A stretch of 64,000 nucleotides of DNA from Nitrospiraceae bacterium. Lineage in GTDB: Bacteria; Nitrospirota; Thermodesulfovibrionia; UBA6902. Location of the stretch: positions 1 through 64,000 of the forward strand of contig QZIL01000064.1 in the NCBI GenBank assembly GCA_003599025.1, written 5' to 3'. The notes below the pieces were generated by a model. The model did not search any database. It had not been told where the DNA came from and saw nothing but the letters and a program-made list of their open reading frames with translations. This document shows, piece after piece, positions 1-64,000 of this stretch. Both the position numbers and the translations under genes were made by a program. Position 1 is the first letter of the stretch, and each line of letters begins with the position of its first letter.

Positions 1-52
1 CACGGACACGAGGATTTTCAGTCCTCTGCTCTACCGGCTGAGCTAACTGCCC
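1..52 (-). tRNA. tRNA-Phe (GAA), truncated at window edge
   Basis: Reverse complement reads GGGCAGTTAGCTCAGCCGGTAGAGCAGAGGACTGAAAATCCTCGTGTCCGTG: D-arm GCTC..GAGC, anticodon stem GAGGA/TCCTC, loop CTGAAAA with anticodon GAA; 3' half lies outside the window. Confidence 0.9.
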
Positions 53-141
53 TAGCAGAGAATGATAACTCATACTTTTTTTCAAAGTCAAGGTGAAGAA
101 CAAAAAGTGGAACTATACAGTCAAATAAATTATGATATCCT

Positions 142-1701
142 ATGTTAAAAAAGACCGATTTGATTTCTGCATCAGCATCCGGCTGCCTGCTTGTGCTCGC
201 CTTTCCGCGCTTTGACTTTTATCCCTTTGCATGGATCGCCCTTGTGCCGCTACTAATCGCTCTTCAGGGCAAGAACTCCAGGACAGCCTTATATCTTGGA
301 CTGCTGACCGGATTTGTTTATTTTGCAGGGACTATATACTGGATGTATCACTCTATGTACTACTATGGCGGGGTGCCGCTTATTATAAGCGTTCTCATCC
401 TGGTATGCCTCAGCCTGTATCTGGCCCTGTATCCGGCTGTTTTTTCGATGCTTTTCAATTACCTGTCAGCAAAGCCGTCAGTCCCTGCAGTGTTGACCGT
501 TCCGGTGTTATGGGTCAGCCTTGAATATATCCGCACTTATGCGCTTACAGGTTTCCCGTGGTCTATCCTTGGATATTCACAGTACAAATTTCTTCCGCTA
601 GTCCAGGTGGCCGATATTACCGGTGTCTACGGAGTTTCATTTCTTGTTGCTGCAATAAACGGCGCTGTATACGATATCACTTCCTGCCGGTTCCGGAGAT
701 CAGATAATGAAACTTGTTCATTCCGGCGGCCGGTCACCGTCAGCATCATACTCTTTATCTTAATCATCATCGCATCCCTTACGTACGGCATGGGCAAATT
801 GAACCAGCCCTTCAAGCCGGGCAATGTCAAAGTCAGCGTGATCCAGGGCAATATCAGGCAGGACATAAAGTGGGATTCCAGTTTTCAGCGTCAAGTCATA
901 GATACATACAAGCGGCTGAGCACCAGGGCCATGTCTTTAAGGCCTCACATTATCATATGGCCTGAATCAGCAGTTCCTTTTGTCTTCGGATATGATAAAC
1001 CCCTTACCGAGGAAATATCCGGGTTTTCAAAAGAGATCAAATCCCATCTGCTGTTTGGAGGCGTCATTGTCAGGAACAGTGAGAAAGAGAAATCGAGTTT
1101 ATCAAACAGCGCTATCTTACTCTCACCTGAAGGGAAGGTAATCTCAGTATATGACAAGATACATCTCGTCCCCTATGGAGAGTATGTCCCTCTAAGGGAG
1201 TTCTTTCCGTTTATTGATAAAATGGTGACTGCAATCGGTGATTTTGTCGACGGGGAAGAACACACAGTCATGGTAACTCCCTTTGCAAAGATCGGCAATC
1301 TGATCTGTTACGAGATCATCTTCCCCGGACTTGTAAGGAAATTTGTTGATGAAGGAGCTGACCTGCTTGTGACTATCACAAATGATGCCTGGTTTGGACG
1401 CACGGCTGCTCCGTATCAGCATTTTTCGATGGCTGTATTCAGGGCCATCGAAAACAGGGTCCCTGTAGCCAGGGCAGCAAATACCGGGGTTTCAGGCTTT
1501 ATCGACACGAGGGGAAGGATAATGAGTAAAAGCGACATCTTTGTTGAGGCCGCTATGACACAGGAAATTACAACCGGCAAAGATAAAAGCATCTATACCA
1601 GATACGGTGATGTCTTTGCATGGGGGTGTATAGCAGTATCAGTTTTTATGCTGTTCAATAAGGTCATTATTGAAAGAAAGAAAAAATATCAGCCCGGATA
1701 A
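142..1701 (+). CDS. lnt: apolipoprotein N-acyltransferase
   Basis: 519 aa, N-terminal TM helices plus CN-hydrolase domain (IIIWPESAVPF, GNLICYEIIFP, TNDAWFG). Confidence 0.93.
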   Translation: MLKKTDLISASASGCLLVLAFPRFDFYPFAWIALVPLLIALQGKNSRTALYLGLLTGFVYFAGTIYWMYHSMYYYGGVPLIISVLILVCLSLYLALYPAVFSMLFNYLSAKPSVPAVLTVPVLWVSLEYIRTYALTGFPWSILGYSQYKFLPLVQVADITGVYGVSFLVAAINGAVYDITSCRFRRSDNETCSFRRPVTVSIILFILIIIASLTYGMGKLNQPFKPGNVKVSVIQGNIRQDIKWDSSFQRQVIDTYKRLSTRAMSLRPHIIIWPESAVPFVFGYDKPLTEEISGFSKEIKSHLLFGGVIVRNSEKEKSSLSNSAILLSPEGKVISVYDKIHLVPYGEYVPLREFFPFIDKMVTAIGDFVDGEEHTVMVTPFAKIGNLICYEIIFPGLVRKFVDEGADLLVTITNDAWFGRTAAPYQHFSMAVFRAIENRVPVARAANTGVSGFIDTRGRIMSKSDIFVEAAMTQEITTGKDKSIYTRYGDVFAWGCIAVSVFMLFNKVIIERKKKYQPG

Positions 1702-1741
1702 GGTGTGTTTCATTTAAAGACATCTGTGTGAGTAAAAAAGG

Positions 1742-2020
1742 TTACCCTCTCCCCTTCTTCGCAGCTTCTTCCTCATAGAGCTTGTTATACATGATTTCCC
1801 ATTCGGACCCGCCTTCATGGATCTTCTTTGAATAGGACTGCAGTTTCTTTCTGACAAATTCGTCAATGCCTTCTGCAATTTTGAGCTCATTAATTATGAC
1901 CCTTTTGATCTCACGTCTGATTTGCCCTTCCTCTTCAAGAGGGGTGACAGCGTGCTTTTCGAGCAGTCCCTTTAGTACCACATGGGTAAGGTGGCTTATC
2001 TTGTCGTCGGTCAGCTTCAT
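1742..2020 (-). CDS. DUF507 family protein
   Basis: 92 aa, DUF507-like pattern (MKLTDDKISHLTHVVLKGL...). Confidence 0.75.
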   Translation of the reverse strand: MKLTDDKISHLTHVVLKGLLEKHAVTPLEEEGQIRREIKRVIINELKIAEGIDEFVRKKLQSYSKKIHEGGSEWEIMYNKLYEEEAAKKGRG

Positions 2021-2298
2021 AAAACGATGTTCCGTTCCTTAACGAGTTTCTGTTTTGTCATTTCGAATAATCTGCGGTAGTCAAGGCGGCCCTTTTCAAT
2101 CTCGGAATCATATTTCCTGAGCATCTCTCTCACTTCTGCGTTAAGAACGTCCTCTACCATAAGCTCTTCAAGGATAAGCCCTGACAACAGAGCAGCCACC
2201 TGTTCCCTGGGCATAGCCAGTTCTATCAGCTCCCTCTTCAGAAGCTCTTCAATAATAACTTTTGATAAAACAGGCACCAGGCCTTTAGGGACTCTCAT
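2017..2298 (-). CDS. DUF507 family protein (second copy)
   Basis: ORF track starts at 2379; the likely start is the internal ATG ([15 protein letters not shown]...) overlapping the end of rpsR. Paralogous to the neighbouring gene. Confidence 0.7.
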   Translation of the reverse strand: MRVPKGLVPVLSKVIIEELLKRELIELAMPREQVAALLSGLILEELMVEDVLNAEVREMLRKYDSEIEKGRLDYRRLFEMTKQKLVKERNIVL

Positions 2299-2525
2299 TA
2301 TTGTTCTATAAACGGCAGAAGGGCTATATTCCGTGCCCTCTTGATGGCCCTTGTCAGTTCTCTCTGATGCTTGGCGCAATTGCCGGTCATTCTGCCTGCC
2401 AGCATCTTGCCCCTGTCAGTGATAAAACCTCTCAGGACTTTTATGTCTTTATAATCAATAAAATCTACCTTGTCTACACAGAACCTGCAGAACTTTCTTC
2501 TCTGAAATCTTTTATTGTAACGCAA
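2298..2525 (-). CDS. rpsR: 30S ribosomal protein S18
   Basis: 75 aa, [15 protein letters not shown]...[48 protein letters not shown]. Confidence 0.95.
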
Positions 2526-2560
2526 TTTATTGACTCCTTTTTATCTTATTAATCGTATTG

Positions 2561-2962
2561 TTAAAATGGTTCTATATCAGTTGATTCATCAGGTGCGGCA
2601 TTAAATCCACCACCCATGGCTTCCATATCACCAGCACCCTGTTTCTTTGAAAGAAAGCGTACGCTCTGGGCAACAACCTCATGCTTGCTCCTCTTCTGAC
2701 CGTCTTCCGTCTCCCAGCGTCTCTCCTGCAGACGGCCTTCTATAAGTACCGCGCTGCCCTTATTCAGATACTGTCCGCATGTGTCCGCCTGCTTCCCGAA
2801 TACTACAACATTGATAAAGGTGACCTCTTCCTTGACTTCATCCCCCTGCCTGAACTTGCGATTGACCGCGATACCGAAATTGCAGACAGATGTCCCCTGC
2901 GGGGTATATCTCATCTCCGGGTCTCTCGTAAGGTTGCCTATCAGAATGATTTTATTAAACAT
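2561..2962 (-). CDS. ssb: single-stranded DNA-binding protein
   Basis: 133 aa, MFNKIILIGNLTRDPEMRYTPQGTSVCNFGIAVNR..., acidic DIEPF-type tail. Confidence 0.95.
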   Translation of the reverse strand: MFNKIILIGNLTRDPEMRYTPQGTSVCNFGIAVNRKFRQGDEVKEEVTFINVVVFGKQADTCGQYLNKGSAVLIEGRLQERRWETEDGQKRSKHEVVAQSVRFLSKKQGAGDMEAMGGGFNAAPDESTDIEPF

Positions 2963-3365
2963 TCTCTGTGCCCTCCGGCTGAGGTGCAGCCTCTGGTGTT
3001 TCTGCGGCCTTTGCCTCGACCGCTGCTTCCTTGACTGCTGCTTTTTGAGGGACTGCTATAGCGGCCTCAATCTGTTTTTTCTTTGTGAGCTTTACGACCA
3101 TAAACTTGATAATAGAGTCCACTACCTTGCTTAAGTTTTCCAGCTCGGCGATGGTTGAGGAGGGGGCTTTAAAAACCAGGAAAACATAGTTGCCTTTCTG
3201 GTGTTTATTCAGTTCGTAGGCCAGTTTACGGCGGCCCCAGACTTCGGCTTTGATTATCTCTCCGCCCTGCTTGACGATTACGTCCTTGATCTTCTGGACT
3301 GTTTCCTCTACTGCGGTGTCATCAAGGTTGGAATCAATGATGACCATATCTTCATAATAATTCAT
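2955..3365 (-). CDS. rpsF: 30S ribosomal protein S6
   Basis: 136 aa, S6 pattern (WGRRKLAYELNKHQKGNYVFLVFKAPS); Ala/Glu-rich C-terminal tail. Confidence 0.93.
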   Translation of the reverse strand: MNYYEDMVIIDSNLDDTAVEETVQKIKDVIVKQGGEIIKAEVWGRRKLAYELNKHQKGNYVFLVFKAPSSTIAELENLSKVVDSIIKFMVVKLTKKKQIEAAIAVPQKAAVKEAAVEAKAAETPEAAPQPEGTENV

Positions 3366-3532
3366 TAAATGCCTCCTTCTGGATTTGTTCTTTCCACATG
3401 AGGGAAAGAGAAGCCCTCACCCCGATGGAGTAAGAGCAAAGAGTGATATTTTATATCATATCAGCAGATAAAAAGGCAATTAATACTGAAAAACAGTATC
3501 TAAACTACAGCTGTATCGTATTGTTGACTCAA

Positions 3533-3686
3533 GGCGAACGGACGTGACGGAAAAGCTTTACCTGCGATACCTTAGAGAGACCCATAAGAGCATAAACGAT
3601 GTCTTTCCTGACCTCCACGGAAGTTAAGTCCTCTTAATTCCAATATAAGATCGCATTGTAAAGGTTTTACGGCAAGGCCGCTCGCC
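3533..3686. repeat. ~154-bp imperfect palindrome (element A)
   Basis: Left arm GGCGAACGGACGTGACGGAAAAGCTTTACCTGCGATACC pairs with right arm (rc) GGCGAGCGGCCTTGCCGTAAAACCTTTACAATGCGATC; internal GCATAAACGAT shared with element B at 50778..50935. Confidence 0.7.
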
Positions 3687-3707
3687 TGACCAATGCAGCA
3701 TTAAAGT

Positions 3708-3862
3708 CTGCAGATCAACGCAGATTATTACAGATGTATAAGGAACTTAGTAATCTTTTGTCATCTCCCTGCGTGACTATATGTTTCGTATTTCATTCAT
3801 CCTGGTATCTGTCATTATCTGTGAAACCTGCCCGTCCGGCAGGCGGGTCTGTGGATATGACT
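3708..3862. repeat. intergenic GCAGATCAACGCAGATTATTACAGAT ... TTATCTGTGAAA..TCTGTGGATAT repeat (copy 1)
   Basis: Same two end sequences recur at ~22155..22276; this copy has a 21-bp palindromic insert at 3827..3847. Confidence 0.65.
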
Positions 3863-3926
3863 GCTACTTTCAGGACAACCCCTGAAATTGACTTAGCTGA
3901 ATAAATACTTTAATATTCTTAGCATT

Positions 3927-5513
3927 ATGGGGCCATCCATCAAGACTGTGGATTTTCTTGTTATCGGCGGCGGTGTTGCGGGCCTCAGGGCCGCAATCGA
4001 ACTTGCATCAAAAGGAAGTGTCCTCGTCCTCACAAAAGACACAATCTCTGAAAGCTCCACCGGGTATGCCCAGGGCGGCATTGCAGTTGCGCTGAGCGAT
4101 GAAGATGAAGTATGTATCCACTTTGAAGACACTATAAAGGCAGGGGACGGCCTGTGCAGGGAAGACGCTGTGCGTGCCATGGTCGAAGAAGGTCCCGGTT
4201 ATATCCTTGAACTTATATCCTGGGGCGCTGAATTTGACAGGGAGGGGAGCAAACTCGCCTTTACCATGGAGGCTGCCCATACAAGAAGAAGGATACTTCA
4301 CTCGCACGGGGACTCAACCGGGAAGGAAGTCGAGAGGGCACTCATAAAAAAAGTACGTACATACCCGTCTATTTCACGATATGATTTTGCCTTCACCCTG
4401 GACCTTATTATCAGAGACAACAAATGCATAGGCGCTACAGTGCTGCGGGGGGATTCGGTCATAAACATCTTTGCCAGGGCAATCATACTGGCTACCGGCG
4501 GTGCCGGTCAGCTCTTCTCCCGGACAACAAACCCCATGATAACAACCGGAGACGGGATAGCAATCGCATACAGGGCCGGGGCACAGATCGTTGATATGGA
4601 ATTCATACAGTTTCACCCCACCACCCTTTATTCCCGCGGAGCCCCCCAGTTCCTGCTGAGCGAGGCCATGAGAGGGGAAGGCGCTGTGCTCAGAAACATA
4701 CATGGCAAAAGATTCATGCCTGAATATCATGAGAAGGCAGAGCTGGCCTCAAGGGACACGGTCACAAGGGCCATAGTCTCTGAAATGGTACTGACAAAAG
4801 CAAAACACGTCTATCTGGACCTTACGCACCTTGAGAAGGACTTTGTCAAGAAACGGTTTCCTCAGATCTATTCCACCTGTCTCCAGTATGATATTGACAT
4901 CACTGAAGACAAGATACCGGTATGTCCTGCTGCACACTATATCATGGGAGGCGTCAGTACCAACCTTCACGGGGAAACCAGCATAGAGGGCCTGTTCGCT
5001 GCAGGCGAAGTGGCCTGCACCGGGGTCCACGGGGCCAACCGTCTCGCCTCAAACAGCCTGCTTGAAGGACTCGTGTTCGGGGCGAGGACAGGGAAAAAAG
5101 CGGCCTGCTATATGAATAAAGAGAATACAGACCCGACCTTGTATAAATCAGACAATAAATTTATAACTGAAAGAGAGGCGTCTTCTCCGGCTTCTTTTGA
5201 TGCTGAAAAAATACGAAGTTCCCTGAGACAGATGATGTGGAAGAAAACAGGCATTATTCGATGTGAAAAATCTCTTACTGCGGCCAGGAGCTGGCTCAGG
5301 AAGTGGGATTTCATAATGAACACCCCCTTCCGTAACAGGAGGGAGTCTGAACTGAGTAACATGCTGACTGTGTCGCAATTAATTACTGAGGCCGCCCTTT
5401 TCAGAAAAGGCAGCGTCGGGGCGCATTACCGCTCTGACTTCAAATCAAGAGGAGATCAGCCGGAACGGCACACTGCATTTGAGGGATCGAGTGTGCCTGA
5501 ATGGATTGACTGA
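3927..5513 (+). CDS. nadB: L-aspartate oxidase
   Basis: 528 aa, FAD-binding VIGGGVAGLRAAIELA, SSTGYAQGGIAVAL, EFIQFHPTTLY, GLFAAGEVACTGVHGANRLASNSLLEGLVFG. Confidence 0.93.
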   Translation: MGPSIKTVDFLVIGGGVAGLRAAIELASKGSVLVLTKDTISESSTGYAQGGIAVALSDEDEVCIHFEDTIKAGDGLCREDAVRAMVEEGPGYILELISWGAEFDREGSKLAFTMEAAHTRRRILHSHGDSTGKEVERALIKKVRTYPSISRYDFAFTLDLIIRDNKCIGATVLRGDSVINIFARAIILATGGAGQLFSRTTNPMITTGDGIAIAYRAGAQIVDMEFIQFHPTTLYSRGAPQFLLSEAMRGEGAVLRNIHGKRFMPEYHEKAELASRDTVTRAIVSEMVLTKAKHVYLDLTHLEKDFVKKRFPQIYSTCLQYDIDITEDKIPVCPAAHYIMGGVSTNLHGETSIEGLFAAGEVACTGVHGANRLASNSLLEGLVFGARTGKKAACYMNKENTDPTLYKSDNKFITEREASSPASFDAEKIRSSLRQMMWKKTGIIRCEKSLTAARSWLRKWDFIMNTPFRNRRESELSNMLTVSQLITEAALFRKGSVGAHYRSDFKSRGDQPERHTAFEGSSVPEWID

Positions 5514-5665
5514 TGCAAGAAGAGGCTGCTGCTTGCCTTACATGAGTAATTTAATGCAACAGTAAGGTTTAGTCTGAGCGGACTATATAACTTGACGGCA
5601 CGGAAAGTGCGGCAACCTGATATAATATTGGAATAAAAAAGACATATCGAAGGGAGGAAGACACC

Positions 5666-5896
5666 GTGTCAAAACCATTTGATCGTATAACTGTAAACCC
5701 TGAAATCTGCATGGGGCAGCCTACCATCCGCGGAATGCGTATAACCGTTGCGTTTGTGCTCAAGCTGCTGGCTTCCAACATGAGCCATAAGGAGATCCTT
5801 GCGGCATATCCGGAACTTGAAGAAGATGACATCCTCCAGACTATCGAATACGCTGCATGGCTTGCCGGAGAGTATCACCGGCCTGTTCCCGTTTAG
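5666..5896 (+). CDS. DUF433 domain protein (putative antitoxin)
   Basis: 76 aa, ITVNPEICMGQPTIRGMRITVAFVLKLLASNMSHKEILAAYPELEEDDI pattern of DUF433. Confidence 0.85.
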   Translation: MSKPFDRITVNPEICMGQPTIRGMRITVAFVLKLLASNMSHKEILAAYPELEEDDILQTIEYAAWLAGEYHRPVPV

Positions 5897-5898
5897 GG

Positions 5899-6276
5899 AT
5901 GGAAATGAAATTAAAGTTCATTGCGGATATGCACATATCTCCCCTAACTGTTAAGCAATTACAAAAGGACGGATATGATATTGTCCGTGTCACGGACAAA
6001 CTGCACGCAACATCCTCTGACAATGAAATTGTGCATCTGGCTCACAAGGAGCAGGCTGTAATTATTACTCAGGACCTTGACTTCTCGGCAATTGTTGCTC
6101 AAAGCGGGCTGCATGGGCCGAGTGTTGTTTCATTACGCGTTTCTAACGCCAAACCTGATATGGTCACCCGGATTCCATCAACAGTGTTACCATTAATTGA
6201 AACCGAACTTGCTGAAGGATCAATCGTATCAATAGATGAAAAAGAGTATCGCATTAAAAGACTCCCTGTGAAATAG
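5899..6276 (+). CDS. DUF5615 PIN-like protein (putative toxin)
   Basis: Start at MEMKLKFIADMHISP; DADMH/TQDLDFS pattern of DUF5615; immediately downstream of DUF433. Confidence 0.85.
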   Translation: MEMKLKFIADMHISPLTVKQLQKDGYDIVRVTDKLHATSSDNEIVHLAHKEQAVIITQDLDFSAIVAQSGLHGPSVVSLRVSNAKPDMVTRIPSTVLPLIETELAEGSIVSIDEKEYRIKRLPVK

Positions 6277-6431
6277 GGGTGAATTATCAATTTCTACATT
6301 CCTGTCCGTCAATTTGAGAAATACTGCGTTGGTTCAATCATGTTGATTGAGTCATAGAAGTAAAGTTGGTTCAGTCTGTAAGCCTGACCCAGCAGCATAA
6401 AATATTTAATTAATTTAACAGGAGAATTCCA

Positions 6432-7838
6432 TTGCGAAAAGTTAAGATAGTCTGCACCATAGGACCAGCAACCACTCCCCTGAAAGTCATCAATAAAATG
6501 GTCAGGGCTGGGATGGATGTTGCAAGGCTTAATTTCTCCCATGGATCGCACGAGCAGCATAAAGAAGCTGTTGAACGCATAAGACGGGTTTCCAGTAAGT
6601 ACGGTTTGCCGGTTGCTCTATTGCAGGACCTGAAAGGCCTGAAGATCCGGGTTGGCAGGCTGAAGGGCGGTTCTGTAGTTCTCAGAAAAAACCAGACACT
6701 CATACTCACTACGAGGAAAATTGAAGGCAGCAGTGAAGAGGTCCCGGTTTCGTACAGGCATCTGGTAAAAGACGTAAACCCGGGAGACAGGATACTTCTG
6801 GATGACGGGCTGCTCCGGTTAAAAGTGACCGGCAAAGAAAAGGGAAGAGTCATCACAAAAGTAATTGAAGGAGGAATACTTAAAGAAAAAAAGGGCGTAA
6901 ATCTCCCGGGGATAAGGATATCAGGCGAGGTATTCACCAGGAAGGACCGTGAAGACCTTGAATTCGGGATAAAGCTCGGTATTGATTACATAGCTATGTC
7001 GTTTGTGCAGACAGGTCAGGACATACGCAAAGTTAAAAACTGGCTCAGGAAAAGGAACGCGGACATCCCCGTGATCGCTAAAATCGAGAACAGCCAGGCA
7101 CTTGATAATATTGACGATATAATTAAAGCCTCAGACGGCCTCATGGTCGCCAGGGGGGACCTCGGGGTGGAACTGCCCCCTGAACGTGTACCTCTGATCC
7201 AGAAAGACCTCATTGCACGGGGCAATGCAGCAATGAAGCCCGTGATAACTGCAACACAGATGCTTGAATCCATGACAGAGCATGCAACTCCCACCCGTGC
7301 AGAAGCTGCGGACGTGGCCAATGCCGTTCTTGACGGAACAGATGCGCTCATGCTCTCAGCTGAAACCTCCATCGGCAGGTACCCGGCAGAGGCCTTGAAC
7401 ATGATGGACCGTATAATCCGTTTTACCGAAAAGAGCAAGCCTTATAAGCACCGGCAGGACATCGTATCAAACAATTATGCCCAGTCCCTTGCAGAATCTG
7501 CCTGCTCTTCAGCAGCTGACATTAATGCAAAAGCCATAGTGGCCTACAGCCGCAGCGGTTTCACCGCGCTTCTCGTGTCGAAATTCAGGCCTTCTGTGCC
7601 GATAATATGCTTTACTGTTGATGAAAAGGTCCGCAGAAGGATGGGGCTTTACCGGGGAGTAAATCCTTTTGTCATGGAGTTCCCGGGGAACACGGATGAA
7701 ATGATATCAGAATCGGAGCGCGCCCTGCTTGGTAACCGGCTTGTAAAAAAGGGAGATTCCATAGTCATTATAGCTTCTTCTCCCTTTTCACTCGGAGGAA
7801 AAACCAACATCATGAAGCTTCACAAGGTCGGCTACTGA
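6432..7838 (+). CDS. pyk: pyruvate kinase (TTG start)
   Basis: 468 aa, RKVKIVCTIGPAT, MDVARLNFSHG, MVARGDLGVELP, ATQMLESM, TRAEAADVANAVLDGTDALMLSAETSIG. Confidence 0.95.
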   Translation: MRKVKIVCTIGPATTPLKVINKMVRAGMDVARLNFSHGSHEQHKEAVERIRRVSSKYGLPVALLQDLKGLKIRVGRLKGGSVVLRKNQTLILTTRKIEGSSEEVPVSYRHLVKDVNPGDRILLDDGLLRLKVTGKEKGRVITKVIEGGILKEKKGVNLPGIRISGEVFTRKDREDLEFGIKLGIDYIAMSFVQTGQDIRKVKNWLRKRNADIPVIAKIENSQALDNIDDIIKASDGLMVARGDLGVELPPERVPLIQKDLIARGNAAMKPVITATQMLESMTEHATPTRAEAADVANAVLDGTDALMLSAETSIGRYPAEALNMMDRIIRFTEKSKPYKHRQDIVSNNYAQSLAESACSSAADINAKAIVAYSRSGFTALLVSKFRPSVPIICFTVDEKVRRRMGLYRGVNPFVMEFPGNTDEMISESERALLGNRLVKKGDSIVIIASSPFSLGGKTNIMKLHKVGY

Positions 7839-8152
7839 CCATCTTTGGGAGATACGGGGCTGTAGAAGTCCTTTAAACGGAATGCCTTGCTGAAAAATTC
7901 ATTGGCCCTGACCATGTCCTTCTTTTCATAATAGGCATATCCTAAAAAATAGAGTACACCGGGCTCAGGGTTCTCACTGACATAAGCCTCCATTTTCTCA
8001 ATAGCAGCATCCTTTTGACCTTTGTAATAAAGTGAGTAAGCCTCTTTCAGCGCAACTTCATTTGCGAGGCAGACTGAAACCGACAACAGTGAAACAATAA
8101 TGAAAAGCGGAATTATAATTTTCATAGTGTCCTCCCTCTTATCAATATCCAT
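7832..8152 (-). CDS. small secreted TPR-like protein
   Basis: 106 aa, signal peptide (IIIPLFIIVSLLSVSVCLA) followed by a TPR-like segment; overlaps the 3' end of pyk convergently by 7 bp. Confidence 0.7.
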   Translation of the reverse strand: MDIDKREDTMKIIIPLFIIVSLLSVSVCLANEVALKEAYSLYYKGQKDAAIEKMEAYVSENPEPGVLYFLGYAYYEKKDMVRANEFFSKAFRLKDFYSPVSPKDGQ

Positions 8153-8183
8153 ACTTATATACTATATGATCGGTCCGCAACTA

Positions 8184-10553
8184 TCAATCAATTGAATCAT
8201 CCTCAACATCCTGCCCCTTGCTTGTTTTCAGGAGGGCCTCTTTCTGTTTCAGAATCAGATTTCTGTAAACGTCTGTTGCATGAATTGCAGGCACTGTACC
8301 CTCCTTGAAAAACTCTACCATCTTTTCCGTGGCATTAGTAGCGAGAAGACCTGTAACAGGGTCGATTACAGCGGTCACAATACCGTCCGGCACAGGGAAT
8401 GCCCTCTTTTCAGCAGCCCCTCCGTCATAACTGGAAATCTCTGAAAGCGCCTCTGTCATGAAAGAGACCCATATGGGAGAGGCGGCCCTTGAGCCGGTTT
8501 CTCCGTGGCCCAGTGTTCGTGCGTCATCATAGCCGACCCATACGCCAGCAACCAGTTCCGGCGTATAACCTATAAACCATGCGTCCTTATACTCATTCGT
8601 GGTCCCTGTTTTTCCTGCTGCTGGCCTGTTAAGCGCCCTGGCCCTCTTGCCGGTCCCGTATTTGACCACATCCTCAAGCATTGAGGTTGCAAGAAATGCG
8701 GTCTGCGGACTGATAACACTCTGCCCTCCCGGAATATTGTTCTCAAGCACCTTGCCTCCGGAATCAACAACATATTTGACTGCGATGTGCGGCATTCTCG
8801 TCCCACCCCTTGCAAATACACCGAAGGCCGACGTCAACTCAAGAGGACTCACGCTCAGACTGCCAAGCCCAAGGGTAAGGTTCCGGGGGAAAGGACCTTC
8901 TATGCCCAGAGTACGCGCAAACTTGACAACCTTGTCAACACCGATCTCTTCAAGGAGTTTAATGGTGACTATGTTCCTTGAATAGGCAAGGGCCTCTCTT
9001 AACCTTGTGGCACCATGGAACTTGTTGTCATAATTCCCGGGCCTCCAGTCACCGTATTTAGCGCTCTCATAAACGAGCGGTTCATCTATAATTACGCTTG
9101 CCGGAGTAAAGCCGCTGTCCATGGCAGCAGCATAAATGATCGGCTTAAAGGCTGAACCGGCCTGCCGCCTGGCAGACATGGCCCTGTTAAATTCGCTCTC
9201 ATTAAAATCATACCCCCCGGCAATCGCCCTTATATATCCTGTTGATGTCTCGATAGCAACAACTGCCCCCTGGACCAGGGGGTCCTGTTCAAGGGAAAAG
9301 ACCGGCCTGCCTCCCTTTCTGTCTTTCAACCTGACTTTGATAATGTCCCCCGGTTTCAGGAAGGACGTTAGATTATATCTGAGTTTCCTTATCAAACGGC
9401 CCTTCGGATCGACCAGCCTGTCAGCCCACTGTGCGTCCGAAAGAAGGAGCTGCCCCACTATACCCATTGTCTTTACAGTCGCTTCATATGGGGACACTGT
9501 CAACACTGTTGCCGTCATAATGTCCCCTTCTCTCATCACGACTTTTTCAAAAGGGGCCAGCTTCTCGAGTTCCTCCTGAAGGTTTATCTCCTTATGTCCA
9601 ACCGGCCCCCTGAAGCCATGTCTTTTGTCCAGGGCCAGCAGGCCATCCTTGAGAGAATTAACAGCTGCAAGCTGCATTTTCCTGTTTAAAGTCGTATAAA
9701 CCTTGAGCCCGCCTTTATAAGTCATTTCCACGCCATAGGTGTCTTCAAGATGCTTCCTTATGTATTCAATAAAATAGTTGTTCGTATACTGTTCCTGCCT
9801 GGCGCTTGTGAGGTAAAGGGGCTGCTGATACGCCTCATCGGCCTGCTCCTGCGTTATGTAGCCCTCTTCCTTCATCCTGTTCAGGACTACCATCTGCCGT
9901 TGCTTGGCCTTGTCAAGGTTGTTGTAAGGTGTATATCTGCTGGGGGCCTTTATAAGCCCGCATAACAGGGCAGCTTCAGCGAGGTCTATCTCTGAAATGG
10001 ACTTGCCGAAATAGGAGCGCGCAGCCATTTCAACACCGTAAGCGCCGTGGCCGAAATATATTTTATTAAGGTAGAGTTCAAGGATCTCCTCTTTTGTGAG
10101 GTTTTTTTCGAGCCTGTATGCGAGAGTGGCCTCCTTGAGTTTTCTTATGACGGTCTTTTCAGGGGACAGAAATACGACCTTTGCGAGCTGCTGGGTTATC
10201 GTGCTCGCGCCTTCTTTGATCCTGCCGGCAAGTATGTCTTTAAATACCGCCCTTAAAATAGCAAGATAGTCCACCCCCTTATGCTGCCAGAAACGGGAAT
10301 CTTCAACTGCTACCAGGGCCTTTATCATGTGCTCCGGTATCTTGTCTATGGATACATATACACCTTTTTCTACCTTGAACTCTCCGATAAGTGTATCGTC
10401 ATCCGCATAGATCCGGGTCGAACTGGCTGGCACGAACCCTTTTATTTCCTCTATGTTGGGCACTCCCCTGACAAGGGCAACCTGGGCGCCGATAAGAACG
10501 CCAATGATCACCACCAGTACCAGCAAAATGGATTTAACAATAAAACCTTTCAT
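8184..10553 (-). CDS. mrcA: penicillin-binding protein 1A (transglycosylase/transpeptidase)
   Basis: 789 aa, EDSRFWQHKGVD, GASTITQQLAK, RRQAGSAFKP (SxxK), AAGKTGTTNEYKDAWFIGYTP. Confidence 0.93.
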   Translation of the reverse strand: MKGFIVKSILLVLVVIIGVLIGAQVALVRGVPNIEEIKGFVPASSTRIYADDDTLIGEFKVEKGVYVSIDKIPEHMIKALVAVEDSRFWQHKGVDYLAILRAVFKDILAGRIKEGASTITQQLAKVVFLSPEKTVIRKLKEATLAYRLEKNLTKEEILELYLNKIYFGHGAYGVEMAARSYFGKSISEIDLAEAALLCGLIKAPSRYTPYNNLDKAKQRQMVVLNRMKEEGYITQEQADEAYQQPLYLTSARQEQYTNNYFIEYIRKHLEDTYGVEMTYKGGLKVYTTLNRKMQLAAVNSLKDGLLALDKRHGFRGPVGHKEINLQEELEKLAPFEKVVMREGDIMTATVLTVSPYEATVKTMGIVGQLLLSDAQWADRLVDPKGRLIRKLRYNLTSFLKPGDIIKVRLKDRKGGRPVFSLEQDPLVQGAVVAIETSTGYIRAIAGGYDFNESEFNRAMSARRQAGSAFKPIIYAAAMDSGFTPASVIIDEPLVYESAKYGDWRPGNYDNKFHGATRLREALAYSRNIVTIKLLEEIGVDKVVKFARTLGIEGPFPRNLTLGLGSLSVSPLELTSAFGVFARGGTRMPHIAVKYVVDSGGKVLENNIPGGQSVISPQTAFLATSMLEDVVKYGTGKRARALNRPAAGKTGTTNEYKDAWFIGYTPELVAGVWVGYDDARTLGHGETGSRAASPIWVSFMTEALSEISSYDGGAAEKRAFPVPDGIVTAVIDPVTGLLATNATEKMVEFFKEGTVPAIHATDVYRNLILKQKEALLKTSKGQDVEDDSID

Positions 10554-10652
10554 AAGGGAATATAATAGTCGTCCTTTGGATGAAGTGTCAATTTAATGAA
10601 TATTGACCAAGTCTGAAGAAGGAACTAATATGTGGAATTTACAGACAAAACC

Positions 10653-10841
10653 TTACTCCTCGACAAGCGTTATGGCCTCAACCGGGCAGTTCTCTTCTGC
10701 TGCCTCACAGCAGTCCTGAAATTCACAGCCTTCAGGGTCAATGACCTTGGATATCCCGTCAATGACCTGGAATACGCTCGGGCATATCTCTTCACAGCTC
10801 CCGCATCCTATACATAACTCTTCATCAACAACTGGTTTCAT
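10653..10841 (-). CDS. 4Fe-4S ferredoxin
   Basis: 62 aa, CIGCGSCEEICP ... CPVEAI. Confidence 0.9.
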   Translation of the reverse strand: MKPVVDEELCIGCGSCEEICPSVFQVIDGISKVIDPEGCEFQDCCEAAEENCPVEAITLVEE

Positions 10842-10847
10842 AATACC

Positions 10848-11792
10848 TTATCCCATCTCCTCCATAACCGCAGCCGCCAGAAGCGGAAACATGATTTCGT
10901 GATGTCCGGTCAGGGCATATGAGTTCCCGCCTGTTATTACAGGCCTTCTAAGGACATTTTCCCTGCAGCGGTAATGCTGTATAAAGTCCATATTAACGGT
11001 AGTAAAATCCCGGACGTCATGTTTAAGATTTCTTGTTACAGCAATGGCCTTGAGAAATACCTCAGGCAGAATTACCGCTGAACCGAGATTGATATAAACA
11101 CCGCCCCGCAGGTCAGATACTACAGAACAGAAAAGCTTAAAGTCCCTATGACTCCCTTCACCGATAGAGGCCCCGTCCGCCTGGGGATGCATGTGAATTA
11201 TGTCCGTGCCTATCGCAACATGAACAGATGCCGGTATGCCAAGTCTTGATGCAGCTGCCAGGATGCTATGGTTCTTATACGGAGCACCACCTTTCAGAAT
11301 GTGCTCACCGACAGACTGGCCCATACCATGGCCTTTTTTCACACCAGTATTAATCGCGTTATTGAGCACCTGCCCGGTCTCCCGGGCCATCCCAAAAGAC
11401 CCGTCGCATAATTCCGAGGCAACATCCTCTGATGTGTGCCCTATCATGCTCAATTCAAAGTCGTGCACAATACATGCCCCGTTCATCGCAACCGCAGTGA
11501 TGACTTTATTCTCCATGAGGCTGATAATGACCGGTGACAGGCCTACTTTAATCGGGTGTGCGCCCATGCCGAGGACAACCGGCCTGTCTTTCTTTCTCGC
11601 TTTAACAATCGCGGCCACTACTGCCCTGAAGTCTTTGGCGGCAAGTATGTCAGGCAGGCTGCTGATGAATTCGCTGAAGCTTCCTCTGCTGAACAGCTGT
11701 CCGGCTTCATCGAGAGCGACCTTGCTCTTTCTGGACTTTAACCCGCAGGTCTTTATGCTTCTTAATGATATAGGCTTATATTTCCTGGGCAC
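10848..11792 (-). CDS. conserved protein, possibly deoxyhypusine synthase-like
   Basis: 314 aa, GMGAHPIKVGLSPVI, MNGACIVHDFELSMIGHTSEDV, VHVAIGTDIIHMHP; conserved bacterial family recalled from memory, function uncertain. Confidence 0.6.
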   Translation of the reverse strand: MPRKYKPISLRSIKTCGLKSRKSKVALDEAGQLFSRGSFSEFISSLPDILAAKDFRAVVAAIVKARKKDRPVVLGMGAHPIKVGLSPVIISLMENKVITAVAMNGACIVHDFELSMIGHTSEDVASELCDGSFGMARETGQVLNNAINTGVKKGHGMGQSVGEHILKGGAPYKNHSILAAASRLGIPASVHVAIGTDIIHMHPQADGASIGEGSHRDFKLFCSVVSDLRGGVYINLGSAVILPEVFLKAIAVTRNLKHDVRDFTTVNMDFIQHYRCRENVLRRPVITGGNSYALTGHHEIMFPLLAAAVMEEMG

Positions 11793-11890
11793 ACAAAAAT
11801 ATAACCTTAAGGTCAGGAATAGTCAAGAGAAGGGAGGGAGCACCCCTTGCATCTCCATCTGTTTCATGATAAATTCTCTAACAAGGGCAT

Positions 11891-13984
11891 ATGAAAAAAA
11901 TTCTGATCATTACCGTCGCCGCAATCGCACTTCTTATCATCGCCTTTGCGGTGTTTATTAAAATCTACGTCACCCCGGAAAGGGTCAAGGGTTTTATTGT
12001 GCCTACAGCCGAGAAGGCCTTGAACAGAAAGGTACAGATCGGGGACATAGGCATCAGCATTTTCAAAGGCATCAGCCTCAATGATTTCTCAATTAAAGAA
12101 GCTGATCAGACCCGCGACTTTGTCAAATGCAAAGAGTTTGTCCTTAAATTTAAACTCCTTCCACTCCTGTCAAAACAGGTCATAATAGACGAATTAAAAC
12201 TGGTCTCCCCGGTGGTTAAGATCGAGCGTGGGCCGGACGGCAAGTATAATTTTGAAGGCATCGGGAAAAAAGATGAGGGCGTCAAAGAAGAAAAACCGGA
12301 TGAAGCCGGCGGGCTGCCTATCTCTCTGACAGTAAACAGGGTCGAAATACAGGAAGCTCAATTTTCACTGGCCGATGCCATGAAAGAACTGCCTGATGTC
12401 AAAAGCACGGCTGATATTGACATCAGCCTCAAAAGCACGGACAGCCGGAATATTTTTTCAGAAGGGACCGTGGACCTGAAGCTCGATGAAATCACCCTTA
12501 AGAAACCGACTGATAAACATATCCGGGACATCCCCGCTGCCCTCAGTTACGCGGTGAATTATAACCTGGAATCAAAAGACATCCGGGTAGACAAAGCCGA
12601 CCTGAAGATACGGGAAATACTGGCATCAATAAATGGTGACATCAAAAACCTGAATACATCACCCACAGTCAATATCGGTGTAACCATCCCGAAGGTAAAA
12701 ACCGCCGAGGTCCTGGCCCTGGCCGCCCTCTTTGCAGACCTGAAGGGACTCGGCCTGACCGGGGATATCGCGGCAGAAATTAAACTTGATGGCGAGATCA
12801 AAAAAACAGAGGCGTTAAAGGCAACCGGTAATATAGCCCTCGACAAGGTAGGTATTACGTACAATGCGATAAACGCTCTGCTTGACGGCAGTGTTAGATT
12901 TGACGAAACTCTGATGAATATAGACCTGAAGGCGACCCTTGATAAGAATACCGCGGAGATAAAGGGCTCTGTCAGGGATTATATGAAAGACCGGAAGATC
13001 AATCTCAATATATATTCAAGGCAGCTCTCTCTTGATACACTTATTCCGGCCGGCAAACCAGCAGACAAGACCTCTGACGGGGGCGGCAAGACCACACCCG
13101 GGAAACCCGCAAAAGAAGCGGCCCCGCCTGCCCTCAAGCTGACGGCTGACGGGGAAATCAGGATAGATTCGGCGGTGTACCGGAACATGACGATGAGCGA
13201 CTTTCAGATGCAGTATGCATTCAGGAACAACAGGCTGGATATCCCCAGGCTTACAGCCAAAGCAGGGAAAGGTGCGATCAGGGTAAACTGTCTGGCCGAT
13301 CTGTCAAAACCCGGCTACGCATATATCCTCTCGGGCAATGTCGACTCTCTGCATGCGGATGAAGTGGTCAACACCTTTTTCCCGAAGGCAAGAGATACAG
13401 TGTTCGGCCTGATCACCTTTAACCTGAAAATGAACGGCTCAGGCACCCTGCCCGAGAGCATAAAGAAAAACCTTGCGGCTGACGCGGACTTCAGCATAAA
13501 GGACGGGAGGCTTACAGGCGCCAATATAACAGAAGGCCTCGCACAGTTTCTCAGTATCAAAGAGCTTGAGACCATAGAGCTTAAGCAGGCAAAAGGGACC
13601 GTCCGCGTCATAAATGGCATCGCAGCTCTGGACACAATTTTCTCCTCAGATGACGTTGCCCTGGACCCAAAAGGCAATATCGGGCTTAACGAAACGCTCG
13701 ATCTCGCGTTTGATCTTAAGCTTTCACCACGTCTTACAGACAAGGCGATGAGTTCCAAAATAGGCCAGTATATAAAAAGCGAAGAAGGCTGGGGCACGGT
13801 CCCCTTAAAAGTTTACGGGACATTTGCAAAACCCTCATATATGGTGGACATTGAAAAGGCGGGCAAACGCATAATCAAAAAAGAAGCGGACAAATATATT
13901 GACAAGTATCTGGACAAACAGAGCGACAAGAAAAAGAAGGAACTCGAACCGGTCAGGGACCTGTTAAAAGGGATTTTGAAATAG
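11891..13984 (+). CDS. AsmA family protein
   Basis: 697 aa, N-terminal TM, RKVQIGDIGISIFKGISLNDFSI, C-terminal AsmA-like repeat region (YGTFAKPSYMVD). Confidence 0.85.
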   Translation: MKKILIITVAAIALLIIAFAVFIKIYVTPERVKGFIVPTAEKALNRKVQIGDIGISIFKGISLNDFSIKEADQTRDFVKCKEFVLKFKLLPLLSKQVIIDELKLVSPVVKIERGPDGKYNFEGIGKKDEGVKEEKPDEAGGLPISLTVNRVEIQEAQFSLADAMKELPDVKSTADIDISLKSTDSRNIFSEGTVDLKLDEITLKKPTDKHIRDIPAALSYAVNYNLESKDIRVDKADLKIREILASINGDIKNLNTSPTVNIGVTIPKVKTAEVLALAALFADLKGLGLTGDIAAEIKLDGEIKKTEALKATGNIALDKVGITYNAINALLDGSVRFDETLMNIDLKATLDKNTAEIKGSVRDYMKDRKINLNIYSRQLSLDTLIPAGKPADKTSDGGGKTTPGKPAKEAAPPALKLTADGEIRIDSAVYRNMTMSDFQMQYAFRNNRLDIPRLTAKAGKGAIRVNCLADLSKPGYAYILSGNVDSLHADEVVNTFFPKARDTVFGLITFNLKMNGSGTLPESIKKNLAADADFSIKDGRLTGANITEGLAQFLSIKELETIELKQAKGTVRVINGIAALDTIFSSDDVALDPKGNIGLNETLDLAFDLKLSPRLTDKAMSSKIGQYIKSEEGWGTVPLKVYGTFAKPSYMVDIEKAGKRIIKKEADKYIDKYLDKQSDKKKKELEPVRDLLKGILK

Positions 13985-14010
13985 TGTCTTTATATAAACC
14001 ACAGTTTGTG

Positions 14011-14097
14011 TCATTCCCGCAAGCCCCGAACAAGTCGGGACAGGCTCCGCGCGTCGGGAATCCTCTTGGAAAAAGATTCCGGACAGGCCGGAATGAC
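14011..14097. repeat. GTCATTCC...GGAATGAC palindromic intergenic repeat, copy 1
   Basis: tcattcccgcaag...gaacaagtcgggacaggc...ggacaggccggaatgac. Confidence 0.75.
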
Positions 14098-14131
14098 GGA
14101 CAAAGGCAATTTCTTAAAAAACTAAATAGCA

Positions 14132-14926
14132 TCACCGCCTGCTGATAAACGAATCAATCTTTTCGATAAATATATCCCGTGAAACCAGAAACGCGTCATT
14201 GTGCCCGCCCTGAAGGTCCACAAACTCCTTTGGGCCGGGTGCACTGTCAAACAGCTTCCGGCCGAGCTCATAGGGCACTATTTCATCTGCAGTACTGTGG
14301 AAGTGCAGCGAGGGTACTATGGTCTTGCCTATCTTTTCGAGAGCATTAAATGATGTCCTGTACACAAATGCGGGGATAAAGGGATAATAGATTTTCGCCA
14401 TGTCCTGAACAGACGTGAAACTGCCTTCAATAATTATACCGCCCAGTTCGTGTCCGGCTGCCAGGTCAACAATCACAGTGCCACCCAGGGACTCGCCATA
14501 ACCGATGATCTTTTGAGGTGATACTTGCTTTTCATTGACAAGATAATCATAGACAGCTTCAGCGTCAAGATAGAGGCCCTCTTCGGAAGGACTCCCCCTG
14601 CTCATGCCGTAGCCCCGGTAATCAAAGATAAGTACATTTACATTAAGATCATTAAACATTTTGAGTTTGTCCATGCGGTGGCTGATGTTGCCGCCATTAC
14701 CGTGACTGAAGATGAATGTGCCTCTCGGAGACACTGCCGGGATGTACCAGCCTGAGATCAGGACACTGTCTTTTGTTGTGATAAATACCTCTTCATAATC
14801 AAGGCTGATGTCACGGGGTGTGGCTTCAATATTTTTAAGGGGATAATAAAGGCTTTTCTTCTCTATAAAGCGGATGAAGAGAAAAAAGAAGACAAGAATT
14901 ACCGCGGACGATATGATTATTTTCAT
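14132..14926 (-). CDS. alpha/beta hydrolase (BEM46/YfhR-like)
   Basis: 264 aa, FSHGNGGNISHR, FDYRGYGMSRGSPSEEGLYLDAEAVYDYL, GYGESLGGTV, GGHNDAF. Confidence 0.88.
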   Translation of the reverse strand: MKIIISSAVILVFFFLFIRFIEKKSLYYPLKNIEATPRDISLDYEEVFITTKDSVLISGWYIPAVSPRGTFIFSHGNGGNISHRMDKLKMFNDLNVNVLIFDYRGYGMSRGSPSEEGLYLDAEAVYDYLVNEKQVSPQKIIGYGESLGGTVIVDLAAGHELGGIIIEGSFTSVQDMAKIYYPFIPAFVYRTSFNALEKIGKTIVPSLHFHSTADEIVPYELGRKLFDSAPGPKEFVDLQGGHNDAFLVSRDIFIEKIDSFISRR

Positions 14927-14951
14927 GGGGCTTTAATAAATATGTAAAGTA

Positions 14952-14999
14952 CCCCCCTTTAATTCCCCCCTTAGTAAGGGGGGACACAGAGGGGTCAGG
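14952..14999. repeat. TAAGGGGG-type palindromic repeat abutting hisG stop
   Basis: acccccctttaattcccccc-ttagtaaggggggacacagaggggtcaggg; the repeat edge supplies the hisG TGA. Confidence 0.6.
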
Positions 15000-15870
15000 G
15001 TATGACCTTATTCAGCGGATACTCGATGATCCCTTCTGCGCCGACAGACTTCAGTTTAGGAATAATGTCCCTGACAGTCCTCTCGTTGATCACAACCTCA
15101 AGGGCAAACCATCCGCAATCGGAAAGCTGTGAGATAGTGGGGGAATGCAGTGATGAAAGAAGGCTCATCACCCTCTTAAGGGAGCCCTCAGGCACGTTCA
15201 TTTTCAGACCGACTTTCTCTTCAGCAGCAAGGGCCCCTTTAAGGAGAAGAACGAGGTTCTCCATCTTCTGCCTCTTCCATTTGTCCTTCCATGCCTTCTT
15301 GTTGGCAATAAACCTTGTGCTTGATTCAAGGATGGTTTCGATTATTCTCAGATTATTGGCCCTCAAAGAAGAACCTGTCTCTGTCAGTTCAACGATTGCG
15401 TCAGCAAGATAAGGGGGCTTCACCTCTGTCGCGCCCCATGAAAAATCCACATCAGCCTTTATCCCTTTCGACTTGAGATACTGATTTGTAAAACAGACAA
15501 GTTCTGTTGAAATGCGCTTGCCTTTCAGGTCTTTTACAGACTTTATCTTTGAATCATTCGGCACAGCAATGACCCACTTTACAGGCCTCAGTCCGCCCTT
15601 GGCATAATGAAGCTCCGCTACCTCATGAACGTCCGCTCCCTGCTCCAGAATCCAGTCCTTGCCGGTCAGTCCTGCGTCAAGCACCCCGTCATCAACATAT
15701 TTCGCCATCTCCTGCGCCCGGATAAGCATGGCCTGTATTTCTATATCATCAAAGTCCGGATAATATGAACGTGCACCGACCGAGACATTGTATCCTGCCT
15801 TTTTAAATAATTTCAGAGTTGATTCCTGCAGGCTTCCCTTGGGGAGCCCCAGTTTTAATACCTTCTTCAT
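14995..15870 (-). CDS. hisG: ATP phosphoribosyltransferase (long form)
   Basis: 291 aa, [49 protein letters not shown]. Confidence 0.93.
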
Positions 15871-15992
15871 CAGCTTACTTTTTCTCCTTATCCCTGTAAA
15901 AATAATCAGTCCTTATAATACAAAGAGACCGGGAATTATTCAAACATCTGTATTTTACACAAGGGCGAGGGGACCTCGCCCCTACAGGTTCT

Positions 15993-17276
15993 TCAATTGT
16001 TTTTACGCCTTATCCGCACCGTATTGCCGTGCGCCTCCAGGCCTTCGACATCGGCAAATGTCTCGACCGTATCGGCAAGCCCCATGAATCCGGCCTTGGA
16101 AAAATCGAGCAGGCTTGTGCGTTTGATAAAATCATATACTCCGAGGGGTGATGAGAATCGGGCAGTGCCCCCTGTCGGTAGCGTGTGATTCGGTCCGGCC
16201 GAGTAATCACCCATCGGCTCCGGCGTCCATTTACCGAGAAAGATCGCCCCGGCGTTTCTTATCATGGGCAATAGCTTCGAGGGCGTCCTGGTCATGATTT
16301 CAAGATGCTCAGGCGCGATCTGATTTGCGACCTCAGCAGCCCTGTCAAGATTTTTTGTAATAATGATGGCCCCGTATTTATTAAGGGACTTCCGGGCAAT
16401 ATCTTTTCTCTTGAGCTTCTTTAATTGTACGGCAAGCTCTTTTTCTACCGCTTGAGCCATTATCATTGAATCCGTAATTAATATGGAAGAGGCCATCTCA
16501 TCATGTTCCGCCTGACCGAGCATGTCAGCAGCAATAAATGACGGCTCAGCAGTCCTGTCTGCTATGATCAATATTTCACTCGGCCCCGCTATCATATCTA
16601 TGCCGGCCTCACCAAATACCAGTTTCTTTGCGACTGCCACAAATATATTGCCGGGGCCGACAATCTTGTCCACTTTATTAATGGTTCGGGTACCGTAAGC
16701 CAGCGCGGCGACTGCCTGTGCCCCGCCGATCCTGTAGACTTCCCTGACCCCAAGCAGTTTTATGGCGGCTGCCACATATGGATTGACCCGTCCATCAGGG
16801 GTAGGCACGCAGAGGGCTATCTCTTTCACTCCTGCCACCTGTGCAGGGATGACATTCATCAGTACCGTGGAGGGATAGGCAGCCTTGCCTCCGGGCACAT
16901 AGACCCCGACCCTTTCGAGGGGCCTGATTATCTGGCCGAGCGTTATGCCGTCCTTTGCGAACTTCCACGATTTTTCTTTCTGCCGCTCATGAAATGCCCT
17001 GATCCTTGCAGCAGAAAGTTTTAATGCTTTTAGAAATTTATCATCTGTTTTCCTGGCTGCTGCCTCGATCTCCTTGGCGCTGACCGAAAGCCGGATGAGT
17101 TTTAAAGAATCAAATTTTTCGGTGTATTTCTTTACGGCACTGTCACCATGTTTTTGAACATCAGCCACAATCTTTCTGACACTCTTTTGTATTTCATCCT
17201 CATATACTGACGTCGAGGCCCGTTTTTTTAGACTCGCTATAAATGCACCGGCCTGATCTTCTTTTAAAGTCCTCAT
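15993..17276 (-). CDS. hisD: histidinol dehydrogenase
   Basis: 427 aa, [81 protein letters not shown]. Confidence 0.95.
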
Positions 17277-18523
17277 TTGACCCTCCTGATCTTTGCCCCG
17301 AGGCCCCCGAGTTTTTCCTCAATGCACTGATAACCCCTGTCAATATGGTATACCCTGTCTATGACCGTAGTGCCCTGAGCAGCCAGTCCCGCTATGACAA
17401 GAGAAGCGCTTGCCCTCAAATCAGTTGCCATGACCTGTGCGCCTTTCAGTGTCTTTATGCCTTTGACAGTAGCAGTCGGTCCTTCCACCCTGATGTCAGC
17501 GCCCATTCTCCTTAATTCTGCAACATGCATAAACCTGTTCTCAAAAATGTTCTCAGTGATGACGCTTGTGCCGTCAGCAACAGCCATAAGGGCCATGAAC
17601 TGGGCCTGCATGTCTGTCGGGAAGCCGGGATACGGCATGGTCTTGATGTCCTCTGAAGACGGCCTTTCCGGACCTTTTACAAACAGGGTATTTTTCTTTG
17701 CGCTGATCTCTGCCCCTGTTTCCCGTATTTTATTGATTAGAGCTTCATTATGCCCCGGATTGCAGTTTCTGATTTTGACTTCTCCGCCTGTTATTGCAGC
17801 GGCTGTAATAAAAGTCCCTGTCTCTATCCTGTCAGGGATTATTTTATATTTCAGCGGCCTTAGCTTTGAGACCCCGCTGATCTTTACAGTACTGGTGCCT
17901 GCCCCTTCTATATGAGCACCCATTGATATCAGTGCATTAGCAAGGTCAACAACCTCGGGTTCGCACGCGGCATTTTCAAGAATGGTCTGTCCTTCAGCAA
18001 GGGTTGCCGCCATCATCAGGTTCTCTGTCCCTGTCACGGTAGGTATATCAAAATATATCATGGCACCCTTCAGCCTCTTTGCCTTTGCGCGGATATAACC
18101 CCTGGAAAGAGTGATCCTTGCACCCATCTTTTCAAGCCCCATCGTATGCAGGTTGATAGGCCTCGCACCGATCGCGCAGCCTCCGGGCAAAGAGACCCTT
18201 GCCTCTCCTGTCCTTGCAACCAGAGGACCGAGAACAAGTACAGAGGCACGCATGGTTTTAACATAGTCATAGGGCGCCTCTATGGCCTCGATCTTCTTTG
18301 ACTGAAGAATCACCTTCCCGTTTTCCTGATGATATCCCATTCCCAGGTGCGCGAGGAGTTTGCCCATGGTCGAAATGTCCCTGAGCTGCGGGACATTGGA
18401 AATTACATTTTCTCCTGAACTGAGGATGGATGCAGCCATAACCGGAAGGGCCGCATTCTTCGCGCCGCTTATTGAGACCTCGCCTGATAATCTGACGCCG
18501 CCCTCGATCTCTAACTTGTCCAT
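17273..18523 (-). CDS. murA: UDP-N-acetylglucosamine 1-carboxyvinyltransferase
   Basis: 416 aa, [54 protein letters not shown]. Confidence 0.95.
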
Positions 18524-19425
18524 CTTCCCTGAATGATCCTTTCTATACCGGCGTAATCTTTGTGTAGTCCGATATTTAAATACCCTGCTTCTTTCATCAT
18601 ATCTGCCGTATCATCAGCGCATCCTTCGCCGAGTTCGAGCATAAGTATACCATTGGTTTTCAGAAACTTTCCCGCCTGAGAAATAATTTCCCTGTAGAAA
18701 TTCAGCCCGTCAGCCCCACCGTCAAGTGCGCCGAATGGCTCCCACTCCCTTATCTCGGGCTGAAGCGTTTTGATATCGCCTGTCTTAATGTACGGCGGGT
18801 TTGAGATGATCAGGTCGAACATCGATGCAGGGCCATCCAGACTGTTAAGGGGTTCCAAAAGGTGTCCCCTGAAGAATGCAACATTGTTGATTCTGTTCAG
18901 ATCAGCATTCCTTTTTGCAAAGTCCAGTGCAGCCTCTGATATGTCAGTCCCATAAACATGCGCCTCCGGGAATTCCTTTGCCAGCGCCAGCGAGATGCAG
19001 CCGGAGCCGGTACAGAGATCCAGGATTCTTACCCCCCCTTCACCCCCCCTTACTAAGGGGGGGACAGTGGGGGGGGTGCTTCTGATTTTTGACTTTTGGC
19101 TTATGACTTTCTTTATTGCTAGCTCCACCATCAGTTCTGTCTCCGGACGGGGAATGAGGACACCTCTTCCCACGAGTATCTTCATTCCCATGAATTCACA
19201 ATGTCCCGTGATATACTGCAGCGGTTCCCGCTTTTTCCTCCTGCAGGCAATGTCATTGACAACCCCTGTCTGTTCCCCGGTCAGCTCAGGATTGTGCGTG
19301 AAAATATCGGAAAGCCGTAATCCGAGCACGTGGCTTACAATGATCTCGGCCTCTTTATCCACGGCTTCAATACCGCATGCTACGAGTATGCTGGATATTT
19401 CCCGTATTTTTTCTAACGCTTTCAT
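18511..19425 (-). CDS. prmC: peptide chain release factor N5-glutamine methyltransferase
   Basis: 304 aa, [31 protein letters not shown]; contains an in-frame repeat-derived segment [18 protein letters not shown]. Confidence 0.92.
19030..19082. repeat. TAAGGGGGG palindromic repeat inside prmC
   Basis: taccccccctt-caccccccctt-actaagggggggacagtggggggggtgct; same core as the repeat next to hisG. Confidence 0.75.
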
Positions 19426-19519
19426 TTTTTATTGGCGTTCAGCACTCAGCCTTCAGCTGTCAGCTTTCAGGTCGTAAGCCGGTTTCATTATAAATCCGGC
19501 TCACTCATATTGACCATAT

Positions 19520-19619
19520 GTCATTCCGGCGGCTCTGTCCGTCCTGCTTTTGGCTTGTCTGTAACCTGTCTTTTTATTATGTATAGTTACCAAATCGATT
19601 CCCGACAAGCGGGAATGAC
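19520..19619. repeat. GTCATTCC...GGAATGAC repeat, copy 2
   Basis: gtcattccggcgg...gattcccgacaagcgggaatgac between prfA and prmC. Confidence 0.65.
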
Positions 19620-19694
19620 TGCCTGATGAATGTAATAGTTTTGCAACAGCCTGTCTGTTTATTCGTTAGCTGATTGCTGAATGCTGACAGCTTA

Positions 19695-20762
19695 TTACAA
19701 CGCCTTTAATTTTTCTGCCTGAAAATAAGTGGCAAGGCCGTCAATGAGCTCATCAAGTTCGCCTTCGAGGATTGCGGAAAGCTTGTGGAGGGTTAGGTTT
19801 ATTCTATGGTCTGTTACCCTGTTCTGCGGGAAATTGTAAGTCCTGATCCGTTCGCTTCTGTCGCCGGAGCCGACCTGCGTCTTTCTCTCTTTGGCCCTTT
19901 CCTTTTCCTGGTTCTCTATTTCAAGTTCATATAACCGGGAACGTAAAACCTTGAGGGCCTTTTCCCTGTTCTTTATCTGTGACCTGCTGTCCTGGCACTG
20001 TACAATAAGACCTGTGGGCTCATGCACAATTCTGACAGCGGAATAGGTTGTGTTTACGCCCTGTCCTCCCGGACCTGAGGCGCAATAGGTGTCAATCCTT
20101 AAATCCTTTTCCTCTATCTTCAGGTCAACTTCTTCTGCCTCAGGCAATACCGCTACAGTCGCGGCAGAAGTGTGGATCCTTCCGGATGTCTCTGTGGCAG
20201 GCACCCTCTGTACCCTGTGAGTGCCGCTCTCGTATTTCATGCGGCTGTACGCCCCTTTTCCCTGCACCTCAGCTATAACTTCCTTGATCCCTCCGACACC
20301 GGTGGAACTCATGTCCATTATTTCCACTTTCCATCGTTTGGTCTCTGCATATTTGGTGTACATCCTGAACAGGTCAGCTGCAAACAGCCCTGCCTCATCA
20401 CCGCCTGTCCCGGCCCTGATTTCAAGTATGATGCTCCTGGAATCACGCGGGTCTTTGGGCACCAGCATAAATTTAAGCTCATCCTCAACCTGCGTCTTTT
20501 TAATTTCCAGTTCTTCAAGCTCGAGCTCCGCAAGCTCTTTCAGACCGTCATCTCCGCCCGCAGATAATATCTCATCAGCCTCGCGTATCCCGGACAGGAT
20601 TTTTTTGTATTCTTTAATCTTCCTTACAATTTCCTCTATTTCAGACTGCTCCTTTGAGTATTTCTGGCTCCGGGTATAATCTGAAAACACCTCCGGGTCT
20701 GACAGTATTTTTGTCAGTTCATTATATTTGTTCTCGATTTCTTCCAGTTTATCCAATAACAT
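19695..20762 (-). CDS. prfA: peptide chain release factor 1
   Basis: Start placed at [16 protein letters not shown], inside the 373-aa ORF; contains [20 protein letters not shown] (GGQ). Confidence 0.94.
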
Positions 20763-21654
20763 TGCTTCTGTCCCCCATTGGTCCGGTACGGCCATGGTCC
20801 AGTTTAAGGACCTCATTCAGTGCCTTAATGGCCACTTCTATCTGATCGAATGACGGGACCCCGGTAGTAAGTTTCTGGAGCCAGAGTCCGGGCATCGCCA
20901 TCAGCCGGACAAGAGGATTGTCAAGCTTCTTCGATGAAAACTTGATAAATTCATATGACAGACCCGCAATAAGCGGCATCAGCACAAACCTCGACAGAAA
21001 TTTATCAATAAAAGGCCAGTCTTTTGGAATAAGCGAAAAGACCAGAACGCTAAGCAGCATCACCATAATAAGAAAACTGGTGCCGCACCTTGGATGCAGT
21101 GTACTGTATTTGTCCGCGTTTTCAGGCGTCAGCTCATCTCCGGCTTCAAAGGCATGCACCACCTTGTGTTCTGCCCCGTGATACTGGAAGACCCTTCTGA
21201 TGTCCCTGCTCATGCTTATTGAAAGTATATAAACAAGAAACACCAGGACCCTGAGAAGCCCGTCCACGAGGTTAAAAACCAGAGAGCTTTGATTAACGGA
21301 CTGAAACACTATTCCCAGAAGCTTTGTCCCGTACAGCGGCAGAAGAAGAAACAGACTTATCCCGATAACAAATGCAAAAAAGACCGTAAGGAACATCGAA
21401 AAAGAAGATGGCTTCTCCTCCTCATGGCCTGATGCCTCCGCAGAATACATCAGTGCCTTTATGCCGATGGCAAGGGCCTGAAAAAGGGCGACCACCCCCC
21501 TTACCAGCGGCCACTTCAAGGGCCTTGCAAGCTCACGGATGTTTTCTTTTTTCAGGACAATGTCCTTATCAGGGGTCCTAACAGCAACTGTGTAGAAATT
21601 GCCTGACCTCATCATGACGCCTTCAATTACTGCCTGTCCGCCGATGTCACCCAT
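20749..21654 (-). CDS. DUF1385 membrane protein (YqhQ-like)
   Basis: 301 aa, [50 protein letters not shown]. Confidence 0.9.
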
Positions 21655-21700
21655 TTATTCTCCAATTATTAAAGACTGATACATTCATACGCTATACTTC

Positions 21701-21758
21701 GTCACTCCGGCCTGTCCGGAGTCATTCTATTGAAGGATTCCCGACAAGCGGGAATGAC
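21701..21758. repeat. GTCATTCC...GGAATGAC repeat, copy 3
   Basis: gtcactccggcctgtccggagtcattctattgaaggattcccgacaagcgggaatgac. Confidence 0.75.
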
Positions 21759-21794
21759 AGCATTCAGCTTATCCAGGTTGCCACTATAACACCA

Positions 21795-21848
21795 ATAAAA
21801 AAAGGGAAACCGCCTCTCTTCATTTACAGATGCGCGTTTCCCTTTTAA
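21795..21848 (-). terminator. Rho-independent terminator downstream of rpmE
   Basis: On minus: AAAAGGGAAACGCGC...GCGGTTTCCCTTTTTTTATT, stem followed by a T-run. Confidence 0.75.
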
Positions 21849-21854
21849 GCTAAG

Positions 21855-22061
21855 CTACTTGTTCTTTTTTCCGTATTTCTTATTGAACTTCTCAACCCTT
21901 CCTTCAGCATCAAGCAGTTTCTGTTTGCCGGTGAAAAAAGGATGACATTGAGAACACATATCAACATGTATTGATGCCTGAGTGGACCTTGTTACAAACT
22001 TCTCACCGCAGGCGCATACGGCATTTACTTCTTTTGTTTCTGGATGAATTTTCTCTTTCAC
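21855..22061 (-). CDS. rpmE: 50S ribosomal protein L31
   Basis: 68 aa, MKEKIHPETKEVNAVCACGEKFVTRST...DMCSQCHPFFTGKQKLLDAEGRVEKFNKKYG. Confidence 0.95.
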   Translation of the reverse strand: MKEKIHPETKEVNAVCACGEKFVTRSTQASIHVDMCSQCHPFFTGKQKLLDAEGRVEKFNKKYGKKNK

Positions 22062-22154
22062 GATTACCTCCGGATATTAAATATAGCAGAGAGGGAAGAA
22101 ATTTTGCAATACTATCCAAAGCGGATTAATCTTTAAGCTAAAAAAAGTATTTAT

Positions 22155-22276
22155 CCGCAGATCAGCGCAGATTATCACTGATTTATCAAAAGGTTTACTG
22201 TTTTTGCAACTAGCCAGCTTGTGTGCCTATATCATGAATATCTGTGTCGTTATCTGTGAAATCTGTGGATATAACC
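22155..22276. repeat. intergenic GCAGATCAGCGCAGATTATCACTGAT ... TTATCTGTGAAATCTGTGGATAT repeat (copy 2)
   Basis: Same ends as 3708..3862 but without the 21-bp insert. Confidence 0.65.
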
Positions 22277-22283
22277 GCTGTTG

Positions 22284-24791
22284 TCAGGAAAAACTTACCC
22301 TGAAATTTCTCAGCCTCAGGGCGTTGCTCACCACCGTAACCGAAGACATGCCCATGGCCGCGGCAGCGTACATGGGGTTGAGCAGTATCCCGAAGAAAGG
22401 AAAGAGGATGCCTGCTGCAACCGGTATCAATATCACATTGTAGGCAAAGGCCCAGAAGAGGTTCTGCTTGATGTTTGTTATCGTCGCCTTTGACAGGGCG
22501 ATAGATGTCACAACACCCTTCAGATCACCGCCGATAAGCGTAATATCAGAGGCCTCCATCGCAACGTCAGCACCGGTGCCTATCGCAATGCCCACGTCAG
22601 CCTGGGCAAGAGCAGGTGCGTCATTGATCCCGTCACCGACCATTGCCACTATTTTATTTGCAGCCTGCAGCTTTTTGACTTCCTTTGCCTTGTCTTCCGG
22701 AAGCACCTCAGACAGCACCCTGTCAATGCCGACCTGCTCTGCTATGGCTGCAGCCGTCCTCTTATTGTCACCGGTTATCATCACGGTCTCGACCCCCAGT
22801 TTTTGAAGGGCCTTTATCGCTGCTACTGAATTCTCCTTCAGGGTGTCGGCAACAGCAACAACGCCGATAGCCTTTCCGTCAACAGCCACATACATCGGGG
22901 TCCTGCCTTCCCCGGACAGTCCGGCTGCTTTTTCCGCCAACGAGCCAATATTTATATTCTCATCATTCATTAATTTCTCATTGCCGAGAAGCACGTTCTT
23001 TCCTGCTATCACTGCCTTTATTCCGTGTCCCGGGACTGCCTGAAAACCAGTGGGGTCTTTCAATTCAATATTTTGTTCCTTTGCCTTTTTCACTATGGCA
23101 TCTCCGAGAGGGTGCTCCGAGCCCTTTTCAGCAGACGCGGCATAAAAAAGAATTTCCTGTTCACTGACCGCTGACCGCTCGGCACGAGTCGATCCCGACT
23201 GACCGCTGATCACATCTGTTACAACAGGTTCGCCTTTTGTTAAGGTCCCTGTTTTATCAAATACAATGGTGTTTATCCGGTGAGCTGTCTCAAGCGCCTC
23301 TGCCCCCCTTATCAATATGCCGTTTTCTGCGCCTTTGCCTGTGCCGACCATGATTGATGTCGGCGTAGCCAGTCCAAGGGCGCAGGGGCAGGCAATAATC
23401 ATCACAGCAACAAAATTCAGCAAAGCGTATGTCAGGGCAGGTTCAGGCCCGAACATAAACCACACAACAAACGTAATGGAGGCAATCCCCATTACCACCG
23501 GCACGAAGACAGAGGCAATCTTGTCCACAAGCCTTGCGATAGGAGGCTTTGAGCCCTGGGCCTTCTGCACCAGGTTTATGATCTGGGAAAGCATTGTGTC
23601 CCGTCCCACCCTTGTCGCCTCAAACCTGAATGAACCTGTTTTATTTATTGTCGCGCCGATCACCTGGGCTCCGGCATTTTTCTCTACTGGAATGGATTCC
23701 CCTGATATCATCGACTCATCAACAGATGAATGCCCCTCCTTCAATATACCGTCTACAGGTATTTTCTCCCCCGGCCTGACAAGGATAATATCTCCGATTT
23801 CAACGTCCTCTATCGGAATGTCCTTTTCTTCACTGTTGATAATGACCCTTGCGGTCTTCGGCTGGAGCCCTGCGAGCTTTTTTATCGCCTCAGAGGTGCG
23901 GCCTTTGGCACGGGCCTCGAATAATCTGCCGAGCAGTATGAGAACAATAATCGTGGCTGCTGTATCAAAATACACATGCGCCGTATACCCCTCTATTTCA
24001 AAAACAGACGGGTAAAATGTCGCGGTCACGCTGTACACATATGCTGCTGACGTGCCGACTGCGATAAGGGTATTCATGTTGGTTGTCCTGTGGCGGGCTG
24101 CGGCAAATGCGCCTGTATAAAACTGCCACCCTACCCAGAACTGCACCGGTGTCTGGATAAGGAACTGAAGCAGGAAATTGACCGGCTGCGGTATATCGAC
24201 AATCGCTGACAGCCCGATCTGCTCCCATAACATGAGAACAAAAATAGGCACCGTCAGAACAATGCCAATTATCAGTTTTGTCCTGAGCTTACTGTATGCC
24301 TCTTCTCTTTCCCTCTTTTCCTTTTCAACCGGGTCCTCGCCCGGCTGGACCTCCACAACGTCATAACCGGCATCCCTGACCGCCTTTTTAAAATCCCTGA
24401 TACCTGCCTGCACAGCTGAATATTCAACAGTCGCTTTTTCCGTGGCAAGGTTTACAGAGGCTGAAAAAACACCGTTTACCGATGTCAGGGCGTCCTGTAC
24501 CCTTTTTACGCATGACGCGCAGGTCATGCCTTTAATGGGTATGATTATCGTTGATACAGAAACCCCGTAACCGAGGTCCTTGATCGTTTTAATAAATTCA
24601 TGCACCGAAGTCTCGGAGGGATTGTAAAACAGCGTGGCCTGCCCGGCAGCAAGATTCACCGAGGCATTCTCAACACCCTTAAGCTCTGAAAGGGTATTCT
24701 GCACCCGCGATGAACAGGAGGCGCATGTCATCCCGGTGACAGGGAGGTCTATCCTTTTGGATCCAGGGGGGTCTTTCTCTTCAACAGTCAT
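22284..24791 (-). CDS. copA: copper-translocating P-type ATPase with two HMA domains
   Basis: 835 aa, two GMTCASC motifs, [47 protein letters not shown]. Confidence 0.94.
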
Positions 24792-24985
24792 TATACAAAC
24801 CGTGTCCTTTATCTTTTAATAAGACTTGTCAGTTAAATTATATTTCATTACCGGTACATAATCCACCACAGGAATTTACATATCGATAAATTCAATATTA
24901 TTAATTAACTCGAAAATAAACCTCTTATAATATATATTATTCGTTAAATGCCCGGACTGAAATCTTTATAACCTTAAGGAGAGAT

Positions 24986-26095
24986 ATGGCCAACCACAGG
25001 GTGAAAAAGGGTACGTTGAAAACGTCTGACAAGGTATCCAAAAAAGCCGGCCTTCCGCCCGGCACACCTGTCCACGTAGGTGAAAGAAAGACCGAACGTG
25101 TCAGGATTACTGTTCTCGACTATGACGAAGCGCATTACGAATTCAGGGAAGTCACACAGGTTGAAGAGTGTTTCCAATACAGCGATAAACCCTCCACAAC
25201 CTGGATCAATATTGACGGCCTGCACGAGGTTGCTCTTATCGAACAAATAGGCACCCATTTCGGCCTGCACCCCCTTATTATCGAAGACATCCTCAACACA
25301 AGACAGCGGCCGAAGATGGACATCTTTGCGGACTATATATTTATCGTGTTGAAGATGCACAGCTATAATGCTGAGGAGAGGCAGATTGATACAGAGCAGG
25401 TCAGTCTTGTCCTTGGTAAAAATTTTGTACTGAGCTTTCAGGAGAGAGAAGGCGATATATTTGAGCCTCTGCGCTCCAGGATAGGCAACTCCAAGGGGAA
25501 GGTCAGAAAGGCAGGGGCCGATTATCTGTTCCATTCGATCATAGATTCCGTGATAGATAATTACTTTAAAGTCCTTGAAGGCATCGGCGAAGAAATAGAG
25601 GATGTGGAAGACAGCCTTATAGAAAACCCTTTACCTGCTACCGTACAGAAAATACACAACTTGAAAAGGGAGAGCCTGTTCCTGAGAAAATCCGTATGGC
25701 CGCTGCGTGAAGTTATTGGCAACCTGGAGCGGGAAGAATCCCCTCTTATTAAAAAGGCTACGCGGATATACATAAGGGACCTCTACGACCATACGATACA
25801 GGTCATTGATACCGTTGAAACATACCGGGACATCATCTCAGGCATGCTCGACATCTACCTCTCCAGTGTAAGCAACCGGATGAACGAGATCATGAAGGTC
25901 CTGACCATATACGCAGTTATATTTATCCCTCTCACTTTCATAGCCGGTATCTACGGTATGAACTTCAATACGCAAAACAGCCCGTTCAATATGCCGGAGC
26001 TGAACTGGTATTTCGGGTATCCCTTTGCGCTGAGCCTGATGGCTGTCATAGGGATAGCCATGCTGATTTATTTCAGGAGGAAGAAGTGGCTGTAG
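24986..26095 (+). CDS. corA: magnesium/cobalt transporter CorA
   Basis: 369 aa, C-terminal GIYGMNF motif and two TM helices. Confidence 0.93.
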   Translation: MANHRVKKGTLKTSDKVSKKAGLPPGTPVHVGERKTERVRITVLDYDEAHYEFREVTQVEECFQYSDKPSTTWINIDGLHEVALIEQIGTHFGLHPLIIEDILNTRQRPKMDIFADYIFIVLKMHSYNAEERQIDTEQVSLVLGKNFVLSFQEREGDIFEPLRSRIGNSKGKVRKAGADYLFHSIIDSVIDNYFKVLEGIGEEIEDVEDSLIENPLPATVQKIHNLKRESLFLRKSVWPLREVIGNLEREESPLIKKATRIYIRDLYDHTIQVIDTVETYRDIISGMLDIYLSSVSNRMNEIMKVLTIYAVIFIPLTFIAGIYGMNFNTQNSPFNMPELNWYFGYPFALSLMAVIGIAMLIYFRRKKWL

Positions 26096-26270
26096 AGTAC
26101 AAATATTTAGATACTGTCAGCGAGTTAGATTCAGAGCGTTACAGAGTTGCATAACCGATAAATCTCCGGGAGGACAAATAGAAGAAAATAAGCTGGCTGT
26201 CGTTTAAGGGAAAAAGGAATTAGCATTCAACACGTTTTTGGGGCCTTATTTTCTTAACTTATGTAATGAA

Positions 26271-29200
26271 ATGAATAAGAATATAAAACAAATCAGCAAT
26301 CCGTTCTCATCCGGCGGCGGTGGGAATAATTTCGAGACGAATGTCCAGGCAGCATTTGTTGCGATGATGTTGACAGGTGGCATGGTACCTTGTTTGCCTG
26401 CATGGCCCATTAGAAAAATTAAACTTCAAGGAAAATATACGGGTTTTGATACCGACGATCTGATTGTATTTACTAATAGCACTGACGGTAAAAAGGGAAG
26501 AAAACTCCTCGGTCAGGTCAAGCACACAATCAGTATTACTGCAAGCAATAAGGTATTCGGTGAAGTACTCCAAGCTGCCTGGAATGATTTCAATAATCCT
26601 AGAGTATTTACAGAAAAATCAGATGCGTTTGTACTTATTACAGGCCCCTTGAGTGTCTCAGATAACAATGATGTTCGGACAATTCTCGAGTGGGCTAAAG
26701 ATTCAGAGAATGCTGATGATTTTCTAATAAAGGTTAACAGGGCCAATTTCAGTAGTAAGACAAAAAGAAACAAGTTGCGGGTTTTTCAAAAGCATTTAAA
26801 GAATGCTAATGATGGGGTTGACCTTTCAGATGATGAGCTCTATCGATTCATGAAGAGTTTTCATTTACTAGGATTTGACCTCGATATAAAAGCAGGGGTT
26901 ACACATTCATTGCTTCAATCTTTGATCTGCCAATTTTCTTCGGAAAATGTTCAATCCATATGGGCACAGATCATCGAAGAAGTTCGGTCGGCAAATCAAA
27001 ACGCTGGAACTATCATAATAGATTCCCTGCCTGAAGAGCTTAGATCCGTATTTAAAAAACGGACTGTTGAAACAATCCCTCTTGACTTAACCCGTACACC
27101 GCCGGATCAAGAGATAACAGACTGGAATACTATTACCTATGCTTCCGCACTTGCGATTGCAAGTCTTCTGGGCTCTTGGAATGAAGGGTCCGATGCTGAT
27201 AAGGAAATAGCGGGACAACTTGCTAATGAAGAGTATAAAATCTGGATCAATAAAATGAGGGAAATTATACAAAAGCCGCAAAGCCCTCTAATGCTAAAAA
27301 ATGGAAAATGGTCAATTAAGGGGCGATTGAACTTGTGGCAAAAAATAGGGCCAAGATTGTTCGATGAACAATTAGACCGATTCAAACAGTGTGCTGTAGA
27401 TGTTTTGAGAGAACCTGAACCAAAATTTGAGCTGCCTCCCGAAGAACGATATGCAGCAAGTATCCATGGGAAGGTATCCCGCTATTCCGAATCATTGAAA
27501 AAAGGCATGGCTGAGAGCCTTGCCCTTCTTGGTAGCCATCCTCAATATTTTAACCATTGTTCGGCTGACAAGGCAGAGGCTATCGCTATACTTGCAATCA
27601 GAGAGATTTTTGAAGAAGCAGATTGGATTCTATGGGGAAGCTTAAACAGCGTGCTGCCGCTTTTAGCTGAGGCGTCTCCAGATCAGTTCCTTAATGCGGT
27701 CGAAAATGCTCTAATTCAAAAACCATGCCCATTCAATGATTTGTTTGCTCAAGAAGGAAATGGCATTACTAGTGGTAACTATATAACCGGATTGCTTTGG
27801 GCACTGGAAACACTTGCATGGGATGAACAATATTTAACGCGTGCAACCGTCATTTTTGGGGAACTGACCACCCTTGATCCAGGTGGCAACTGGGCGAATC
27901 GTCCTGCCAATTCTCTCTCAACAATTTATCTTCCCTGGTTTCCACAGACAACTGCACCCATTGAGAAGCGCAAAGTTGCGATTCAAACGCTTCAAAAGGA
28001 ATGTCCAGACGTTGCCTGGAAGTTGCTGCTGTCTTTATTACCTAATCAGTCTCAGACATCTATTGGCTCGCATAAGCCAGTTTGGCGATGGAAGATTCCG
28101 GAAAAACAGTCAAAGGAATTTAATGATCAGGAATATTGGGAACAAGTATCGTTTTACTCAGACATGGCTGTTGAAGCAGCGAAAGATGATTTATCCAGGC
28201 TTACCGAAATAATCGAGGATATTAGCGATTTGCCGCAACCTGCATTCGATAAACTTCTTTCATATCTTGAATCTGCAGAACTAACCGGCAAGCCGGAAGA
28301 AGATCGCCTCCCGTTGTGGTTGAAGCTTGTCGATATTATTGCAAAAAACAAAAGATATTCAGACACAAACTGGGCACTAAGTCCTGAACTGATAGGTAAA
28401 ATCAACATAATTGCCGAAAGTATTGCTCCACAAAACCCATTGAACCTATACCAGCGGCTTTTCAGTAATAGGGATTTCGATCTGTATGAAGAAAATGGCA
28501 ACTGGGAAGATCAGCAAAAGGAATTAGAGGAACGGCGCAAAAATGCAGTCCGGGATCTACTGACAAGGCATGGACTTAACGTAGTGTTTGATTTTGTAGA
28601 AGATGTTGAGTTTCCACGGCTTGTTGGGCTATCTTTAGGTGCCGTTGCTGAAGATAATGTTGAGTTAGTAATGCTTCCGCATTTATTGGAATCAGAAAAC
28701 AATAAGCTTACCCAATTTATAAGTGGATTTATCTGGAGTCGCTACCAAAACCAAGGCTGGACATGGGTTGATCAGACCAAAATATCGGACTGGTCGACGA
28801 AACGGATAGCACAATTCCTTATTAACTTGCCTTTTACTAATAAAACCTGGGAGCGTGCTAATCAACTATTAGCAGATCATGCCGCCGAGTATTGGAGCAA
28901 GGTAGCTGTGACACCATATGAAGCAGAAGGAAGACTGGAAGAGGCAATGGATAGATTAATGGAATACAACAGACCAAATGCAGCTCTCAGCTGTTTATAT
29001 AGTATGATTCACAATAAACAGCCATTCGATCAGTCTCGAACGATCAAAGCACTGCTTGCAGCAGTCAGGTCAAACGAACCGCCTTATACAATGGATGTGT
29101 ACCACATAGTTGAGATTATCAAGATATTGCAAAATGATCCTGAGACTAATCCCGATGATCTGTTCCGGGTCGAATGGGCCTATTTATCACTTCTTGAGCA

Positions 29201-29816
29201 GGATAGAGGCGCTTCTCCTAAGCTATTGGAGCGTCGTTTAGCATCTGATCCGGAATTCTTTTGTGAAATTATTCGATTGATTTATCGATCAAAGGACGAA
29301 AGTAAAACAGGAAAAGAACTTACTGAGGATCAGACAGCCATTGCTACTAATGCATTCCGACTGCTTCGTAAATGGCAAACGCCTCCTGGACTGCAGACTG
29401 ATGGTAGTTATTCAGCGGATCAGTTCAGTAAATGGGTTGATTCAGTTAAAAAGGCATGTTTAGAGTCAGGTCATCTTGAAGTGGCACTTTCTCATGTTGG
29501 CACTGTTCTTATTCATTGCCCACCAGAGCCCGGTGGTCTATGGATTAATAGCTCAGTAGCCGAGGCTTTAAATGCCAAGGATGCAGAAGACATCCGACGT
29601 GGCTTTCGTCTTGGAATATTTAACTCCCGTGGTGTCCACTGGGTTGACCCTACCGGAATGCCAGAAAAAGAACTTGCAGCCAAATATAGGCAAAATGCCA
29701 GTGATGCTGAGAACCATGGATATCAGCGATTAGCAGCAACTATCAGGAGTTTGGCTGATTCATACGATCGTGAAGCTGACCGCATTATTGACGACCACAA
29801 GCATGATGAGGAGTAA
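26271..29816 (+). CDS. large nuclease-like protein (PD-(D/E)XK-like N-terminus plus long helical C-terminus; Avs-like without evident NTPase)
   Basis: ATG at 26271 (MNKNIKQISNPF) within the 1192-aa ORF. N-term GGGGNNFETNVQAAFVAMMLTGG...KYTGFDTDDLIVF...RKLLGQVKHTI fits a D..QxK nuclease core; no GxxxxGK[ST] found by eye. Confidence 0.75.
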   Translation: MNKNIKQISNPFSSGGGGNNFETNVQAAFVAMMLTGGMVPCLPAWPIRKIKLQGKYTGFDTDDLIVFTNSTDGKKGRKLLGQVKHTISITASNKVFGEVLQAAWNDFNNPRVFTEKSDAFVLITGPLSVSDNNDVRTILEWAKDSENADDFLIKVNRANFSSKTKRNKLRVFQKHLKNANDGVDLSDDELYRFMKSFHLLGFDLDIKAGVTHSLLQSLICQFSSENVQSIWAQIIEEVRSANQNAGTIIIDSLPEELRSVFKKRTVETIPLDLTRTPPDQEITDWNTITYASALAIASLLGSWNEGSDADKEIAGQLANEEYKIWINKMREIIQKPQSPLMLKNGKWSIKGRLNLWQKIGPRLFDEQLDRFKQCAVDVLREPEPKFELPPEERYAASIHGKVSRYSESLKKGMAESLALLGSHPQYFNHCSADKAEAIAILAIREIFEEADWILWGSLNSVLPLLAEASPDQFLNAVENALIQKPCPFNDLFAQEGNGITSGNYITGLLWALETLAWDEQYLTRATVIFGELTTLDPGGNWANRPANSLSTIYLPWFPQTTAPIEKRKVAIQTLQKECPDVAWKLLLSLLPNQSQTSIGSHKPVWRWKIPEKQSKEFNDQEYWEQVSFYSDMAVEAAKDDLSRLTEIIEDISDLPQPAFDKLLSYLESAELTGKPEEDRLPLWLKLVDIIAKNKRYSDTNWALSPELIGKINIIAESIAPQNPLNLYQRLFSNRDFDLYEENGNWEDQQKELEERRKNAVRDLLTRHGLNVVFDFVEDVEFPRLVGLSLGAVAEDNVELVMLPHLLESENNKLTQFISGFIWSRYQNQGWTWVDQTKISDWSTKRIAQFLINLPFTNKTWERANQLLADHAAEYWSKVAVTPYEAEGRLEEAMDRLMEYNRPNAALSCLYSMIHNKQPFDQSRTIKALLAAVRSNEPPYTMDVYHIVEIIKILQNDPETNPDDLFRVEWAYLSLLEQDRGASPKLLERRLASDPEFFCEIIRLIYRSKDESKTGKELTEDQTAIATNAFRLLRKWQTPPGLQTDGSYSADQFSKWVDSVKKACLESGHLEVALSHVGTVLIHCPPEPGGLWINSSVAEALNAKDAEDIRRGFRLGIFNSRGVHWVDPTGMPEKELAAKYRQNASDAENHGYQRLAATIRSLADSYDREADRIIDDHKHDEE

Positions 29817-29818
29817 TC

Positions 29819-30466
29819 TTAAGGAACCTCAATTGTCCCCATCTCAATCTCCTTTATTATCCGCCTTTTCAAAACTCCGATAGAAACATCATAGCTCTTA
29901 ATTAAATTGCCCGCAATCATCTCAATTACATACTCCTGATATGACGCCTTTGGAAGATCCTGAGATCTGACGAATTCGATTTTCTGCATCATTGCCTTTA
30001 TCTGTTCACGGAAGTGCTTAAAAAGAAACTTTCTTGGTACCAGCAACAATCCGCCAAATGCATAAGCCTGATATTCTAACCAGCCATACGCTTCATCATC
30101 TACCCGGTCAATAAATTCCTTCCATGCAGCAACGCTTAACGGCCTGATATTCTCCATCAAATCCTTATGTATTACGTAGTGTCCTATCTCATGAGCAAGG
30201 GTAAAATAATATCTTGCAAGCCTATTATTGTAAATATACTCATCAACATAAATGCTCTTTAAATCTCCGGAAATAAATCCCTCGATATCAAAAGTGCGCT
30301 GCAAGTCGGGGAATGGAATGATATCTATCCCCAGTTTGAATTCTACGATCTTTTCAATAGGGACAGGCAATTCATTATCAATACCGTAATTGCTCAGAAA
30401 GTTCTCGGCATACGTATTAATTTTTTCGTACGAGAGGATAGGAGGTTGAAAAGCTGGTTCGGTCAT
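29819..30466 (-). CDS. ImmA/IrrE family metallo-endopeptidase
   Basis: 215 aa, HEIGHYVIH zinc motif; directly downstream of an XRE regulator. Confidence 0.88.
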   Translation of the reverse strand: MTEPAFQPPILSYEKINTYAENFLSNYGIDNELPVPIEKIVEFKLGIDIIPFPDLQRTFDIEGFISGDLKSIYVDEYIYNNRLARYYFTLAHEIGHYVIHKDLMENIRPLSVAAWKEFIDRVDDEAYGWLEYQAYAFGGLLLVPRKFLFKHFREQIKAMMQKIEFVRSQDLPKASYQEYVIEMIAGNLIKSYDVSIGVLKRRIIKEIEMGTIEVP

Positions 30467-30835
30467 CTATACTTTTTTAATTTCTTTCGCCAGCTTATTA
30501 AGTTGTTCCTTATTGAGTTTTTGCCCTCTTAAAGTTCTAAATACCAATGGCAGCTTTGATAATGCTTCCTCATCGGATAGTATCTCTTCAGGTATCCGAC
30601 CGGCACTTGCATGGGCCAGGTCAAAAAACTCATACCAGTCGTCAGATCCTTTTTTAATTCCCAAACATTTCGCATAATGCTCCAACTTCCCCTCAGTCGG
30701 CGGTTGTAACAGGCCCCTCTCAAGCTTACTGATATTCCCGGGATCAAGACCATTCTCCAGGCAAAACTGCCTTAGCGTTTTGTCCATCTCAATCCTCTTT
30801 TTTTTGAAAAATTCCCCGAAAAGACTGCTTCCCAT
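30467..30835 (-). CDS. XRE-family helix-turn-helix regulator
   Basis: 122 aa, LRQFCLENGLDPGNISKLERGLLQPPTEGKLEHYAKCLGI HTH pattern. Confidence 0.88.
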   Translation of the reverse strand: MGSSLFGEFFKKKRIEMDKTLRQFCLENGLDPGNISKLERGLLQPPTEGKLEHYAKCLGIKKGSDDWYEFFDLAHASAGRIPEEILSDEEALSKLPLVFRTLRGQKLNKEQLNKLAKEIKKV

Positions 30836-30850
30836 AATTGCACCTCCCCC

Positions 30851-30892
30851 GTTGTTATATTATTACAACACATCAGAGGAGTATTGTCAACC
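30851..30892 (-). promoter_or_regulatory. promoter with overlapping palindromic operator upstream of XRE/ImmA pair
   Basis: On minus: TTGACA-N17-TGTAATAATATAAC; imperfect palindrome GTTGTTATATTATTACAAC covers the -10 region. Confidence 0.6.
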
Positions 30893-31005
30893 TCCCAAAT
30901 GTCATCATATCATTTACATTTATCATTAATAATTTGGCATACTATTACCGCGATTAAAAAGCCGTTGTTAATATTACAGAAAAAGCAAAACCAGAGGACC
31001 GCCGT

Positions 31006-32568
31006 TTGACTGACCGCAAAAAAACTGTAGCAAAGGCCGCAGGCAAGATGTCCCTCGCCACCTTGATAAGCCGGATACTCGGTTTTATAAGGGACATGAT
31101 CTTTGCCCTGTATTACGGCGCAAGCGGCGTGACCGATACCTTTTTCGCGGCCTTCAGGATACCCAACCTGCTGAGAGAGCTCTTTGCAGAGGGTTCGATC
31201 TCATCCGCCTTTATCCCCGTCCTGACAGAGTACCGGGAAAAACACGGAGAGGAAGAGGCAAGGCGGCTTGTCAGGATAGTGTTTACATTCATCAGCATTG
31301 TTGTGTCCGTGATATGTCTGCTCGGCATCTTGTTTGCCCCTGCCATTGTCACTGTCATCGCCCCGGGGTTCCTCAAAAATCCGGAGCAGTTTTCTCTCAC
31401 CGTGCTTCTGACAAGGATAATGTTTCCCTTTCTCCTGTTTATCAGTCTGGCAGCTCTGGTGATGGGGTCTCTGAATACAAAGAAGGTGTTTTTCCTCCCG
31501 GCACTTGCACCTGCTGTGCTGAATGTAGTCCTTATCGTGAGTATCGTCTTCTTTGAATCAAGGACGAGTGAGCCTATCATGGCGGCCGCGATTGGCATAA
31601 TGATTGGAGGTTTTGTCCAGTTCGCCTTTCAGCTCCCGGCCTTTTTCAAAAACGGCTACAGCCTCGGTTTTGACGCGGCATTTAAGCATCCGGGGCTTAA
31701 AAGGATAGCTGTCCTGCTCGTCCCTGCAACGCTTGCCCTGTCAGTAAGCCAGGTCAATATCGTTGTCAGCAACATCCTTGCTTCATATCTTCCGTCAGGC
31801 AGCATTACCTATCTTTTTTATTCGATGAGGCTGATACAGTTTCCCATCGGGATATTCGGGGTCGCGATGGGTATGGCGATCCTGCCGACGCTTTCCGAGC
31901 ACGCGGTAAAAGGGGATTTTGACAAGTTACGGGAGGATTTTTCGTTCGCTCTGAGGCTCCTCTTTTTTATAACGGTCCCGTCCATGGCAGGTCTCATATT
32001 CCTGAGAGAGCCTGTAGTCAACATACTCTTCCAGAGGGGTGCATGGGACTATGCCGCAACAATCGGGACTTCCCAGGCGCTGATTTTCTATTCACTCGGG
32101 ATATGGGCGATTGTCGGGGTCCGGGTCGTGACAGCGAGCTTTTATTCGATGCAGGACACAAAGACCCCTGTGAAGATCGCGGTCATCGGCATGACATCCA
32201 ACATTGTCCTGAGCCTTTTGTTGATGGGGCCCATGAAACACAGCGGGCTCGCACTGGCCAATGCAGCCGCAGCGTCCATCAATTTCACCATCCTCTTTTA
32301 TATGTTAAAGAGAAAACTCGGCCGGATAGATGCACGGGCCATCATCACCTCTTTTATAAAGATTGCAGCAGCATCTACTGTTACAGGCATAATATGCTGG
32401 CTGATTATCAGAGGGGACTTGTGGACTCAGGGAGGCAGAATTCCGGAGAAGACCGGGATACTGTGCAGTGTAATCGTGCTCTTTCTCGCTCTTTATGCAG
32501 GTATCATGCATCTGCTCGGGAGTGACGAGCTTAAGTATCTTATGTCAATGAGGAAAAAGAAGAGGTGA
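31006..32568 (+). CDS. murJ: lipid II flippase MurJ (TTG start)
   Basis: 520 aa, polytopic; LISRILGFIRDMIFALYYGASGVTDTFFAAFRIPNLLRELFAEGSISSAFIPV. Confidence 0.94.
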   Translation: MTDRKKTVAKAAGKMSLATLISRILGFIRDMIFALYYGASGVTDTFFAAFRIPNLLRELFAEGSISSAFIPVLTEYREKHGEEEARRLVRIVFTFISIVVSVICLLGILFAPAIVTVIAPGFLKNPEQFSLTVLLTRIMFPFLLFISLAALVMGSLNTKKVFFLPALAPAVLNVVLIVSIVFFESRTSEPIMAAAIGIMIGGFVQFAFQLPAFFKNGYSLGFDAAFKHPGLKRIAVLLVPATLALSVSQVNIVVSNILASYLPSGSITYLFYSMRLIQFPIGIFGVAMGMAILPTLSEHAVKGDFDKLREDFSFALRLLFFITVPSMAGLIFLREPVVNILFQRGAWDYAATIGTSQALIFYSLGIWAIVGVRVVTASFYSMQDTKTPVKIAVIGMTSNIVLSLLLMGPMKHSGLALANAAAASINFTILFYMLKRKLGRIDARAIITSFIKIAAASTVTGIICWLIIRGDLWTQGGRIPEKTGILCSVIVLFLALYAGIMHLLGSDELKYLMSMRKKKR

Positions 32569-32602
32569 GCTGTTGAATGCTGCCCGACAAAGGAACGAAT
32601 AG

Positions 32603-32750
32603 CGTCATTCCCGTGAACAGACTGTGTCACAATAGCGAAAATGCATGCATTGTCATTCCGGACTTGATCCGGAATCCAGTCCTTTCAAGGTATTACAACC
32701 CTCTGGATCCTGAATCCCCGACAAGTCGGGACAGGCAAGTTCAGGATGAC
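32603..32750. repeat. GTCATTCC-type palindromic repeat, copy 4 (compound)
   Basis: gtcattcccg..., gtcattccggacttgatccggaatcc, ccccgacaagtcgggacaggc; outer AGACTGTGTCA/TGACACAGTCT inverted repeat. Confidence 0.7.
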
Positions 32751-32886
32751 AATTTTGACACAGTCTGGAAAGCGGGGATACAGGCAGTTATAAAGAACTG
32801 GATGCCCGATTAAGGATCTCGGGCATAACAGATAATGTTCTACGATGATTTCCAAATAACATTATTACCCGCCCACAAGATAATCC

Positions 32887-34677
32887 TCACATATTTACTT
32901 TCGTGATGACCCCATGGAGTTTCTCCGGAGGGAACTCATAGAATTTTATAAATGTGGGAGAGATTCTCTTGATGAGCGAGAATATCTTCCAGAAGATATT
33001 TTTAGCGGAAATGTCCTCCAGCCCGTAATAGACGGCCCGTTCATCAATACCCGCTTCCCTGAGGATCTTCTCTGCGGTCACGACTTCCATATATCCGAAC
33101 TGTATCTCAAAGGACCTGATCCCGTAAGCCATATTCTCCCTGTAAAAACCGGTAATACCGAAAGGGTCGTTCCTGCCGACTATAGAGACAAAGACGTTGT
33201 CTTCATAGATAATCCCGTGAGAGAACATTGTCTGCGTGATATATGCAGGAATGGTCTTTACGTCCCTTATGAGAAAGAGGGCAGTGCCTTTTATGAGAGG
33301 AGAGGTTGCGTAAGTCTCTTTGAATTTCGGTATGAATTCCTGAAAAGGCATAAACTTCATGGCATGGTAAAGCCTCTTCTGGCCCCGTGTATAAATGAAT
33401 ATCGTGACAAGCGGGATCATTGCGAGAATTATCGACCAGTATCCGCCGTGGGGGATCTTGTAGAAGTTGGCGGAAAGATACATGGCATCGACTCCTGTTA
33501 TCAGAAGCGACAACAAAGCGAGTCCGTGTTTTTTCTTGAAATAGAAAATACTCGTCATCATAATGCCTGTAATGGTCATATCACCGGTAACCGCCAGCCC
33601 GTATGCCGCGGCCAGGCTGGACGATTCCCTGAAAATCAGCATGATAAATAAAACTGCGCCAAGCATAAACCAGTTGACCGAGCTTATATAAATCTGGGAT
33701 TTTCTCTCGATGGACGTATAATCTACCTTGAACATCGGCATGAGCCGTGTTGTTACAGCCTGATAGATTATTGAAAACATCCCGCTTATCATAGCCTGTG
33801 AAGCAATAACCGTGGCCATGATGCTAAGCAGAAGAAAGGGAATGTATATATCTTTGGCATAATGAAAGACCATTTCAAACAGAACATTTTTGGCCTCAGG
33901 GTGCCTTAGTAAAAATGACCCCTGCCCGAGGTAATTGATGACGAGCACAACGAAAACACCACCCCATGCATTCCTTATGGGCTTTGCGCCAAGATGCCCC
34001 ATGTCCGCAAAAAGCGCCTCACCTCCGGTTGCGCATAATATGACCTCACCCAGCACAATAAATCCCATCCATCCGTGTGTTAAGATGAAATTAATGCCGT
34101 AGTACGGATTTAAGGCTTTAAGCACGAGCGGTGCTTCAAAGATCGAGACTATACCGGCAACAGCAAGCGCTGTAAACCACACACACATAATAGGCCCGAA
34201 TGCACCTGCCACTTTTTCCGTTCCCCTGCTCTGAATGGAAAATAAAAGGACTGCGATGAACATGGCAATAATTACAATGGAGGTCCTTGATATGTGCTCA
34301 AGCCCCGGTATCAGCATCAGACCCTCTACAGCACTCAGTATACTGATGGCAGGGGTGATGACGCCGTCGCCCATAAGAAGGGAAATCCCCACTAATGGCA
34401 ATACCGCAACAAGGACCCCCTTTCTGGACTTCATGAGGGACAAAAGCCTCTCTCTCAGAACTATCGTCCCGCCTTCCCCGCGGATGCTGAGACTCATAGC
34501 CAGCCATGTATACTGCAGGGAAACGAGGACCACCATCGTCCATACCAGCAGTGACATAATCCCGAGGATGTTATCAGCCGTGGGTTTAAGGAAGAGAAAT
34601 ACTACGGTTACTGTATAGATAGGACTGGTACCGATGTCTCCGAATACAAGTCCAAGTGCTTTTATAATGCCTTTCAT
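32887..34677 (-). CDS. kup: KUP-family potassium transporter (copy 1)
   Basis: 596 aa, LGLVFGDIGTSPIYT, GDGVITPAISILSAVEG, GEGGTIVL. Confidence 0.93.
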   Translation of the reverse strand: MKGIIKALGLVFGDIGTSPIYTVTVVFLFLKPTADNILGIMSLLVWTMVVLVSLQYTWLAMSLSIRGEGGTIVLRERLLSLMKSRKGVLVAVLPLVGISLLMGDGVITPAISILSAVEGLMLIPGLEHISRTSIVIIAMFIAVLLFSIQSRGTEKVAGAFGPIMCVWFTALAVAGIVSIFEAPLVLKALNPYYGINFILTHGWMGFIVLGEVILCATGGEALFADMGHLGAKPIRNAWGGVFVVLVINYLGQGSFLLRHPEAKNVLFEMVFHYAKDIYIPFLLLSIMATVIASQAMISGMFSIIYQAVTTRLMPMFKVDYTSIERKSQIYISSVNWFMLGAVLFIMLIFRESSSLAAAYGLAVTGDMTITGIMMTSIFYFKKKHGLALLSLLITGVDAMYLSANFYKIPHGGYWSIILAMIPLVTIFIYTRGQKRLYHAMKFMPFQEFIPKFKETYATSPLIKGTALFLIRDVKTIPAYITQTMFSHGIIYEDNVFVSIVGRNDPFGITGFYRENMAYGIRSFEIQFGYMEVVTAEKILREAGIDERAVYYGLEDISAKNIFWKIFSLIKRISPTFIKFYEFPPEKLHGVITKVNM

Positions 34678-34870
34678 AGTTGACAGATGGTCCCTTTTTT
34701 ACGATTTTCTTCAGGTCATACAATATCGCATTTCTGAGTCGTAAGGCAAGGCAGCAAACCCGGGACCTTAAGTAAAGCCGGCAAATCCAAACAAGATTTC
34801 CGGCACAGCAGCTTTTCTGATAATATTAGATCAGACTTAATAATTATTTTATAAGCAGGAGGCTTATTAA

Positions 34871-35416
34871 ATGCTAAACGATTTCCATATAGCAGAAGAA
34901 GTCCCCGGACTCTACAAGGTGGTCCCGCTCAATATTTTCAGGCGTACACCCGGCGTATATTTCGATAATGTACCTCTTAAGGCTTTTCCCAGGATTGACG
35001 CGATCGACAGGGTAATCCATGTCAGCAACGCGATTTCTCCCGGTCCAGTAGGCGATATAAAACGTCCCTGGTACATGCACACACATCAGGAAGACAACCT
35101 GATAGTGCTGTACGGTACGCGTTTTGTTGAGCTTTACACCAGACGGCACGGGCGTATCGAGCAGTTTAGTGTCACTCCTGAATTGATAAAAAAGGGGGAT
35201 AAGGTAATCTTTGAAGGGGCGGCGATGCTGTGCTGGCCTAACACTGTTTTTCACCGGGTACAAAGCCTTGAAGAGGGCTCTGCAGCCGTCAATTTTGCGG
35301 TCCATCACGAGGGTATCGACATGCGTACGAACTTCAGCATTTATGACGTGGACACTGCAACCGGGAAATTCCGGGTCATACGTGATGGTCATCTTGATCA
35401 GCCGGTAAAAGAATGA
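34871..35416 (+). CDS. cupin-like conserved protein
   Basis: 181 aa, WYMHTHQEDNLIVLYGTRFVELY cupin-like core; lies between the two kup genes on the opposite strand. Confidence 0.65.
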   Translation: MLNDFHIAEEVPGLYKVVPLNIFRRTPGVYFDNVPLKAFPRIDAIDRVIHVSNAISPGPVGDIKRPWYMHTHQEDNLIVLYGTRFVELYTRRHGRIEQFSVTPELIKKGDKVIFEGAAMLCWPNTVFHRVQSLEEGSAAVNFAVHHEGIDMRTNFSIYDVDTATGKFRVIRDGHLDQPVKE

Positions 35417-35463
35417 GTGAAAATTATCTAAATGACCGGATTACAGATCCTGTGTTATGATCC

Positions 35464-37269
35464 TCACATCGTCACCTTTGTAATGACCCCGTGGAGTTTC
35501 TCCGGAGGGAACTCATAGAATTTTATGAAAGAAGGCATGACCCTCTTGATCAGGGAAAATATCTTCCAGACCGGGTTTCCAGCCGAGATGTCTTCGAGCC
35601 CGTAATAGACCGCCCGCTCATCAATCCCAGCCTCCCTGAGGATATCATCTGCGGCTATAACTTCCATGTAGCCGAACTGTATCTCAAAAGACCTGAGACC
35701 CGGGGCCATATCATCCCTGTAAAAACCTGTGATCCCGAACGGGTCATTCCTGCCGACAATAGATACAAAGATGTTGTCTTCATAGATTATGCCGTGAGAA
35801 AACATGGTCTGTGTTATGTATGAAGGGATGCTTCTGACGTCCCGGATCAGAAAAAGGGCTGTGCCTCTTGTCCTTGGAGAGGTGGCGTAAGTCTCCTTGA
35901 ACCTGGGGATGAATTCCTGAAACGGCATAAAATTCATCACCCTGTACAGCCTCCTCTGCCCCTGAGTATAGACAAGTATCAGGGAAAGCGGGACCATCGC
36001 CAGTATTATAGACCAGTATCCGCCGTGGGGGACCTTGTAGAAGTTCGCGGAAAGATACAGGGCATCAACCCCTGTGATGAAAAATGAAAGCAGCGAAAGC
36101 AGCGGCTTTTTTCTGAGATAGAAAATCCAGGTCATCATGATCCCGGTTATCGTCATTGTTCCGGTGACAGCAAGGCCGTACGCAGCAGCAAGACTGTGTG
36201 ATTCCCTGAATTCAAGCATAATGAATACAACAGAGGCGAGCAGACACCAGTTGACTGATGAAATGTATATCTGGGACTTTCTTTCAGTAGATGTGTAAGC
36301 AACTTTCAGGGGAGGCATCATACGTATTGTTATGGCCTGAAAAATAATGGAAAACATCCCGCTGATCATGGCCTGTGAAGCGATTACAGTAGCCGTAATA
36401 CTCAGAAGCAGAAAAGGCACATACAGGACTTCTGCATAATAAAAGACCATTTCAAAAAGAATGTTTTTTGACCCGGGATGACTTAACAGAAACGCGCCCT
36501 GTCCGAGATAATTCAGGACCAGTGCGGCAAACACCGTCATCCATGCCTGACGAATCGGTTTTGCTCCGAGATGTCCCATGTCCGCGTAAAGTGCCTCTCC
36601 GCCTGTAGCACACAGGATAATTTCACTGAGCGCTATATACCCCTTCCATCCGTTTTCAAGGAGAAAACTGATCCCGTAGTAAGGGTTAAAGGCCTTAAGC
36701 ACCTCAGGGGCCTCTAAGATAGCAATCAGGCCGAATAAGGCAAGGGCAATAAACCATACGCCCATGAAGGGGCCGAAGGCAACAGAGACTTTTTCTGTCC
36801 CCTTACTCTGTATTAAAAACAGGGCCACTGCTATTAACACTGCGGTCGCTACTATGGCGTTTCTTGATATGTCATGAAATCCCGGTATTAATAACGCGCC
36901 TTCAACAGCACTCAGTATACTGATGGCAGGGGTAATAACACCGTCTCCGATCAGAAGCGATATACCGGCAAAAGAAAGCATTGTGACAAACAATGTCTTT
37001 TTTTTATTTGCAACAAGGGGAGACAGGATCTCCTTTAGCACTATAGTCCCGCCCTCACCTCTAATACTCAGACCCATGGCAAGCCAGTCATACTGAATAA
37101 AAACAAGCAGGACAAGGGTCCAGATTATCAGACAGAGTACACCGACAATATTATCAGCTGTGGGCTGAAGGAGAAGAAATACTACGGACAGCGTGTAGAT
37201 AGGACTTGTGCCAATATCTCCGAACACAAGTCCGAGTGCTTTAATAACACCCTTATTAATTTTAGCCAT
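35464..37269 (-). CDS. kup: KUP-family potassium transporter (copy 2)
   Basis: 601 aa, strongly similar to copy 1 (LGLVFGDIGTSPIYTLSVVFLLLQPTADNI, GDGVITPAISILSAVEG). Confidence 0.93.
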   Translation of the reverse strand: MAKINKGVIKALGLVFGDIGTSPIYTLSVVFLLLQPTADNIVGVLCLIIWTLVLLVFIQYDWLAMGLSIRGEGGTIVLKEILSPLVANKKKTLFVTMLSFAGISLLIGDGVITPAISILSAVEGALLIPGFHDISRNAIVATAVLIAVALFLIQSKGTEKVSVAFGPFMGVWFIALALFGLIAILEAPEVLKAFNPYYGISFLLENGWKGYIALSEIILCATGGEALYADMGHLGAKPIRQAWMTVFAALVLNYLGQGAFLLSHPGSKNILFEMVFYYAEVLYVPFLLLSITATVIASQAMISGMFSIIFQAITIRMMPPLKVAYTSTERKSQIYISSVNWCLLASVVFIMLEFRESHSLAAAYGLAVTGTMTITGIMMTWIFYLRKKPLLSLLSFFITGVDALYLSANFYKVPHGGYWSIILAMVPLSLILVYTQGQRRLYRVMNFMPFQEFIPRFKETYATSPRTRGTALFLIRDVRSIPSYITQTMFSHGIIYEDNIFVSIVGRNDPFGITGFYRDDMAPGLRSFEIQFGYMEVIAADDILREAGIDERAVYYGLEDISAGNPVWKIFSLIKRVMPSFIKFYEFPPEKLHGVITKVTM

Positions 37270-37277
37270 TGCTCTTC

Positions 37278-37398
37278 CAAAAGCCTGCGAGGTTAGCTGA
37301 CGGGCTCGGGCAAGGAAGTGCCCTATCCTGTAAAGGAATACGCCCCGAAATTTGGGTCCCCCGCGTCCATTCTCTGAATGGACCTCGGCTGCTATGTT
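37278..37398 (-). ncRNA. c-di-AMP riboswitch (ydaO/yuaA leader)
   Basis: On minus: GCAGCCGAGGTCCATTCAGAGAATGGACGCGGGGGACCCAAATTTCGGGGCGTATTCC...GGATAGGGCACTTCCTTGCCCGAGCCCGTCAGCTAACCTCGCAGGCTTTTGGAAGAG; conserved GGGGACCCA, GGGGCG, CCCGTCAGCTAACCTCG(C/T)AGGC blocks; upstream of kup. Confidence 0.93.
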
Positions 37399-37541
37399 GA
37401 TCTTAATCTACTCCCGGCAAAGCAGATTGTCAAGCAGCATAACTTACCAACACCGGATATGTATTGACTTCCTGTGAAAAGTAGTTACAATTACAATATA
37501 AAAGGGATTTATTAACCGCAGCAGTTAAGGATAGACCGCAT

Positions 37542-37868
37542 ATGGAACGCAGGCATTTAAACAGGACAAGGGTCAGTTTCAAATCCGAACTTATAGCGCG
37601 TCACATGCGCTACAGCGGACGTATTGAAAATCTTTCAGAAAACAGCCTGTGCATGTCGATAGCACCTATGAAAACACCCCTGACCATCCCTCGGGATACG
37701 ACCTTTATCGTGAAATTTGAAGGCACCAAGGGAGACATGCATGAACTGCAATGTAAAGTCGTCAGGCCCTACAGACTCTCACCTGACAAACCTGCCAGTG
37801 ATATTGGGATGGAAATTATAAAGCGTCCGCCGGAGTATCTGGATTTCATAAAAAAGCTGAAGAGATAA
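37542..37868 (+). CDS. PilZ domain protein
   Basis: 108 aa, ERRHLNRTRV...GRIENLSENSLCMSI PilZ pattern. Confidence 0.75.
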   Translation: MERRHLNRTRVSFKSELIARHMRYSGRIENLSENSLCMSIAPMKTPLTIPRDTTFIVKFEGTKGDMHELQCKVVRPYRLSPDKPASDIGMEIIKRPPEYLDFIKKLKR

Positions 37869-37879
37869 TCCTCTCAGGA

Positions 37880-38416
37880 TCATTTCCCCTCCGCGTAATA
37901 TTCCATATCAAGCAGTCTCCTTTTTACATCAACACCTGAGGAGTACCCGCCTATAGAGCCGTCGGATTCTATCACCCTGTGGCAGGGAATTATGACAGGG
38001 ACGGGATTTTTGGAGAGCGCCCTGCCAACTGCACGGACCGCAGCAGGACTTCCTGTCTTTGCAGCTACCCACTTATAGCTTCTGGTTTCTCCGAAAGGGA
38101 CTTCCATAATTGCAGTCCAGACCTTTTTTTCAAAGTCAGTCCCTGTGAGAAATTTGATCTCCTGATTAAATACGCAGGGGACGCCGCCGAAATAGTCTGC
38201 CAGCTCTTTAATAAAACTCCCGGGGGCAGCTCCCTTCTTGTAAGGCACACGCTCAGGCTTATCAAAGGAAACTCCTGTCAGCTGCCGGCCTGAAAATACC
38301 AGATACAGCGTCCCGACAGGACTGTCGAATACATCATAGCAAAGAGAAGGCTTGCTCATGTTCCACCCCGGGTTTCCGCAGACAAGGAAGTCTGTGGAAG
38401 AATTTCTATACGACAT
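37880..38416 (-). CDS. ogt: methylated-DNA--protein-cysteine methyltransferase
   Basis: 178 aa, PVIIPCHRVIESDGSIGGYSSGVDVKRRLLDMEY. Confidence 0.93.
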   Translation of the reverse strand: MSYRNSSTDFLVCGNPGWNMSKPSLCYDVFDSPVGTLYLVFSGRQLTGVSFDKPERVPYKKGAAPGSFIKELADYFGGVPCVFNQEIKFLTGTDFEKKVWTAIMEVPFGETRSYKWVAAKTGSPAAVRAVGRALSKNPVPVIIPCHRVIESDGSIGGYSSGVDVKRRLLDMEYYAEGK

Positions 38417-38587
38417 CTTTAAAAAACAGCCAGTAGACAGCAGTCAGTAGTCAGTAGTCAGAGAAAGAAAAACAAAGTTATTGCCCCTTAGCAAAATATA
38501 ATAAGTAGTTTGTCGATTATAGAAATGCTGGAACAGATTTTCATGTCTGCAACCATATAAACAGAATTTCCCCTGACTAACCCGGTA

Positions 38588-40756
38588 CTATGACTGGACC
38601 CGTTTTACATCAATGACCCCGTTAATGAGGGACAACTTCCTGATTGTCTGATCAAGCTGCTTTTTGTCCCTTATTTCAAGAATAAAATTAAACAGCGCCT
38701 GTTCTTCAAAGGTTGCCGAGGCCTCCAGACGGTTTATATTTATATTGTTTGTGGAAAGGACAGCGCTTAACTCCGCAAGCAGTCCCCTCTTGTCAACAGT
38801 AAGCACCTGCACTTTAACCGTATAAGTGGAATCACCGCCTGTCCACTCCACATCCACGAGACGGTCCAGATCGACCGTATGAGTGTCCAGAGTAGGACAA
38901 CCGACCTTATGTATGGAGACCCCCCTGCCTCTTGTCACAAACCCTGTTACCTTCTCTCCCGGAAGCGGATAACAGCACTTTGCACGGTGGAACATTATAT
39001 TGTCAACGCCCTTGATGGATATGCCTTTTCCTTCCGGTTCCTTTCTGGCCTCCTTTTTCGGCAGGACCTGTTCTTTTTCGACCTTTTCAGTTTCGGGCAG
39101 CAGCTTGTTTATTATTTTGTGGACCGAGAGCCTCCCGTACCCGATAGCTACAAGCAGGTCTTCATAGGTGTTGATCCGGTACGGTCTGACTATGTCCAGG
39201 ATTTCCTTTGATCTGGCAAGAGCAGGACTCAGGTTATATCGCCGGAGGGCCTTTTCAAGTAGTTCTTCACCAAGGGCCAGGCCTTTCTTCCGCTCTTCCA
39301 CTTTAAGCCACTGTTTTATCCTCGCCTTTGCCTTCTGGCTTATAACAAACTTCAGCCAGTCCCTGCTCGGTGTGTGGCCCTGTGATGTTATGATTTCGAC
39401 AGTGTCTCCGTTCTGTAACTTGTACCTTAACGGGACAATCCTGTTGTTTACCTTGGCCCCAGTGCACTGATGTCCGACCTGCGTATGAATATTATAGGCA
39501 AAATCAACGGGCGTGGAATTCTGGGGAAGCTCCACAATATCACCTTCCGGGGTAAATACGTAAACAACACCTGTAACAATATTGCCTTTGACAGCCTCAA
39601 GAAATTCCCTGGCATCAGGCGTGTCCTTTTGTGATTTAATGAACTCCCGCAACCAGGAAAAATATTTATCATCCAGTTTGTCTGCATGGTCGGCTTCCTT
39701 ATATTTCCAGTGGGCCGCAATCCCTTCCTCGGCAATCCGGTCCATATCTTCAGTCCTTATCTGAAATTCAACCCGTTCTCCCTTGGGCCCTATGACAGTC
39801 GAATGCAGAGACTGGTAAAGGTTGGATTTCGGCGCACCTATAAAATCCTTGAACCGGCCGGGCACCGGGGTCCAGAGTGAATGTATAAGGCCCAGGGCTG
39901 CATAACAGTCTGCCTGGGTATCGGTTATGATCCTGATAGCTATAACATCATATACAAGCTCAAAAGGTATTTTCTGCTTCTGCATCTTCTGATAAATGCC
40001 GTAATTGTGCTTGACCCTGCCGAAGACCTTGCCGCGAATAGAAGCTGCGTTCAGATGTGCCTCTACTATTTTTATGACTTCACGCAGGTAGCCCTCCTGC
40101 TCCCCTCTTTTCTTGGCGACCTTTCTGACCAGTTCATCATATATATCAGGCTTTAAAAACTTGAAGCTCAGGTCTTCAAATTCCGATTTCAGCCAGCCTA
40201 TACCAAGCCTGTTTGCAAGGGGTGCGTATATCTCCTGGGTCTCACGGGCTATCTTCTCCCTCTTTGCTGAAGACAGATATTCCAGAGTGCGCATATTATG
40301 GAGACGGTCGGCAAATTTAATTAGGATGACCCTCATGTCTTCAGCCATCGCAAGAAACATCTTGCGGAAGTTCTCGGCCTGCGCATCCTCGCTTGTCCTG
40401 AATTCCATTCTGGCAAGTTTTGTCAGACTCTCAACAAGAAATGCAATATCTTCTCCAAAAAGGGCCCTGATATCTTCGACTGTTGTCTCTGTGTCCTCAA
40501 CCGTGTCATGCAGCAGTCCAGCGGCGATAGAATTCGTGTCCATTTTCATTTCACACAGTATCCCGGCCACGGCAAGAGGGTGCTGAATATAGGGGGCGCC
40601 CTCTTTTCTCTTCTGCTTGAAATGGACCTCATTCGAAAAGGCATAGGCCCGCCTCAGGAGGTCGGCATTCGCCTCCGGATTATAAGTGATGACCTTGTCT
40701 ATAAGGGCATCAACAGTATTTATGTCTCTTAATACAACCATGAATTTATTATACAC
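38588..40756 (-). CDS. RelA/SpoT family (p)ppGpp synthetase/hydrolase
   Basis: 722 aa, HD region LLHDTVEDTETT, YQSLHSTVIGPKGERVEFQIRT, TGS FTPEGDIVELP, C-terminal ACT. Confidence 0.94.
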   Translation of the reverse strand: MYNKFMVVLRDINTVDALIDKVITYNPEANADLLRRAYAFSNEVHFKQKRKEGAPYIQHPLAVAGILCEMKMDTNSIAAGLLHDTVEDTETTVEDIRALFGEDIAFLVESLTKLARMEFRTSEDAQAENFRKMFLAMAEDMRVILIKFADRLHNMRTLEYLSSAKREKIARETQEIYAPLANRLGIGWLKSEFEDLSFKFLKPDIYDELVRKVAKKRGEQEGYLREVIKIVEAHLNAASIRGKVFGRVKHNYGIYQKMQKQKIPFELVYDVIAIRIITDTQADCYAALGLIHSLWTPVPGRFKDFIGAPKSNLYQSLHSTVIGPKGERVEFQIRTEDMDRIAEEGIAAHWKYKEADHADKLDDKYFSWLREFIKSQKDTPDAREFLEAVKGNIVTGVVYVFTPEGDIVELPQNSTPVDFAYNIHTQVGHQCTGAKVNNRIVPLRYKLQNGDTVEIITSQGHTPSRDWLKFVISQKAKARIKQWLKVEERKKGLALGEELLEKALRRYNLSPALARSKEILDIVRPYRINTYEDLLVAIGYGRLSVHKIINKLLPETEKVEKEQVLPKKEARKEPEGKGISIKGVDNIMFHRAKCCYPLPGEKVTGFVTRGRGVSIHKVGCPTLDTHTVDLDRLVDVEWTGGDSTYTVKVQVLTVDKRGLLAELSAVLSTNNININRLEASATFEEQALFNFILEIRDKKQLDQTIRKLSLINGVIDVKRVQS

Positions 40757-40827
40757 CTAACCTTGAAAACCATGAAAATATTGAGGCTATATGATATTAA
40801 TGCAATTAAATTAAAGAACAAAAGGGG

Positions 40828-40966
40828 TCAAGGAGTCAAGGAGTCAAGGGGTCAGGATAAAATCCCTTTTTAGTAGTCAGTTTTATTTTCAGACTAACAC
40901 TTGAAAACGGACAATGACATTTTTTTCTTAATTGAATCCCTGGCCCCTTGAACCCTCGAATCCTGA
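40828..40966. repeat. GGGGTCAAGGAGTCAAG tract with inverted partner
   Basis: aaggggtcaaggagtcaaggagtcaaggggtcagg ... ccctggccccttgaaccctcgaatcct; ends are inverted (CAAGGGGTCAGG / CAAGGGGCCAGG). Confidence 0.6.
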
Positions 40967-41026
40967 AGACACCTACAAATACTTCTGTATTTTGTTTTTG
41001 CCGTAGGAATTTGAAGATTTGAATTA

Positions 41027-42715
41027 TTAGCTGCGCGGTCTTATGCCCTTTAGCTGGAGTTGGAGATTTTTTGATCCGTTCCACTCATTTACCCCGAGGA
41101 CAAAGGCGATATCCAGGGATGAGGCACTGCCAATGCATTCAACCTGCTTTCCCATGCCGAAGCCGATTGTGTCCATGCTGAGATTGTCCTGCCTGAGCTG
41201 CATCTTGAGATGATTGCTGCCTACAATTTTCTGGCTGACGATGTCTATGCCTTTAGCGCCGAGTACAGGCTGCCTGTTTGACTCACCGTAAGGTTCAAGC
41301 AGCGCCAGTTGATTTGAGAGGCTGAAACTTAAATCAGAGAACCTGACGGCGGCCTCTATTTCCAATACAGGGACCATATCCTCAGGTGTGAGTTCATCTT
41401 CCACCTTCCTGCATATCCGGTCCCTGAACGCAGGAAGATTATCCAGCTCAAGCCTGAGCCCGGCAGCCTGCCGGTGCCCTCCGTAACCAAGCAGCAGGTC
41501 AGCGCAGCCGGCAATCCCCCTGTACAGATGGAAGGGCGGGATGCTTCTGGCAGAACCCTTGGCAATATTCCCGTTAACTGAAAAAAGGAACACGGGCCTG
41601 TAATACAAATCCACCAGCCGGGACGCAACTATGCCGATTACCCCGGGATGCCAGTCAGGGGATGACAGGACAATCGCGGGGCCGGGGTCGTCCGGCTCTA
41701 TCATATCAAGTGCTGTTTTTAGTACATCTGCTTCAATCTGCTGTCTGGTCCTGTTCTGCTCCTCGAGAAGATGAGCAATGGCATCTGCCCTGCCCCTGTC
41801 CTGTGTAAGGAAAAGTTCGACTACCTCCCCTGCGTCATCAAGCCTGCCTGCTGCATTGATCCTGGGTATAAGGCTGAAAGAAAGCGCACCTGCGCGGCTG
41901 CCTCCGTTTACACCGGCAGACTCTTTCAAGGCCAGTATTCCGGTCCTTGCAAGACTGTCATTGATCCTCTTGAGCCCGTATGTGACAAGGACCCTGTTTT
42001 CCCCGGTCAGAGGCACAGAATCAGCAATGGTCCCGAGGGCAACGAGATCCAGGAGGTCCTCCATTTGAAGGTCATCTCTTCCCATGTCCTGTACAAGGGC
42101 CTGGACCAGCTTAAATGCGACCCCCACTCCCGCAAGATATTTAAAAGGATATATTGAATCGATTCTGTGGGGATCAACTACCGCGACTGCAGATGGAAGC
42201 GTCTCAGGAGGTTCGTGATGATCAGTAACTATAACATCCATTCCCAATGCTCCGGCAGCAACCACCTCAGCCTCAGAGCTGATACCGCAGTCAACTGTAA
42301 CAATGAGGTCTGCCTTCATGGCACTTGCCTTCTCAATGCCTTTACTGCTCAGGCCATATCCTTCGGTTATCCTGTTGGGTATGTGATAGCAGGTCTTGAG
42401 TCCCAGCGCATTAAATGTAGAGACAAGCAGCGATGTGGCTGTTATCCCGTCCGCGTCATAGTCACCATGAACAAGGACAGTTTCATCCCTGTCAATGGCA
42501 GACCTGAGTCTGTCAACAGCAGCCCTCATGTCCGGCATGAGAAAGGGATCATGGATTTTTTTCAGCGACGGGTAGAGAAAGTCCTTTATTGCCCCGGCAT
42601 CTTTCATGCCGCGGTTCACCAGTATCTGGGCCAGCACCGGGGAAATGGAAATCTCTTTTGAAAGGTAAGCCAGGAACTCCTGATTGGTTTTGCTTACAAG
42701 CCAGTTACGATGCAT
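41027..42715 (-). CDS. recJ: single-stranded-DNA-specific exonuclease RecJ
   Basis: 562 aa, VLVHGDYDADGITATSLL, TVDCGISS, VTDHHEPP, YGGHRQAAGL. Confidence 0.95.
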   Translation of the reverse strand: MHRNWLVSKTNQEFLAYLSKEISISPVLAQILVNRGMKDAGAIKDFLYPSLKKIHDPFLMPDMRAAVDRLRSAIDRDETVLVHGDYDADGITATSLLVSTFNALGLKTCYHIPNRITEGYGLSSKGIEKASAMKADLIVTVDCGISSEAEVVAAGALGMDVIVTDHHEPPETLPSAVAVVDPHRIDSIYPFKYLAGVGVAFKLVQALVQDMGRDDLQMEDLLDLVALGTIADSVPLTGENRVLVTYGLKRINDSLARTGILALKESAGVNGGSRAGALSFSLIPRINAAGRLDDAGEVVELFLTQDRGRADAIAHLLEEQNRTRQQIEADVLKTALDMIEPDDPGPAIVLSSPDWHPGVIGIVASRLVDLYYRPVFLFSVNGNIAKGSARSIPPFHLYRGIAGCADLLLGYGGHRQAAGLRLELDNLPAFRDRICRKVEDELTPEDMVPVLEIEAAVRFSDLSFSLSNQLALLEPYGESNRQPVLGAKGIDIVSQKIVGSNHLKMQLRQDNLSMDTIGFGMGKQVECIGSASSLDIAFVLGVNEWNGSKNLQLQLKGIRPRS

Positions 42716-42843
42716 GTATTACAAATTGGTCCGCAGATTTCACAGATCGTATGGAATGCTGATTAGGCCACATACCGTTACGGACTTTTAATGGATTGAA
42801 TATTTATAACAAATCCCAAATGCTGGTCATTAAGCGCAGGAAT

Positions 42844-43755
42844 TTATTTTTTCCCCATTGCCACGTCTTTGCCAAGCAGCAGTACGATAGGGCTCGCCAC
42901 AAAAATCGAAGAATATGTACCAACGATTATCCCCAGCATGATCGCAAGGGCAAAATCGTGGATCACTTCACCGCCAAAGGCAAATAGTGCGGCTGCAGAA
43001 AAGAATGTTGTCAGGGAAACTATAATAGTACGTGAAAGCACTTCATTTATGCTCTCGTTAATGACCTCAACTGTAGATTTCTTTAGCCTGGACCTCAGGT
43101 TCTCCCTGATCCTGTCAAAAACCACCACTGTGTCGGTCAGGGAATATCCGGCGATCATCAGAAGGGCGCTGACTACAATAAGATTAATCTCTTTGCCCAT
43201 CAAATAAAATATCCCGAGGACTGCGAGCACATCATGGAATGTAGCTACAGTTGCCCCGATACTGAACCTGAACTGGAAGCGTATCGTGATATAAATGAGA
43301 ATGCCTATTATCGCGGCTATGACCGCCCACAACGCGTCGGTCCTCAGTTTTTTCCCGACTTTGGGGCCTATCTCAGTGGAGGAATCCACTACCATGCTGC
43401 TTTCAGAATACTTCTGTGATAAGGCCGATATCATTTTTTTGGAAACGTCCCCGATGTTCTCCTCGCTTTTTTTCGTGCTGATCAGGACCTTGTTTTCACC
43501 CGGCAGGTCCTGAAGCTCCACATCAGATATTCCGCCGCTCAGTAAAGCCTGCCTCACATCTTTGAGCGGGACACGCTCATTGAACTTTATCTGGACCGCA
43601 GTGCCCCCGGCAAAATCAATCCCCAGATTTGCAGCGCCCCTTGATATCTGGATTACGGTGAACAGTCCAAGAACTGACATAATAGCAGTCAGGGCAAGTG
43701 CATAGTACCTCTTTCCCATGAAATCTATTTTCGTAGCTTTAAGAATTTCTATCAT
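42844..43755 (-). CDS. secF: protein translocase subunit SecF
   Basis: 303 aa, GIDFAGGTAVQIKF, SLTDTVVVFDRIRENLR. Confidence 0.95.
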   Translation of the reverse strand: MIEILKATKIDFMGKRYYALALTAIMSVLGLFTVIQISRGAANLGIDFAGGTAVQIKFNERVPLKDVRQALLSGGISDVELQDLPGENKVLISTKKSEENIGDVSKKMISALSQKYSESSMVVDSSTEIGPKVGKKLRTDALWAVIAAIIGILIYITIRFQFRFSIGATVATFHDVLAVLGIFYLMGKEINLIVVSALLMIAGYSLTDTVVVFDRIRENLRSRLKKSTVEVINESINEVLSRTIIVSLTTFFSAAALFAFGGEVIHDFALAIMLGIIVGTYSSIFVASPIVLLLGKDVAMGKK

Positions 43756-45365
43756 ATGCTGAGCTCTTTCATTTCCCTTCTGGACGATATAATGTCAAAT
43801 ATTGTTTTTGTACCGACAAGGGCAGTAAAAAGGTTGATGAACACCCCTACCCCCAGGGTAACTGCAAAACCCTTTATGGGACCTGTCCCGAACTGAAAAA
43901 GGACCACTGCTGTAATCAGCGTTGTAACATGAGAGTCAAAGATGGTCCAGAAGGCCTTGTCATAACCTGAATCTATTGCCGCCCGTGGTGTCTTGCCCAG
44001 CCTGAGCTCCTCACGCATCCTCTCGAACATGAGCACATTACTGTCAACCGCCATCCCAATGGCAAGTATGATACCCGCTATGCCGGGGAGGGTGAGGGTC
44101 GCGTTAAAGGCAGAGAGTACCCCAAGCAGATAAAGAATATTAAGGACCAGCGCAAAATCCGCAATCATGCCCGCCATCCTGTAATAGATGACCATAAATA
44201 CTACGACCAGTGCAGCGCCGACAAGACCCGCCTTGACACCCGCGTTTATGGAGTCCCTGCCGAGTGAAGGGCCTACAGTCAGGTTTTGCAGCATCTTAAG
44301 GGGTGCGGGAAGCGATCCGGACCTGAGCACTATCGCGAGGTCCTTTGCCTCCTGCATCCCGAAGGAACCGGAAATCTGGGCATTGCCGCCCGCGATTTTT
44401 TCCTGAATTACCGGGGATGAATATACATTGTTGTCAAGTATGATCGCGAGCCTCTTTTTGACATTATTAGCAGTGACCTGTTCAAATAGCCTTGACCCTA
44501 CAGAATCAAATGAAATTGACACATAGGGCTCGTTATATCTCTGGTCTATGTTCACTCGGGCCTCTGTAAGAAACTCTCCTGTCAGGAGCGCATGTTTTTT
44601 CATAAGGTAAACTGTCAGTGTCTCTACCCCGGTCTCCTTGTTGCGTTCCCTGCCGAAAAGGATCTCGTCCCCCTCAGGGATCTGCCCTGCAAACTGTTCC
44701 AGAATCTTCGGGGCTTCAGAGGGCAGAATAGAGCCCGGGAGCTGCGCTGCCACAGGGGACTCGTCATCAAGGAGTTTAAATTCGAGTATTGCGGTCTTGC
44801 CCACAAGCTCGATAGCACGCTTGGTGTCTTTTATGCCCGGAAGCTGAATGACTATTTCATTGCCGGATTGTGTGTGGATTGTCGGCTCTGTTACACCAAA
44901 CTCATCCACCCTGTTTCTGATCGTCTCGAGAGCCTGTTCAACAGAAGATTCCTTGATCCTCTTGATCTCCTGTGCATCAAGATTGTATACGATCTTTCCC
45001 TCAGAAACGGATTCGAGGCTGAGGTTCGGGAACTGCTCTGAAATCGTCTTTTTAACTGCATCTGTATCCGGAGATACGATAATATCAGGGCCTTTTTTCT
45101 CTGCCCGGGCTTCGATCTTTTTCTCATTAAAGGTATTTGCAAGGCTCGATGTCAATCTCTCGACCGTAACGTCCACTGCCTTGTCACCGTCGACTTCATA
45201 TACGAGGTGCACACCTCCCTGCAGATCAAGACCGAGTACGATCCCGTATTTCTGAAGCCATTCGGGAAGTGCGCCTTTAAGTGTGGTAGAAGGAAGGTAA
45301 AATATTACCGATAGCAATGTTGCTGCAGTGATCAGTGAAAGACGCCAGAAAAAATTTTTTTTCAC
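43752..45365 (-). CDS. secD: protein translocase subunit SecD
   Basis: Likely GTG start at VKKNFFWRLSLI within the 548-aa ORF; LGLDLQGGVHLVYEVD, AIGMAVDSNVLMFERMREELRLG. Confidence 0.93.
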   Translation of the reverse strand: MKKNFFWRLSLITAATLLSVIFYLPSTTLKGALPEWLQKYGIVLGLDLQGGVHLVYEVDGDKAVDVTVERLTSSLANTFNEKKIEARAEKKGPDIIVSPDTDAVKKTISEQFPNLSLESVSEGKIVYNLDAQEIKRIKESSVEQALETIRNRVDEFGVTEPTIHTQSGNEIVIQLPGIKDTKRAIELVGKTAILEFKLLDDESPVAAQLPGSILPSEAPKILEQFAGQIPEGDEILFGRERNKETGVETLTVYLMKKHALLTGEFLTEARVNIDQRYNEPYVSISFDSVGSRLFEQVTANNVKKRLAIILDNNVYSSPVIQEKIAGGNAQISGSFGMQEAKDLAIVLRSGSLPAPLKMLQNLTVGPSLGRDSINAGVKAGLVGAALVVVFMVIYYRMAGMIADFALVLNILYLLGVLSAFNATLTLPGIAGIILAIGMAVDSNVLMFERMREELRLGKTPRAAIDSGYDKAFWTIFDSHVTTLITAVVLFQFGTGPIKGFAVTLGVGVFINLFTALVGTKTIFDIISSRREMKELSI

Positions 45366-45372
45366 CTGGGAA

Positions 45373-45816
45373 TTACTCCTTGGTCCTGAGGCCGGCAATG
45401 TAGCCGCGGTTTACCTTTATCTTTACGTCGTCCTTGACACCGACCTTAAGGGTCACGGTCTCAGTATCGATATCTTCGATAAGCCCGTAGATGCCGCCAT
45501 TAGTCATGACCTTGTCGCCTTTTTTAAGGTTCTCGAGCATCTGCTTATGCTCTTTTGCTTTCTTTGACTGGGGCCTGATAAGCAGGAAATAAAAAATGAC
45601 AAAGATCAGTATCAGAGGCAGAAAAGACTGAAGCATGGCAGTCGTACCCTGGGGGCCTCCTGCGTTACCTCCCGGCTGTCCGGCCATTGCATAGACTGTA
45701 GCTGTTGATCCTGCAACAATCAGTATCGAGAACAAAAGCAAATTTAAAGAATACGCTATATAATTATTGATCCGGCGCTGCACACGGCCAGTTTTTTGAA
45801 TGAACCGGTTCGACAT
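45373..45816 (-). CDS. yajC: preprotein translocase subunit YajC
   Basis: LPLILIFVIFYFLLIRPQSKKAKEHKQMLENLKKGDKVMTNGGIYG; start may be downstream of 45816. Confidence 0.9.
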   Translation of the reverse strand: MSNRFIQKTGRVQRRINNYIAYSLNLLLFSILIVAGSTATVYAMAGQPGGNAGGPQGTTAMLQSFLPLILIFVIFYFLLIRPQSKKAKEHKQMLENLKKGDKVMTNGGIYGLIEDIDTETVTLKVGVKDDVKIKVNRGYIAGLRTKE

Positions 45817-45935
45817 TACACATCCTCCATGTATTTATTAGTATTAAAAGACTTGATACTATAACTTTTCAGAGTTTTTTTTATCAAGATACAAATACCC
45901 ATTAGTTATAGGAGGGGCAAAACAACCGGAGTTAT

Positions 45936-46029
45936 CATTCCCGCAGGCTTCGCGTGTCGGAAATTCTCCTGAAAACAAAAAGAAAGATTCCCCCGAATAA
46001 GTCGGGGCAGGCTCCCAGGCCGGAATGAC
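45936..46029. repeat. GTCATTCC...GGAATGAC repeat, copy 5
   Basis: atcattcccgcagg...cccccgaataagtcggggcaggctcccaggccggaatgac. Confidence 0.7.
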
Positions 46030-46240
46030 GGCCATTCCCCCGGAAACTGACGGGTTACAAAGAAGTGCCTGACGCGGACTGACGCATCGGACCCCTGCCC
46101 TTGCAGAGTGTAATTTGCCTCACTTTTGGGGGAATTGCCGCAATATTCAATTAATGTTTGAAGACGATATGTTAACAGGCTTCATATGTAAAACAGCATC
46201 TCGTCTTATTAATATCGGATTTCTCATGCCTGGTCAACAA

Positions 46241-46256
46241 TGGCATGGTAATTGCT
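46241..46256 (+). promoter_or_regulatory. sigma-54 (-24/-12) promoter upstream of hydrogenase operon
   Basis: TGGCATGGTAATTGCT versus consensus TGGCACRNNNNTTGCW (one mismatch; GG-N10-GC spacing kept), ~165 bp upstream of the CTG start. Confidence 0.7.
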
Positions 46257-46420
46257 GTATATTTTATGTCTTATTTCCCGGTATCCATAATTATTAGCTT
46301 AAAGCAGTATGCGCCAGCATATCAGATAAGTAAGGCTGCCTGATAAGTAATGATGCAGGTCTGAATTAATCCGGATCAGCCGAAACCGGACAAAGCATAC
46401 AAAAAAGGAGGCAGTTTAAA

Positions 46421-47368
46421 CTGAAAATATCAAGACGGGAGTTCATAAAATACTGCACAATGTCTGCCGCAGCACTGGGATTAACATCTGCGCTGGGCCC
46501 CCTCGAAAAAATATTGGCGAGTACTGACGGCCCTCCTATAATATGGCTGAAGGGGGCAGGCTGCACCGGCTGCACAGTATCTCTGGCTAACCTTATATCC
46601 GGCAGTGCTCCGGTTGATGTTGGTGATCTGCTGATCAATACAATAGACCTGGTTTATCATCCAACATTGATGAATGCGTCAGGAGAGCTTGCAACCCAGA
46701 CCCTTAACAATGCCGCTGCCGGGACATTCGTGCTTGTGGTCGAAGGCAGTATTCCTACCATGTTTAACGGCAGGACCTGTACCGTGTATGAACACAATGG
46801 TCTCCCTGTTACAGCCCTCTCAGCTGTACAGTCTCTTGCACCTATGGCCGCGAAAGTATTGGCCGTTGGTACATGTGCGTGCTTTGGCGGCATTCCCGGG
46901 GCCATGCCTAACCCAACCGGGGCAAAAGGAGTATCAGAAGTTACGAGCGTATCACCCATTAATATTCCGGGATGCCCGCCCCATCCTGACTGGATAGTAT
47001 GGACAGTCGCCCAGCTTCTTGCGGGCAACACAATAACGCTCGACCAGTTCAGCAGGCCAACCGCCCTGTACGGCACAACTGTGCACAATCAGTGTTCAAG
47101 GCAGGATTCAGAATGGGCAACTTCCTTAAATGACGCCGGCTTGTGCACTATCGGCCTCGGATGCAAGGGGATGCTGACCTATGCAGACTGTCCGACCCGG
47201 AAATGGAACAATGGAGTAAACTGGTGCGTCGGGGCTGATTCCCTGTGCCAGGGCTGCACACAGCCCGGTTTCCCGGACCTGTTCGCCCCGCTCTTCAGCA
47301 CCAGAGGAGTGGCCCCGAACCACTGGAATATTAATCCGCCCCGAAACACATGCACGGGATGCCACTGA
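46421..47368 (+). CDS. [NiFe] hydrogenase small subunit, Tat-exported, probable CTG start
   Basis: AGGAGG SD 8 nt before CTG; (M)KISRREFIKYCTMSAAALGLTSA Tat signal; GAGCTGCT, GTCACFGGIPGA, GCPPHPDW; ends NTCTGCH. Confidence 0.88.
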   Translation: MKISRREFIKYCTMSAAALGLTSALGPLEKILASTDGPPIIWLKGAGCTGCTVSLANLISGSAPVDVGDLLINTIDLVYHPTLMNASGELATQTLNNAAAGTFVLVVEGSIPTMFNGRTCTVYEHNGLPVTALSAVQSLAPMAAKVLAVGTCACFGGIPGAMPNPTGAKGVSEVTSVSPINIPGCPPHPDWIVWTVAQLLAGNTITLDQFSRPTALYGTTVHNQCSRQDSEWATSLNDAGLCTIGLGCKGMLTYADCPTRKWNNGVNWCVGADSLCQGCTQPGFPDLFAPLFSTRGVAPNHWNINPPRNTCTGCH

Positions 47369-47433
47369 TCCAGGGGCAGCTGCAATTAAAGATTAGCATC
47401 AGGATTCCGTTTTTTTAGTGTCAGGAGACAAGA

Positions 47434-48906
47434 ATGGCAATTATCACAATCGTTGATCCGGTTACCCGTATAGAAGGGCATTTGAAGGTCCAGGTGACCA
47501 TTGATACTGTCGGAGGTGTGCAGCAGGTTGTCGATGCTCAGTGCAGCGGGACCCAGTTCCGGGGATTTGAACTGATACTGCAGGGACGGGACCCTCTGGA
47601 TGCTCCTTATCTTACCGAACGCATCTGCGGTGTCTGCCCTGTATCGCACGGTATGGCGTCAGTGAAGGCCCTGGAGAGCGCAGCAGGCCTGACTATTTCT
47701 GCAGACGCAAGGATACTGCGAAATCTGGTACTTGGCTCAAATTTTATTTCTTCCCATATTCTTCATTTTTATATCCTGGCCTCTCTTGATTATATTACTC
47801 CTCCACCGGGCGCTCCGTGGAACCCTTACTGGGATGTGGATATAATGAGGGACCCCAGCCTGCTGCAGATTGCCGGCAACTTTGTACCTGCTGTTACCAA
47901 ACGCAGAGAGGCCCAGGAGATGCTTGCAATATTTGGAGGTAGGATGCCCTCACCTCCGGCGTTCGTGGCAGGCGGATTTACTACCAAACCTTCCAGCAGC
48001 ATGATTGACTCCTTTTCCTCTTATCTCAATAATCTGATTTCATTTATAAATGTCAGCTATATTCCGGATGTCCAGCTTCTGCAGTCTGTATATTCAGATT
48101 ACAGCAGTATAGGAAAAGGGCCCGGCAACCTTCTGTCATACGGTGTGTTTGATCTGGATGATACTGTCAGTCCCGACAGGCTCCTTAACCGTGGTTTTGT
48201 TTTCGACTCGATGCCCGCGAGTGTCCAGCCTGTTTCAGCAGATAAAATCAAAGAGCATGTCACCTATTCCTGGTACGACGATTCCACCAATAATCAGAAT
48301 CCTGCTAACGGGAGTACCGTTATCGTTGACCCCGCATCAAAAACAGACGCATACAGCTGGCTCAAGGCACCCAGGTACCACGGCAAGCCGATGGAGTGCG
48401 GGCCCCTTGCCAGAATGTGGGTTAACGGTGATTACCGGAATGGTATTTCTGTTATGGACCGTCATATGGCCCGGGCACTGGAAGCCCAAAAAGTCGCTAA
48501 TGCCATGATCGGATGGCTTGGCGAACTTACAACAGGCGGGGATGTTTATACCACTTATAATACACCTTATGGCGCGCTGGGGACCGGACTCACCGAGGCA
48601 CCCCGCGGGGCCCTCGGTCACTGGGTGCAAACCACTGTTGACGGTTCTTCTCCCCTGCTCGGACCGGCCATTGAAAATTATCAGGTAATAACTCCGACCT
48701 GCTGGAATGCCTCACCCAAAGACGCACGAGGCAACCGGGGGCCTATTGAAAGGGCACTCATAGGAACAGAAATTTTAGACCCGGCACAGCCCATTGAGGT
48801 GCTGCGCATCATCCATTCATTTGATCCGTGTCTTTCCTGCGCTGTTCATGTCATGCGGCCTGAAGGAGAGCCAGTTGTCATTGTAAATGCGGGGGGAAGA
48901 CCATAG
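47434..48906 (+). CDS. [NiFe] hydrogenase large subunit
   Basis: 490 aa, RIEGHL, RICGVCPVSHG, C-terminal DPCLSCAVHV. Confidence 0.95.
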   Translation: MAIITIVDPVTRIEGHLKVQVTIDTVGGVQQVVDAQCSGTQFRGFELILQGRDPLDAPYLTERICGVCPVSHGMASVKALESAAGLTISADARILRNLVLGSNFISSHILHFYILASLDYITPPPGAPWNPYWDVDIMRDPSLLQIAGNFVPAVTKRREAQEMLAIFGGRMPSPPAFVAGGFTTKPSSSMIDSFSSYLNNLISFINVSYIPDVQLLQSVYSDYSSIGKGPGNLLSYGVFDLDDTVSPDRLLNRGFVFDSMPASVQPVSADKIKEHVTYSWYDDSTNNQNPANGSTVIVDPASKTDAYSWLKAPRYHGKPMECGPLARMWVNGDYRNGISVMDRHMARALEAQKVANAMIGWLGELTTGGDVYTTYNTPYGALGTGLTEAPRGALGHWVQTTVDGSSPLLGPAIENYQVITPTCWNASPKDARGNRGPIERALIGTEILDPAQPIEVLRIIHSFDPCLSCAVHVMRPEGEPVVIVNAGGRP

Positions 48907-48908
48907 CT

Positions 48909-49448
48909 ATGAGTACACTCATTCTCGGCATAGGCAATCTTCTTCTCTGTGATGAAGGCATCGGCGTTCATGCAGTTCGCGCACTTCAACAGGAGAACCT
49001 GCCGCCGGATGTCATAACATTTGAAGCAGGGACTGCCTTACTCGACGCACTTCCTGAAATCGGGCGGGCCGAACATATCATTATCATTGACGCAATGAGG
49101 GCCAACCACGCGCCCGGAACAGTCTATATTGTTCCGCTGGGTGAATGCGTCAGGCCTGAATATACTGCGTCACTGCATGGGTTCGATATGCAGCGAGTAC
49201 TGTATCTTGCAGGCAGGACCTCCCCTGCAGATGCAATTGTAATAGGGATAGAGCCTGCCAGGATCGGGTGGGGGACCGAACTGTCTCCGATAATCAGGGA
49301 CGCGATTCCGGTGGTGATTGAGACAGTTAAGACTGAAATAGCAAATTTTAACAGCCGTCCGCCGTCATTCCCGCTTGCAGGGAATCAGCCGGGGGGTAAG
49401 ATAACGGATTCCGGACAATCTCGCATCGGGTCGATCCGACTGGAATGA
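48909..49448 (+). CDS. hydrogenase maturation protease (HyaD/HybD family)
   Basis: 179 aa, ILGIGNLLLCDEGIGVHAVRAL, IIIDAM, SLHGFDMQRVL; repeat-derived C-terminus. Confidence 0.92.
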   Translation: MSTLILGIGNLLLCDEGIGVHAVRALQQENLPPDVITFEAGTALLDALPEIGRAEHIIIIDAMRANHAPGTVYIVPLGECVRPEYTASLHGFDMQRVLYLAGRTSPADAIVIGIEPARIGWGTELSPIIRDAIPVVIETVKTEIANFNSRPPSFPLAGNQPGGKITDSGQSRIGSIRLE

Positions 49449-49449
49449 C
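49363..49449. repeat. GTCATTCC...GGAATGAC repeat, copy 6, forming 3' end of protease gene
   Basis: gtcattcccgcttgcagggaatcagccgg...ggattccggacaatctcgcatcgggtcgatccgactggaatgac. Confidence 0.7.
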
Positions 49450-49525
49450 AGTTATGATACCGCACAGCTCTTCTAAGAGACAGTTCATTCTGGCGGGGCA
49501 TCAAAAAGGAGTGTAGGTCCTTTTC

Positions 49526-50494
49526 ATGAAAAACCGTAGATTCATTATATCGGCATTTGCTGCAGCAATAATATTGCTGACAGCTTCATATGCATTGGCT
49601 TTGCCGGAGGCTTTCATTGTATATAAAGAAACAGACCTCGGCGGAAGCTGGCAGTATGACTACACCATCTATAATATATCCACTGAGGGAGAAGCCATTC
49701 ATGAAGTGTTTTTCTATTTCGCCGGGGATGTTGCCGTTACCGGGACATCTCTGCCGGCAGGATGGCACGGGGTCCCGTGGACGGGTGCGTATACCATCTC
49801 GTACCTGAATGCTTATTCAACGGAATTCACATATGACATAGTCGCGTGGGATTCTGCCAGCGGATTCAGTTTTACCACTGACTACAGGGCAGGCAACATA
49901 TTGTATGAAGCCCATTTTTCAGGGGACAAATATAGCTCCGGTACAACGGTCCTCTGCCTTTTTTCTTTCTTCAGAGACGCTGATGGGGATGGATTTGGGG
50001 ACCCGGAAGACACTGTCCAGTCCTGCCTTGCACCGGAAGGATATGTCGCGGACAATACAGACTGTGATGATGGCCAGGCGCAGATTAACCCACAGACCCT
50101 CTGGTACAGAGACAATGACGAAGATGGATATGGAAACCCGGCAATTTATCTTCAGCAGTGCACAGTACCTTCAGGGCCGACTCCTTATGTACTGAACACA
50201 CTCGACTATAATGACACTGACCCGTCCATCGGCCCGTCCGTAAAATTAAGCGGGACCTCTGCCGGTTATTATCTGTCACTTCAGGCAGCTTATGACGAGG
50301 CATCAAATGGAGATACGATACAGGCAGCGGCTGTGGTTTTTAACGAAAATCTTTACATCGATCAGAACAAATCAGTCGCCATTGACGGCGGATATAACGG
50401 GACTTTTACCTCTAGTTCCGGAAGCACGACCATTCAGGGCAATATGTCAGTTGCCGGCGGAGGGCTTGCCATCGGGAATGTTGTTTTGCAGTAG
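49526..50494 (+). CDS. secreted protein with MopE-like metal-binding motifs
   Basis: 322 aa, signal peptide; DADGDGFGDPEDTVQSCLAPEGYVADNTDCDDGQAQINP and DNDEDGYGNP Asp-rich repeats. Confidence 0.75.
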   Translation: MKNRRFIISAFAAAIILLTASYALALPEAFIVYKETDLGGSWQYDYTIYNISTEGEAIHEVFFYFAGDVAVTGTSLPAGWHGVPWTGAYTISYLNAYSTEFTYDIVAWDSASGFSFTTDYRAGNILYEAHFSGDKYSSGTTVLCLFSFFRDADGDGFGDPEDTVQSCLAPEGYVADNTDCDDGQAQINPQTLWYRDNDEDGYGNPAIYLQQCTVPSGPTPYVLNTLDYNDTDPSIGPSVKLSGTSAGYYLSLQAAYDEASNGDTIQAAAVVFNENLYIDQNKSVAIDGGYNGTFTSSSGSTTIQGNMSVAGGGLAIGNVVLQ

Positions 50495-50495
50495 A

Positions 50496-50720
50496 TCATT
50501 CAATGTCCGCATCTTCATTCTCCTCTTTTTCGAAATCCTCCAGGACCTTCCTGATCTCATCATCCGTTTTTCTCAGTTTTTCCCTGCAGTGCTTTATTAG
50601 ATACGCTGCTCTTTTCACCTTTTCAGTCAGGACATCAACGTCCGCAGTTTCATTCTCGATCTCTTCGACAATGGCCTCTATTTCTTCAAGGGCCTTCTTA
50701 TAAGTCAGAGCGTCTTTCAT
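50496..50720 (-). CDS. xseB: exodeoxyribonuclease VII small subunit
   Basis: 74 aa, TYKKALEEIEAIVEEIENETADVDVLTEKVKRAAYLIKHCREKLRKTD. Confidence 0.93.
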   Translation of the reverse strand: MKDALTYKKALEEIEAIVEEIENETADVDVLTEKVKRAAYLIKHCREKLRKTDDEIRKVLEDFEKEENEDADIE

Positions 50721-50777
50721 TGTTTCCTCCTTTTATATCACTTGCCGTCACAATTGCATAATACATAGATATCGGGG

Positions 50778-50935
50778 CAGGGGTGGCTGTTTTAAAAGCT
50801 TTACCTGCGATACCATCGTGAGAGTATAGAATGCATAAACGATTTGTTTTTAAGCTGCATTTGATTAATTCCTGCTGTCAAGGTTTATTTTCAAGATCCA
50901 ATCGCTTTGTAAAGGTTTTAAAGCAGCTACCCCTG
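50778..50935. repeat. ~158-bp imperfect palindrome (element B)
   Basis: CAGGGGTGGCTGTTTTAAAAGCTTTACCTGCGATACC pairs with right-arm rc CAGGGGTAGCTGCTTTAAAACCTTTACAAAGCGAT; lies between xseA and xseB. Confidence 0.75.
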
Positions 50936-50963
50936 ACTGCTTTGCAATATTTAAGTTGCTCTA

Positions 50964-52259
50964 TTACTCATACAGTTTCATATTGGCGTTGCCGTCTGTT
51001 TTTTTATCTCTGCTGCTGCGCGGCCTCTTTTCAGACTGCCTGCCCTCCACCCTGCTCAACACCTCCCCTTCGTGCAAAACCGTCCGCAGTCTGTCATTCA
51101 CCTTCACATCAGATGCAGACCTGACCGCTTTGCCGTTATTATAAGTAATACTGTAACCGCGCTTAAGAATATTTAGAGGGTTCAGATGATTAACATTACT
51201 TTCTCTTCCGGCAAGCTTCTGCTGTTCGTTCTGCAATAATCTCAAAGAATACCTCAGCCCCTTAATAAAGGTCGTCAAAAGATGTGAATTGCCGAGCAGT
51301 TTATTGCGGGCAGCAACCTCAAGTCTTCTGGAAAACGCGGCCAGACCATTCTTCATGTCCATTGTCAGCGAACGGGTGCCTTCTGCAAGCGCGTGAGCCA
51401 GGGAATCGATCCTGTCCTCAAAATCCCTTACCCTCGTAATAAGCATATCAGCAACTGCAGTAGGTGTTTTGGCCCTGCTGTGTGATACTTCATCAGCCAC
51501 AGTCACGTCCCGCTGATGACCGATACCGGAAATAACAGGAAGCGGTAACAGAGCAATCGCCTTGCCGATTTCATAGCTGTCAAAGCACTGCAGATCAAGC
51601 TGCCCTCCCCCACCCCTGACAATTACAACTATGTCCAGCGCGGCTGCATCATCAGCACACTTACTGAGGGCGCCCACAATCGAGGCCTCGGCCCTGTCCC
51701 CCTGCATGACTGCTTCGTATAACGTAGTGATGAATCTGTAACCATACGCATTTGCCGTTAAGTGAGTCATGAGGTCCTCATATCCCGCAGCTGTTGACGA
51801 TGAGATTATTCCTATCCGCTGGGGAACGAGCGGGAACTCCAGCCCTTTATTTCTGTCTATCAGCCCTTCCTTTACGAGCCGTTCCAGTATCTCCCTTCTT
51901 TTTACGGCAAGCTCGCCGATCGTGTAAGAAGGGTCTATATTATTGATGGTGAGTTTCAGGCCATAGCGTTCATGGAAGCTTATCTCTGCCTGAAAAAGTA
52001 TCTTTATGCCCTTTGACAGCCTGGCACCTGTCTCCTTCTCGAATACTTTCGCTATTTCTTTATACCTGCCGGCCCAGATAACGGCCCTGATCTCGGCCCG
52101 AATCGTGTCCTCTTCTTTATCAACCAGGGTCAGATAACAGTGGTTCTTTACATCACAGGAGGCAATCTCCGCTGTGACGAGGAAGGTATCAGGCAATGAT
52201 GTTTCGAGGACAGTCCTGATAAGCTGATTTAATTCGAATAAAGATAGAACCTTTGACAT
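50964..52259 (-). CDS. xseA: exodeoxyribonuclease VII large subunit
   Basis: 431 aa, QRIGIISSSTAAGYEDLM, DIVVIVRGGGGQLDLQCFDSYEIGKAIALLPLPVISGIGHQRDVT. Confidence 0.94.
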   Translation of the reverse strand: MSKVLSLFELNQLIRTVLETSLPDTFLVTAEIASCDVKNHCYLTLVDKEEDTIRAEIRAVIWAGRYKEIAKVFEKETGARLSKGIKILFQAEISFHERYGLKLTINNIDPSYTIGELAVKRREILERLVKEGLIDRNKGLEFPLVPQRIGIISSSTAAGYEDLMTHLTANAYGYRFITTLYEAVMQGDRAEASIVGALSKCADDAAALDIVVIVRGGGGQLDLQCFDSYEIGKAIALLPLPVISGIGHQRDVTVADEVSHSRAKTPTAVADMLITRVRDFEDRIDSLAHALAEGTRSLTMDMKNGLAAFSRRLEVAARNKLLGNSHLLTTFIKGLRYSLRLLQNEQQKLAGRESNVNHLNPLNILKRGYSITYNNGKAVRSASDVKVNDRLRTVLHEGEVLSRVEGRQSEKRPRSSRDKKTDGNANMKLYE

Positions 52260-52448
52260 TTTTTCAGTTTTTCTGCCTTCAGCAAATTTAAGAACTTCTT
52301 ATAATACTCTCCTTTAATAACAGGGGGCAAGAGATGCGCGTGACTGGTGATCATGTTAGGGCACTTGCATCTGGCATTGATCCATGATAATGTTTATTCT
52401 GAAAAGTCCGCAATTATACGATTATATTGAGCATGATAAGGAGGAAAG

Positions 52449-52868
52449 ATGAGAACAATTAAATGCCTGATGGTTTTCCTGCTGGTCACAGGGGTTGCAT
52501 TTGCAGCAGAAACAGCCGGGACAAAAAAAATATTCACAGCAACTGTTGACAGCAGCGGAGTACAGAGGGTCGAAATAACCGGGGGTGAATATTACTTCGA
52601 TCCCAATTATATAATTGTAAAAAAAGATTTCCCTGTAGAGTTTGTGGTAAAGAGATTGTCAGGCGTTATACCAATACCTCATGACATTGCGATCGAGGCC
52701 CCTGAGGCTGGTATAAATTTCAGGGAAGACATGCCTAAAGAACCTAAAGTGATACGCTTTACCCCGACAAAGGCAGGTAAATATGAGATTACCTGTGACA
52801 AGAAATTCCTGTTTTTTGAAAGCCACAAAGAAAAGGGCATGCACGGCATGCTTGAAGTGGTGGAATAG
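52449..52868 (+). CDS. periplasmic cupredoxin-domain protein
   Basis: 139 aa, signal peptide; FDPNYIIVKKDFPVEFVV, PHDIAI, YEITCDKKFLFFESHKEKGMHGML (H/C/H/M copper ligands). Confidence 0.75.
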   Translation: MRTIKCLMVFLLVTGVAFAAETAGTKKIFTATVDSSGVQRVEITGGEYYFDPNYIIVKKDFPVEFVVKRLSGVIPIPHDIAIEAPEAGINFREDMPKEPKVIRFTPTKAGKYEITCDKKFLFFESHKEKGMHGMLEVVE

Positions 52869-52891
52869 CAGTTGCGGTATATATTGACTTT

Positions 52892-53146
52892 ATGAATACC
52901 ATACCTGTCCAATATAAATTTATAAGAGAGGCGAAACGACTCATAAACACAATGAATCGACGGGATATTGAGAGGGCATATCCTGCTTTGCTCAATATAT
53001 CTTCCCAGTTCATATTGATGTATGGCGGTTTTACTGACTGCCTGAATCTCTTTTTTTACAGGAGTCGTCATTGTGTTTCTTCGGCGTTCAGCCTCTCCTT
53101 TTATAACTATTTTGGACAGCAGTGGATTAATACTATATACCAATGA
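52892..53146 (+). CDS. hypothetical protein
   Basis: 84 aa; its TGA overlaps the next ATG (ATGA), but there is no recognisable domain. Confidence 0.3.
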   Translation: MNTIPVQYKFIREAKRLINTMNRRDIERAYPALLNISSQFILMYGGFTDCLNLFFYRSRHCVSSAFSLSFYNYFGQQWINTIYQ

Positions 53147-53559
53147 GCAGGGAATTAATTACATATCTGAAGCTCTTCCATGGGGCCTTTAATTCGCTGG
53201 TGATATTGCTCTTTTTTTATCAGGGCATCCTCGGGGTGCGGATAAGAAAGGCAAAGAATAAGCCTGTTCATATAATCAGAAGGCACCGGAAGACCGGGCC
53301 TGTGATTGCAGTATTGGGGACACTTGGATTTCTCGCCGGCATAGTGGTTATCTTCCTTGATACCGGACGCATCCTGAAATATCCCCCTCATTTCCTTTTA
53401 GGCCTGATCATTGTTTTATTGATTGCAACTACATTTACTATTTCCCGAAAAATAAAAGGACCTGATCCCTACTGGAGAAACAGGCACTATGCACTCGGTG
53501 TATTGATAATATTGTTATACTTTGTCCAGGCCTTTCTCGGGCTGGGGGTCCTGCTGTAA
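53143..53559 (+). CDS. DUF4079-like membrane protein
   Basis: 138 aa, several TM helices, HG.FN...RRHRKTGP pattern. Confidence 0.6.
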   Translation: MSRELITYLKLFHGAFNSLVILLFFYQGILGVRIRKAKNKPVHIIRRHRKTGPVIAVLGTLGFLAGIVVIFLDTGRILKYPPHFLLGLIIVLLIATTFTISRKIKGPDPYWRNRHYALGVLIILLYFVQAFLGLGVLL

Positions 53560-53562
53560 TTA

Positions 53563-54051
53563 ATGGTTTATTCCGGCAAAAAATTAATGCATACCAATAA
53601 AAAAAGGCCGGCAATTCTATCCGGTGTTTCTTTCATATTCGTATTATTATTGATCTCATGCAGCCACGCAAAGCCCCCGGTCAACTCAGGACATGACGGC
53701 ATAGCCATTAAGGGATATGACCCTGTCGCTTATTTCACCATTGGCAGGTCTGTAAAAGGGACCGAACAGTTCACGTATGAATGGAAAGGTGCCAAATGGC
53801 TGTTTTCATCAAAAGAGCACCTCGACCTTTTCACTGCAGCCCCGGAAAAGTATGCTCCGAAGTACGGAGGCTATTGCGCTTATGCTGTAAGTCAGGGAAC
53901 GACAGCTGATATAGACCCTGACAGCTGGTCAATTGTGGACGGCAGACTGTACCTTAACCTGAACAGGGACGTGCAGAGGCTCTGGTCGGGCGATATAAAG
54001 GGATATATTGAAAAGGCTGACAGAAACTGGCCCACTGTCCTCACAAAGTAA
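53563..54051 (+). CDS. YHS domain lipoprotein/secreted protein
   Basis: 162 aa, IAIKGYDPVAYFTIGRSVKGTEQFTYEWKGAKWLFSSKEHLDLFTAAPEKYAPKYGGYCAYAVSQG. Confidence 0.85.
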   Translation: MVYSGKKLMHTNKKRPAILSGVSFIFVLLLISCSHAKPPVNSGHDGIAIKGYDPVAYFTIGRSVKGTEQFTYEWKGAKWLFSSKEHLDLFTAAPEKYAPKYGGYCAYAVSQGTTADIDPDSWSIVDGRLYLNLNRDVQRLWSGDIKGYIEKADRNWPTVLTK

Positions 54052-54096
54052 TCAGGAATCCTGCTAATGACATTGAATCATTCAGCACCGGGCTCT

Positions 54097-54759
54097 TCAC
54101 TGGAGCCGAACTCCTTTTAGCCACCTGCTGTATGCGTAATCAAGGATATCCCTTTTAGCGTCATCGTTCAGGCCCATGATCTTCACACCAGCCAGACATC
54201 TGTCCCTGACCTCCGTTTTCCAGACAATCTCTCCTGACACATGAGTACAAGTATTGTTACCGGGGAGTTTTATTCTGTATTTTACAGGCCCCTTTGAAGA
54301 AGGCATGAAATGTTCTGAGATAAAACTGAAGCCCCCACATCCAAAGTCTATTGTCACTCCATATATGTGATTATGCCGGGCATCACCGGCAATACTGAAC
54401 TTCAGGTCAAGGTGCACATCTATTCTCATAAATTCCCTTCTGCCGAACATCCGCGAACTATTGTTATATATCCGGTATGGTGTCAGTTGATCAAACTTAC
54501 AGATATTCTCGTCTTTGCATACTTTCCTCAGAAAATCACAATTCAAACATGAGAATTCCCTTGCATATGCACCCGAAATCCTCCCTGCCGCAAACGTCCC
54601 CGCAATTGCCCAGCAGATACGACCGCCATTTATGCCGTTGTAAAGTCCCGAGCATGATATTGCTGTAGTGGCTGGACAAACCCCTGTCTCTCCGGCCCGG
54701 CTTCCACCCGGCTCCCTGCCGCATTTATTGAACTCCCAGCAATTCTGTCTGTCTCCCAT
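54097..54759 (-). CDS. two-CW domain + PilZ domain protein
   Basis: 220 aa, NCWEFNKCGREPGG...CWAIAGTFAAG...FSCLNCDFLRKV, then FGRREFMRIDVHL PilZ start. Confidence 0.75.
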   Translation of the reverse strand: MGDRQNCWEFNKCGREPGGSRAGETGVCPATTAISCSGLYNGINGGRICWAIAGTFAAGRISGAYAREFSCLNCDFLRKVCKDENICKFDQLTPYRIYNNSSRMFGRREFMRIDVHLDLKFSIAGDARHNHIYGVTIDFGCGGFSFISEHFMPSSKGPVKYRIKLPGNNTCTHVSGEIVWKTEVRDRCLAGVKIMGLNDDAKRDILDYAYSRWLKGVRLQ

Positions 54760-54944
54760 TTTACCCTCCCTGTAAGAGAATAAAATCCCAATCGATACCC
54801 TCTTAACTACTGTTTATCACTAAACAGGCTGTGCGTCAAATTGAAAGACCTAATGGCATTATAAATCATACCGTGAAGGGGGATGCGCAGTAATTGCACT
54901 GGCTGCAATGAGAATGTACAATAAATATAGCTTCGACAGGTGCG

Positions 54945-55529
54945 ATGAAAACAGGCGTTCTCATACATAGTTCAATGAATCCAAATCCTCAGGGCAAAGG
55001 TATTATACCGGTCCTGAATGACGTTGCATCAAGCCGTCCTCAGACAGCTGTTCCACCCAAAAAGATCGATCAGATCGCTGGAGAACTCTTCACATCAATG
55101 TTCGTGCTCGAAAGCGAGTTTGCGTTCAAACCTGTCATTGGCAGGGAGTACTATCTCTACCGGAAAGACAGCCGGTTCCGTTTAACGCTCGTCAGCCCTG
55201 AGCAGTGGCCCGGTGAACTGTTCGGCCGGTTTATCGGCAGATGCATGCTGGAAAGGGACATTACCTGGACCCTTGAGATGGATGAACAGGCATCAATGGA
55301 CCAGCAGCTCAACCGGCTTATTCAGGAGAAAAAGCGGGCATTTGAGCATGCCCTCGAAACTGCCGGACAACTGGGAGATGTCCTGCCTGTCTACTGCGCC
55401 TCTCTTCCCTACTATCAGAGACTATTCGCATCCGCGCTCGCCGGATCTCTCGGTATATCAATGCAGCTCAGCGGTATTAAGGACCTTACATACAGTGAAG
55501 CAAAAGGGCTGCTGGAGGACCATACGTAA
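54945..55529 (+). CDS. DUF2452-like protein
   Basis: 194 aa, NPNPQGKGIIPVLNDVASSRP...FAFKPVIGREYYLYRKDS pattern. Confidence 0.6.
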   Translation: MKTGVLIHSSMNPNPQGKGIIPVLNDVASSRPQTAVPPKKIDQIAGELFTSMFVLESEFAFKPVIGREYYLYRKDSRFRLTLVSPEQWPGELFGRFIGRCMLERDITWTLEMDEQASMDQQLNRLIQEKKRAFEHALETAGQLGDVLPVYCASLPYYQRLFASALAGSLGISMQLSGIKDLTYSEAKGLLEDHT

Positions 55530-55607
55530 AGACGATAGCCACGCTGTAATCGAATTGTATCCAAGTCAAAAATCTGTCGTCATTGACCCGAAAACACCTT
55601 AAAGGAT

Positions 55608-55714
55608 GTCATTCCGGCCTGTCTGTGCCCGATGTTTGGGTATCCGGAATCTTTACTCATACGATTCCCGACGCGCGGAGCCTGTTCCGACTTGTTCGGG
55701 GCACGCGGGAATGA
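55608..55714. repeat. GTCATTCC...GGAATGAC repeat, copy 7
   Basis: gtcattccggcctgtc...gattcccgacgcgcggagcctgttccgacttgttcggggcacgcgggaatgac. Confidence 0.75.
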
Positions 55715-55736
55715 CAATCTGTGCTGCTTTACTATT

Positions 55737-55790
55737 ATAATGCCGAATCATTTTCACGGGATTGTTATCGTAAATGCCGGCAATATCTGC
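55737..55790 (+). pseudogene. remnant of IS200/REP-associated Y1 transposase
   Basis: IIMPNHFHGIVIVNAG matches the HUH-type motif (MPNHxHG) of TnpA/RAYT proteins; no flanking domain remains. Confidence 0.5.
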
Positions 55791-55913
55791 AGGGGCGTAT
55801 TGCAATACGCCCCTGCACTCCTGCGTCTTAATGTATGTTATAATCAGCCGTCATTACGGGGACACGGGCTGCAGCAATTCCATATTTTCAGCGATAAGGG
55901 GAGGATAAAGCGT

Positions 55914-56054
55914 ACCCCCTCTATCCCCCTTAACCTAAGGGGGAAGAAATGCAGTCCCCCCTCTTAGATTAAGAGGGGGAAAGGGGGAGTTATGAGATTT
56001 ATTATATAACCCATCCCAGCCTCCCCTTATATAAGGGGAGGGGAGTTATGAGAA
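55914..56054. repeat. TTAAGGGGG-type palindromic repeat array, upstream half
   Basis: ccccttaacctaaggggg, ccccctcttagattaagaggggg, cctccccttatataaggggagg. Confidence 0.8.
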
Positions 56055-56438
56055 ATGAAATACCTTCGTAATGATCCGACATTAAAGCAAAGGCGGCGGG
56101 AGTTAAGGTCTAATCAGACCGACGCGGAGAAGCTTTTATGGATGAAGATCCGCAAGAGGCAATTTTGCGGAATGAAATTTTTTCGGCAGTACAGCATAGG
56201 CCCTTACATCCTGGTTTTTTATTGCCCCGCATTTAAGGTTGCCATAGAATTAGATGGTGGACAGCATAATCAGCCGGACAATAAACAATATGACGCATTT
56301 CGTTCGGAATACCTGAAGGCTCATGGTATAGAGGTGATGCGTTTCTGGAATCATGAGGTGTTGAATAATATAGAGGGAGTATTGACCAAGATACTGGAGA
56401 AAGTAACCCATCCTTCCCCCCCTTACCTCAAGAAATAA
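56055..56438 (+). CDS. DUF559 endonuclease-like protein
   Basis: 127 aa, RRELRSNQTDAEKLLWMKIRKRQFCGMKFFRQYSIGPYILVFYCPAFKVAIELDGGQH; C-terminus (HPSPPYLKK) runs into repeat DNA. Confidence 0.88.
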   Translation: MKYLRNDPTLKQRRRELRSNQTDAEKLLWMKIRKRQFCGMKFFRQYSIGPYILVFYCPAFKVAIELDGGQHNQPDNKQYDAFRSEYLKAHGIEVMRFWNHEVLNNIEGVLTKILEKVTHPSPPYLKK

Positions 56439-56600
56439 TCCCCTCAATCCCCATTAACTTAAGGGGGAAGAAAAGCAGATAACCCCTCCTCACCTTAGCT
56501 CAAGAAATAACCCCTCCCTACCTCCCCTTACCTTAAGGGGAGGTAAAAGCACCCCCCCTCTTAAGTTAAGAGGGGGCAATGGGTGAGTTATTTACATCTT
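56410..56600. repeat. TTAAGGGGG-type palindromic repeat array, downstream half
   Basis: cccccccttacctcaag, ccccattaacttaaggggg, cctccccttaccttaaggggagg, cccccctcttaagttaagaggggg. Confidence 0.8.
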
Positions 56601-56772
56601 TCTCCCCATTCATACGATAGATTCACCGTTTTACTTTCTAAATATTTCCAATTCTCCATGCGCCGGGGCCATAGACAATACCCTTATCTTTTGCCCGGCC
56701 AAACAGGACGTGACCGCCCCGAATCCTTTCCATAGGGGCGAACGGCCGCTCGCACATGCTTTTCCAGGATGC

Positions 56773-56970
56773 CTAAAACGGCTCTTTCTCCTTCCCTTTG
56801 GCCTTCCTCTCCGACACCACAAGCCAGCCATCCCACTCACCAGCGGGAAGAAGGTCAAGCTTTATCGATTTCTTTCCGTCTTCCTTCACAAACATGACAC
56901 CCACCCTTTCCCAGAGTGTCTTCCCCTCATTCTCAGACTTCTTCCATAATAAATCGTAAATTTTGCTCAC
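56773..56970 (-). CDS. small conserved hypothetical protein (GTG start)
   Basis: 65 aa, MSKIYDLLWKKSENEGKTLWERVGVMFVKEDGKKSIKLDLLPAGEWDGWLVVSERK; GGAGG 8 nt upstream of GTG. Confidence 0.6.
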   Translation of the reverse strand: MSKIYDLLWKKSENEGKTLWERVGVMFVKEDGKKSIKLDLLPAGEWDGWLVVSERKAKGKEKEPF

Positions 56971-57164
56971 GCCATGTCCCTCCGTTCATTTTTTTGTGCA
57001 GCAGAAGTGAATATAAAATTAATCCGAAATAAAAATCACCTGTCAGAAATGACAGTGAACTATGCTGGGAAGATACTATATTGATCTCTTTCATGAGTCT
57101 CTATGTGTCTTTTGATATTCAGAGCGATTCAAACCTTCATTCTCATAAGCTAATCCGACACACT

Positions 57165-57389
57165 TCAAAAGTCGCTATGTTTTATTTCTCTCTTTGCATT
57201 GTCCACAACACGGCGGACATCGCTTAAGCATCAGCGCCCCAGGGGGTTAGTTGCGGAGCAGTTGCAAGAGCCTTTTTTCTTCTCAGCCTGTATCCGTTCC
57301 ATAATCAGGGAATGGCCGTGATTCTGCTGAACATCTTTTATTATGTCTGCCTCAGAATACCCGAAGCAGTAACAGATCAGCTTTTTCAT
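57165..57389 (-). CDS. candidate selenoprotein: CopZ N-terminal/BFD-like (2Fe-2S) protein with in-frame TGA (Sec53)
   Basis: Missing from the ORF track. MKKLICYCFGYSEADIIKDVQQNHGHSLIMERIQAEKKKGSCNCSATNPLGR-[TGA]-CLSDVRRVVDNAKREIKHSDF*; the TGA falls in the CC of the recalled family pattern NPxGxCCLGDV; hairpin follows the TGA. Confidence 0.65.
57196..57223 (-). promoter_or_regulatory. candidate bacterial SECIS hairpin
   Basis: GCGATGTCC-[GCCGTGTTGT]-GGACAATGC: 9-position stem with one A-A mismatch, 10-nt loop starting with G; 16 nt between TGA and loop. Confidence 0.5.
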
Positions 57390-57538
57390 ACACTGAATAT
57401 TTTAGCAGAATTGGAGTCTGACCCGGGATCCAGTTTAATCAGGGGCTTCCCGTCCTCTTTTTCAAGGTATAACATATTGAGTTGAACCACTATATTTATT
57501 TCATTTTTCATCTGCAGGAAAGAATATCCAATATTCAC
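57386..57538 (-). CDS. short ORF translationally coupled to the candidate selenoprotein
   Basis: GTG start after AGGGGG; (M)NIGYSFLQMKNEINIVVQLNMLYLEKEDGKPLIKLDPGSDSNSAKIFSV*; its TGA overlaps the next ATG (ATGA). Confidence 0.45.
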   Translation of the reverse strand: MNIGYSFLQMKNEINIVVQLNMLYLEKEDGKPLIKLDPGSDSNSAKIFSV

Positions 57539-57617
57539 CTACCCAATTCCCCCTGTTTATGTTATATTGTTACTGGTCCTGTAATACCGGGCCATATCTG
57601 ATTTAAGGGGACATGCA

Positions 57618-59147
57618 ATGCTATCAAAGATTCTCAGCGCCACATTAATTGGTATTGATGCGCATACCATCGAGGTAGAAGTCGACATTACCAGTAAGGG
57701 CCTGCCTCACTTCTCCACTGTCGGGCTGCCGGACGCGGCAGTCAAGGAGAGCAAAGACAGGGTAAGGACCGCGCTGAAGAATACGGGTTTTAATTTCCCT
57801 CTAAAACAGATAACCATAAATCTGGCACCAGCTGATATCAAAAAAGAAGGCTCCGCATTCGATCTCCCGATTGCAATAGGCATCATGGTTGCGGAAGGTG
57901 TCATCGAACCCGATGCGGTAAAGAGTTGTCTCATCTCAGGCGAATTATCACTTGACGGAAGGATAAAGCCAGTAAGGGGCGCACTATCCATGGCGCTCAG
58001 GGCGAGGGATGATAAGCTCAGAGGCCTGATACTTCCCCGCCAGAACGCCAAAGAGGCGGCTGTAGTGGAAGGGGTGTGCGTGTATGGTTTTGAGAGCCTT
58101 CCAGAACTTATCGAATTCTTTAAAGGAACCAATGGTACCGAACCGGTACATGTAGACATATCTGCTGTTATGAGGGAAAACTCTGTGTATCAGGATGATT
58201 TTGCTGATGTAAAAGGACAGGAGCATGTAAAAAGGGCAATCGAAGTCGCAGCCACAGGAGGTCACAACATGCTGATGATAGGCCCTCCCGGTTCAGGAAA
58301 GACAATGCTCGCAAGGCGAATACCCACGATACTGCCTGAGATGACATTTGAAGAGGCATTACAGACAACCAGGATCCACAGCGCAGTAGGCCTTCTCAAT
58401 CACGGACAGCCCCTCATTGCTACACGACCCTTTCGCTCACCGCATCATACATTATCTGATGTCGCCATGGTCGGCGGAGGCGCTGTACCGAAGCCGGGTG
58501 AAGTGAGCCTTACCCATAACGGTATCCTGTTCCTGGATGAATTACCGGAATTTAAAAGGAATGTCCTTGAAGTCCTGAGACAGCCACTGGAAGACGGTCA
58601 CGTAACCATCTCAAGAGCACTGTCATCCATTACATATCCGGCATCCATTATGCTTGTTGCGGCCCTTAACCCATGCCCCTGCGGATACCTCGGGGACCCC
58701 CGACATCAATGCACATGTTCGCCCTTTCAGATACATCGTTACAGACAGAGGGTTTCAGGGCCTCTGCTTGACAGGATAGACATACATATAGAAGTCCCTG
58801 CCGTACCATATAAGGACCTTTCAAAAGACCACTGCGGCGAGACCTCAGAACGTATTCGCGGACGCTTGCAGAGGGCAAGACAAATACAGATAGAAAGATA
58901 CCGGGAAGACAGTATTTATTCAAATGCAAAGATGCGCTCAAAGCACATAAAAAAATATTGCCTTCTTGATCCGGATGCCCGGACTATTATTGAAACAGCT
59001 ATGTATAAACTAGGTTTGTCCGCGAGGGCCTATACAAGGATAGTAAAAGTCAGCAGGACTATTGCGGACCTGGCCGGCGCTGAGAATATAAGCGCAGAAC
59101 ATATAGCGGAGGCCATTCAGTACCGTACACTGGACAGGGCACTATAA
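57618..59147 (+). CDS. comM: YifB/ComM family Mg-chelatase-like AAA ATPase
   Basis: 509 aa, VEVDITSKGLPHFSTVGLPDAAVKESKDRVRTALKN, GPPGSGKTMLARRIPTILP, NPCPCGYLGDP. Confidence 0.93.
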   Translation: MLSKILSATLIGIDAHTIEVEVDITSKGLPHFSTVGLPDAAVKESKDRVRTALKNTGFNFPLKQITINLAPADIKKEGSAFDLPIAIGIMVAEGVIEPDAVKSCLISGELSLDGRIKPVRGALSMALRARDDKLRGLILPRQNAKEAAVVEGVCVYGFESLPELIEFFKGTNGTEPVHVDISAVMRENSVYQDDFADVKGQEHVKRAIEVAATGGHNMLMIGPPGSGKTMLARRIPTILPEMTFEEALQTTRIHSAVGLLNHGQPLIATRPFRSPHHTLSDVAMVGGGAVPKPGEVSLTHNGILFLDELPEFKRNVLEVLRQPLEDGHVTISRALSSITYPASIMLVAALNPCPCGYLGDPRHQCTCSPFQIHRYRQRVSGPLLDRIDIHIEVPAVPYKDLSKDHCGETSERIRGRLQRARQIQIERYREDSIYSNAKMRSKHIKKYCLLDPDARTIIETAMYKLGLSARAYTRIVKVSRTIADLAGAENISAEHIAEAIQYRTLDRAL

Positions 59148-59287
59148 GCAACGTCTACACCATATTGATATTCAAGATATTTTTGATATAATTTTATGAG
59201 AGATTTATTGTCTCACAGAGGGGAACAGAGGCTGCGGTATCCTGGATTGCTACTGTAAGTACACCAATTATTGAAGGGGACAATATA

Positions 59288-60880
59288 GTGGACGAAGAAT
59301 ATAAGATGATTTTCAGCAAAATGGCACCGTTAGCTATATGTAATGCTATGGGCCAGGGCATCAGTATTACTGATACTGAATTCTCAATTCTCTATCAGAA
59401 CGATAAGCTCAAGGCGATCTTCGGTAATCATGAGGGGGAGAAGTGTTATACCGCTTACGCAAAGAGGGACCATGTATGCGATAATTGCCCGCTGGCGCTA
59501 TCATTAAAAGACAGAGGTGTTCATACTGCTGAATTGGCCATAAGCAGGGGAGCAGAACATTCATATTTCGATATTACAGCTTCCACTTTTATAGTGAAAA
59601 CTGGTGAGATCATGGCAGGGATGGAAATATTCAGGGATATTACCGGCCAAAAACACATGGAAGCCAGTCTCCGCGAAAGTGAAGAACATTTCAGGGCCAT
59701 CTTTGAAAGTTCCCTGGTCGGGATAGTATTTGCTGACTCAGAAGGCAGATTTATTCAGACAAATCCGGCATTTCAGAAAATGGTCGGTTTTTCAGAGGAA
59801 GAACTGTCAGAGGGATTCATTCATATCACACACCCGGATGATGCAAAAGAAAGCCTCAAGCTTTTTCAGGACACGGTCAGCGGTAAATCTGTTTTTTTCA
59901 AGACTGAAAAACGCTATTTCAGAAAAAACGGAACTGTTATGTGGGGGAATATCTCTGTCACTGCAATCAGGGACCGGGAAGGCAAATTCAGGTACAGTAT
60001 AGCAATAATTGAAGATATATCTGAACGGAAAAGGATAGAAGACAAACTCCAGGCCGCTGCTGTCACCGACGAATTGACCGGTCTCTTTAACAGACGCGGT
60101 TTCTTTACTCTTGCTGAACAGCAGGTTAACGTGGCGGACCGTCTTAAGAAAAAGATGTCTCTCCTTTACCTGGACCTTGACAACCTAAAGGTCATAAATG
60201 ACGAACTTGGACACAAAACCGGAGATGAGGCCTTGTGGGATGCAGCAGGAATAATAAAAAACAGCGTCCGGAAGTCTGACATAATTGCGCGTATCGGGGG
60301 GGATGAATTTGCTGTTTTACTGACAGACCTTTCTGCTGCTGATACCGAAGCAACTGTTATCAGTCACCTTCATCGTAATATGGATGAGCACAACAAACAT
60401 TCCGGCCGAAGTTACAAATTATCTTTCAGTATCGGGGCTTCCCGGTTCGACCCTGATAATCCCTGCTCCCTGGACGGACTTCTTACGCAGGCAGACATAC
60501 TGATGTACAGGGAGAAACAGAGTAAATACAAAAACAATACGCCATATGAGACAGTAGAACGACGTAAAAACAAACGCATCACTGCAGAGGGCGCGTGGTC
60601 AGCAGAGATCCAGGGCATTGGAGAAGTCATGATAAGAGATATCAGCATCAGCGGTATATGCCTGCAGACCCCTCAAATGCTTACTGTGAATAAATTTCAA
60701 TATATAAGAAAAATCTGTTGTGGAAACACTAAAACCCCGGCCAAAGGTATCGTTATATGGTCTGCCCCGGAAGATCTATCAGACCCACTGTCCCAATGTC
60801 TTGCAGCCATTAAATTCATCGGACTGGACAACAGAGACAGGCGTGCCCTGGAGAAAATAACAGGAGGTCTTTCTCCATGA
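59288..60880 (+). CDS. PAS-PAS-GGDEF-PilZ protein
   Basis: 530 aa, TDELTGLFNRRGF, IARIGGDEFAVLL (intact GGDEF), C-terminal ERRKNKRITAEGAWSAEI PilZ. Confidence 0.88.
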   Translation: MDEEYKMIFSKMAPLAICNAMGQGISITDTEFSILYQNDKLKAIFGNHEGEKCYTAYAKRDHVCDNCPLALSLKDRGVHTAELAISRGAEHSYFDITASTFIVKTGEIMAGMEIFRDITGQKHMEASLRESEEHFRAIFESSLVGIVFADSEGRFIQTNPAFQKMVGFSEEELSEGFIHITHPDDAKESLKLFQDTVSGKSVFFKTEKRYFRKNGTVMWGNISVTAIRDREGKFRYSIAIIEDISERKRIEDKLQAAAVTDELTGLFNRRGFFTLAEQQVNVADRLKKKMSLLYLDLDNLKVINDELGHKTGDEALWDAAGIIKNSVRKSDIIARIGGDEFAVLLTDLSAADTEATVISHLHRNMDEHNKHSGRSYKLSFSIGASRFDPDNPCSLDGLLTQADILMYREKQSKYKNNTPYETVERRKNKRITAEGAWSAEIQGIGEVMIRDISISGICLQTPQMLTVNKFQYIRKICCGNTKTPAKGIVIWSAPEDLSDPLSQCLAAIKFIGLDNRDRRALEKITGGLSP

Positions 60881-61109
60881 TAGTTTAGTGCTGAATGGTC
60901 CTGATATCACCAGAGGCAAAGAGGTAGCGACTATATTGTATAGAAGAGGACTCCGGTATCGCACTGCCTGTTTCACATGACTCTATACAAGCACATCTTA
61001 TTGTAGTAACATGGAAACTGAGGGGTATCGTGAACATTCATGTAGTTGCAGAGCAAACACCTCTATATATCAGCTGCATAGTTTAAATATAGTTGCAAAG
61101 GCGCTTTAA

Positions 61110-62828
61110 ATGAGTGACAAGAGCAGCAGGAACAAACAGCTCCTCGAAGAAGTGAAAGAGCTGCGCAGGAAGGTCCTGGAACTCCAGGACGCAGATATCA
61201 TACGGAAGCAGGCTGAAAAAAAGAGCCTGGAGTCAGACAGACAATACCGTACGTTATTTGAAAACGCAATTGACGCCATCCTGATTATCGACCAGGCTTC
61301 AGAAAAAATTATCGACTGCAATAATAAAGCCGCTGACATGAGCGGTTATTCTGTCAGAGAGCTCAAGACCATGACTGTTACTGAACTGTATCCTTCGGAA
61401 GAACAGGTCGTCATTTCAAAAATCTTCGGGAAAGTAGCGGAAAGAGGCTCTCTCTCCGGTATTTCCGGGGTCCGACTTCTGAGGAAAGACGGGGTGTTCG
61501 TCCCTGTTGAAATCAATGCAGCAGCCCATGAAATCGGGGGAGAGAACTGCATATGCGGAATGATAAGAGACATAACTCACAGGAAGAAAAATGAAGACAT
61601 GCTCAGAGAAAGTGAAGAAAAGACACGCGCCATGATAGATACGTCACTGGATGCCATTATCATGATGGACGGGAACGGGAGCATTTCTTATTTCAACAGG
61701 GCGGCCGAAAAGATGTTCGGTTTCAGGCAGAAAGAAGCAAAGGGGAAAAAACTGCACGACCTGCTGGTTTCAGGAGATGCCAGGAAGAAATACGAACAAA
61801 ACCTCCCGAAATTTGAGCAGTCAGGCCAGTGCCGGATTATCGGAAAGACACTGGAATTATATGCCTCAAAAAAAGATGGAACGCGGTTCCCTGTGGAAAT
61901 CTCGGTTTCTTCGTTTTATCTTCAGGGGAAGTGGCATTCTGTGGGCGCAATCAGGGACATCACACTTCGCAAAGAGCTGGAAGCAAAACTTCGCGAATTA
62001 TCAAGGACCGATGAATTGACAGGGCTTTTCAACCGTCGCGGTTTTGTTGATCTGTCATCACAACAGTACAAACTCGCAAACCGCAATAAAAGCGCACTGT
62101 ATCTTCTCCTGCTGGAAATTGATGATTTAAGGACCATAAACGAGAAATTCGGACACAAGTCGGGTGACAGGATACTGCAGGACACGGCAAAACTGCTCAG
62201 GGGGACATTCCGTGAATCAGATATTATCTCCCGCATCGGGGGTGATAAATTTTCTGTCCTCCTCATTGCGCCTTCCAGCTCGGACATTGAAAAAACAATC
62301 AACCGTAATATTGAAGACAATCTGAAGACCTACAACAGTCAGAAGGGCATCGTCCATGAACTCTCTTTCAGAACTGGAATCAGCCGCCTGGATCCAGCTG
62401 CTCCATACTCCCTTGACGAACTTATTGGCCACGCCGAGGCCCAGATGAATAAAAACAGGCGGGTGAAACCGGTAATTACGGAGAAGGCAGCAGGAGGCAG
62501 GAGGCAGTACGAACGCTTCACTAACAGCTATACCCTGAAAGGGAAATTCAATATAGAAGGAGATGTGTTTATCAGAAATATAAGTCTCGGCGGAATATGT
62601 CTGAGGACCTCCCGGTTGCTCCCGACTGAGACTGAATATACGATCAGGCTGATGGCCCCTCTTAAAAAGCAGATTACCCTGACCGGGCAGGTATTATGGT
62701 CCACATCAATTAAAGCCAGAAGGGAGGTGCTCTTTCCTGCCTTCGAGTCAGGACTGAAGTTTATTAATGTAAAGAACAGCATGAAAAAATCTCTGCAGAC
62801 GGTTATCTCACGGTTAATGGACTACTAA
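61110..62828 (+). CDS. PAS-PAS-GGDEF(degenerate)-PilZ protein
   Basis: 572 aa, TDELTGLFNRRGF, ISRIGGDKFSVLL (GGDKF), C-terminal PilZ (GGRRQYERFTNSYTLKGKF). Confidence 0.87.
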   Translation: MSDKSSRNKQLLEEVKELRRKVLELQDADIIRKQAEKKSLESDRQYRTLFENAIDAILIIDQASEKIIDCNNKAADMSGYSVRELKTMTVTELYPSEEQVVISKIFGKVAERGSLSGISGVRLLRKDGVFVPVEINAAAHEIGGENCICGMIRDITHRKKNEDMLRESEEKTRAMIDTSLDAIIMMDGNGSISYFNRAAEKMFGFRQKEAKGKKLHDLLVSGDARKKYEQNLPKFEQSGQCRIIGKTLELYASKKDGTRFPVEISVSSFYLQGKWHSVGAIRDITLRKELEAKLRELSRTDELTGLFNRRGFVDLSSQQYKLANRNKSALYLLLLEIDDLRTINEKFGHKSGDRILQDTAKLLRGTFRESDIISRIGGDKFSVLLIAPSSSDIEKTINRNIEDNLKTYNSQKGIVHELSFRTGISRLDPAAPYSLDELIGHAEAQMNKNRRVKPVITEKAAGGRRQYERFTNSYTLKGKFNIEGDVFIRNISLGGICLRTSRLLPTETEYTIRLMAPLKKQITLTGQVLWSTSIKARREVLFPAFESGLKFINVKNSMKKSLQTVISRLMDY

Positions 62829-62908
62829 GCATCAAAAAACATGACCTTCCTGGAGCTTATCTCCCCCTGTTTCAAATTATTAAATTGGCAATCAAATACT
62901 TGAACGCT

Positions 62909-63055
62909 GTCATTCCGGCTTGGGAGCATGCCCCGACTTGTTCGGGGGAATCTTTCCTTCTGATAAGAGGGGTTAGGGGAGTATTTATCTCAATATCCCC
63001 TATATCCCCCTTTTCTAAGGGGGATAAGAACCAGATTCCCGACAAGCGGGAATGA
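62909..63055. repeat. GTCATTCC...GGAATGAC repeat, copy 8, containing a TAAGGGGG repeat
   Basis: gtcattccggcttgggagcatgccccgacttgttcgggggaatc ... tcccccttttctaaggggga ... gattcccgacaagcgggaatgac. Confidence 0.75.
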
Positions 63056-63151
63056 CCAATAGAGGCTTTTGATTACCGATTTAATAGATTAACAATAAAT
63101 ATATGTATCATCTATTCAGTTAAGGGCCTGATAAAATAAATGACAAACAGA

Positions 63152-63937
63152 CTATGTTTTAGAATTCTTGTTTGCATACATCATGGCGTCAGCATCCTCA
63201 AAGGCCAGCTTAAAGTCCCTGGACTGGTCCATGACTGAATAACCGTAACTGAAAGACATGGCATAGTTTTCGCTTCCATATTCTTTATTCCAGTCTTCGA
63301 CACTTCTTCGGATTCTGTTAATCATGCCATTGCCATTTACGTCAGGGGACTCATGTTTGATAATGAGAAACTCGTCACCCCCGTACCGCACTACCAAATC
63401 AGTGTCCCTTACCGACTTTTTGAGGATCAATGCAAATTCTCTCAACACACCATCCCCGTGAATGTGCCCGTACGTATCATTTATATATTTGAATTTGTCC
63501 AGATCGATAACATAAAGGGTCAGGGTCCCTCCGATTCTTCTGATCCTCTTCTGTTCTCTGTTTATTATAATATCTGAATAATTTCTGTTATAAAGACCGG
63601 TAAGTGCGTCATGAAGGGCCAATGATTTGAATTCCTGCTGCCTGGAGCGCAGACTGTGGACGAGTGTAATGAGATGCTCATACACCTCATTTACCGGATC
63701 AAGTAGGACCGCCTCCTGATAAACATCACATTTTGTACAGTTTTCGTACTTGAGGGCAAATTTCCCCCGGGGGATTCCGCCGCACATTGTTCCGGCAATA
63801 AGCCAGCAACGCCCGCACGTGTTCTTATACGCAGGGCATGAAATATTATCGCAGTTTTTCTTTTCCCAGCATTTGACATCAACTTTTTTACCTGCCAGAG
63901 AAAGCCACTGCTTCCAGGAATCCTCACTTTCATCCAA
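63152..63937 (-). CDS. two-CW domain + GGDEF protein
   Basis: 261 aa, KCWEKKNCDNISCPAYKNTCGRCWLIAGTMCGG...YENCTKCDVYQEAV, then HDALTGLYNRNY and VVRYGGDEFLII. Confidence 0.8.
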   Translation of the reverse strand: MDESEDSWKQWLSLAGKKVDVKCWEKKNCDNISCPAYKNTCGRCWLIAGTMCGGIPRGKFALKYENCTKCDVYQEAVLLDPVNEVYEHLITLVHSLRSRQQEFKSLALHDALTGLYNRNYSDIIINREQKRIRRIGGTLTLYVIDLDKFKYINDTYGHIHGDGVLREFALILKKSVRDTDLVVRYGGDEFLIIKHESPDVNGNGMINRIRRSVEDWNKEYGSENYAMSFSYGYSVMDQSRDFKLAFEDADAMMYANKNSKT

Positions 63938-64000
63938 TGAAAGCTCTATAAAACTCCTAAGGTCATCCCTTAGCCGGTCAAATATATCGCCTAAGTCCGC

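What the first reader, a model, noticed from the sequence alone, without database searches (positions are those of the whole stretch)
26271..29816. Avs-like giant protein with a nuclease-like N-terminus but no NTPase module
The N-terminus (GGGGNNFETNVQAAFVAMMLTGG...GFDTDDLIVF...RKLLGQVKHTI) looks like the PD-(D/E)XK (Cap4/Mrr-like) nuclease that heads many Avs/STAND antiphage proteins. The segment after it (ASLLGSWNEGSDADKEI...WSIKGRLNLWQKIGPRL...LPPEERYAASIHGKVSRYSESLKKGMAESLALLG) resembles what I recall as following the NTPase in such proteins. I find no GxxxxGK[ST] P-loop in between. This would be a nuclease plus repeat-sensor protein lacking the oligomerising ATPase, or a natural deletion derivative with a different activation mode.
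Basis: inference. Interest (0 to 1): 0.8.

Follow-up and report, generated by a model that had tools for sequence, protein, structure and literature searches.

The report
ATPase-free nuclease-sensor bacterial immune protein
This gene encodes a giant bacterial protein in which a DNA-cutting domain is joined directly to a large helical sensor; sequence comparison links the sensor to a tested anti-phage family (PD-λ-4), from which the usual ATP-driven switch has apparently first decayed and then vanished while the attached weapon was repeatedly exchanged.

Summary
One 1,181-aa ORF (26271-29816, +) carries an N-terminal PD-(D/E)XK nuclease with no NTPase behind it. The nuclease model matches LmuA, Cap4 and Avs3 in Foldseek, and its profile matches the N-termini of Avs4-like STAND proteins. 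Residues 281-1181 model as an all-helical region (pLDDT 87): a winged-helix-like start, then a HEAT-like solenoid. No Walker A is present.

The sensor is not an Avs C-terminus. It belongs to phrog_18693 (function unknown) and is remotely but clearly homologous to PD-λ-4 protein A, a family tested against phage in E. coli. A graded series exists: PD-λ-4-like proteins with an intact P-loop; "type B", collinear with them but with the P-loop eroded; and types A (this protein), C and D with the NTPase gone. Effectors are swapped: Cap4/LmuA-like nuclease (A), HetE-N partner gene sharing an amyloid-like motif with the sensor (C), HEPN-like protein (D). In one clade effector and sensor are separate, overlapping genes. 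The gene is under purifying selection (dN/dS 0.21).

Anti-phage activity and NTPase-free activation remain untested.

The parts
26271..29816 (+). Whole gene: nuclease-sensor protein, 1,181 aa (type A of the family)
   Evidence: ORF and translation; dN/dS 0.21 against L002
26271..27056 (+). Residues 1-262: PD-(D/E)XK nuclease (Cap4/LmuA/Avs3-like) with helical C-terminal half
   Evidence: AF2 model and Foldseek; hhalign 99.9 / 2.1e-33 to Avs4-like N-termini
26334..26336 (+). E22, invariant glutamate of the first helix
   Evidence: Invariant in alignments A2 and A4
26454..26459 (+). D62-D63, predicted metal-binding aspartate(s)
   Evidence: Invariant in A2 and A4; precede strand 64-69 in the model
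26514..26522 (+). Q82-V83-K84, QxK half of the active site
   Evidence: Invariant in A2 and A4; end of strand 76-84
27057..27134 (+). Residues ~263-288: low-confidence linker where a STAND protein would carry its NTPase
   Evidence: pLDDT below 50 at 264-300 in the N-terminal model; an NTPase follows at this point in L016-L023
27135..27320 (+). Residues ~289-350: winged-helix-like domain (three helices then a two-stranded wing)
   Evidence: DSSP of the AF2 model, elements 11-69; in relatives L027, L028, L040 and L041 the gene is split between its helices 2 and 3
27321..29813 (+). Residues ~351-1181: HEAT-like helical solenoid, the presumed sensor
   Evidence: AF2 pLDDT 86.9 for 281-1181; Foldseek to karyopherins/CAND1, low TM; phrog_18693 4e-119; hhalign to PD-lambda-4_A-like 97.2 / 3e-11
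26096..30910 (.). Variable insert between corA and murJ that carries the gene
   Evidence: Absent in same-genus genomes G209 and G769; other cargo in G366 and G368
29819..30466 (-). ImmA/IrrE (M78) peptidase, CapP-like; in the same insert, possible regulator, association not conserved
   Evidence: PF06114 1e-8, PADLOC capP 6e-13; no counterpart beside other type A genes
30467..30835 (-). HTH repressor-like protein, operon partner of the peptidase
   Evidence: HTH_3 / HTH_19 6e-4, below Pfam cut-offs; weak capH match

Best explanation
The protein is an immune sensor-effector in which the STAND NTPase switch has been lost. Shown by computation: a PD-(D/E)XK nuclease of the Cap4/LmuA/Avs3 kind, a short linker, a winged-helix-like domain and a large HEAT-like solenoid that is homologous to the C-terminal part of PD-lambda-4_A; no NTPase between them. 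Inferred: the solenoid recognises an invader-derived ligand (a phage protein or nucleic acid). Binding frees or clusters the nuclease through the winged-helix hinge. The nucleases then meet as dimers or tetramers, as LmuA and Cap4 do, and cut DNA. Oligomerisation would thus come from the ligand, the sensor or the nuclease itself rather than from ATP-driven assembly. Likelihood: immune sensor-effector 0.8; nuclease is the output 0.8; activation without any ATPase 0.6; DNA as target 0.65; nature of the ligand unknown.
For: Nuclease fold and motif. No NTPase fold or P-loop. Homology to an experimentally selected anti-phage protein family (PD-lambda-4; Vassallo 2022, PMC9519451; P-loop NTPase listed in PMC10952713): with reversed and shuffled controls negative. 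Decay series P-loop intact / eroded / absent. Effector swapping on a constant sensor (nuclease, HetE-N with shared amyloid-like motif, HEPN-like); the tree needs at least 6 type changes. Effector and sensor as separate overlapping genes in one clade. Mobile, patchy contexts: 19/396 genomes of the own phylum, 7/369, 4/295, 9/289 and 1/82 in other samples, 45 plasmids, prophage-like viral contigs, beside Abi, HsdR, SIR2, AbiEii genes. No shared neighbour among eleven type A loci, so no conserved partner ATPase in cis.
Against: No experiment shows defence, nuclease activity or a ligand for types A-D. The nuclease model is of moderate confidence (pLDDT 72, TM to known nucleases below 0.5). An ATPase could act in trans from elsewhere in the genome. 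Sensor homology to PD-lambda-4_A covers model positions 159-681 in the direct comparison; the winged-helix part aligns only through type B. Loss cannot be told from an independent fusion of the nuclease to the sensor, and the tree has no root.
Confidence: 0.62

Rival explanations
1. Autoinhibited-release mechanism of the Lamassu kind: the sensor holds the nuclease as an inactive monomer, and ligand binding only unmasks it so that nucleases of different chains tetramerise on DNA. No sensor oligomer is formed.
For: Best fold match is the LmuA tetramer on DNA; in the split clade the effector is a separate polypeptide, so it could leave the sensor; a release model for LmuA is known from the literature on Lamassu (own knowledge).
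Against: In the window protein effector and sensor are one chain. Type C, where the sensor carries an amyloid-like nucleation motif, fits clustering better than release.
Confidence: 0.2
2. Direct DNA restriction: the solenoid binds DNA or a DNA-end structure itself, making this a large nuclease that restricts invading plasmids or phage DNA without recognition of a signal protein.
For: Nuclease of the DNA-cutting Cap4/LmuA class; inactive STAND domains were proposed as nucleic-acid receptors (PMC8195603); winged-helix-like domain.
Against: The same sensor also occurs with non-nuclease partners (HetE-N, HEPN-like), which argues for a general sensor. HEAT-like solenoids resemble protein-binding karyopherins.
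Confidence: 0.2
3. An ATPase is supplied in trans by another protein, so the NTPase step is retained but unlinked.
For: Effector/sensor fission is documented in relatives, so parts can be unlinked.
Against: No gene is shared among eleven type A neighbourhoods; type B keeps a P-loop-less domain at that place instead of a live NTPase.
Confidence: 0.1
4. A chance fusion or decaying gene without function.
For: Some relatives are broken: L001 has a frameshift and G005 an internal TGA.
Against: dN/dS 0.21 over the full length, invariant active site, same architecture in several phyla.
Confidence: 0.03

Closest known systems
PD-lambda-4 protein A (PADLOC PDLC03991; Vassallo et al. 2022)
   Same: Sensor half is homologous (hhalign 97.2, 3e-11); type B relatives are collinear over the full length (99.4, 1.6e-21)
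   Different: PD-lambda-4-like proteins have a different nuclease-like N-terminus and an intact P-loop (GLSGVGKT); this protein has neither
Avs4-like STAND proteins (PADLOC PDLC02169)
   Same: Share the N-terminal nuclease: hhalign 99.9, 2.1e-33; L017 scores Avs4 1e-114
   Different: They carry a Walker A right after the nuclease and an unrelated C-terminus (A5 vs A7 probability 0.6)
Lamassu LmuA / CBASS Cap4 / Avs3 nuclease / Hachiman HamA
   Same: Same nuclease fold class by Foldseek, E 1e-6 to 1e-4
   Different: Those nucleases are controlled by an SMC-like complex, a SAVED domain, a STAND NTPase and a helicase respectively (own knowledge)
TPR-GreAB-C-PIN system (PMC8195603)
   Same: Variable N-terminal effectors, including REase and HetE-type, on a constant C-terminus without NTPase; L020 carries the same nuclease module
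   Different: Unrelated C-terminus (TPR, GreAB-C, PIN)
iSTAND / iSTAND2 proteins of MoxR-vWA ternary systems (PMC7159879, PMC8195603)
   Same: Precedent for inactive STAND modules used as sensors, as type B appears to be
   Different: No MoxR-vWA genes seen here; type A has no STAND remnant except the winged-helix-like unit
phrog_18693
   Same: The sensor family is already a PHROG (query 281-1171, 3.9e-119; type B full length)
   Different: Function unassigned; its 1,258-position profile has the type B layout, not the nuclease-fused form

Membership tests
Avs (AVAST) proteins | N-terminal effector such as a nuclease | tested here: met
Avs (AVAST) proteins | STAND NTPase with Walker A between effector and sensor | tested here: not met
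Avs (AVAST) proteins | C-terminal sensor homologous to an Avs sensor | tested here: not met
   No PADLOC Avs hit; hhalign vs Avs4-like probability 0.6; Avs1-3 and 5 not compared by profile beyond PADLOC and PDB
PD-lambda-4 protein A | Homologous helical C-terminus | tested here: met
   hhalign 97.2 / 3e-11, controls negative
PD-lambda-4 protein A | P-loop NTPase | tested here: not met
   All seven PD-lambda-4-like rows have GxxGxGKT; none in this protein or ahead of the sensor in types B-D
PD-lambda-4 protein A | Significant hit to the PADLOC model | tested here: not met
   No hit for P0001; weak collinear hit only for type B L010, 5e-4
PD-lambda-4 protein A | Protection against phage | not testable with these tools
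   Needs experiment
Cap4/LmuA/Avs3-type PD-(D/E)XK nuclease | alpha-beta3-alpha-beta-alpha core with D and QxK motif | tested here: met
Cap4 (CBASS) | C-terminal SAVED domain and cyclic-nucleotide synthase nearby | tested here: not met
   All-helical C-terminus; adjacent genes in the window are CorA, ImmA/IrrE, HTH and MurJ-like
Lamassu | LmuB SMC-like partner gene | tested here: not met
   No gene shared among type A neighbourhoods
TPR-GreAB-C-PIN | TPR, GreAB-C and PIN domains at the C-terminus | tested here: not met
   No such Pfam hits
phrog_18693 | Profile match | tested here: met
   281-1171, E 3.9e-119

The most novel reading that the evidence does not exclude
A class of NLR-like bacterial immune receptors that does without any NTPase: one solenoid sensor, shared by bacteria and archaea, activates at least four kinds of effector (two nucleases, an amyloid-signalled HetE-N partner, a HEPN-like RNase) by itself, with a fission form in which the effector binds the sensor by completing its winged-helix domain. 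It shows how a STAND switch can be lost while immunity is kept.
Probability: 0.4. Interest if true: 0.85.

Novelty: new variant of a known kind. Interest (0 to 1): 0.68.

Why it matters
In STAND/NLR immunity the NTPase is considered the part that turns recognition into oligomerisation. A natural series in which it is intact, eroded and gone, with the sensor conserved and under selection, makes it directly testable what the NTPase contributes and how a receptor can fire without it. The family also links two catalogued systems (Avs4-type nucleases and PD-λ-4) and gives a candidate function to phrog_18693.

Tried and rejected
Direct searches of Pfam, NCBIfam, PADLOC and PDB with the single protein gave only noise. 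PF14130 (Cap4 nuclease) searched in the own genome: nothing, and its control rang nowhere, so uninformative. Profile search of A2 and A1 in PDB: nothing. A weak de novo ATPase hit of the type B N-terminus (2.3e-3) fits a P-loop-like fold but is too weak to use alone. Type B versus Avs4-like NTPase by hhalign: no support; the link came through PD-λ-4-like proteins. GK[ST] matches in the sensor of some relatives (AASIHGK[ST]) were rejected as P-loops: helical context, not after a strand. The HTH-ImmA pair was considered as part of the system and rejected: not found beside other type A genes. Programmed frameshifting in the split relatives was considered; a start codon with a Shine-Dalgarno-like GAGG/AGGAGG at the right distance makes two coupled genes likelier. 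The search for related loci with A2 failed for lack of conserved stretches. A viral-structure search of the sensor gave no match below 1e-3. A promoter/terminator scan of the insert found no more sites than shuffled sequence. No paper describing this NTPase-free architecture was found, but the library lacks most subscription papers.

Full report
Observation. The window holds one intact ORF of 1,181 codons at 26271-29816. No GxxxxGK[ST] occurs in it. By itself the protein has no significant match in Pfam, PADLOC, NCBIfam or the PDB.

N-terminal domain. Residues 1-262 align with the N-termini of Avs4-like and NACHT STAND proteins found on plasmids (hhalign probability 99.9, E 2.1e-33). E22, D62, D63, Q82 and K84 are invariant. 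AlphaFold2 gives helix, three strands, helix, strand, helix, with the D and QxK residues at the expected places (mean pLDDT 72). Foldseek returns LmuA on DNA, Cap4, Avs3 and HamA with E from 1e-6 to 1e-4. This is a PD-(D/E)XK nuclease of the Cap4/LmuA/Avs3 kind. In the STAND proteins that share it a Walker A follows at about residue 313; here a low-confidence linker follows. The same module also heads a TPR-GreAB-C-PIN protein without a Walker A (L020).

C-terminal part. Residues 281-1181 are predicted with mean pLDDT 87 as an all-helical solenoid preceded by a winged-helix-like unit (three helices and two strands, residues about 291-349). Foldseek finds karyopherins, CAND1 and other HEAT proteins at low TM-score. 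No Rossmann or P-loop fold is present, so a hidden NTPase is unlikely. That the first unit corresponds to the winged helix following a STAND NTPase rests on its predicted fold and on the type B/PD-λ-4 alignment.

Relatives. The sensor is found in 19 of 396 genomes of the own phylum, 7 of 369, 4 of 295 (an archaeal phylum), 9 of 289 and 1 of 82 in other samples, on 45 plasmids (query matched in whole or part) and in prophage-like contigs. It is phrog_18693, function unknown. Four arrangements occur. Type A: the nuclease described above. Type B: another N-terminus with an invariant GxDG..WE..K signature, suggestive of PD-(D/E)XK, then a P-loop-less domain, often with an HTH in front. Type C: the sensor with only a short Gly/Asn-rich N-terminal motif, preceded by a 106-120 aa HetE-N gene (PF20701, 1.5e-40, 5.6e-33, 1.1e-38) whose C-terminus has a similar motif, e.g. 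QNHSGTGDNVGGN and QNHTGTGHNVAGD. Paired motifs at receptor N-terminus and effector C-terminus in neighbouring genes are the hallmark of bacterial amyloid signalling (PMC12261475); amyloid formation itself is not tested. Type D: an upstream ORF with an RNxxYH motif, HEPN-like by eye only (no Pfam hit).

Split genes. In L027, L028 (nuclease) and L040, L041 (HEPN-like) the effector ORF runs past the effector into the first two winged-helix helices and stops 11 nt inside the sensor ORF, whose ATG has a GAGG or AGGAGG about 7 nt upstream. These four form one clade (support 99). So effector and sensor can be separate chains, and the junction lies in the winged-helix unit.

Link to PD-λ-4. Type B gave a weak but collinear PADLOC hit to PD-Lambda-4_A. 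Proteins fetched with that model and its looser relatives have a D..QxK N-terminus and an intact GxxGxGKT. Type B against them aligns end to end (probability 99.4, E 1.6e-21); the type B N-terminus alone gives 96.2 / 2.5e-9; the sensor alignment A5 gives 97.2 / 3e-11 over 480 columns. Reversed and column-shuffled controls score at most 0.4, and Avs4-like proteins align to the PD-λ-4 group only over the NTPase region. In type B the P-loop position is occupied by sequences like AES..EA.AFV. PD-λ-4 comes from a functional selection for anti-phage systems in E. coli (PMC9519451) and is listed with a P-loop NTPase in PMC10952713.

Evolution. In an unrooted tree of 49 sensors the type labels need 6 changes; A, C and D of the close group form one set within B-bearing branches (support 99), with C and D nested among A. 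The simplest reading is P-loop intact, then eroded, then removed with a new nuclease fused in. Direction is inferred; several far type A rows (L007, L091) have long branches of uncertain place.

Locus. The insert 26096-30910 between corA and murJ is absent in two congeners, where these genes are 18 to about 80 nt apart, and replaced by other genes in two more. Besides the gene it holds an HTH and an ImmA/IrrE peptidase on the other strand. Elsewhere type A lies on a Shewanella plasmid beside Abi and superinfection-exclusion genes, near a type I HsdR gene and in prophage-like contigs. Eleven type A neighbourhoods share no gene besides the protein itself. Purifying selection acts on the whole gene (dN/dS 0.21).

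Mechanism. Best supported: recognition by the solenoid, transmission through the winged-helix hinge, activation of a nuclease that works as an oligomer, without ATP-driven assembly. The domain content, family link and absence of the NTPase are shown by computation; ligand, oligomer, DNA cleavage and defence are inferred. A Lamassu-like release of the nuclease is the main rival for the last step.

Verdict. It is a new variant of a known kind of system.

Noticed in passing
window 29819-30835 (-): HTH plus ImmA/IrrE peptidase operon, CapH/CapP-like, tail to tail with the gene (2 nt apart). A similar pair is beside the type B gene of Adhaeribacter (L013) but not beside other type A genes.
   Followed up: partly
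window 26096-30910; L076, L077, L078, L079: The corA-murJ junction is a variable site in this genus: empty in two genomes, a VapBC-like pair in one, about 8 kb of other genes in another.
   Followed up: partly
P0001 residues ~390-401 and the same place in relatives: A strongly conserved ERYAASIHGK segment in a low-confidence stretch of the otherwise well-predicted solenoid; function unexplained.
   Followed up: no
L027, L028, L040, L041: Effector and sensor encoded by separate ORFs overlapping by 11 nt (ATGGATTATAA, ATGAATTTTGA) with a Shine-Dalgarno-like sequence; the break lies inside the winged-helix unit.
   Followed up: partly
L011, L055, L056: HetE-N genes upstream of sensor genes share a Gly/Asn-rich, amyloid-like motif with the sensor N-terminus.
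   Followed up: partly
L020 (Burkholderia cepacia plasmid): The same nuclease module is fused to a TPR-GreAB-C-PIN protein, followed by a SIR2 gene.
   Followed up: no
window 32887-37269 (-): Two similar potassium-transporter-like (Kup-type by eye) genes near each other with a small + strand gene between them.
   Followed up: no

Follow-up and report, generated by a model that had tools for sequence, protein, structure and literature searches.

The window, the whole 64,000-nucleotide stretch analysed here, very probably contains a previously unannotated minus-strand gene for a 74-residue iron-sulfur-type protein with selenocysteine (Sec) at an in-frame stop codon (Table 1). Comparison with related sequences makes it highly likely that the product is a single-domain protein resembling BFD and CopZ N-terminal domains, with Sec at residue 53, and that decoding of the UGA is directed by an RNA hairpin via SelB and tRNA-Sec. 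Neighbouring genes in related genomes point to a possible role in arsenic and mercury resistance.

Table 1. Coordinates of the selenoprotein gene and its recoding elements, with the frameshifted copy from genome G002 of the same genus.
Feature	Position	Strand	Details
Selenoprotein gene, 74 aa, Sec53	57165..57389	-	MKKLICYCFGYSEADIIKDVQQNHGHSLIMERIQAEKKKGSCNCSATNPLGR-U-CLSDVRRVVDNAKREIKHSDF, stop TGA 57167-57165
In-frame UGA read as Sec, residue 53 (predicted)	57231..57233	-	Cys codon TGC 57230-57228 directly 3'
Bacterial SECIS hairpin	57200..57219	-	UGUCCGC-CGUGUU-GUGGACA; RNAfold and alignment
Frameshifted copy, G002	L045:3001-3218		Hairpin still conserved

The recoded frame and its hairpin

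The frame starts at ATG 57389 and has a single internal in-frame TGA. It agrees exactly with the original prediction, including both the internal TGA (57233-57231) and the terminal one, and the gene is indeed absent from the table-11 open reading frame list of the window (60 aa or more). Mechanical gene calling would split such genes at the UGA. No clear Shine-Dalgarno sequence was found upstream of the ATG. The motif at the Sec site is GRUC (Gly-x-Sec-Cys), and the protein has six invariant Cys/Sec residues, namely C6, C8, C42, C44, U53 and C54. In the proposed mechanism, the hairpin, which starts its loop 18 nt after the UGA at residue 53, would direct SelB and tRNA-Sec to decode this codon, while the terminal UGA, which has no hairpin, would end the same gene.

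The SECIS-like hairpin of the original prediction proved real, but its geometry had to be revised: the proposed 9-position stem, 10-nt loop and 16-nt gap gave way to a stem of 6 to 7 bp, an apical loop of 6 nt (CGUGUU, 57212-57207) and a spacing of 18 nt after the UGA. The core stem pairs 57218-57213 with 57206-57201, extended by the pair 57219:57200, and a weaker lower stem joins 57223-57221 to 57198-57196. The minimum free energy (MFE) computed with RNAfold was -13.7 kcal/mol. The bacterial SECIS model as described in PMC13188914 has a loop of 3 to 9 nt with G in the first two positions, a distance of 16 to 37 nt from the UGA and an MFE of -7.5 or lower. The window hairpin agrees with this model in loop, spacing and MFE, more closely than the structure with a 10-nt loop does, and 73 of 78 sequences conform to the model as a whole.

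In an alignment of 65 distinct sequences (A3), the six core pairs were paired in 96.9% of cases, compared to 23 to 55% in slid controls. Three of the six pairs showed two-sided changes, 13 cells in total: C-G to U-A nine times in one pair and twice in another, and G-C to A-U twice in a third. None of 500 shuffles reached the covariation score. Furthermore, CGC encoded the leading Arg of DVRRVVD in 69 of 69 sequences, as opposed to 25% of upstream Arg codons, and GTG was used for the second Val of RVV in 57 of 59, as opposed to 23% elsewhere. These hairpin and codon counts come from related sequences and are not independent events; they span two phyla. The compensatory changes and forced synonymous codons indicate that the hairpin is under constraint at the RNA level.

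The host genome, a metagenome-assembled genome (MAG) of the Thermodesulfovibrionia-type Nitrospirota (3.13 Mb, 120 contigs, 70% complete), has all four genes for which the original prediction called a search. selB (361 bits), the adjoining selC (74 bits) and selA (614 bits) lie side by side on contig C24. selD (330 bits) is on contig C17 and has one in-frame TGA (L030, G000:C17:8948-9859), suggesting that the SelD of this genome is probably itself a selenoprotein. SelB was found in 93 of 101 relatives' genomes. Taken by itself, its presence therefore says little, and we discarded it as an uninformative predictor of the selenoprotein.

Other features lie near the gene. Two small minus-strand ORFs, 57387-57537 and 56773-56970, flank it and have the motif EDGK..IKLD in common. 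The upstream one has 50 codons and runs into the start codon of the selenoprotein gene with an ATGA overlap. It was considered as a conserved partner and rejected, as inspection by eye gave no sign of it upstream in the relatives. The downstream one had no Pfam or NCBIfam match. At 56040-56600, G-rich and C-rich near-repeats (GGGGAGG.. and CCCCTTAA..) flank a plus-strand ORF (56055-56438) that by eye looks like a DUF559 endonuclease-domain protein. At 55632-55967 there is a truncated ORF resembling a transposase (MPNHFHGI).

Conservation of the UGA among relatives

A scan of GTDB genomes yielded 225 related stretches, and we examined the best 80. In 79 of these 80, which is far more than chance would give, a TGA at the homologous codon was followed by a Cys codon (TGC or TGT); 77 of them were read by pattern and two (L067 and L078) by hand. 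The Cys codon was present in all 78 tabulated sequences. Further stops and frameshifts downstream of the TGA were looked for as the original prediction had proposed, and the frame was intact in 79 of the best 80 relatives, across two phyla. The eightieth (L045), on a contig of G002 from the window's own genus, has lost 1 nt immediately 5' of the TGA and keeps the hairpin. A second copy in G406 (L145) is also frameshifted, with the TGA-Cys pair and the hairpin still recognisable. Each of these copies reflects either recent decay or an assembly error; they imply that the gene can decay, and both are exceptions. The best 80 relatives belong to Nitrospirota and Desulfobacterota, joined by a small number of MAGs labelled Myxococcales, Verrucomicrobia and Sedimenticola. 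Cultured carriers include Citrifermentans bremense R1, Malonomonas rubra DSM 5091, Desulfothermus okinawensis, Desulfoluna butyratoxydans and Desulfoferrobacter suflitae. A homologue with exactly one TGA in the same place was found in 11 of 101 genomes (the host and ten others). Within the window's genus, the gene was absent from three other genomes, and the G002 copy is the frameshifted one.

Among 396 Nitrospirota genomes, 29 of the 30 top-scoring matches had the TGA, with scores of 93 to 123 bits and short open frames; one of the 29 (G315) also had a TAG, and the thirtieth was the frameshifted G002 copy (88 bits). Matches below 75 bits were all stop-free and lay mostly in open frames of 150 to 320 aa; three of them, read in detail, had a zinc-type N-terminal domain and Cys-Cys. 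The two-domain homologues carry G-x-C-C at the Sec position, which places the TGA on the first Cys of the pair, as predicted. Sequence comparison thus indicates that in Nitrospirota the single-domain form has Sec and the longer two-domain form has Cys.

If the TGA were instead a true stop, a 52-residue protein would be made and the downstream part would be a pseudogene remnant or 3' UTR. Table 11 indeed reads TGA as stop, residues 1 to 52 alone scored slightly better than the read-through protein against Pfam Fer2_BFD (PF04324; 19.7 versus 17.9 bits), and the copies in G002 and G406 are frameshifted. However, the downstream protein and frame are kept in 79 of 80 relatives from two phyla, Cys-Cys homologues run through the site, the hairpin covaries, and the Sec machinery is complete. 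In addition, the score against NCBIfam CopZ_Nterm_CC (NF047645) rose by about 14 bits, from 41.8 for residues 1 to 52 to 55.9 for the read-through protein, which assigns the stretch downstream of the TGA to the same family. We regard a true stop as very improbable, and it was rejected on the conservation of the TGA-Cys pair and the hairpin. Reassignment of UGA, of the code 4 or 25 type, was also rejected: UGA ends the window gene and is the commonest terminator of the relatives' genes (39 of 77), so it is not globally reassigned.

Family, fold and known relatives

The assignment to a CopZ N-terminal/BFD-like family in the original prediction was supported by profile searches. The match to CopZ_Nterm_CC covered residues 2-58 and lay in the C-terminal half of the model (profile positions 85-137 of 138), below the curated cut-off of 100 bits. 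CopZ_Nterm_CU (NF045877) matched in the BFD part only, with 32 bits for the read-through protein and 20.7 for residues 1 to 52, below its cut-off of 190 bits, and the Fer2_BFD score was under the gathering cut-off of 26 bits. All 36 members of alignment A4 matched both CopZ_Nterm models. AlphaFold2 with this alignment modelled the read-through protein as helical with confidence (mean pLDDT 93.4) and placed the whole of the last helix (residues 55-72) downstream of the UGA. A Foldseek search of the PDB returned no BFD structure and no useful match, so the fold assignment rests on sequence. The best PDB match by sequence was 2HU9, a weak one (E 0.05), with NPSGRCC aligned to NPLGR-U-C. Since the protein is a single domain and lacks the zinc domain, the name CopZ should not be taken to mean a copper chaperone.

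BFD domains bind [2Fe-2S] clusters. By analogy with the family, four of the six Cys/Sec residues most likely hold such a cluster. The vicinal residues Sec53 and Cys54, where the last helix begins, would lie beside the cluster or form part of it. Cys42, next to Cys44 and absent from 2HU9, could release U53 from the cluster. We infer a cytoplasmic location for the protein.

The GxUC family is already in published lists, so the window gene adds a member to it and is not a new family. Following Zhang and Gladyshev 2008 (PMC2398784), both PMC13188914 and PMC9312934 list a (2Fe-2S)-binding selenoprotein termed CopZ family form 1 (cd10141, motif GxUC, example WP_245779778.1); the form 1 name does not appear in the main text of the 2008 paper. 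By motif and description, this selenoprotein has the same domain family and the same Gly-x-Sec-Cys as the window protein. The form 1 listings themselves (PMC13188914, PMC9312934) carry no genomic context, and a search of the open-licence literature found no link between the single-domain GxUC form and ars operons.

Several other known proteins are comparable. In the Csac_0668 family (CopZ_Nterm_CU, form 2), Sec likewise occupies the CC motif of a CopZ-N-terminal-like 2Fe-2S protein. However, Sec is the second residue of its pair (CU, by name) and the first in the window protein (UC), which matches only the last third of the 161-position model, and that weakly. CopZ_Nterm_CC and the two-domain zinc-BFD proteins of Nitrospirota align in their BFD half and have Cys at the Sec position; unlike the window protein, they carry an N-terminal zinc-type domain. 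Those examined in detail have Cys-Cys, and none of the ones found has an in-frame stop. In NF045683, the NCBIfam entry for a MerT/CopZ fusion-like heavy metal transport selenoprotein, CopZ-like domains and Sec are already linked with the transport of heavy metals, and the model matches a MerT encoded beside one relative. The window protein, in contrast, is free-standing and does not match that model. Finally, the N-terminal domain of Archaeoglobus fulgidus CopZ (2HU9) aligns weakly with residues 3-59, but this protein has CC at the site plus further domains, whereas the window protein is a single domain with UC.

Gene neighbourhoods and proposed role

We compared the neighbourhoods of 80 loci, about 5.5 kb each, with the families of representatives confirmed by Pfam and NCBIfam. 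The recurrent neighbours were ArsP-type permease (18 loci), ArsR (15), ACR3 (13), TauE/SafE (12) and ArsC (8), followed by a thioredoxin-like cluster (7), chromate transporter (6), MerT (4), MerA (3) and MerR (3). They were mostly on the same strand as the selenoprotein gene, and ArsP, ACR3, ArsR and ArsC nearly always so. ACR3 lay within about 3 kb at its 13 loci, compared to 0.16 expected by chance with about one ACR3 per genome, although the loci are not phylogenetically independent. An ArsP or ACR3 efflux gene was found within 3 kb at 22 of the 80 loci, and in 12 of these 22 the selenoprotein starts about 10 to 40 nt after the end of the efflux gene. MerT or MerA genes occurred at 6 of the 80. 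At L065:1806-3473, from a Myxococcales MAG, the selenoprotein frame, once read through, is fused to a full MerA (569 bits).

At L026:1501-2100, a two-domain Cys relative is followed in frame by a membrane stretch resembling MerT; by eye, this 318-aa frame is a CopZ-MerT fusion. At L146 (G077:C20:20000-30500), genes for ArsP, ArsR, ACR3, the selenoprotein and selB lie within about 7 kb (contig positions 22283-29290), together with cation diffusion facilitator-like and sigma-factor-like genes.

No ars or mer gene was found near the window locus or near its closest kin of the same GTDB family, and the ACR3 gene of the host genome is on another contig. The gene stands alone in the window, so its role has to be drawn from the neighbourhoods of its kin. 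These lead us to favour, with some caution, a part in detoxifying the soft metal(loid)s As(III) and Hg(II). In this scheme, the metal(loid) would be bound or reduced at the selenolate-thiol pair and then handed to an efflux pump (ACR3 or the ArsP-type permease) or to MerT/MerA. More tentatively, the single-domain selenoprotein, widespread in Nitrospirota and Desulfobacterota, might be a metallochaperone or reductase dedicated to As(III)/Hg(II) and serving the ACR3, ArsP and Mer systems, in which Sec would act as a [2Fe-2S] ligand or form, with the neighbouring Cys, a selenol-thiol site next to the cluster.

Two other functions for a selenoprotein were weighed against detoxification. One is a copper chaperone like Archaeoglobus CopZ, with no part in arsenic or mercury handling. 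The nearest named models (CopZ_Nterm_CC and CopZ_Nterm_CU) and the only relevant PDB sequence match, weak as it is, would agree with this. However, the HMA domain of full CopZ is missing from the single-domain protein, the DKTGT motif of P-type ATPases occurred in none of 527 neighbour ORFs, HMA-type GMTC motifs were confined to two mer-type loci, and the recurrent neighbours are ars and mer genes, which makes a copper chaperone improbable. The other is a small electron carrier or thiol/selenol reductase of BFD- or thioredoxin-like type, serving several pathways, for example by reducing ArsC, rather than carrying a metal(loid). The known cluster binding of the family is consistent with such a function, as are thioredoxin-like genes directly upstream at six loci, DsbD/CcdA-like genes downstream at several, and TauE/SafE and chromate-transporter neighbours at other loci. 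The MerT/MerA neighbourhoods and the MerA fusion, however, need no extra carrier for arsenate reduction, and we consider this function rather unlikely, though a serious candidate.

For the GxUC CopZ-like selenoproteins, the neighbourhoods suggest a function that can be tested, in resistance to arsenic and mercury, and the longer two-domain Cys proteins offer a comparison with the single-domain Sec proteins. If Sec joins the iron-sulfur cluster or a metal site, this would be an unusual, non-catalytic use of selenium.
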